Source: a virus. From it: a stretch of DNA of 28,586 bases. This document shows positions 1-28,586 of the stretch, in pieces. The stretch lies in IMG/VR virus record IMGVR_UViG_3300024326_000025, positions 1 to 28,586 of that record; one strand, given 5' to 3'. The notes beneath the pieces are model-generated. The model was given only the letters and a program-made list of their open reading frames with translations, was not told the origin of the DNA and did not search any database. The position numbers and the translations under genes were made by a program. Position 1 is the first letter of the stretch, and each line of letters begins with the position of its first letter.

Positions 1-678
1 AATAAAGAAATCTAATTGTTTGTCTTGTCTTGTGCTGAAAAAATTATTTAAATCCAAACCATAAGATTCATCAAGCTCCAACTGAATGGTAGCTGTGTAT
101 TCTATTGGGCTTATAGTCTCCATTTTGGAAATTGATGTTTGACCCACTGTGTAAAACGCCTTGTTCTTCCTGTTTAAAGAATAATCAAAACCAATAATCC
201 TTAGGTCGTTGAAATCTGGGCAGCTAACAGACAAGGAACTTTGGTTCGGTACGGATATTCTGTTCTCCAAAGATCCAAAACCCTCTCCAGAATTTACCCC
301 ACTTTCTATGTCATCCGCTATAACAAAACTCGTTGTAACTCTGGGTACAGCTCCAACGGCACAATTAACAGCATAAGACGACAAATACCCACTCTTAAAC
401 CCATAATAATTATTCTCAGATTCGTCTACTACACTAGCAGCTAATGTTCTCCCGTATCCAGTACACCTATGCAACACTGGATCTTTATATAAAAGAGACC
501 TAGTTATAGACATTGTTTTCTTCATAGGCCCAGAAACAGAAGTAAACCCCTTTCTTGTACCAAGAGGTTTCACCAAAGACGCTGAGTTTTGCGAAGAAAA
601 ATTAAAAGACTCTATGCCTGGAAGTTCAAAACCACCAACATACATTTTTGATTCGTGTCCAAGTTTAGCTCCAAACAT
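1..678 (-). CDS. Tail-tube-like structural protein, 3' end beyond the left edge
   Basis: Open frame of 226 codons starting at ATG 676-678 and running off the left edge without a stop. It begins 5 bp after the tape measure stop, so it is the next gene of the same tail operon. I see no enzymatic motif. Residues 97-121 (G-Y-L-S-S-Y-A-V-N-C-A-V-G-A-V-P, then S-F) line up with the core of the two tail tube genes at 13.4-15.7 kb (A-F-L-T-D-Y-T-L-D-L-S-V-G-S-L-P, then S-F). A later stretch with I-G-F-D-Y-S and P-I-E-Y-T-A-T also parallels the tube proteins. The tube-like fold is inferred from this pattern. A gene just after the tape measure is usually a distal tail protein, so a tail-tip or tube-cap role is likely. 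The order of strands and the S-G-x-M/S-x-T-R segment are visible; exact function is not. Confidence 0.7.
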   Translation of the reverse strand, partial: MFGAKLGHESKMYVGGFELPGIESFNFSSQNSASLVKPLGTRKGFTSVSGPMKKTMSITRSLLYKDPVLHRCTGYGRTLAASVVDESENNYYGFKSGYLSSYAVNCAVGAVPRVTTSFVIADDIESGVNSGEGFGSLENRISVPNQSSLSVSCPDFNDLRIIGFDYSLNRKNKAFYTVGQTSISKMETISPIEYTATIQLELDESYGLDLNNFFSTRQDKQLDFFI

Positions 679-683
679 AAAAT

Positions 684-3600
684 TTAACTTCTAAGCGAAC
701 CTCCCAGTCTCTTCTCTTCCCTAATTACTTCAAGAACCTTATCTTTAATTTGTTTTGCAAGTTCCTGTCTTTTCTTATTATCCTCCATAGCTCCAGAGCT
801 TTCTGTCTTTTCTCGACCCTCAGAGCTAGAACCACCACCTCCATTGGAGTTGCCTGAACCGCCCGTTACGGTTATATTGATTTCCCCAGCATTTTCTCTG
901 GTGACGTCAATAAGCTCTTCCATTTTTTCGATAAGTTCTTCTGATGATTCTCCGCCTACTCCCTGTTCTGTTCCAGCATTTGCGGCTTCCAGATTACCCT
1001 GTCCTATTCTTTGTGTTGCGGCACTGTTTAAAACAAACTCTCCGCCAGTCAACATTGCTGGAACGTCATCTATTCCTGTTCCGTTTGGTATATATCCTCC
1101 AGTCGCTCTAGGATAAACGCCTGTACCAGTACCAACACCACCTTGGTAAGTATTAAGGTTGTCTTCCAGTTGTAACGCTTTTGGTATATTACCAAGACCA
1201 ATCCTCTTGTCTAAATATTGCTGGACAAAAGGAGTATTTATGTTGTCTTTAAAATATTGATTTGAATTAAGAGAAACGCCGCCTCTTTCATTGAACATAT
1301 TAGAGAGTCCACCATAACTTTGTGTTTGGCCAGGTAAACTACCCCCACCTAAGAAACCTTTAGCTCCTATTTTAAATTTATCTAAACGGCTAAGTACTGT
1401 TCCGTCAGCTTTTGCCAAGGCTTCTGCACCTTTTACAGCATTACTAGCCCCATTAATTCCAGATGTAATACCAGCCGACACAAAGGTCATAGCTAGATTA
1501 GTTAGTATTGCTTTTCTTTGTGCTTTTTTGGCCTTCTTTTCTTCTTCTCTTCTCTTTAAATATGCAAAATAATCTTTTTGATATCCAACATTTAATTCAA
1601 AAGCTTGACCTTTTGCATCCCTAGTTGCTTCTTGCAGCGGAGTATTTCTATTCCTACCAAAATTAGTCAACCTAACACTCTCAGGCTCCAAAGCTAACAC
1701 AGCTGCACCAGCTGAAGGAGAACTTATATAGTCTTTTTTACCAGAAGTAAAACCTTGAGTTGCAAAATCCAATAAGTCATTTGCTCCCGTTATGTTCCCA
1801 GAATCATAAAGCCCTGGGGCAAAGAAATCTCCACCTTTGCCTGTTTGTCTTTTGTATTTAAAGTTTTCGTCCCGCTTGTTTCCAAATATATCAGCTTGTA
1901 CAAGTCCTCCGTTTGCAAATTTCTGAACAGCACCCTGATTAACTTTATCAAGAAATCCTGGGCCATATTTATCTACTGATTTTTTATTGAGAACAAATTC
2001 GCCTCCCATTGTCATTGCTGGAACAGAGCCTGAAAGAGCATCAGGTACAACCTTGGAAGATTTTTGCTTAATCTCGTTCAAAAAATCAACTGCTATAGTC
2101 TTACCAAAAGATTCTGTGTTTGTAGCTTGTTCTGGTTGTGCCTGAGAATTCCATCTAGAAATAGGTATACCAGACTCAACCCTACCAGTCACAAATGGAG
2201 ATTTTTCTATTCTTGTGGTATTTTCAGAACTTGCCCCTACAGTCCACCTAGATGCCTCTAAACCAGATTCTGTTCTACCAGATTTACTAGGCTGTTTAGC
2301 TGGATTTGGCTGACTTGCTTCTTTAGTCCATTTGGATACAACTATTCCAGACTCCGAACGAACCTCTTGATCCTCTTCTTCGAAATACTCCCTCTCAAAA
2401 TCTTCTTTACCTTCGTATACTGATTTAGGCGTCCATCTGCTAATGAGAACTCCAGAATCAGACCTATAATTCAGGCCTTTTTCAAGTTCTGATTTTTTTG
2501 CATTTAAATAGGACGATTCCCTAGTCCAAGAAGATGCCAAAAGTCCAGACTCTGTTCTAACGTCTCCTGAAGGCTCTCTATAACCATCCCTCTCTTCTGT
2601 TCTGTCTGATCTTGGGGTCCAACTCGAAGATTGAGTCCCAGACTCAGTCCTCACCATTCCGCCCTGATTATAGCCTTGTATGTTTCCCTGATTCAAGGCG
2701 TTCATGAAGTTAGGGCCATACTTTTGCACCGCGCTTTTCTTCATCACATACTCTCCACCCATTAATACTGCTGGCACATCGTCTTTTGTTCCAGAGCCTC
2801 CAGAAATCATACCACCTTCAGCAAGAGCTGGCGCACTGCCAAATACAGATCCCAAAGCACCCGCACCCTGCCTAAATAAATTATCAAGGCTTGCTTTAGC
2901 CATTCTGCTGGCAAAGTCCGATGCGGCGCTTCTAAGAACATCGCCCAAGCTTTCACCCTTCGTTATAGCGTCTACCATACCGCTAGATAGTGAATCTATG
3001 AATTGATCAGCTCCTTGAGCAAATGATTCTTTCAGTCTCTCTATCCCTTCTTCTCCAGTTATGCCAATCTTTTTAAGTCGATCACCAATTCCTTGGGTAA
3101 GTTTTTCTTCCGCCTCTATTTGCGTTTTTATTTTCTGGAGATCTTCGTTACTTGCTCCAGACTTAAGGGCATCCCTAAATTTATTCCTAAGTGCCAATAT
3201 CTTAATTGTCTTCTCAAGTTCAAATTCAAGATCTACTCTTGTGGCTGTTGATGTGGTTTTTCTTATTTCTGCTCTCTTTGATTCAAGGGCAATAAACTCT
3301 TGTTGCTTACGAGTAGCATCTTCGTTTGAATCTCCTTGTGATAAAGCGTCTTTAGCTACATTTACTCCTTGTATGTTTGTAATAGCGGATTGTATTTGAC
3401 TTGGGTCCGCAGAAGTGAAGGCGGTAAATTGAGATTGTGCAAGGCTATCTCCCAATCCCTGAATGGCATCTCTTGCTATATTGTTAAAGTTAGTTAAAGC
3501 GGCTGATAAAGCATTGGTTGTATTCGTTGCTTGTTGGGTCGCGTTTGCTATTGCTTTTTTGTTCTCTTCGTCTTGATCGGCGAATCTCTTATCGGCTTGA

Positions 3601-6600
3601 GCTCCTCTTTCTGCTGCTTGAGCTTTTGCTTCAGCTGCTTTTTGTGCTGCTGCCGCTTCTTGTAGTTCGACATCCTTTACTACCGAATTTGTATATTCCC
3701 GAGCTTCCCTAGATGCCTCAGCCATCATATCTCCCCTAACATTATAATTTGCAGCTGAAGAACTCATTGATTCAGCCTCTTGCACAGGATCGGCAGGGGC
3801 TCGTTGAGGCAGTAACCCATCACCATCTTCGAACCTTCCCTGAACTCTGTCTTTTATTTTACTAAACAGACTTTTAGCAGCATCACCGAAAAACTGGGTT
3901 GGGTTTGACAAAAATCGACCAAAAGCTAATAAATCACTAGAGAAATTTTCTGTAGCTGTGGCCAATACATCTATTGCGGTTTCTTCCCTAACCATCAGAG
4001 CAAGAGCACTGGTTTCTCTGGCCTTAGCATCTTCTGCAGCTTTGTTATCCGCGTTTATAATAGCCGACTCAACCTTAGGAGTTAGCGATACAATTTGCGC
4101 TCGAGTCTTTGCTCCAGTTATATCTTTTTCAAGAGTTCTCTTATCTGCCCCAGACAAACCCGAAGACCTAACATCCCTAATCAACTCATCCTGCAAACTC
4201 CTTATTAAGTTTCTAAGAGCAAGTGCGGCATCATTCTGAGCTTTCTCTATTCCGAGATTGGCTATTGCTTTGCTGTTAGAAAAGGAACCCCTTGAGCCCT
4301 TGCCTATATTTCCACCCTCTAAAGCCAGTCTTCTTGCTTCAATATCAAGATCGGCTTGTCGTGATTGAGAATCCTCAGAAGATCTTGATGAAGCTAGTGC
4401 CCTATCTCTTATTTTTAGAGCTCTCTCTTCCTCTTTTGTTTGAGCTTTAAGTATGTCAAGTCTAGCCTTAGCTAATTCGTTTCTAGCGTTTTCAACTATT
4501 GACGATGCTTTTATTGCATTACTTTCCGCAGTCACAGAGTCTACAAACTTTTTAGCTAAACCTGCTTTGACATCCAAGCTTATGAGTTGTTCCTTAAGAC
4601 TTTCTGCTATATCACCTTCAAAATCAGCACCAGCTCTAATTTTTTGATTGGTTTCTCTAAGCAGAGTATTTACTTTTTCGTAATCAGCGACAATAGTCTC
4701 TCCTGATCCAGTCGCAGAAGAAAGTCTCCTTATTGCTTCTGAACTCTGGACCCTCTTAGTGAACGCATCAGTAAGTTCGCTCGAAAGCTTCTTTTGGGAT
4801 TCCAGCCCTCTTATCGCCTCTGCTGCACTAGCTTTCTCAACCTCTCCAGATTCTTTAGACGCGGCTTTAAGTTCTAGAGCAAACTGTGCTTGACTTTTGA
4901 TTGAAGCTATAGCTTTAGCTCTTTCTATATTAGACTGTCGTTGTATCTCTAATATTTCAAGCTGTAGTGTTTTTTGTTCTTTGTTTTGAAGATTTGACTC
5001 TATGCCTCCCTTCAAGCTTCCAGCATCAACGCCTATTGCCTTTGCCGCCTGTGAAAGGAATATGCTTTTATCTACATTTCCTACCCCTAAACCAGCCAAG
5101 CTTTCTCTAAAGTTGTCTCTAGACCCAATCAGTGCGTTTCTTTGAGCATCGTTCAATGAGGCTATGAAATTCCGCACCTCTTTTGCTATTTCTTTTGCCG
5201 ACTTGGCCTCGCCTGTTTTGGGGTCTAATAGTTTTTCACTCGGTATTCTTGATATTATTCCGTTAACTATAGTTAAATCCGCTTGAGCAAGAGCTGCTTT
5301 TATTTCCCTCTCTTTTTTTTCGTCAACTACAGCTCCTCCTTTGGTGGTTCCGTCTGAAGGGACTAGTTTAGTTAAATCATCAAACCCAGTCGTAAATAAA
5401 CCTTTTAAAAATTGAGATGTATCCGAAGAGTCTCCGCGAATAGCTTCAAAAGCAGTTTTTCTTCTAAATCCAGCAGACTTGGCAAAATCATCATCTGGAG
5501 AGAATATTGCACTGGAAGCCCTCTCGACAACCTCCTTGTTTTTTTCTATTCTGGCTTTTTCTTGTAATTCAGCTATGCTTTCTTGACCAGTCAGTTTCTT
5601 ACCCCTGAAAGCCAACCTTTCTGCTAAAATAGCTTTAGCCAATGGTCCTCCCTGCTGTTTATTTTCCTGTGAAAACGGATCGCCGAGAGAATCGTTGAAT
5701 TCTTTTAGGCTTTTCGTGATTTTTTGTATAGGGGTATCAAGAACACCAAGAGATTGTCCTAAGCCTGTCAGAAACTTCCCTGCTAATCCCCCCAAGTCCA
5801 CACCAAACTTTTTGAGTATTGGATTTAATACCTGGAAGCCTATTACCGCAGAACCCAGAAGAGGAACAAATCTTCCAAAAGTAGACAATACTTTACCTAA
5901 ACCGAATTTTGCACCGCCAGCAAATCTAGATCCAAAAGCATTCGTTGCCGCTATAGCACCCACCTTGCCAGTACCAGCTTTTATCCCTGCCAGCCGTTGA
6001 GCACTTCCAGACTTAGCTAAATTTGCCCCAAAACCGTCCTTTTTAACCCCAATCCCAAAACCAGGTTTGATACCTAAGGACTGAAGAGCAAACAGCGTCG
6101 TAGTAGCCTGTGTCAACCCTTGGGTGACTTCAAGGAATCCTTTCGTAACATTGTCAGCTTCTGTTGACAACCCTCCTAAGGCACCTTGTAAACCAAAGCC
6201 TATAGCGCTTATACCAAATAACTTTCCAGCTGCATCTGTTGAAGAAGCTGCTGTTTTGTCTACTCCTTTTGATGCTGAATCTGCAGATTTGCCTAGTTTA
6301 TTAAGAGAATCCACAGTAGCTGTCCCTGGTCCAGAATTTGGCACTGGATCTTTTCCAAGCCCCAGCTTTACTGATCTTCTTGCAAAATTAGGAGTATAGC
6401 CGCTAGCCGCATTCTTAGGAATGGCTCCAGTAGGCTCATCTCTAGTGTTAGTTACAGCAAGACCATTCGGGTTTTGACTGTTTCTTAATTTTCCGTCTTG
6501 GTTTATTCTTACTTGATTGATTGGGACACCAGCTTGTCTTTCTCTACCGATAGCTTCTTCAAGTGGACTTTGGTTTTGTGCGAAGTTTGGTATGTAACCA

Positions 6601-9290
6601 GATGCAGATCTCTTTTTAAAACTATCAAAAAGAGTTACGGGTACAGGTTTATTTTTACTGCCACCCAGACGAGCAAAATCCTCGTCAGTTATCTTGTATT
6701 TTTCCCTAGCAGCAGCCCTGTCTATATTGCCCCTTTTTGCTGATTGAGTACCTTTCTTAAAGGCAAAAGCAGCTTCCTTGCCAACTAATACGTCAAAAAA
6801 CTTTTTAGCGGCTGACTGCTGGAGATCCTTACTATTAGACCCTTTGACTTCCGCTCCTCTATCACCAGCTCCTGGCTTTACTCCAAAAGCGTCATACAAG
6901 TTCTTAGATTTAGGAAGATCTATCCTTGAGTTGTCTGTCCTGTCTGAAAAATCCTGAAATTGGGGGTCCTCTAATAGAGAGGCTAAAGCTATTTCGAAAA
7001 TACTTCCAGACAAAGAATTTACAGCACCTTTTTGAAATCTGCTTTTTAAATCATTTGCTTTTCTGCCATTGAGGTCGGTTGGTCTTCCTATTTCTTTAGA
7101 TGTTCTAACGGCTTCGTCAGCCCCTAATTGCCTAATACTTGTCTCTAAACCGTCTATAAAAGATGTTCCACCTTTGTCTCCCCTTGGTTTTAGTGATTGG
7201 TATGTAGGTACGAAAACCTCATACACCAATTCTTTTGGCAATCCTTGTTTGATGGCTTCTGCCTCACTGTCATACACCCTTGTATCACCTTTTGGGCCTT
7301 TACCAACAAAAAACTTTGGGTTAGTATCAGGACCCTGAGACCCAGTCAACAAAACCAAATCTTTGCCGACATTAGCTTTTTTCTGTGCGAAGTTGGGTAT
7401 AAACCCTCCAGCTGCATTTATCTTCTTAGCACCAGTTGGTAGCCCCATTGACTTGACCATGTCTTGGTTAAAGATAGCAGATCCACCACCAGCAAAATTA
7501 GGAACGATATACTCACTATTATTAGCGACCATTGTTCCTTTTTGTCCTCCGCCAAATGCGAAATTAGGAATAACAACTGGCTTTGATCCTCTTGGTGCGC
7601 CACCAACGCCGCTATTAATATCTTTTTGTTCAGCTCCTACAGGTAAATATCCGCCAGCAGCTCTTTTTGCTCTACCAACAGAACCAGACCGAGCAACAGG
7701 ACTTGCTATTCCAGCCGAGATAGCATTAATTTGAGATAACGTAGAAAGCTGCTGCTTCAGAGCTTCGTTAAAGAACTGTGCTTGTTGAGCCCTTTTTTGT
7801 TCTACTGTTACGGAAGAGTTTTCTATAGTAAGAATTTGTTCTCTTATGCTCTTGTCGGATAACAAAGTTCCAATTATCTGCTGCTGTGTAGCCGCGACTC
7901 TTTTTGCCTCCTTGTTTAAATTAAAGAATGTTTTTACAGATTCTAAACCAAACTTAGCTAGTTGACCTGATAATTTCAGAATTAAAACACCAAACAAAGC
8001 TAGTCCGCCTTGAATTAACGCCGTCCCCAAGCCTTTGACAATACCTCTTGCAAACTTTCCTCCCAATCCTTCGCCGTCTAGTATTTTCTCAGCGCCAGTT
8101 GCTAAGTTGTTAAAGAAATCTAACAACGTTCTAAAAGTATCTGTCACTCCAAGTTCACCTAGAGTATTAGCAAGCTCTTTAACGCTCAGTGTCGTTCTGT
8201 TAATCGCTGCTGATAACGTTTGGTTAAGAGCTTCGTTTTTCTTGTAAGCTTGGTCTGACGCATTTCTAAATGCCTCTGTAGCCTGTATAGCTACCGAAGT
8301 CTCGCTACTATAATCGGAAAGAGCAGCAAGCAAAGGAGCGATCTGGAAACCACCACCGATTTTTTGAGTTATATCCCTAACCTCTACATCCCCAAGATTT
8401 TCTATTTCTTTTGCAAGGTTTTCTATAAGCTTTGTAGCTGGCAATATCTTGCCCTGTAAATCTGTAACTTGTACACCAATACTACTAAGTAGTTCTAAGT
8501 TTTCAGACCTACCAATACGAGTAAAAATTGTTTTAAAGGAGTTACCAATAACAGCTCCACCACGCGCTGTTTTCTGCTGAACTGCGGTTATGATGCCCCC
8601 AAGTTCGTCAATACTAACACCAGCTAATTCTGCAACAGATGCAGAACGCTTAAAACCTTCAATGAGGTCTCTTTCTGATACAGCGAATTGGTTAGCGGCA
8701 TTACTAATCTTGTTGAGAACTTCTCCAGTGGTTAAACCAGCTTTTGTGAAACTGTTAACCGCCGCAGTCAATCCAGATACCGCTTCAGCAGCACTTATGC
8801 CAGAAAGTCTTGATAAAATAAGCGAATCGTTAAGTCTTTTTGTAACCTCTGTAGCACTTAAACCCTGTCTTGAAAGTTCCAATGCTGCATCGGCAACGGT
8901 ATCAAATGTTTGTTCGGTACCTTTAGCTATGTCGAAAATCTGAGTTTTTAAAGCATTCAAACCAGATACGTTGGTTTGGAGTATGGAGTTTATTTTAGCT
9001 AAACTTTTTTCTACCTCTATTGTAGTTGACACTAAAGCTTTAAATGACTGAACAACACTATTAATGATTCCAACGGAAGCTCCAAAAGCCAACACCCTAG
9101 CGTTAGCTGCCTCCATCGACTTAGTAAAGTCGTCTGCTTGTCCAGTTATGCGGCCGAGAGGCTGAGATAAAGACTTGATGTCTTTAGCGTTTGTGCCTAA
9201 ATTAATTTTTAGATTTTTTCCAGCTGACTTTGCAGCATTCTGGATACTCTTCTCTAAACCTGTTTGTACTACTGGAACTCTTATTGGCAT
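684..9290 (-). CDS. Tail tape measure protein with embedded extra modules (2868 aa)
   Basis: This protein sets tail length, fills the tube lumen and is released at infection. Residues about 50-450 resemble the TP901-type tape measure core (helical, with T-x-D-x-V-A-D-A-A-L-E-L-S-R-Q-G and V-S-G-L-T-A-A-V). A hydrophobic segment lies at about 420-440 and others near 1024-1044 and 1140-1160. Residues 546-970 carry repeated IPNFA motifs and a nuclease-like module; about 1215-2095 is mostly helical and charged; 2166-2771 contains three G-G-E-[YF]-V elements and six R-x-E-S-G...W-T repeats; the C-terminus is a Gly/Ser-rich linker followed by a charged helix. No lysozyme or peptidase domain was recognised. 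The ATG at 9288-9290 has AAAAGG close upstream. At roughly 1.5 angstroms per residue this would span over 400 nm if all of it were stretched; the inserted modules make that an upper limit. Size, position after chaperone candidates and core motif make the call firm. Confidence 0.95.
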   Translation of the reverse strand: MPIRVPVVQTGLEKSIQNAAKSAGKNLKINLGTNAKDIKSLSQPLGRITGQADDFTKSMEAANARVLAFGASVGIINSVVQSFKALVSTTIEVEKSLAKINSILQTNVSGLNALKTQIFDIAKGTEQTFDTVADAALELSRQGLSATEVTKRLNDSLILSRLSGISAAEAVSGLTAAVNSFTKAGLTTGEVLNKISNAANQFAVSERDLIEGFKRSASVAELAGVSIDELGGIITAVQQKTARGGAVIGNSFKTIFTRIGRSENLELLSSIGVQVTDLQGKILPATKLIENLAKEIENLGDVEVRDITQKIGGGFQIAPLLAALSDYSSETSVAIQATEAFRNASDQAYKKNEALNQTLSAAINRTTLSVKELANTLGELGVTDTFRTLLDFFNNLATGAEKILDGEGLGGKFARGIVKGLGTALIQGGLALFGVLILKLSGQLAKFGLESVKTFFNLNKEAKRVAATQQQIIGTLLSDKSIREQILTIENSSVTVEQKRAQQAQFFNEALKQQLSTLSQINAISAGIASPVARSGSVGRAKRAAGGYLPVGAEQKDINSGVGGAPRGSKPVVIPNFAFGGGQKGTMVANNSEYIVPNFAGGGSAIFNQDMVKSMGLPTGAKKINAAGGFIPNFAQKKANVGKDLVLLTGSQGPDTNPKFFVGKGPKGDTRVYDSEAEAIKQGLPKELVYEVFVPTYQSLKPRGDKGGTSFIDGLETSIRQLGADEAVRTSKEIGRPTDLNGRKANDLKSRFQKGAVNSLSGSIFEIALASLLEDPQFQDFSDRTDNSRIDLPKSKNLYDAFGVKPGAGDRGAEVKGSNSKDLQQSAAKKFFDVLVGKEAAFAFKKGTQSAKRGNIDRAAAREKYKITDEDFARLGGSKNKPVPVTLFDSFKKRSASGYIPNFAQNQSPLEEAIGRERQAGVPINQVRINQDGKLRNSQNPNGLAVTNTRDEPTGAIPKNAASGYTPNFARRSVKLGLGKDPVPNSGPGTATVDSLNKLGKSADSASKGVDKTAASSTDAAGKLFGISAIGFGLQGALGGLSTEADNVTKGFLEVTQGLTQATTTLFALQSLGIKPGFGIGVKKDGFGANLAKSGSAQRLAGIKAGTGKVGAIAATNAFGSRFAGGAKFGLGKVLSTFGRFVPLLGSAVIGFQVLNPILKKFGVDLGGLAGKFLTGLGQSLGVLDTPIQKITKSLKEFNDSLGDPFSQENKQQGGPLAKAILAERLAFRGKKLTGQESIAELQEKARIEKNKEVVERASSAIFSPDDDFAKSAGFRRKTAFEAIRGDSSDTSQFLKGLFTTGFDDLTKLVPSDGTTKGGAVVDEKKEREIKAALAQADLTIVNGIISRIPSEKLLDPKTGEAKSAKEIAKEVRNFIASLNDAQRNALIGSRDNFRESLAGLGVGNVDKSIFLSQAAKAIGVDAGSLKGGIESNLQNKEQKTLQLEILEIQRQSNIERAKAIASIKSQAQFALELKAASKESGEVEKASAAEAIRGLESQKKLSSELTDAFTKRVQSSEAIRRLSSATGSGETIVADYEKVNTLLRETNQKIRAGADFEGDIAESLKEQLISLDVKAGLAKKFVDSVTAESNAIKASSIVENARNELAKARLDILKAQTKEEERALKIRDRALASSRSSEDSQSRQADLDIEARRLALEGGNIGKGSRGSFSNSKAIANLGIEKAQNDAALALRNLIRSLQDELIRDVRSSGLSGADKRTLEKDITGAKTRAQIVSLTPKVESAIINADNKAAEDAKARETSALALMVREETAIDVLATATENFSSDLLAFGRFLSNPTQFFGDAAKSLFSKIKDRVQGRFEDGDGLLPQRAPADPVQEAESMSSSAANYNVRGDMMAEASREAREYTNSVVKDVELQEAAAAQKAAEAKAQAAERGAQADKRFADQDEENKKAIANATQQATNTTNALSAALTNFNNIARDAIQGLGDSLAQSQFTAFTSADPSQIQSAITNIQGVNVAKDALSQGDSNEDATRKQQEFIALESKRAEIRKTTSTATRVDLEFELEKTIKILALRNKFRDALKSGASNEDLQKIKTQIEAEEKLTQGIGDRLKKIGITGEEGIERLKESFAQGADQFIDSLSSGMVDAITKGESLGDVLRSAASDFASRMAKASLDNLFRQGAGALGSVFGSAPALAEGGMISGGSGTKDDVPAVLMGGEYVMKKSAVQKYGPNFMNALNQGNIQGYNQGGMVRTESGTQSSSWTPRSDRTEERDGYREPSGDVRTESGLLASSWTRESSYLNAKKSELEKGLNYRSDSGVLISRWTPKSVYEGKEDFEREYFEEEDQEVRSESGIVVSKWTKEASQPNPAKQPSKSGRTESGLEASRWTVGASSENTTRIEKSPFVTGRVESGIPISRWNSQAQPEQATNTESFGKTIAVDFLNEIKQKSSKVVPDALSGSVPAMTMGGEFVLNKKSVDKYGPGFLDKVNQGAVQKFANGGLVQADIFGNKRDENFKYKRQTGKGGDFFAPGLYDSGNITGANDLLDFATQGFTSGKKDYISSPSAGAAVLALEPESVRLTNFGRNRNTPLQEATRDAKGQAFELNVGYQKDYFAYLKRREEEKKAKKAQRKAILTNLAMTFVSAGITSGINGASNAVKGAEALAKADGTVLSRLDKFKIGAKGFLGGGSLPGQTQSYGGLSNMFNERGGVSLNSNQYFKDNINTPFVQQYLDKRIGLGNIPKALQLEDNLNTYQGGVGTGTGVYPRATGGYIPNGTGIDDVPAMLTGGEFVLNSAATQRIGQGNLEAANAGTEQGVGGESSEELIEKMEELIDVTRENAGEINITVTGGSGNSNGGGGSSSEGREKTESSGAMEDNKKRQELAKQIKDKVLEVIREEKRLGGSLRS
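978..2795 (-). repeat. Three P-A-x-x-x-G-G-E-[YF]-V elements in the tape measure
   Basis: Copies lie at residues 2172-2201 (nucleotides near 2688-2777), 2423-2452 and 2743-2772. Each reads V-P-A, then G-G-E-[YF]-V, then a K/N-rich helix and G-x-x-x-[FL]-x-x-x-x-N-x-G. From memory, elements of this kind (often preceded by D-D-V-P-A) recur in the C-terminal part of many phage tape measure proteins, so they support the family call. Copies 1 and 3 have D-D before V-P-A; copy 2 does not. Function is not established. Confidence 0.85.
2145..2660 (-). repeat. Six R-x-[ED]-S-G-xxx-S-x-W-[TN] repeats in the tape measure
   Basis: Repeats begin at residues R2214, R2245, R2276, R2311, R2339 and R2370, giving spacings of 31, 31, 35, 28 and 31. 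In all six, the Arg and the Trp are exactly ten residues apart, and the S-G pair and the Ser before [SRK]-W are invariant. Linkers between copies are charged and not conserved. The array lies between two G-G-E-[YF]-V elements. Selection on the motif but not the linkers suggests repeated short binding peptides on a flexible chain; the partner is unknown. Confidence 0.9.
6381..7655 (-). repeat. IPNFA motif array inside the tape measure
   Basis: Five close copies of [IVT]-P-N-F-A occur in tape measure residues 574-578, 596-600, 631-635, 900-904 and 966-970. Three are preceded by G-[FY]. Degenerate relatives (G-G-Y-L-P at 546-550; G-G-Y-I-P-N-G at 2731-2737) lie outside the run. Between copies 3 and 4 sits a 260-residue nuclease-like module, and between copies 4 and 5 a module of about 60 residues containing G-R-E-R-Q-A-G, L-A-V-T-N-T-R-D-E-P. 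The motif behaves like a punctuation mark between cargo modules. Its function is unknown to me; a protease site, an anchoring peptide or a linker are all possible. Confidence 0.9.
6606..7385 (-). other. PD-(D/E)XK nuclease-like module within the tape measure
   Basis: Tape measure residues about 636-895, bounded by IPNFA motifs. Residues 761-770 (S-G-S-I-F-E, E766) form a predicted helix; D791 and D800 (L-Y-D-A-F-G) lie on the following strands; E814-x-K816 sits in G-A-E-V-K-G; then comes a helix with paired Gln (822-835) and a strand (A-F-A-F). This E ... D ... E-x-K order matches the alpha-beta-beta-beta-alpha-beta core of restriction-endonuclease-fold enzymes. The spacing D800 to E814 is typical. 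No domain search was possible, so the assignment rests on motif order. If active, it could cut host DNA or help phage DNA entry; it could also be an inactive fold. Confidence 0.55.
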
Positions 9291-9310
9291 GACCTTTTAA
9301 CCTTGCTGTA

Positions 9311-9321
9311 TATTTACACAA
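9311..9321 (-). promoter_or_regulatory. Candidate promoter element TTGTGTAAATA upstream of the tape measure
   Basis: On the minus strand the 11-mer TTGTGTAAATA ends 20 nt before the tape measure ATG, inside the 39-bp gap after the preceding gene. The identical 11-mer recurs at 16836-16846 in another minus-strand gap. It resembles a phage late-promoter -10 box (T4 late: TATAAATA), but two copies are weak evidence. Confidence 0.35.
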
Positions 9322-9329
9322 GAATTTTA

Positions 9330-10310
9330 TCATTGACCTGCCAATCTCATCATTTGTTCCATTGATAATTTACCTCCAGCCTTTTTGATCTCATCTGATA
9401 ACGAAACGCCAACCTGATCTCCACCAGCAAGATCCTTAACATCTTGAGCAGTACCGCCAAAGACAGTAGAGGCTGCTGCGTCATCTTTAATAAAGTTGTT
9501 GCTTTTACCCTTATTACTTTTAGCTTCAGAGAAAGCCAACAACCTATCAGGGTCTTCCCTAACGTCTTGTGGTATATCTTCAACATATTGAAATATACTA
9601 TGAAAAACCCTGCCCCAAACAACCAACTTTAATTGATGAACAGACAAATCCACTAAGGGTGCGCCGTAAAAAGCACTTGCGTTCTCACAAAAAGAAAGAT
9701 ACAAGTTAAAAAACGGCCTGAGAGAAACTTTTTGTATTGTTTTTTCTGATAATCTATCTGAGACTTCGTTTTGTATAGATTTTAATTTTAAGACTTCAAA
9801 ATCACTCATCTCGTCAAAAACATCTTGACTAAATGCGTTGTTATTTAAATCTTTGGTATCAAACACAAAATACCTAATCATTTCAACAGCAGCCATGTTA
9901 GTGGCATATTCTTCAGCTGTCTTCCCTACTATCTCCCTCCTTTTACCTAACAAAGATCCTAATTCGGATTCTTTTTTTGTTATGGTCTTTTGGAATTCCT
10001 CTTTTTGAGATGGTAGGAATATACTTTCCTTTGTTTTTTTAAGATTTTCAATCTCTAATTCTAAAGAAGATATCTTGATATCATCATCCTCGCTCCAAAG
10101 GCCATCTTCTTTAACTTTCTTTAGTATACTCTCTTCGGTTTCTACTCCCCTATCAATAGCTTTCTTTTTATACTTTTCATAGTATAAATGTAGATTCCTC
10201 TGATCTTTAATACTAAGGTGCTTTAGGTATAGAGTCCGACCGTAAAAGTCAAACTCAGTATACCCATCGAATATTTCTCCAGCTGCAGAAATATAGAACT
10301 CTTCATTCAC
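9330..10310 (-). CDS. Putative tail assembly chaperone, second paralog (326 aa)
   Basis: No catalytic motif; largely helical and charged, with a coiled-coil-like stretch at about residues 76-130. The start is GTG at 10308-10310, 8 nt after the stop of the upstream gene; the nearest ATG is in another frame. It lies directly before the tape measure, the usual place of tail assembly chaperones, which bind and keep the tape measure soluble while the tube forms. Residues 49-150 resemble the upstream gene: K-K-K, then G-L-W-S-E-D-D at 70-76, then a long heptad-like helix, then a hydrophobic helix with Y-F-V-F-D. The 70-residue C-terminus ends in M-E-Q-M-M-R-L-A-G-Q. Many phages make two chaperone forms by frameshifting; here the two are separate, homologous genes. 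A baseplate or other tail protein is an alternative. Confidence 0.6.
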   Translation of the reverse strand: MNEEFYISAAGEIFDGYTEFDFYGRTLYLKHLSIKDQRNLHLYYEKYKKKAIDRGVETEESILKKVKEDGLWSEDDDIKISSLELEIENLKKTKESIFLPSQKEEFQKTITKKESELGSLLGKRREIVGKTAEEYATNMAAVEMIRYFVFDTKDLNNNAFSQDVFDEMSDFEVLKLKSIQNEVSDRLSEKTIQKVSLRPFFNLYLSFCENASAFYGAPLVDLSVHQLKLVVWGRVFHSIFQYVEDIPQDVREDPDRLLAFSEAKSNKGKSNNFIKDDAAASTVFGGTAQDVKDLAGGDQVGVSLSDEIKKAGGKLSMEQMMRLAGQ

Positions 10311-10318
10311 TGTGAACT

Positions 10319-11095
10319 TTATGCAGGTTCCTCAACATCGTCAAGCTCACCAGTTTCAACCTTCTTAATAAGCTCGTCGAACTCTTCTTGAGATGATGCC
10401 TGGTTAAAGAACCAGAATGCCATTGTAGTAGAAACCTTTTTAATTAGCTCTGCGTAAAAAACATCCTCAGACTCCTCAAGCTCATAATAGTAAGCCATTT
10501 TATCTTCTAGCTCTTCACCAGGAAAATATTGAACGAACTTATCTGTAGATTCATCGTAGATGTAAGTTAAAAACAAGCAATACCACAACAAGACTTTGTT
10601 TTGGGCTTTTACGTCTGCGGTGTGATCAAACAGGGATTGAAAGTTAGATTCGAACTCAACAATAGTTTTTCTATTCATTGCTATCTCTTCTTTGACCTTC
10701 TCAAATCTAGCTTCCTGCTTTTCGTTCCTTTTCTTAATTGTCTCAAGACGCATATACTCGTTTTGAAGGTCTAGAGCATCTTTATACATTTTAGCATAAT
10801 CAGAAGCGTCGTCTTCACTGAACAGTCCGCCACTATCGCTATATTTCTTAGCAAGCATAGCCTTAGTCAGGATACCTTTCTTGATGCACTTACTCATTTC
10901 GACTGAGTAAACAAGATCCGCCTCTTCAAGTTCACGCCTATTAGGACGCTTGATTTGAATTTGAACAGGTTCTTTGATCTTCTTTTTCCTTTTTGTAATT
11001 GTTTCCTCCCCAGTTTTTTTATTTTTTCTGGTAGATTCTACAGTTTTTTCATACTCTCTATCGAGAGTGAATTCATATAATGTTTTGTTTTCCAT
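10319..11095 (-). CDS. Putative tail assembly chaperone, first paralog (258 aa)
   Basis: Charged helical protein with a basic segment at residues 22-50 (K/R-rich, T-R-K-N-K-K-T-G), then an element shared with the following gene: K-K-G-I-L-T-K, G-L-F-S-E-D-D at 90-96, a long helix at 97-150, and a hydrophobic helix with Y-C-L-F-L-T-Y-I-Y-D-E. The C-terminus is acidic (E-L-D-D-V-E-E-P-A). The ATG at 11093-11095 is preceded by AAAGGAAT, one of the clearer ribosome-binding sites here. Position just before the tape measure and the tandem paralogous arrangement suggest a tail assembly chaperone; no sequence signature proves it. Confidence 0.6.
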   Translation of the reverse strand: MENKTLYEFTLDREYEKTVESTRKNKKTGEETITKRKKKIKEPVQIQIKRPNRRELEEADLVYSVEMSKCIKKGILTKAMLAKKYSDSGGLFSEDDASDYAKMYKDALDLQNEYMRLETIKKRNEKQEARFEKVKEEIAMNRKTIVEFESNFQSLFDHTADVKAQNKVLLWYCLFLTYIYDESTDKFVQYFPGEELEDKMAYYYELEESEDVFYAELIKKVSTTMAFWFFNQASSQEEFDELIKKVETGELDDVEEPA

Positions 11096-11101
11096 ATTCC
11101 T

Positions 11102-11389
11102 TTATTTAAATTTAAATGAAACTTGATAGTTTTCAATTTCTTTTTCCATATTTCTTACAGATTCGTTGCCGTGGTCAAGAATTCTCTTTCTTATCCACGC
11201 TAACTTATCTGGAGTAAAGTGATCCGCTGTTTTTATTAATGAATGATATTTCTTTGGAACCTCTTCATAAAGCTTTTGGTAGTGAAAGTCGTGATCTTTT
11301 TTCATATCTTCGACTAACATTAACATCGTCTTAAAAAGAGAAGAAATCTCCTTATAAGAGTGATCATTCAAAATTTTTTTAGCACTCAT
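11102..11389 (-). CDS. Small helical protein at the head of the tail operon (95 aa)
   Basis: Unrecognised protein of 95 residues, almost entirely helical and charged, without cysteines, signal peptide or membrane segment. It is the first gene of the leftward tail operon, diverging from the neck genes across a 45-bp gap and ending 6 nt before the next ATG. The start region reads AAGGAAAGGGT-ATG, a plausible ribosome-binding site. Its context (before the chaperone candidates and tape measure) suggests a tail assembly or completion role; this is inferred only from position. Confidence 0.75.
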   Translation of the reverse strand: MSAKKILNDHSYKEISSLFKTMLMLVEDMKKDHDFHYQKLYEEVPKKYHSLIKTADHFTPDKLAWIRKRILDHGNESVRNMEKEIENYQVSFKFK

Positions 11390-11398
11390 ACCCTTTCC

Positions 11399-11414
11399 TT
11401 GTATAATAATACAA
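11399..11414. promoter_or_regulatory. Palindrome with -10-like boxes in the divergent gap
   Basis: TTGTAT-AATA-ATACAA, an inverted repeat with 6-bp arms and a 4-bp spacer, sits in the 45-bp gap between divergent genes starting at 11389 and 11435. The plus strand contains TATAAT, and the minus strand TATTAT, so it could be a compact bidirectional promoter or an operator for both operons. Confidence 0.45.
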
Positions 11415-11434
11415 AAAAAAGTGTAATTTTCAAT

Positions 11435-11896
11435 ATGGCTGGCTTTTTATCTTCATCTCAAATATCAGAAATAGAATGTTGCTTTGAAAAATTGCACGAA
11501 ACATTTTCACAAAAGATAACTGTTTATAAAAACGGCAAGAAGACACTAATTGCCTATGACCCAAAGTATAACGCAGTTTATGGTCGTAATAACAGCGGCA
11601 AAAGAGATAGTGTAGAATATACCGTTTTATCAGAAACCTTTGACGCAAGAGTATATTATATAAAAACAGAAGAAGAACTATTTAACAACGAAAGTAGCCA
11701 AATAAAAGTAATAACACCTAAAGGCTCTGTTAAAGTTGTTGTTAAAAAAGAAGGTTTCGATTATATACAAGAAGCGAGAAGGGTTGAATTTGATGGTAGA
11801 AGATTCAGTATAAAAACTGATGGATCACCACACGGATTAACTGGAAATCTTTTCTACACGTTTTTACTGACTCCTTTAGACGAAGCAACAGATTAA
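11435..11896 (+). CDS. Putative head-closure or neck protein (153 aa)
   Basis: First gene of the plus-strand neck/tail-tube cassette. I chose the ATG at 11435 (M-A-G-F-L-S-S-S) because an upstream in-frame ATG at 11360 would run back through the whole divergent gap and into the opposite gene. The protein is a mix of short strands (I-T-V-Y-K-N-G-K-K-T, V-Y-Y-I-K-T, I-K-V-I-T, V-K-V-V-V-K-K-E-G-F-D-Y-I), consistent with a small beta-barrel head-closure or tail-completion protein. No catalytic motif. The stop is followed after one base by the next ATG, so the two are coupled. The neck role rests on size, strand-rich look and position before the tube genes. Confidence 0.55.
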   Translation: MAGFLSSSQISEIECCFEKLHETFSQKITVYKNGKKTLIAYDPKYNAVYGRNNSGKRDSVEYTVLSETFDARVYYIKTEEELFNNESSQIKVITPKGSVKVVVKKEGFDYIQEARRVEFDGRRFSIKTDGSPHGLTGNLFYTFLLTPLDEATD

Positions 11897-11897
11897 A

Positions 11898-12476
11898 ATG
11901 AAAATCTTACCAAGAGATGTCCAAGAAGCTTTAAACAAACAAGTCCCAAGAACTTTAAAGAATGATTTTAAAAAAACATTCAAAAAAGAGTTTGATTCTT
12001 TAAAAAAAGAAATGATAAAAGAGTTTTTAACTCACCCAGTGACATTAGAGATAAGCGCTGGACCAAGCTCGAAAAACATAAGCGGGACACTAAATGGTAC
12101 AAGTAATCTTTTTGCGTTTATAGGTTTTAGCCCTGGAGAAGACCCAATAAAACCCATCATTGAAATACTTGAAAGAATAGATTACAAAGAGGGCTCAGGC
12201 TCTAAAACAGGTGTAAATTTCTTGGTTGATATACCTCAAGCCTCAGACATATTCGCCGTTACGCCAATGCCTTGGGCAACAGGCAGGAGTTGGTCAAAGG
12301 GTATTGAAACTGGTATTTCGGGTTTAGGTTACCTTCTTAATAAGGGTGGGAAATCAAGCAGATCTGGTGTAGCTATACAGGTAAAGAACAGAGTCAGAAG
12401 TGGTGGGTTTTCAAATACCCCTTATATCTCTGCGCTCTTAAAAAAATACGAAAATAAATTTAAGAAATTGAAATGA
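11898..12476 (+). CDS. Putative neck / tail-completion protein (192 aa)
   Basis: Basic N-terminal helix (residues 1-45, many Lys) followed by H-P-V-T-L-E-I, G-P-S-S-K-N-I-S-G-T-L, N-L-F-A-F-I-G-F and D-P-I-K-P-I-I-E-I-L. From memory this combination is common in unnamed neck-region proteins of environmental phages and resembles the minor tail-completion (HK97 gp10-type) size class. The C-terminus is again basic. It starts one base after the previous stop and overlaps the next gene by ATGA. Likely a head-tail joining component; not proven by any motif. Confidence 0.55.
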   Translation: MKILPRDVQEALNKQVPRTLKNDFKKTFKKEFDSLKKEMIKEFLTHPVTLEISAGPSSKNISGTLNGTSNLFAFIGFSPGEDPIKPIIEILERIDYKEGSGSKTGVNFLVDIPQASDIFAVTPMPWATGRSWSKGIETGISGLGYLLNKGGKSSRSGVAIQVKNRVRSGGFSNTPYISALLKKYENKFKKLK

Positions 12477-13348
12477 TTGAGCAATATCATCACAAACTAA
12501 CCAATTCCTTCATGCTTTGGTTTGATAATTACCTACTCACAAAAGGTGAAGCTTACACAAATTATAGCGGTGTTTCTTTGCAGCATTATGTAGACGAAAG
12601 AGCAGATTCTGATTACGAAGTATACGGGAGTCCTTACAAGCAATGGGTAATTGACTCTTCAATTACTGGAGCTACTATTCCAGATGGAGTTACCATAGGC
12701 AACACCCCAACTGGAGCATATGACCCATTAACCAGTGGAAGGCATGGTGATATGGCTATAGATTTTGACAATGGTAGGGTCTTAGTTAAAAGCAGTAATG
12801 AAAATCACGACATGACTTGTGACTTTGCTGTTAAAGACTTTAATTTGTATTTTGCAAACGAAACCGAGGAAGACCTCATAGTCGAAAACAAATATACCAT
12901 AAACTCAAGAATTTATCCTTCAGAAGAAGTTGTTATTGATCCTTATGATCAGGTTATACCTGCGGTGTTTTTTAATACAGCTACAGCACAAAACAAAGGT
13001 TTTGCTTTTGGGGGCATGGAGGAAACAACCACAACCATAACAGCTACAGTGATGTCTGAGGACAATTACATGCTTGATGGGGTTCTGTCTATTTTTGCTG
13101 ATTCAAGAAACGAACTCATATCAGTTGTACCCATGTCAGACCATCCACTTAATGAATTTAATGATTTAAAAAGTGGAACTTATAATTATAAAGATCTCTC
13201 AAAACAATATAGCAAGTGTAATGGTTTATATATAAATGATGTAACAACTTCAAAATTGACAGACAGAGCGAGAAAATCACTATCCAATGATATTTTTGTA
13301 GGATTTATAGATTTTGAAATTCAACATCATAGATTTAGACACCAATAA
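12473..13348 (+). CDS. Putative neck / tail terminator-region structural protein (291 aa)
   Basis: Starts in an ATGA overlap with the upstream gene, implying coupled translation. N-terminal residues 1-60 are helical with aromatic residues (F-M-L-W-F-D-N-Y-L-L); the rest is strand-rich with T-T-T-T-I-T-A-T-V-M and an F-D-N-G-R-V-L-V segment, and ends F-I-D-F-E-I-Q-H-H-R-F-R. No enzymatic motif. Its place right before the tail tube genes fits a tail terminator or collar protein. I do not recognise the family with certainty. A 47-bp gap follows before the first tube gene. Confidence 0.5.
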   Translation: MIEQYHHKLTNSFMLWFDNYLLTKGEAYTNYSGVSLQHYVDERADSDYEVYGSPYKQWVIDSSITGATIPDGVTIGNTPTGAYDPLTSGRHGDMAIDFDNGRVLVKSSNENHDMTCDFAVKDFNLYFANETEEDLIVENKYTINSRIYPSEEVVIDPYDQVIPAVFFNTATAQNKGFAFGGMEETTTTITATVMSEDNYMLDGVLSIFADSRNELISVVPMSDHPLNEFNDLKSGTYNYKDLSKQYSKCNGLYINDVTTSKLTDRARKSLSNDIFVGFIDFEIQHHRFRHQ

Positions 13349-13395
13349 TTTCACAAACCCAGAAAACAACTGTAAACACTTAAAATAATACCGTC

Positions 13396-14562
13396 ATGGC
13401 AAGAAACAGAGTAATTTATCAATCAGAGGCGCTTTTCACTAGTAAAGACTACGATTCTCTAAGCTTAAGCGATCACACGCAGCTTCACAGAGTTCAAAGC
13501 GCAAACTACGGCTTCACAATTAACCGACAGGATGTTAACCAATTTGGTAACCTTGCAAGAATCGATTCTATCATTCTTGAAGCTCCTACAGTAAATTTTG
13601 ATGTAACATACTATCCAACTAATGGATTCAACGAAAGGGCTTTGGACTTTTACGTTCAAAACACCAACAACCCAGGTAAAGCACAATTTGCTTCTGGACA
13701 CCTAGCAGCAGGATCGGGTCAAAACCTATATATCCTTACTGTTCCAGAGGGAAAGGACGCTAACCTTAATAAAGATACTGGAGAAACAGAAAACACAGTA
13801 ATTGGAATCGGAAACGCTTTCCTGACTGATTACACATTAGACCTCTCTGTTGGATCTCTCCCAACCGCAAGTATTTCATTCGAAGCTTCCAACATTATTT
13901 CAGATACAACGATCTCTGGAGACAATGGTGTCAGTGGCTTCTCTGGAATTACAACTCCTGCAGTTAACCCTGAAATTGGACAACCTCTTCCAGGATTTGC
14001 AACTATTCCTTTCGCTACTGGAAACTCACACAGTGGAGATTACGTAGCAGACGGAGAAGATAAGCTTGCAGCACTTCGACCTGGAGATATTAAGTTAGAC
14101 CTTTCTAATTTTGATGGAACACTTCTTAGTGATCTATCGGAAGGCAACGGAATCCATGTTCAGAGCGCTTCTTTGTCAATACCACTTTCCAGAACACCTA
14201 TTGAAAGACTTGGTTCTAAATTCCCATTTGCAAGGGTCGTAGACTTCCCTGTTAATGCAACGCTAAACATCAACGCTGTCGTTAACACGATGGATGCAAA
14301 CAACCTTGCTAGCATGATTAGCGGTTGTGGATCACAAGACACTCAAGACGTATTCCTCACTCTTATGCAGTGCGGTGGTACCGAAACAGGTATGCAGATC
14401 GAACTTAAAGGTTGCACGATTGATTCAGAAAGCTTCTCGTCAAGTATTGGATCTAACAAGAGTGTTGATCTGACCTTTTCTACTCAGATCGGTGGAACTA
14501 GAGACGTCAATAACGGTGTATTCATTAGCGGAAGCAATGATACAAAACTTCCTTGGGAGTAA
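13396..14562 (+). CDS. Major tail tube protein, copy 1 (388 aa)
   Basis: Beta-rich, cysteine-poor structural protein with no signal peptide, directly followed by a close paralog. Residues 32-58 are identical, at identical positions, to the second copy (27 in a row, containing N-Y-G-F-T-I-N-R-Q-D-V-N-Q-F-G). A second shared block reads L-S-R-T-P-I-E-R, G-S-K-F-P-F-A-R-V-V-D-F-P-V-N-A-T-L, and the end carries D-S-E-S-[FY]-S-S-S-I-G-S-N-K in both. Codon choice looks more C-rich in third positions than in neighbouring hypothetical genes, as expected for an abundant virion protein. Tail tube identity is inferred from copy number, position after neck genes, and beta-rich sequence. The leader CTTAAAATAATACCGTC-ATG has no Shine-Dalgarno sequence. 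Confidence 0.75.
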   Translation: MARNRVIYQSEALFTSKDYDSLSLSDHTQLHRVQSANYGFTINRQDVNQFGNLARIDSIILEAPTVNFDVTYYPTNGFNERALDFYVQNTNNPGKAQFASGHLAAGSGQNLYILTVPEGKDANLNKDTGETENTVIGIGNAFLTDYTLDLSVGSLPTASISFEASNIISDTTISGDNGVSGFSGITTPAVNPEIGQPLPGFATIPFATGNSHSGDYVADGEDKLAALRPGDIKLDLSNFDGTLLSDLSEGNGIHVQSASLSIPLSRTPIERLGSKFPFARVVDFPVNATLNINAVVNTMDANNLASMISGCGSQDTQDVFLTLMQCGGTETGMQIELKGCTIDSESFSSSIGSNKSVDLTFSTQIGGTRDVNNGVFISGSNDTKLPWE

Positions 14563-14594
14563 AACAAAATTCAAACAATAAACATTCTTAAAAC

Positions 14595-15725
14595 ATGTCA
14601 AGAAACAGAGTAATTTATCAATCAGAGTCGCTTTTCGTTAGTAATAGCGCGACAGCGTCAACATCTGGAGATCACCATGAGCTAATCAGGGTCCAGAGTG
14701 CTAACTACGGCTTCACCATTAACAGGCAGGACGTCAACCAATTCGGAAACCTCGCAAGAATCGACTCTTTGGTTCTCGAGCCACCTACAGTCAACTTTGA
14801 CTTTTCATATTATATAACCGATGGTTTTAATGAAAAAGCTCTTGGATTTAATGTCACAGAGAATGCTCAGTTTGCTAGTGGCTTCTTAGAAAGCTCAAGT
14901 GGAAGGAACTTCTACATTGTCACCTCAGATGAGGGTCAAGATGCTACGACCTTTGCTGCGAACGACCCTTACAGCCTAATTGGAATCGGCAACGCCTTCC
15001 TTAGTGATTATTCAATCGACCTTTCTGTAGGTTCACTTCCTACAGCTAACGTTTCATTTGAAGCTTCAAATATCAACTCTCAAGGAGGAAACATTGAAGG
15101 AACTCAACCAAGCAACTTCCACATGACTGGTGACAGTGTTGCCATTGATGCTGAAATCGGAGAACCTATTACCCAAACCATCGAAGTACTAAGACCTAAG
15201 AACACTGGTCAAGACGGCGTTTCTGCCCTCAGACCTGGTGACATCTCAATCACCTTCCCTGGTTTTGATGGTGGCGCAGCAGAGTCTGGTACTATGGCTA
15301 AAATATCTGGAGCTGGTAAATTCCACGTTCAGAGCGCGAATCTTTCGCTCCCTCTTTCAAGAACCCCAATCGAAAGGGTTGGTTCTAAGTTCCCATTTGC
15401 TAGGGTTGTTGACTTCCCAGTTAACGCTACCCTTAGTGTCAATGCGGTTCTCAACGAAATGGAAGCTGGAAACCTTGCTGCCGCAGTCTCTGGCTGCTCT
15501 AACAGTCAAGGAGAAATCGCTATAACAATGAATTCCTGCGAGGGTTTACCTGCAATAAAGTGGACACTTAAAGGCGCTACTCTTGATTCTGAGAGTTACT
15601 CTTCAAGTATTGGTTCTAATAAGACCGTGGATCTCACCTTTGGAGTACAACTTGGTGGAATTGATGATATCGAAAACGGCATCATCTGTAGCGGTTCTGG
15701 ACAGAACAGACCAGTATTCTTCTAA
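14595..15725 (+). CDS. Major tail tube protein, copy 2 (376 aa)
   Basis: Tandem paralog of the preceding gene, 32 bp downstream, last gene of the cassette before a strong terminator. The start codons are aligned: codons 2-11 share a 29-base identical DNA run, whereas downstream blocks that are identical in protein differ at many third positions. The central region (about residues 85-130 and 165-210) is the most diverged, including loss of short loops; the C-terminal E-N-G-I-I-C-S-G-S-G-Q replaces N-N-G-V-F-I-S-G-S-N. One copy could form the tube and the other a minor or alternating ring, as in phages with two tube proteins. Leader CATTCTTAAAAC-ATG lacks a Shine-Dalgarno sequence. Confidence 0.75.
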   Translation: MSRNRVIYQSESLFVSNSATASTSGDHHELIRVQSANYGFTINRQDVNQFGNLARIDSLVLEPPTVNFDFSYYITDGFNEKALGFNVTENAQFASGFLESSSGRNFYIVTSDEGQDATTFAANDPYSLIGIGNAFLSDYSIDLSVGSLPTANVSFEASNINSQGGNIEGTQPSNFHMTGDSVAIDAEIGEPITQTIEVLRPKNTGQDGVSALRPGDISITFPGFDGGAAESGTMAKISGAGKFHVQSANLSLPLSRTPIERVGSKFPFARVVDFPVNATLSVNAVLNEMEAGNLAAAVSGCSNSQGEIAITMNSCEGLPAIKWTLKGATLDSESYSSSIGSNKTVDLTFGVQLGGIDDIENGIICSGSGQNRPVFF

Positions 15726-15753
15726 TACCTCATACAGTTTTAACTATAAACTC

Positions 15754-15785
15754 AAAAACCCCGCCGATTAAGGCGGGGTTTTTTT
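15754..15785. terminator. Bidirectional intrinsic terminator between convergent operons
   Basis: Perfect 12-bp stem AAAAACCCCGCC / GGCGGGGTTTTT with loop GATTAA, flanked by A and T runs on the two sides so that it can act on both strands. It lies 28 bp after the tail tube stop (plus strand) and 27 bp before the stop of the connector gene (minus strand), exactly at the convergence point. A very clear rho-independent terminator. Confidence 0.97.
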
Positions 15786-15812
15786 ATTACAAAACAACAA
15801 CAATAACAAAAA

Positions 15813-16262
15813 TTATTCTCCGTCTATGCCACTAACTTGTCTTGGCTCAGACTGATACACATTATATTTATTTACTAGTGTGTCTAAATTTTCTTTCGCG
15901 TCATTAGCCAAGCCTCTTATAACCTTGGCTGTTTCGTTTTTATTTGCGAATGTAACCTTACTGTCTCCATCATTCAGAGATATAACATCCCCAGAGCATT
16001 CCCCAGAAGACGTCATAATGCCACGTAGGGCGTTCCTAGCCTTCTTTGAGTAGTAATGGCACAAGTATGTCTGTCTATACACTGCTTGCGCCTCAGAATC
16101 CAATTCTTGCGTTTCTAGGCAGAACGATGTATTTATCAAAGAGTTCAACATGCCTAAATTGGTTTCCAACCAAGCCTCAATAGATTGCAAAGAGTTTAGA
16201 GACGAGTCATTATCAAACTCAGTCTCCATTATCTCCTTAGCTAAATTCTCTAAGATGGTCAT
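15813..16262 (-). CDS. Putative head-tail connector (adaptor) protein (149 aa)
   Basis: Acidic helical protein: helices at about 1-40 and 48-85 (with S-E-A-Q-A-V-Y-R-Q-T-Y-L-C-H-Y-Y-S), a strand pair near 95-110 (D-V-I-S-L-N-D-G-D-S-K-V-T-F), then a final helix. An all-helical small protein encoded after the major capsid gene is typical of gp6/gp15-type adaptors that sit under the portal. No motif proves it. It starts 2 nt after the previous stop and is the last gene of the head operon, facing the bidirectional terminator. Confidence 0.5.
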   Translation of the reverse strand: MTILENLAKEIMETEFDNDSSLNSLQSIEAWLETNLGMLNSLINTSFCLETQELDSEAQAVYRQTYLCHYYSKKARNALRGIMTSSGECSGDVISLNDGDSKVTFANKNETAKVIRGLANDAKENLDTLVNKYNVYQSEPRQVSGIDGE

Positions 16263-16264
16263 TT

Positions 16265-16810
16265 TTAAATTTCACCTAAGATCTTAATCGTCTTGGCGTG
16301 TTGTGGGTTATTAGGGTCAAGCTTTATTGCGTTTTGAGCCTCAGGCATGATGTTCCTCATGTTGTTCCTGTTGTATGCCTTAAATTCCCTAATTAGATTG
16401 TTCTTTAGAGACGCGTCATGCATGTAAGGGTTTATTCCTACTTTATATGCTAAATCTTGAAGGTCTGAAGTTGTCATACCTTTCAATTTAACTTCAAAAA
16501 TATCCAACTCGTTAGTTCCAAAAGGGTTGATGGAATCAACACCAAGAACAGACTCAAGCTTAGTCATTTTTTCTCTGAACTCATCACTATTAACGTCTCC
16601 GTTAGCCTTCATTTCATTGATTTCATCAATTAAATTCTTTTTTGGGGCTGGTTTGCTTTCTTCCGCCTTCTCCTCCTCTACTTGCTCAACCTCTTCAACG
16701 CCCTTGATTTCTTGGATTTCTTCTGTAGGGATATCCTCTATTTTATCGACACCATAAGAAACATTCATTGTCTTCTTTGATTTTTTGGTAGTTTTTCTTT
16801 TCTTAGCCAT
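16265..16810 (-). CDS. Protein with basic N-terminus and C-terminal SAP/Rho-N-like motif (181 aa)
   Basis: I start it at the ATG 16808-16810 (M-A-K-K-R-K); a longer frame to 16858 would run into the terminator hairpin. Residues 1-15 are Lys-rich, 22-55 are very acidic (Glu and Val rich, likely disordered), and 108-145 read L-K-G-M-T-T-S-D-L-Q-D-L-A ... L-K-N-N-L-I-R-E-F, a helix-turn-helix pattern close to SAP, LEM or Rho-N modules, which often bind nucleic acids. Encoded between the major capsid and connector genes. It may be a minor capsid or DNA-contacting protein. Function not known. Confidence 0.7.
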   Translation of the reverse strand: MAKKRKTTKKSKKTMNVSYGVDKIEDIPTEEIQEIKGVEEVEQVEEEKAEESKPAPKKNLIDEINEMKANGDVNSDEFREKMTKLESVLGVDSINPFGTNELDIFEVKLKGMTTSDLQDLAYKVGINPYMHDASLKNNLIREFKAYNRNNMRNIMPEAQNAIKLDPNNPQHAKTIKILGEI

Positions 16811-16835
16811 ATAGTATAGTATGTTTGTTGTTGAG

Positions 16836-16846
16836 TATTTACACAA
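16836..16846 (-). promoter_or_regulatory. Candidate promoter element TTGTGTAAATA upstream of the SAP-like gene
   Basis: Second exact copy of the minus-strand 11-mer found before the tape measure. It begins within the T-run of the capsid-gene terminator and ends 25 nt before the ATG at 16810. A promoter immediately after a terminator would restart transcription for the two downstream genes. Part of the match is AT-rich and shared with the T-run, so chance is possible. Confidence 0.35.
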
Positions 16847-16883
16847 AAAAAAGGCCACCCCGCAAAGAGTGACCTTTTTTTTT
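16845..16883 (-). terminator. Intrinsic terminator after the major capsid gene
   Basis: Read on the minus strand: GGTCAC, a 10-nt loop, GTGGCC, then eight T. The one imperfect position is U-G in minus-strand RNA, a legal wobble, but C-A in plus-strand RNA, so it is built to act on the minus strand. It lies 17 bp after the stop codon of the major capsid gene. A-tract/T-tract pairing could extend the stem. Confidence 0.85.
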
Positions 16884-16899
16884 ATTGATTAGTAGTATC

Positions 16900-18030
16900 T
16901 TACAGTCCGTTACAAACGATTCCAGCAAGAGCACGGTTATCAAGAACCATGCGGCCTTCCTCGATGCCACCGAACCAACCGATCTTGTTCTGACGAATGC
17001 TGTACTGATCATCAGCGGTAAGCTGAAACTCAGAACCATTCTCTTCGTCGACTGCAATTGCTTTAACAAGTGCGTCACGACCACGATCAAGTCCGAGAAG
17101 AATCTCATCAGATGCATCGTCGAATACTGCAGAGTTGTTGCCGTTAGCGTCAGCATACTGAGTTGTACCAGCAATTGTGTCAAAGATGGTGTTGAACTTC
17201 TGGCCTACGCCAAGCTCGTTAACCTCCATAATTGAAACACCGTAGAAGTCAGGGAGACCACCACCAGCATTGTAAACAGACTCACGAACACTGTCAGGAG
17301 CAGCAAGGTCATTACCAGTAGCTGCAGTTGACTTGGTGTTCACAGGGTTGTAGGACATCTCACGAAGAGACTTAACTGCTTCTGGAGAAACCATGATATC
17401 AGTGATACCACGACGACCACCTTCTGGAGTACCCTTGTTCCAAGCGGTATTAATACGCTTTGCACGGGTAATAAGCTGATTGAAGTCGTCAAGAAGGAAT
17501 GAACCATCGGTAGCAGCACGGAAAACGTGATCTTTACCATTGGTAGATGCTCCAGCAACTGCTCCCATGATGAGGTTAGCAGAAGTACGCTCTTGCTTAA
17601 GAAGAATTTCTTGAGCCATGCGTGTGAAAGTCTTGCTTACAACGTCCATGCGGCTCTTGGCTGCATAACGACGGTCAAAGCTAACTGCAGTATCAAGGCT
17701 ATAGGTAGCAACCTTAAGCTCAGATACGGTAGGAACAACTTGGTTCTGTGGAAGACCTCCAGCAACAGAGTTACTGTAAACCTGTACATAATCCTCGTCA
17801 GTTACATCGTAGTAAAGATCCAAAGGAATGGATGGATTGTCCTCAGAGTTAAACTGAAGAGATGTGAAGAGGTTACTCAGCACTGGGGCATTATTGATAA
17901 CCTCGGCAATAACTGGGCCGATGAATTGAGCAAGAGCGACCTGAGCTTCATAAGCAACAGAGCGATTCTTGGATGCCATAGCTTTGATAAGCTCCAATTG
18001 TTCTGGCGTTCTTTTAAGAGAAATTTTCAT
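16900..18030 (-). CDS. Major capsid protein, HK97-fold type (376 aa)
   Basis: Forms the icosahedral shell. Length, position after a decoration protein and a protease/scaffold gene, and following terminator all fit. Helical N-terminus (1-55), then S-I-P-L-D-L-Y-Y-D-V, a long segment with V-S-F-D-R-R-Y-A-A-K-S-R-M-D-V-V-S-K-T-F-T-R-M-A-Q-E-I-L-L-K-Q-E-R (spine-helix-like), T-D-I-M-V-S-P-E-A-V-K-S-L-R-E-M (P-domain-like) and a C-terminus with R-Q-N-K-I-G-W-F-G-G-I-E-E-G-R-M-V-L-D-N-R-A. Codon usage is visibly richer in C/G-ending codons than in the flanking genes, matching very high expression. ATG at 18028-18030 has the AT-rich leader ATATATAAAT and no Shine-Dalgarno sequence. Confidence 0.9.
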   Translation of the reverse strand: MKISLKRTPEQLELIKAMASKNRSVAYEAQVALAQFIGPVIAEVINNAPVLSNLFTSLQFNSEDNPSIPLDLYYDVTDEDYVQVYSNSVAGGLPQNQVVPTVSELKVATYSLDTAVSFDRRYAAKSRMDVVSKTFTRMAQEILLKQERTSANLIMGAVAGASTNGKDHVFRAATDGSFLLDDFNQLITRAKRINTAWNKGTPEGGRRGITDIMVSPEAVKSLREMSYNPVNTKSTAATGNDLAAPDSVRESVYNAGGGLPDFYGVSIMEVNELGVGQKFNTIFDTIAGTTQYADANGNNSAVFDDASDEILLGLDRGRDALVKAIAVDEENGSEFQLTADDQYSIRQNKIGWFGGIEEGRMVLDNRALAGIVCNGL

Positions 18031-18062
18031 ATTTATATATTTTCTAGTTTAAATGTTAAAGA

Positions 18063-18665
18063 TTACAGACCAAGAGCGATTACAGCATAGTCACCTGCGT
18101 ATGCATCAGTAATAGTTCCGCTTCCGCGAGAACCAGTTCCGATTACCGTACCAACCTTCTCAGCTGCAGTAGCTGCACATGCAGCAACCTTGCCAGATGC
18201 ACCAAGAGCGATTCCACCGCCAACTGAAAGAGCGCCATCATATGCGTCAGCAGTAATGGTGAATACTCCGCGAGTAGCAACAGGAACGGCTTGTCCAGGA
18301 AGGACACAACCAAGCTCTTCTGCTTTTACTGGATGATAAAGAAGCTTCTCACCGTTTTCGTCTGTCTTAGCAGTCTGACGAAGAGTAATTCCAAGAAGTG
18401 CTTCTCCGCTTGCAGCAGGGGTACACTCAAGATTTACGCTTGGGTATTGAGCTTTGATAAATGGGTAGTCGGTCTTACCGAGGTAAGAATCGTCTGAGTA
18501 AGAAACTGGGTCCTTGTCAAAGTCTCCTGCGGAAACCTTCACGAAAACACCAGCATCGCCAGCACCTGAGTCTGTAGTAGCCTCATTAGCACTAGCACCG
18601 TCAAGGGCGAAAAGATTGATTACATCATTTTCGTCATATTGTCTGAATGGTAGAATTCTAAGCAT
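18063..18665 (-). CDS. Putative capsid decoration protein (200 aa)
   Basis: Acidic, Gly/Ala-rich strand protein between the protease/scaffold gene (upstream) and major capsid gene (32 bp downstream). The C-terminal half reads G-V-F-T-I-T-A-D-A-Y, G-G-G-I-A-L-G-A-S-G-K-V-A-A, K-V-G-T-V-I-G, Y-A-G-D-Y-A-V-I-A-L-G-L, a pattern typical of DUF2190-like and other head-decoration proteins. The N-terminus (M-L-R-I-L-P-F-R-Q-Y) is preserved hydrophobic. Codon use resembles the capsid gene, supporting an abundant head component. Could also be a head fibre base. Confidence 0.7.
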   Translation of the reverse strand: MLRILPFRQYDENDVINLFALDGASANEATTDSGAGDAGVFVKVSAGDFDKDPVSYSDDSYLGKTDYPFIKAQYPSVNLECTPAASGEALLGITLRQTAKTDENGEKLLYHPVKAEELGCVLPGQAVPVATRGVFTITADAYDGALSVGGGIALGASGKVAACAATAAEKVGTVIGTGSRGSGTITDAYAGDYAVIALGL

Positions 18666-18688
18666 AATATTATTTTGTTTTTAAAAAT

Positions 18689-19387
18689 TTAAGAAATTTC
18701 GATATTGCTGCGATCAAAAGCTGCAGCGAACTTGTCTTTCATTGAAACCTCTTCTCTAGAAGCGGCCTCGTTAGAATTTGCGATTGAAGCGTCGGACTGC
18801 TCAACATCGTCGAGAACTTCCTCTGCTGTTTTTTCAGTAACCTCAGAGGCTTCTGAAACCTGCTCAACATCCTTGGAAAGTCTTTTTGCGACTTCCTCCT
18901 GAATACGGGCTTCCATCTTCTTTTCGAACTCAGCTTTGGCTTCTTTGCTTTTGTGCTTCCACACGATATTCATTTTTTCTTCAAATGATGCAAATGCCTC
19001 TTCTGTTTCGTCAAGTGATTTAAGCTCTTGAGCTAAAAACTCTTTGTCTTCGTCTTCGAGAGCAAATTTCTGATCGATGACGTCCATACGCTCGTTAAAA
19101 CGAGCAATTGCCATGTCGGCTTCTTGAGCTTCTTTGTATTCGGCAATTTCTTTTTGGGCTTCCTCAAACTTAGACTTTAATTCTTCTACTGAAGATTTAA
19201 GTTCTGCATGTTCGTTGGCTACAGCCTCTTTCTCTTCTTGTGCTTTAGTTAGCTCTGCGCGAAATTCCTCGTCTTTTTCTTTGATAGCATCTGCAAAGGT
19301 GCTGGTCATAGAAGCGACGGCTTCTTGCGAGAACTTCTTTTCGTTGAGAAGATCCTTCAGTTCGTTAATAACTTTTTCAGTTTCCAT
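18689..19387 (-). CDS. Possible internally started scaffold protein (232 aa)
   Basis: Same frame as the protease gene, starting at M279 (ATG 19385-19387), right where the protease region ends and the coiled coil begins. The leader AAAAAGAATAATTCT-ATG is A-rich like many starts here, without a clear Shine-Dalgarno sequence. Other phages encode their scaffold nested in the protease gene this way; here it is a proposal from domain layout. Confidence 0.4.
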   Translation of the reverse strand: METEKVINELKDLLNEKKFSQEAVASMTSTFADAIKEKDEEFRAELTKAQEEKEAVANEHAELKSSVEELKSKFEEAQKEIAEYKEAQEADMAIARFNERMDVIDQKFALEDEDKEFLAQELKSLDETEEAFASFEEKMNIVWKHKSKEAKAEFEKKMEARIQEEVAKRLSKDVEQVSEASEVTEKTAEEVLDDVEQSDASIANSNEAASREEVSMKDKFAAAFDRSNIEIS

Positions 19388-20221
19388 AGAATTATTCTTT
19401 TTAAGGTTTACATTAGTTTTTTCACTTTGTGAAATATTTTTATCTCTTTTGTCTTTTATTACTATAGGGTTTTCCTGATCTTTTCTCATATAAACTCCCT
19501 TTACGTCTGCTGCTGGATTGGTTGTATAGCCAATACCCAATGGATAAATCTTTCCAGTAATAAGCCTGTTGACTTCTTCGCCTTGGTCTGTTTTGCCTTT
19601 TCCACCAAAGGAACGAAGACACCCAACCATTTTTTCCATCTCCTCTGGATCGGAGATTATTCTTGCTTCTTCTACGTATTTACTACCAACAGCTAATACA
19701 AAATCAGAGAAGCCAACTTCCCAACTGGTAGAAACAGTATGGTACATTTCATCGCCTGAGCTGCATGACTTTTCTAAAGCTTCCGCGAAAGCTGAATTAG
19801 CTGATTTATAAACAAGAGCCCCTAGAGCTATGTTGAAGGGTTTTGTATAACCCTCAAGCTCATCAGCATTCATTATTCTGCTTGTTCCGTATTCGCTCCA
19901 GCCAGCGCTTGCTATATGACCAACGATGCGGTCTTTGTCATGCTCTATATTGGTAGGTTTGTGTATAAAGTTTTTTGTATACTCAATAGCTGTTTTAGAG
20001 TCTATTCCGTCTCCGTTTTTGTTAAACTTGTTTACAACCGCAGCGTTAAAAGCCACGCCCATGAGATCTATATTATCTTCGAAGTTTACGCCCTTAGGCA
20101 CAAGAGACTCTAAGTTATTAAGGGATGCTTTTGAGATAAAAGATTCGCCCCCAATATCACAGGAAAAAACCTCGGCTTCAAATGTCGTAGTATACTTATA
20201 TTCAGGCTTCTTTTTGCGCAT
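18689..20221 (-). CDS. Fused prohead protease and scaffold protein (510 aa)
   Basis: Residues about 10-240 are a prohead-maturation protease: F-N-K-N-G-D-G-I-D, K-P-T-N-I-E-H-D (H94), I-V-G-H-I and Y-H-T-V-S-T-S-W-E-V-G-F (S164/S166) match the His and Ser motifs of U9/U35-type prohead proteases. Residues about 280-460 are a long Glu/Lys-rich coiled coil, and the tail (460-510) is acidic and Ser-rich with a final F-D-R-S-N-I-E-I-S: a scaffold. The boundary (250-278) is Lys/Asn-rich. An internal ATG at 19385-19387 (M279) could yield a separate scaffold, as in lambda C/Nu3. The gene overlaps the portal end by 20 bp. After assembly the protease should degrade the scaffold part. Confidence 0.85.
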   Translation of the reverse strand: MRKKKPEYKYTTTFEAEVFSCDIGGESFISKASLNNLESLVPKGVNFEDNIDLMGVAFNAAVVNKFNKNGDGIDSKTAIEYTKNFIHKPTNIEHDKDRIVGHIASAGWSEYGTSRIMNADELEGYTKPFNIALGALVYKSANSAFAEALEKSCSSGDEMYHTVSTSWEVGFSDFVLAVGSKYVEEARIISDPEEMEKMVGCLRSFGGKGKTDQGEEVNRLITGKIYPLGIGYTTNPAADVKGVYMRKDQENPIVIKDKRDKNISQSEKTNVNLKKNNSMETEKVINELKDLLNEKKFSQEAVASMTSTFADAIKEKDEEFRAELTKAQEEKEAVANEHAELKSSVEELKSKFEEAQKEIAEYKEAQEADMAIARFNERMDVIDQKFALEDEDKEFLAQELKSLDETEEAFASFEEKMNIVWKHKSKEAKAEFEKKMEARIQEEVAKRLSKDVEQVSEASEVTEKTAEEVLDDVEQSDASIANSNEAASREEVSMKDKFAAAFDRSNIEIS

Positions 20222-22190
20222 CTTGATTACTGTGATATAAAATTGCTGCTGAGTAATTATCTAGTTCGTGCTTTGCTGATATATTTAAAATCTCAGGTAG
20301 TACTTCTAGTTTTTCTATCTCTTCCAAGTTAGATACACAAGAAATCGCTTTTTGTGTCCATTTTTCAATGTCAGTCGAACAAACAATAGCTTCGCACATG
20401 CTGTCTAGCATTTTTTCGTTTTTCTTGGAGAATCTTTTAATTCCAAGTTCCTCTTTCATAACTACTTTAATATTAGCTCTTGCCGTCTCAAGTTCGCTTA
20501 TTGTTTTTTGTATATTTTTGCGAGAATATTTAGCTTCTGAGTTTTCCTGAGGTATACCAGAAGTTCCCTCTGGTCTTCCAGGCTGCCCATTTGGCCCTTT
20601 AACATCCTGGTCGCCAGCTGGCTCAACCATAGGAACACCTCCAACTATAGGGTTGTAATAACCATCTTCTCTTTCCTCTACAAATTTCTTTTGCGCTGGG
20701 CTTATGTCTTCAACATTAGGGAACTTGCCTGTATGGAACATTTCCATTCCCTGTTGAGGGGTAATTATACCAAGCTCCATTAGTCTAGTCGAAACCTTCA
20801 TGAGTTGAGTTTCATCACGCATATCTATATCTTTAAAGGTAGCTTCAGGGTAAGATCTAAATCCTAACTTTTTGGATATTCTTTTTATTTCTTTTTGGAG
20901 GAAATCCGCCAGAAAAGCATTCCTCGCCTCTTTGAGTCTATCGATAAATATCTGAGCTTTCACTTGGGTAGCTCCATATTTTTCCTCACCAACGACAACA
21001 TTCTGCAAACCTTGTTTAATATCCTCGTTCAATGTCTTGTATTTTTCAGATCCAAGAACTTTATTTAAATCTGGTATGATAAATTCTGCATTTGTTGTAT
21101 AGTCGGAGACAAGCACCCTGCCAACGCTCTCATTCTTAAATAAGCTTTGCATAGCATTAAGGTTTTGAGCATTAATACCCCCTTTGTCTGGCTCCGCTCC
21201 CATTGTTATCAATAAAATAACATTTTCAATAGTTCTAGTGATAGCTTGGTCCATTTTTTTAAGCTCAAGCTTCGCATTGATATCCTCAAGCACTGGATAG
21301 CCGAAAGGAATAGCAAATGGTTCGTAATCCTGCTTCTTATAAAATGAATGAGATACTTTTTCTGGATCAAGTTTGATTTTTAAACCATCAGTGTTGTAAT
21401 CGCCTCTTTTTATACTCTTTTGAACGTCAGCTGGCAAAGCATCAAAAATAGCCTGATCTTCTTCGTTTGACGGATTCTGCAATCTTGACATCTCATACTC
21501 GGAAAGTATTTTTTCGTATGCTCCGTCATTAAATGAAGCGGCTCTTGTAGCAACAATATCATAAGGGTTCATGAGTATGTACCTTATTGGTATTTTATTT
21601 TGCATGGATGAAACTGGCGCTACAGATTTAACGATTTCAATAAAATCATCATTCTTAAATTTACCATCTAACCTATAAAGGAATATATTCCCACTTCTAT
21701 AATATTCCCTAAAGTATTGATCTTTTAGGTTAACTAAATTAATCTTTTTGAACCACTCGTAGAAAAAGTCTCGGCTTTTCTTCGTGCCACCTTCAAGGAA
21801 CAAATCTGTGTTGGCAAATTCAGACATAATGTCCACTGCGTTTCTAAATACAGAAACATTTGCGTAAGCTTTTTGGCAAAGCTCTATAGCGTCACGAACA
21901 TTAACTCCATCTGCTGAATAGTCATAAGGTAGCATTCCGCTCCTTATACTGGAGAATCTATCCGACTTGGGGCTTCGTGCGGCTTTATTATATCTGGTAG
22001 CTGATGTCGCTGATGTACCCCTATTGTAAGATGCATTGGATACGTTTAATCCATTTTCAGGAGACACATAGAATGGATCACCCATTAGCCCTGGCTCAAA
22101 ATCTTCTTGACTAACTGCGGTGCTTATCTGCTCACCCTTTTCGAACTTAGTCCAATAGTCGGACTTTTTGGTATACTTTCTTTTCGCCAT
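20202..22190 (-). CDS. Portal protein (662 aa)
   Basis: Twelve copies should form the DNA channel at one capsid vertex. Visible portal features: N-terminal wing region with V-R-D-A-I-E-L-C-Q-K-A-Y and N-A-V-D-I-M-S-E-F; Y-Y-R-S-G-N-I-F-L-Y-R; I-R-Y-I-L-M-N-P-Y-D-I-V; a stem-like segment R-N-A-F-L-A-D-F-L-Q-K-E-I-K-R-I-S; and D-I-D-M-R-D-E-T-Q-L-M-K, then L-M-E-L-G-I-I-T-P-Q-Q-G, typical of portals. A Gly/Pro-rich linker (about 535-565) leads to a helical C-terminal extension of about 100 residues, longer than strictly needed. The ATG at 22188-22190 has AATAGGGT just before it. It lies 61 bp after the large terminase, and its end overlaps the protease start by 20 bp. Confidence 0.92.
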   Translation of the reverse strand: MAKRKYTKKSDYWTKFEKGEQISTAVSQEDFEPGLMGDPFYVSPENGLNVSNASYNRGTSATSATRYNKAARSPKSDRFSSIRSGMLPYDYSADGVNVRDAIELCQKAYANVSVFRNAVDIMSEFANTDLFLEGGTKKSRDFFYEWFKKINLVNLKDQYFREYYRSGNIFLYRLDGKFKNDDFIEIVKSVAPVSSMQNKIPIRYILMNPYDIVATRAASFNDGAYEKILSEYEMSRLQNPSNEEDQAIFDALPADVQKSIKRGDYNTDGLKIKLDPEKVSHSFYKKQDYEPFAIPFGYPVLEDINAKLELKKMDQAITRTIENVILLITMGAEPDKGGINAQNLNAMQSLFKNESVGRVLVSDYTTNAEFIIPDLNKVLGSEKYKTLNEDIKQGLQNVVVGEEKYGATQVKAQIFIDRLKEARNAFLADFLQKEIKRISKKLGFRSYPEATFKDIDMRDETQLMKVSTRLMELGIITPQQGMEMFHTGKFPNVEDISPAQKKFVEEREDGYYNPIVGGVPMVEPAGDQDVKGPNGQPGRPEGTSGIPQENSEAKYSRKNIQKTISELETARANIKVVMKEELGIKRFSKKNEKMLDSMCEAIVCSTDIEKWTQKAISCVSNLEEIEKLEVLPEILNISAKHELDNYSAAILYHSNQDAQKEA

Positions 22191-22207
22191 ACCCTATTAT
22201 ACACCGA

Positions 22208-22240
22208 AAAGTTAAAAGTTTAACTTTAACTTTGCAAAGT
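22208..22240. repeat. Two adjacent palindromes between terminase and portal genes
   Basis: A 9-bp inverted repeat AAAGTTAAA / TTTAACTTT with a 2-bp spacer (22208-22227) is followed after one base by a perfect 12-bp palindrome ACTTTGCAAAGT (22229-22240). Both contain the hexamer AACTTT, here in tandem. They fill the 61-bp gap upstream of the portal. No T-run follows, so a standard terminator is unlikely; an operator, RNA processing hairpin or packaging-related site is possible. Confidence 0.75.
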
Positions 22241-22251
22241 CGACAATTATT

Positions 22252-24111
22252 TTAATCTAAGAACATCGGCGTGAATGTTCCTTGATTGGTTTCTATCTTG
22301 TCGTCAATCATATCATAATACACATGCATCATCCAGTTTGCTAGTATGAGGGCCGAATAGGAGTCCTTTCTCGCTTTATCAGCGCCTCTTTGTTTCCTTA
22401 AATTCAAAGGCAGGTCAAAGCTTTGTGTTCCTTGGGTAGATGTCGTAACCTGAACCATAGCACATTCCACTTTTATCAAATCCATCATATCTTTCTGATG
22501 TTCAACAAAATCAATCATTTTTGACGCTTGAGAAGATTCGTTATAGTTATTAATAAATTTAAGGTTCTTTATAGGAATATTTGTCTTCCTTTGGGTATTG
22601 TAATCGTCGTCCATAGCCGCACCAGCAAAGAATATTCTTTTATGATCAAAAGATGCCTGAAGTAACTCGTTTGCGTAGCGAATCCACTTAGAGCTTGGCT
22701 TTCTCAAGTAAACATAAGTTCTGTTGTCTTTATTATACTGTCTTTTTAAAGACCTCAAACCTTTATCGTACTCTTGATGATTATCTAAATCGGCGTCTAT
22801 GAGGTTTAATTTTATTTTTTTATCTTTAAATATACTGCTCTCATTACATGAGTTTAAAAACTGAACACCACCATTATAGTCACCAACAACAGCAATAATA
22901 TTAAAGTTTTCTAATACGTAAGCCATGTAGTTTATATGCGTCTTTAAGTTTGATCCTGAAAGAGCGTAACTATGAACAATAGTCCCTTTTTTTGTTTCTT
23001 TATTTATCTTAATGACAAGTATAGCGAAATCGTCAGAACTATCACTCTCAGACCAAGATGGGTCAAATCCAAGTATATACTCATCGGAAGGATGACCCTT
23101 AACCTCTACACATTGCCCCTCTCCATCTGGGATAGTACACGCCGCCATCTTACTAACCTTAAAATAACCAGAACTATCATCTGTAAATACAGCCATAAAC
23201 TCTCGGTCGAACTGAGATTGGCTCATTGTAGCCTTTGCTTGATCAATGAGGTTTTGATCGTATAATTGAGGAGGAGCACAATCATAACTAAAGTGCATTA
23301 TGGTTCTGTGAGCCTTGTCTTGCTCGTTTTCATTAAGAATCAATGATTCGTATTGAGTATACATCTTAAATAAATGCTCAAACCTATAAGACGCAGAAGA
23401 CAAACCAATAATTTTGTTGTTCGGCCACTTATGACGATCTTCCTCTTTCATTTTTCCCTGTTTGATCATCTCTGTTTCCACATCATGAATCTCTTGTCTT
23501 TCTGTTGGGTTTTTAATAACAGATAGAAATGGCATGATAACCTCATTCAAAACTTTCTCTGGCATGAGCAATAGCTCATCAATAATCATTCTCTCAAAAC
23601 GGAAACCTCGAAGCTTTTCTCCATCACCAAGAGGTAGAGCAGTAATCTTGCTTCGACCAAGTTCCATTACCCATTGATCATTAGCTTTTGATACCCTCGT
23701 AATACATTGAGAAAGAAATTCAGCTTTTGGACTTTGAGCTATCTCTTCCATCTTGGTAAATATCATTTTTGACTGTCGAAAAGACTTAGATATGATTCCA
23801 ATGTGAACACCTTGGTTTAAAATAGCGTCTAATAGCGCAAAAACGGCCGTAGAGAAGCTTTTGGACATTCCACGACTCCATATCCCCAAAAAGTAATCAG
23901 TCTCCATCATGGCCTTTATGGACATATGCTGGAAGGGGAACAATTTTACTCCAGTAATAAACTCAGCCGCAAAAGATGGATTTTGCCTCAAGAATTTATA
24001 AAGCAATAATTTTGCCTCCTCTTCTTCGAGGTATCCATCCATTTCCAGAATCTCTTTATTGATATCTGGGAACCTATTTCTAGATTCTTGTATTCCTGCT
24101 TCCCAACTCAT
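22252..24111 (-). CDS. terL: Large terminase subunit (619 aa)
   Basis: Packaging motor: ATPase plus nuclease. The ATPase has Walker A W-S-R-G-M-S-K-S (residues 78-85; Ser replaces the usual Gly before Lys, seen in other terminases), Walker B M-I-I-D-E (175-179, with E179 catalytic), and coupling motif I-I-G-L-S-S-A-S (234-241). An adenine-binding-like Q61 occurs in L-F-P-F-Q-H. The RNase-H-type nuclease has G-F-D-P-S-W (D350), V-V-G-D-Y-N-G-G (D411), and a C-terminal K-D-S-Y-S-A-L (third Asp). Its ATG overlaps the stop of the upstream nuclease gene (ATGA), implying coupled translation. The length is usual for the family. Confidence 0.96.
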   Translation of the reverse strand: MSWEAGIQESRNRFPDINKEILEMDGYLEEEEAKLLLYKFLRQNPSFAAEFITGVKLFPFQHMSIKAMMETDYFLGIWSRGMSKSFSTAVFALLDAILNQGVHIGIISKSFRQSKMIFTKMEEIAQSPKAEFLSQCITRVSKANDQWVMELGRSKITALPLGDGEKLRGFRFERMIIDELLLMPEKVLNEVIMPFLSVIKNPTERQEIHDVETEMIKQGKMKEEDRHKWPNNKIIGLSSASYRFEHLFKMYTQYESLILNENEQDKAHRTIMHFSYDCAPPQLYDQNLIDQAKATMSQSQFDREFMAVFTDDSSGYFKVSKMAACTIPDGEGQCVEVKGHPSDEYILGFDPSWSESDSSDDFAILVIKINKETKKGTIVHSYALSGSNLKTHINYMAYVLENFNIIAVVGDYNGGVQFLNSCNESSIFKDKKIKLNLIDADLDNHQEYDKGLRSLKRQYNKDNRTYVYLRKPSSKWIRYANELLQASFDHKRIFFAGAAMDDDYNTQRKTNIPIKNLKFINNYNESSQASKMIDFVEHQKDMMDLIKVECAMVQVTTSTQGTQSFDLPLNLRKQRGADKARKDSYSALILANWMMHVYYDMIDDKIETNQGTFTPMFLD

Positions 24112-25028
24112 TTTTCTTTTAAATATTTAGACCAAAAATAATTTACGTCCGTATTCCACAACTTCTTACCCATGACCAATATCTTAGGTATTATAAGTTC
24201 ACTCATCTCTCTAGACCCAGCAAAAACAAATTGAGAGCAGTCCGAATACTCTTTTTGTAAGGATCTCACATTATGAAAGACATAATCAAGTTTGTATTTT
24301 TTATAACTCTTGTCATTGTTTTCTTTTATCTCCTCAAACGGAAACTCCATAACAATAAACAAATAACAACCAAGATCTCTACATCTCTCTAGCTCTTTAC
24401 AAAACCTAGCGTAACCTACTGTTGTTGTTCCGCAGAAATCACCAAATGACTTCCTATCTACATATGTGTAATCGTAATCTTTAGCAGTAACACAGTAATC
24501 ACCAACATCTAACTTATATGGTTCTGAATTTTTAAATGATAGCGGTTGTTGTTCTCTTGTGTCTATCAATATTCTTCTGTCTGAATAATTATTAAAAAAC
24601 TCTTTTGGCAACCTCTCCCCCAATAATGGTTTAACATTAAACTCTTCACATGCATACGTGTAGCTGCCAAAATACTTTTTATAAATATCAATCGATGGCA
24701 AGCCAGCAGAGATAAGCTCCAACTCTGTTGGACCATACTCAAGGCCCTTCTCTGTGACTCTCTTTTTAAGCAGTTCTTTTATATATTTTTTGACTTCTTC
24801 TTTCTCACTCTTTTCTATCCACTCAGCAAGTTGATGAGGCTGAGAGAAATCTTTAGAAAAGTAGTCTTTGTGGTTCTTGAAAGGCAGAAGTTCGCCAGTA
24901 AGCTTGTTCTTTCTAGCGAAGTGCTTGACATAGTAATCCCCAAGAAACATTTTATGTTTCTTTATATGAGCATGAAGACTTCTCAGTGTTTCAAAGCTCT
25001 CGTCGCACTCTTTACATTTAAATGACAT
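24108..25028 (-). CDS. C2H2 finger / HNH-repeat-like / ERCC4-type nuclease (306 aa)
   Basis: Three modules. Residues 5-25: C-x2-C-x12-H-x3-H, a classic C2H2 finger. Residues about 98-135: G-P-T-E-L ... A-G-L-P-S ... Y-F-G-S-Y-T-Y-A-C-E-E-F, close to the short DNA-binding repeat that accompanies some homing endonucleases. Residues 150-290: ERCC4-type nuclease with I-L-I-D-T-R-E-Q (D156, R158, E159), L-D-V-G-D-Y (D174, D177), V-D-R-K-S (D191, R192, K193; V-E-R-K is the usual form), then R-F-C-K-E-L-E-R-C. It overlaps the upstream gene by 11 bp and the large terminase by 4 bp, so it belongs to the packaging operon. It could nick or cut concatemers, or resolve branched DNA before packaging, as HNH proteins do in other phages. 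An alternative is a fixed homing endonuclease. Confidence 0.85.
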   Translation of the reverse strand: MSFKCKECDESFETLRSLHAHIKKHKMFLGDYYVKHFARKNKLTGELLPFKNHKDYFSKDFSQPHQLAEWIEKSEKEEVKKYIKELLKKRVTEKGLEYGPTELELISAGLPSIDIYKKYFGSYTYACEEFNVKPLLGERLPKEFFNNYSDRRILIDTREQQPLSFKNSEPYKLDVGDYCVTAKDYDYTYVDRKSFGDFCGTTTVGYARFCKELERCRDLGCYLFIVMEFPFEEIKENNDKSYKKYKLDYVFHNVRSLQKEYSDCSQFVFAGSREMSELIIPKILVMGKKLWNTDVNYFWSKYLKEK

Positions 25029-26067
25029 CGTCTTGACTTATACCTAATACCCTAGCCTTCCATTCAGCCATACCCTCAAGTCTTTCGGCCTCCTTCTTAG
25101 CTGTCATCTTTTGCATCTCCGCCATTCTCACCATGTTGTCGCGTTCTTCTTTCTCTTGAAATAATTGAACTATTGATAAAATAGAAGCATTGTCTTTCGA
25201 CTTGTTTTGCATTCTAGTTGATCTATCGCCTTGTAGTTTTTTCGTTAGGTTTTCGATTCTGTTCTCACACTGATGATATTCAGAGCTTTTCGCTTTGATA
25301 ATCTCAGCTAATCGCACGGACATCTCTGTTTGGTCGTCAGCAACGTCGAACATATCATTTAGTTTGTTCAAATGCTTACTCACAACCTCAAGGTTTATGA
25401 TTTCCTTACATACATTGAGGTAAAGGTTGATTTCGTCAGCGGTAAGGTCTGGCTTATCCCAAGTTAATCGTATAAACTCTTGCTCAAATAAATCTCTATC
25501 GCTTTTGTCTAAGTAATTGTTCATTATCTTAAGAAAACGTGAGTTATTGAGATGTACGCCTAGTCTTTCGACACAAACTTGATATTGCCTGTTTAATTTT
25601 GACTCGTCAAAGCTATTACCAGTAGCATCATTAATCTTTTTGACTATCCTGCTGGTAGCTTTCGGGGCAATGTATGAATCCAACGCGCCGCTATCTTGAC
25701 TAGGCATAAAATCAGGATTAACATCTTTAATAACAGATAATACAGCTCTTTGTTCGACACTTAATGCGTTTATCGTCTCTTTTGGAAATAATAATTTAGC
25801 TATAGCTAGTGAAGACAACCCATCCTTAGCTTGATCAAGTATAAATTCCTCTTGTTGTTCGGTGAACTTAATTTTTTCCTTCTTTTTTTTCACCGTAGTC
25901 TTGTAATTAAGACCTTTATCTATCATAAACTTGCGGACAGCTCTTCCCTCTTTGCTTCTGCCGTCTAGGGATTCATCTTCAAAAGCTTTTTGGGTCAATA
26001 AGTTTAAGTCTTGAATCTCTTTGAAATTCTCGGCTATAAATTTTTCTTGCTTTTCTGTTAATTTCAT
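25018..26067 (-). CDS. Candidate small terminase subunit with tandem repeat (349 aa)
   Basis: Residues 3-53 and 68-118 are a duplication with a constant 65-residue offset and no gaps: [LF]-T-E-x-Q-E-x-F-I in both (3-11, 68-76), then S-x-E-x-R-A-V in both (38-44, 103-109). Each copy is about 50 residues, helical, with an L-x-x-x-x-F or I-A-K-L-L-F turn, like helix-turn-helix units; a Lys-rich linker joins them. The middle (150-260) is helical, and the C-terminus (265-335) is a coiled coil rich in Glu, Lys and Met. DNA-binding units, oligomer helix and position two genes before the large terminase suggest the DNA-recognition subunit. No signature settles this; it is longer than most small terminases. 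Confidence 0.55.
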   Translation of the reverse strand: MKLTEKQEKFIAENFKEIQDLNLLTQKAFEDESLDGRSKEGRAVRKFMIDKGLNYKTTVKKKKEKIKFTEQQEEFILDQAKDGLSSLAIAKLLFPKETINALSVEQRAVLSVIKDVNPDFMPSQDSGALDSYIAPKATSRIVKKINDATGNSFDESKLNRQYQVCVERLGVHLNNSRFLKIMNNYLDKSDRDLFEQEFIRLTWDKPDLTADEINLYLNVCKEIINLEVVSKHLNKLNDMFDVADDQTEMSVRLAEIIKAKSSEYHQCENRIENLTKKLQGDRSTRMQNKSKDNASILSIVQLFQEKEERDNMVRMAEMQKMTAKKEAERLEGMAEWKARVLGISQDDVI

Positions 26068-26069
26068 GT

Positions 26070-26768
26070 TTAATCTTCAATAACGATGTCATGCTCTTTA
26101 ATTAGTTCGGCGGCCTTTTGCATAAACATCTTCTTTAAATTCTTTACTTGCCTGTATCCTGCTTTTCGTTTTTTTTCGTTTGTCTTATACCCCATCATCT
26201 TAGCTACATCCTCTTCTGTAGACTTTTCAAAAAACAACATATGGTAAGCTTTATAATGTAGTTTAGTTAAATCTCTTTCCATATAATGATTGAGTTTGCT
26301 AATGCTAGAATCAAAACACATTACACTATCTGGATCATAACTCATTTCGTGCATGTGGTTCTCACTTGACACAGCTATTTTTAAATCAAATGCTGGCTTT
26401 TTAGTCTTTACCCACTTTGCATACTTCAAACACTCAGAATTCTGCAGATTACTTGGAGTGAATGAACAAGAATCCTCCCCCATGTTAAATTCACACGTAG
26501 CACAAGGTTTAATATAGTTGCCGTAGTGGTTTCTTACTAAATTTCTTATCTGATTAGTAACAATTATGTTAACCCACGGCTCTAGAGGGCGCTCTTGGTC
26601 CCACATATCCCACTTTTTGTATATATGAAGCTTAATTACTTGCTCCACATCCTCAAAATCAAACCAAGAGATGCAGTCTAGACGCCACCTACTCCTTTGT
26701 TTACGGATGGCGTTGTCTATTACGTCTATATAATCCTCGAATCTCTTTTTATCCTTTTCGGTCATCAA
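26070..26768 (-). CDS. Sigma-70-like RNA polymerase sigma factor with Cys insertion (232 aa)
   Basis: Residues about 12-82 look like sigma region 2: D-F-E-D-V-E-Q-V-I-K-L-H-I-Y-K-K-W, then P-L-E-P-W-V-N-I-I-V-T-N-Q-I-R-N-L-V-R-N. Residues about 168-215 look like region 4, with T-E-E-D-V-A-K-M-M-G-Y followed by K-K-R-K-A-G-Y-R-Q-V-K-N-L. Between them, C89-x2-C92-x8-C101-x11-C113 could bind zinc or an iron-sulfur centre. It would redirect host polymerase, probably to late genes; T4 gp55 is the functional analogue. Starts M-M-T-E-K at 26768 (second Met at 26765 possible) inside the end of the zinc-ribbon gene (20-bp overlap) and ends 2 bp before the next gene. Sigma assignment is from motif reading only. 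Confidence 0.65.
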   Translation of the reverse strand: MMTEKDKKRFEDYIDVIDNAIRKQRSRWRLDCISWFDFEDVEQVIKLHIYKKWDMWDQERPLEPWVNIIVTNQIRNLVRNHYGNYIKPCATCEFNMGEDSCSFTPSNLQNSECLKYAKWVKTKKPAFDLKIAVSSENHMHEMSYDPDSVMCFDSSISKLNHYMERDLTKLHYKAYHMLFFEKSTEEDVAKMMGYKTNEKKRKAGYRQVKNLKKMFMQKAAELIKEHDIVIED

Positions 26769-27078
26769 TAAAGTCTTCTAATCTTCTAGAACCTCTATTT
26801 CTAACCCGTTTGGATTTTGGCTCTTTTCCTGCTAAAGAACCAAAGGTGAATATATTGTCGTCGTAATGCTCTACATCAACAGAGAGACCATCTAGCATAG
26901 GAACTTCATCTATTGATGTTTCGTCCTCTAATAAATCCTCAGTAATTAGTGTATTAGTAGCATTTGCAACCTTTTTGGCTATAGCTCCAGTACCAGAGCC
27001 ACACTTAGAGCAAAAATTAGGTTTCGAATGAGCGTAAGTCATTTTCGTTCCGCAGTCTGTGCAATAAATATGGTTCAT
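26749..27078 (-). CDS. Zinc-ribbon protein overlapping the sigma gene (109 aa)
   Basis: N-terminal zinc ribbon C6-x2-C9-x13-C23-x2-C26 (Y-C-T-D-C-G and F-C-S-K-C-G), a hydrophobic helix, an acidic middle (about 47-75, E-D-E-T-S-I-D-E-V), and a basic stretch (K-S-K-R-V-R-N-R-G-S-R-R) before L-E-D-F-I-D-D. The 20-bp overlap with the sigma-like gene suggests that the two act together, for example as a transcription co-factor pair. The upstream region has TATATATAAAGTGT-ATG, which could include a promoter -10 box but no Shine-Dalgarno sequence. Biochemical role unknown. Confidence 0.75.
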   Translation of the reverse strand: MNHIYCTDCGTKMTYAHSKPNFCSKCGSGTGAIAKKVANATNTLITEDLLEDETSIDEVPMLDGLSVDVEHYDDNIFTFGSLAGKEPKSKRVRNRGSRRLEDFIDDRKG

Positions 27079-27204
27079 ACACTTTATATATAAAAAAAAT
27101 CAGGGTTTTTTCAAAAAAAACATCAGATAAGTTTGAAAGATTGGTTGTTTTTGCTTTTCGCAGCTTTAGCGTCTTTTCGTTTTGATCTGACACTAAGTAT
27201 TACA
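27079..27204 (-). other. Intergenic gap between membrane protein and zinc-ribbon gene
   Basis: This 126-bp gap is the longest stretch without a gene in the right half. It contains T/A runs, an AT-rich TATATATAAAG segment just before the 27078 start, and TCAGAT / ATCTGA arms about 60 nt apart followed by eight T on the minus strand. The widely spaced arms make a weak terminator. It may hold a promoter for the zinc-ribbon and sigma genes. Confidence 0.4.
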
Positions 27205-27423
27205 CTAATAGTAACTATAGATGTCGCGCTTTCTCCTCTTCATCTTTAATTTCGGCGTTTTTTTCGCTTCATTTATGGAGATAATCAACAATACAATCAT
27301 TAAAAATAAATTAAAACTCAACAGCCCCAAAAAAACCTGAGGACTAGGCCCAAGCCCAACACAAACCACAAAAAGACCAATAAAACCGCAAATCATTTTA
27401 AATAAAACATCAAACATAACCAC
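27205..27423 (-). CDS. Small two-helix membrane protein (72 aa)
   Basis: Two hydrophobic segments (about residues 6-23 and 30-50) and a basic tail (K-K-T-P-K-L-K-M-K-R-R-K-R). The start is GTG at 27421-27423, overlapping the upstream stop; an ATG two codons later (27417) is an alternative. The size and two-helix plus basic-tail layout fit a class II holin, but no lysis genes are nearby, so this remains a guess. Other small phage membrane proteins look the same. It is followed by a 126-bp gap without a convincing gene. Confidence 0.65.
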   Translation of the reverse strand: MVMFDVLFKMICGFIGLFVVCVGLGPSPQVFLGLLSFNLFLMIVLLIISINEAKKTPKLKMKRRKRDIYSYY

Positions 27424-27635
27424 TAATATAAATCTTCTGGTGTTACAGACTCCTGGGGCCTGTTGCCTAAAATCTTAGCATGGATTTTTACAAAAGCCTC
27501 TTCCAAATTAAACCTATACGACTTACAATTCGGACAAATTGTTGTCTTTTTTATCACAATACTATCACACCCTTCGCACACCTTATACAAAAACGGGTTT
27601 TTAGCAATAAATTTTGATGTTTGTTTTCTATTCAT
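27423..27635 (-). CDS. Small zinc-ribbon protein (70 aa)
   Basis: C20-x2-C23-x10-C34-x2-C37 (V-C-E-G-C-D and I-C-P-N-C-K) forms a zinc ribbon; the N-terminus is basic and the C-terminus neutral to acidic. The start ATG overlaps the stop of the upstream structural gene by one base (TAATG), a classic coupled start. It is the first of two zinc ribbons within 900 bp, both near the sigma-like gene. From memory, ribbons with this layout occur in T4-like late sigma-related or Slp-type proteins, but I cannot assign a function. Confidence 0.75.
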   Translation of the reverse strand: MNRKQTSKFIAKNPFLYKVCEGCDSIVIKKTTICPNCKSYRFNLEEAFVKIHAKILGNRPQESVTPEDLY

Positions 27636-28586
27636 TAAATAATACCTTCTCTGAGCGTTATGGAAGACTCTACAGTTCCTCCAGCCTTGTTTGAAAAAGA
27701 TTGATTAACAACATATGCGCCACTTTTCATAGAAATACCCTCATCGAGAAAATATTTTGTACCATTAGCCAATGGGTCTGTTTCTATTCTAGTGCCGTTA
27801 CCATTTTTTAATATTATAGCCAAGCCGCTTTGAATCTTCAGGCCATCATCAGACAGCATCTGTTTTAAGCCTGTTGCTTTGATAGATAATTGATTTTCAA
27901 CATTCGTAACCAAAGACTCTCTTGGCTCAGGGCTACCTAAACAATAAACTTCTTTACGCCCATATGTTCTACTGAAAGTAATTTGAGATATAGAATCTGT
28001 GTTTGTTAATTCATCCCATACACCACTTAATTCACAAGTGTGACCATAAACAAATGATTCAGGGCTCATGTTGTAATTAGCAGAACCAGAAATTTGGAAA
28101 ACAGGCAAACCTTTCAAATCTGATTTAACACCACTATTAGGCGGGTCAAAAGACTTAAAGCTAGCTCTACATCTAACAGGCCTAAAAGGCTTAATGTCAA
28201 CGCTGAAGTTTTGCAGGTAACACTTATTGAAAACCTGATCCCCCGCATATATAGGAAAGTAATTCCTCCCAGTTGCGTTACCACTAACAATATCGTCCCT
28301 TAAAAACAAATAAGGATCACCAAAACCACTAACACCACTAAAACCATCTGCACCAGCACTCACCTCATTGTCGGTTATCAAAAACTCAACATTAATAGAG
28401 CAACTCAAAGCCTCGGTCTTTTTATATTGCTTATCTACGTCTACACCCCCTGCTTTTTTATTTAATTCAGACTGCATAGCAAAATCAGCAGAGAAATCAG
28501 TGGCGTGTAGCATTCTGCCGCCAACACCCTTGAAAAATCTGTTCTTGCCTTTGCCCTGCAACGAAACGTCGTTATAAAATATAGGA
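27635..28586 (-). CDS. Tail-tube-like structural protein, 5' end beyond the right edge
   Basis: The frame stays open through the right edge (P-I-F-Y-N-D-V-S-L before L-Q-G-K-G); the TTG at 28561 is an internal leucine codon, not a convincing start. The N-terminal match to the tube genes (R-V-I-Y-Q-S-E-[AS]-L aligned with P-I-F-Y-N-D-V-S-L) says only a few codons are missing. The core at 28148-28225 (C-Y-L-Q-N-F-S-V-D-I ... S-F) aligns with A-F-L-T-D-Y-T-L-D-L ... S-F of the tubes; the end has Y-V-V-N-Q-S-F-S, resembling S-E-S-F-S-S. It is strand-rich with no enzymatic motif. It may be a minor tube or tail-tip variant encoded away from the other tail genes. Stop overlaps the next gene's ATG. 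Confidence 0.7.
   Translation of the reverse strand, partial: PIFYNDVSLQGKGKNRFFKGVGGRMLHATDFSADFAMQSELNKKAGGVDVDKQYKKTEALSCSINVEFLITDNEVSAGADGFSGVSGFGDPYLFLRDDIVSGNATGRNYFPIYAGDQVFNKCYLQNFSVDIKPFRPVRCRASFKSFDPPNSGVKSDLKGLPVFQISGSANYNMSPESFVYGHTCELSGVWDELTNTDSISQITFSRTYGRKEVYCLGSPEPRESLVTNVENQLSIKATGLKQMLSDDGLKIQSGLAIILKNGNGTRIETDPLANGTKYFLDEGISMKSGAYVVNQSFSNKAGGTVESSITLREGII

Follow-up and report, generated by a model that had tools for sequence, protein, structure and literature searches.

What do five nearly identical pentapeptides mark in a single phage protein, when the stretches between them differ so widely in size? The window examined here is the whole 28,586-nt stretch of a virus genome from IMG/VR (record IMGVR_UViG_3300024326_000025), in which a first-pass annotation had noted five [IVT]PNFA motifs and suggested that they delimit exchangeable cargo. 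All five motifs were found where that annotation had placed them, on the minus strand and in one frame of one protein (P0001 residues 574-578, 596-600, 631-635, 900-904 and 966-970). Composition-preserving shuffles of this protein gave 0.0035 [IVT]PNFA motifs on average versus the five observed, and [IVTL]PN[FY]A is encoded in no other frame of the window, confining the motif there to this one protein.

The tape measure protein and its conserved frames

The motif-bearing protein has 2868 residues (window 684-9290, minus strand) and is a phage tape measure protein (TMP), a long late structural protein with PhageMin_Tail and TMP homology. Pfam identified PF10145 (PhageMin_Tail) at residues 124-312, and the matches in PHROG were to tail-length tape measure families. 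The features of the protein that are needed below are as follows.

684..9290, minus strand: TMP, 2868 aa (P0001); PF10145 at E 4.2e-27, PHROG TMP families at E down to 1.8e-42
8355..8921, minus strand: PhageMin_Tail domain, residues 124-312 (Pfam), in the N-terminus common to 178 of 181 family members tested among the matches listed
7386..7631, minus strand: frame 1, residues 554-635, the pre-cargo segment with motifs 1-3 (IPNFA, VPNFA, IPNFA); 30-sequence alignment and model
7557..7571, minus strand: motif 1 (VIPNFA); motif scan
7491..7505, minus strand: motif 2 (EYIVPNFA); motif scan
7386..7400, minus strand: motif 3 (GGFIPNFA), left edge of the cargo; motif scan and DNA junction comparison
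6594..7385, minus strand: cargo module, residues 636-899, a putative PD-(D/E)XK-type nuclease; conserved residues and AF2 model
6579..6593, minus strand: motif 4 (SGYIPNFA), right edge of the cargo; motif scan and junction comparison, pLDDT <50 (model residues 345-359)
6396..6578, minus strand: frame 2, residues 905-965, a small conserved post-cargo segment (INQDGKLRNSQNPNGLAVTNTRDEPTGAIP); alignment, model and clustering
6381..6395, minus strand: motif 5 (SGYTPNFA); motif scan

As had been noted, three of the motifs (3, 4 and 5) come after G-F or G-Y. The intervals, described as about 18, 31, 265 and 62 residues, follow that pattern, with counts of 17, 30, 264 and 61 residues, each one fewer. 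An alignment of 30 relatives revealed a variable core flanked by two conserved frames. Frame 1, of ~80 residues, holds about half of all the invariant columns, with the consensus GVGGAP...IPNFAFGGG..GTMVAN.SEY.VPN.AGGGSAIFNQDMV..MGLP.GAKK...AAGGYIPNFA, and its motifs keep fixed or nearly fixed spacing (22 and 35 residues) among the relatives. Frame 2, between motifs 4 and 5, has the consensus INQDGKLRNSQNP.GLAVTNTRDEPTGAIPN with many invariant columns, and its cluster has at least 42 members. Because the 17-, 30- and 61-residue intervals belong to these conserved frames, they are not modules; the suggestion that every interval is one holds for the 264-residue interval only, which is variable cargo.

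A model of the whole region (441 aa, 30 sequences) reached a pLDDT of 68.9 and gave no useful fold match. Frame 1 is predicted with low confidence (pLDDT mostly 35-50) and the motifs fall in low-confidence segments, while the cargo and frame 2 (pLDDT ~73-80) are better predicted. With low pLDDT taken as a hint of flexibility and not as equal to disorder, the model indicates that the motif probably lies in flexible linkers.

The C-terminal part of the TMP has repeats of its own. Residues 2213-2384 (window ~2138-2654) contain five to six degenerate copies of [VR]R[TSV][ED]SGxxxSxW, and three VPAxxxGGEFV-type motifs were seen near residue 2172, near residue 2424 and at residues 2731-2755 (window 1026-1100). 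The last of these reads GGYIPNGTGIDDVPAMLTGGEFVLN, where the GGYIPN half of the junction motif reappears.

Occurrence of the family and exchange of its modules

An IMG/VR search with the TMP returned 26 relatives, and IMG/VR pattern scans for encoded GYIPNFA, GFIPNFA and GYVPNFA returned at least 120 loci each. The family counts given here are thus lower bounds, biased toward these three spellings because the scans used them. At least 268 distinct open frames contain two or more motifs, with up to nine per frame, and at least 1042 instances were profiled, giving A-[AS]-x-G-[YF]-[IV]-P-N-[FY]-A, in which the P, N, aromatic and final A are fixed by the search itself. Looser copies with other residues after the F also occur, and two TMPs seemingly without cargo carry it between such copies. 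The N-terminus of the window TMP was matched by 178 of 181 frames among the matches listed (those whose first motif is preceded by 400 or more residues), and PF10145 was present in 11 of 12 sampled source contigs. TMP lengths outside the motif span vary as well (mean 1896, sd 332).

The first-pass annotation mentioned similar motifs in large environmental phage proteins, and such a distribution was confirmed: two or more motifs per frame were found for 108 of the 120 listed IMG/VR GYIPNFA loci, versus 4 of 107 in bacterial and archaeal genomes. The 107 loci came from 257 billion bases of such genomes, where ~180 would be expected by chance (a base-probability estimate), so that the motif is nearly absent from bacterial genomes, and the four multi-motif frames are all on MAG contigs of 4-30 kb that are possibly phage. 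Among phage isolates (50,697 phage records), tblastn with the region and with a composite of the two frames found nothing credible; isolate similarity to the TMP was restricted to residues ~20-470. The family consists of uncultured phages that are seldom, if at all, seen as prophages, and some members lie on contigs >100 kb. In the open-access literature we found no paper that brings PNFA and tape measure together.

Defining a module as a stretch of at least 60 residues between motifs and clustering at a BLAST E value of 1e-5, we obtained at least 472 unique modules in at least 124 clusters, in place of the same module always recurring between the motifs. The proposal of exchangeable cargo gained support from closely related TMPs, in which unrelated modules are swapped between proteins 90-98% identical upstream. 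For pairs of TMPs 70-99% identical over the 380 residues before the first motif, at least one module was without a counterpart at 30% identity in 216 of 295 (the pairs are not independent). The window TMP and that of relative L002 are 90% identical upstream and 3% identical in the module; L008 and L016 are 98% identical upstream, with modules at no more than 26%; and L113 and L142, 95% identical upstream, share a first module at 98% and differ in the second (18%). The C-flank of the compared pairs diverges too (median identity 24-46%), and other parts of the TMP are therefore mosaic as well.

At the DNA level, the similarity of the clearest pairs breaks at the motif, dropping there from high identity to ~3-5 of 15 bases. 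In the ungapped L008/L016 comparison, 12-15 of every 15 bases are identical up to the motif and mostly 3-7 of 15 beyond it, and mirror-image breaks mark the right boundary in L008/L015, L113/L142 and L072/L076. Pairs that were uninformative were anchored on different motifs or had an indel after the motif. A 2023 survey of mosaicism in phage proteins could not confirm genuine recent mosaicism in TMPs (PMC10684548); the module swaps in this family look like instances of it. The motif codons themselves are near background, with modest shifts, and 312 distinct 15-mers were counted among at least 1049 instances. Selection is therefore mainly on the peptide, and a DNA-level recombination site was rejected as the main reason for motif conservation, the codons varying about as they do elsewhere.

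The window module and others in the same slot

The window module falls in the commonest module type (at least 142 of the 472 modules), which conserves little except G-x-x-F-E...D...[DE]xK...K/Q. Conservation was assessed in 119 members of its cluster, at no more than about 88% mutual identity. Mean column identity across these divergent modules is 11%, and a few positions stand out. D156 and K181 in module numbering (D791 and K816 of the TMP) are invariant in 119 of 119; E131 (E766) is E in 98% and D in the remainder; module position 179 (E814) is always D or E; and position 195 (K830) is K in 86% and Q in 14%.

6993-6995, minus strand: signature residue E766
6918-6920, minus strand: signature residue D791
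6849-6851, minus strand: signature residue E814
6843-6845, minus strand: signature residue K816
6801-6803, minus strand: signature residue K830

The residues E - D - [DE]xK - K/Q follow one another as in PD-(D/E)XK nucleases, and the residue set of this superfamily (an acidic residue, D, [DE]xK and a downstream K/Q) is present in full. An AF2 model of the module alone, built with the 119 sequences, had a pLDDT of 87.2 and a pTM of 0.78. With this confident model, Foldseek returned no PDB or viral fold match, and VIA-align returned no PDB match (best Z 3.8 over 65 residues, chance level). The module profile against PDB sequences gave a best E value of 0.011, to lectins, which is not credible, and Pfam and PADLOC searches with all 119 modules gave scattered single matches and no recurrent family. 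No curated nuclease family profile matched, a feature that in so diverse a superfamily is supporting and not strictly defining; for this reason the module is termed putative and is not filed as a PD-(D/E)XK member. On the basis of the conserved residues, we predict that it is a PD-(D/E)XK-type nuclease, and think this likely.

Relatives carry one to several modules per protein, of different types; the window protein has one that is recognised. Pfam identified a staphylococcal nuclease (SNase; 1.9e-9), assigned to L123 by its sequence (VKDGDTIEALP...RLASVDAPE), a poly(A)/tRNA nucleotidyltransferase head in L410 (PolyA_pol; 1.6e-14), a GNAT acetyltransferase in L297 (2.6e-7) and a HIGH nucleotidyltransferase-associated region in L286 (HIGH_NTase1_ass; 6.2e-8). 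A HATPase_c_3 match in L280 (3.7e-5) fell just under the Pfam cut-off, and a ParB-like match (E 0.0049) was also below the cut-off. Reading by eye distinguished a P-loop type with a strict Walker A in 20 of 21 modules, a HAD-like type in which 7 of 7 modules show D-x-D-x-T, and ART-like modules where YRG occurs with strings resembling STS and ExE; kinase-like modules and modules bearing HExxH were likewise seen by eye only. Against the N-terminus of the window TMP, the frames of L410, L286, L280, L416, L402 and L279 gave E values <1e-80 and that of L123 gave 5.4e-46; the L297 frame is cut short and lies outside this comparison.

HAD-like modules are found in the TMPs of L062, L043, L116, L140 and L147, in the last four of these together with P-loop modules, a pairing that recalls polynucleotide kinase-phosphatase. 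Small modules in L376 (residues 1247-1357) and L016 (residues 1036-1135) start with DxDGDGIVT-like strings that bring to mind loops of the calcium-binding or dockerin-like kind.

Possible roles of the cargo and of the motif

We read the region, with a probability of roughly 0.55, as a cargo bay of the TMP whose exchangeable modules are delivered to the host and whose PNFA motif is a point of contact. The motif-bearing frames border a slot just after the conserved N-terminal domain, and this slot holds exchangeable modules, usually enzyme-like and one to several per protein; the window phage carries one, which is probably a nuclease of the PD-(D/E)XK type. TMPs occupy the tail tube and are ejected ahead of the DNA (PMC8718954), and the lambda TMP was labelled from the inner-membrane protein ManZ during injection (PMC13190303). 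Because the TMP leaves the tail before the DNA, the modules would be carried into the host with it and could act early, as infection begins, against the nucleic acids or defences of the host. PNFA is a short linear motif in the probable linkers, most likely contacting the tail tube, an assembly chaperone or another TMP chain, and such a contact would allow modules to be swapped without disturbing the ruler.

Two other accounts of the cargo were weighed against delivery of enzymes. The window module could be a structural or cell-wall-penetrating tail part whose conserved acidic and lysine residues serve metal binding or the shape of the fold, as the missing nuclease fold or family match might suggest. 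The residue pattern and its order fit a PD-(D/E)XK active site, however, and in relatives the slot is occupied by recognisable nucleic-acid enzymes, so that we consider this account improbable. The modules might instead be selfish insertions, homing-nuclease-like domains that spread through TMP genes and for which the motif is a tolerated landing site. That the commonest module type is nuclease-like (at least 142 of 472) would fit, as would the nuclease genes described at phage exchange boundaries (PMC10448857). Yet modules other than nucleases are numerous, conservation of the motif does not extend to its DNA, which would thus make a poor target site, and the junctions, read directly, are without intein-like ends; selfish spread therefore seems very improbable. 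An intein was rejected: the splicing residues (Cys/Ser at the start, His-Asn at the end) are absent, and the junctions read ...PNFA-module-...GY-IPNFA.

For the motif, the first-pass annotation had offered a cleavage site, a docking peptide and a pore-lining spacer, and we tentatively predict a recurring contact point, which is slightly preferred over the other two because motifs 1 and 2 stand at a fixed spacing where a cut frees nothing. A phage or host protease could cut the TMP in the virion or after entry and so free each module, as the shortness of the motif and its place in probable linkers at the edge of each module would allow. There are precedents: T5 pb2 is cut after R1127, separating its enzymatic domain (PMC10038345), and for polyvalent proteins a separation by peptidases of their own has been suggested (PMC5512222); HExxH-like strings were also seen by eye in modules of two relatives, L386 and L297. 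Cleavage nevertheless seems rather unlikely, since motifs 1 and 2 sit inside frame 1, their spacing (22 and 35 residues) hardly varies, and cutting there would release no module. Nor was any co-conserved protease identified. The motif is also missing from this phage's major head protein and is thus not an obvious GPO-like head-protease site, and the idea of a capsid-protease site was not supported.

More unlikely still is a mere flexible spacer or duplication remnant, kept by common descent and by the need for a linker that does not interfere. The place of the motif in probable linkers and the looser copies with other residues after the F agree with a spacer; the P, N and aromatic residue, however, recur in ~1000 instances while their neighbours vary (the search fixed PN[FY][AS]), and linkers without a binding duty usually drift. 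Beyond a simple contact, PNFA might be a general loading and release signal for tail-tube cargo, with the TMP accepting almost any enzyme module and delivering it to the host. This would be a modular equivalent, in phages, of the signals by which contractile injection systems load their cargo, and we hold it to be possible, if somewhat unlikely.

The nearest known concept is that of the polyvalent proteins of phages and conjugative elements (Iyer et al., 2017), in which many disparate domains share one injected protein (PMC5512222). Comparably, relatives carry several modules of different types in one polypeptide, injection with the DNA is predicted and the domain types overlap (ART-like, GNAT, ParB-like and nucleases). 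In contrast to polyvalent proteins, the tail ruler is the carrier here, its modules are bordered by frames and by a shared junction motif, and the window protein has a single recognised module; tape measure proteins are not mentioned in the text of the polyvalent protein paper (PMC5512222). MuF-fused head effectors and T4 Alt-type head ARTs (PMC9503650) are alike in that a virion structural protein carries or accompanies variable enzymatic effectors, but those are packaged in the head, as C-terminal fusions, whereas the present modules are internal to a tail TMP. T5 pb2 (PMC10038345) is likewise a TMP that carries an entry enzyme, released by cleavage; its wall-degrading domain is near the C-terminus, whereas the modules described here are varied, are internal, following the N-terminal domain, and as far as recognised are not wall enzymes. 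Polymorphic toxin systems similarly join a constant carrier to exchangeable effector domains. Polymorphic toxins vary at the C-terminus, whereas the TMP modules are inside the protein, at about residues 540-1000, between repeated motifs.

The best reading of the arrangement is a virion-delivered effector magazine within the TMP. If this is true, many environmental phages would use the tail ruler itself to store effectors that act early, in a slot overlooked by searches at the gene and domain level because TMPs are annotated by their N-terminus. The repeated motif would make the holding and release of proteins in the tail tube accessible to experiment with a single short peptide, and unknown anti-defence enzymes could be sought in the slot.

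Several neighbouring genes were noted in the window. A putative GPO-like head scaffold-protease gene (18689-20221, minus strand; PF05929 E 7.4e-05, below the cut-off) lies beside the head protein gene. An ERCC4-type nuclease gene (24108-25028, minus strand; PHROG 3490, 3.2e-11) is directly upstream of the probable large terminase gene, with an overlap of a few bases. On the strand opposite to the TMP, two tandem paralogous genes (13396-14562 and 14595-15725, plus strand) encode proteins of 388 and 376 aa that are possibly duplicated tail proteins.
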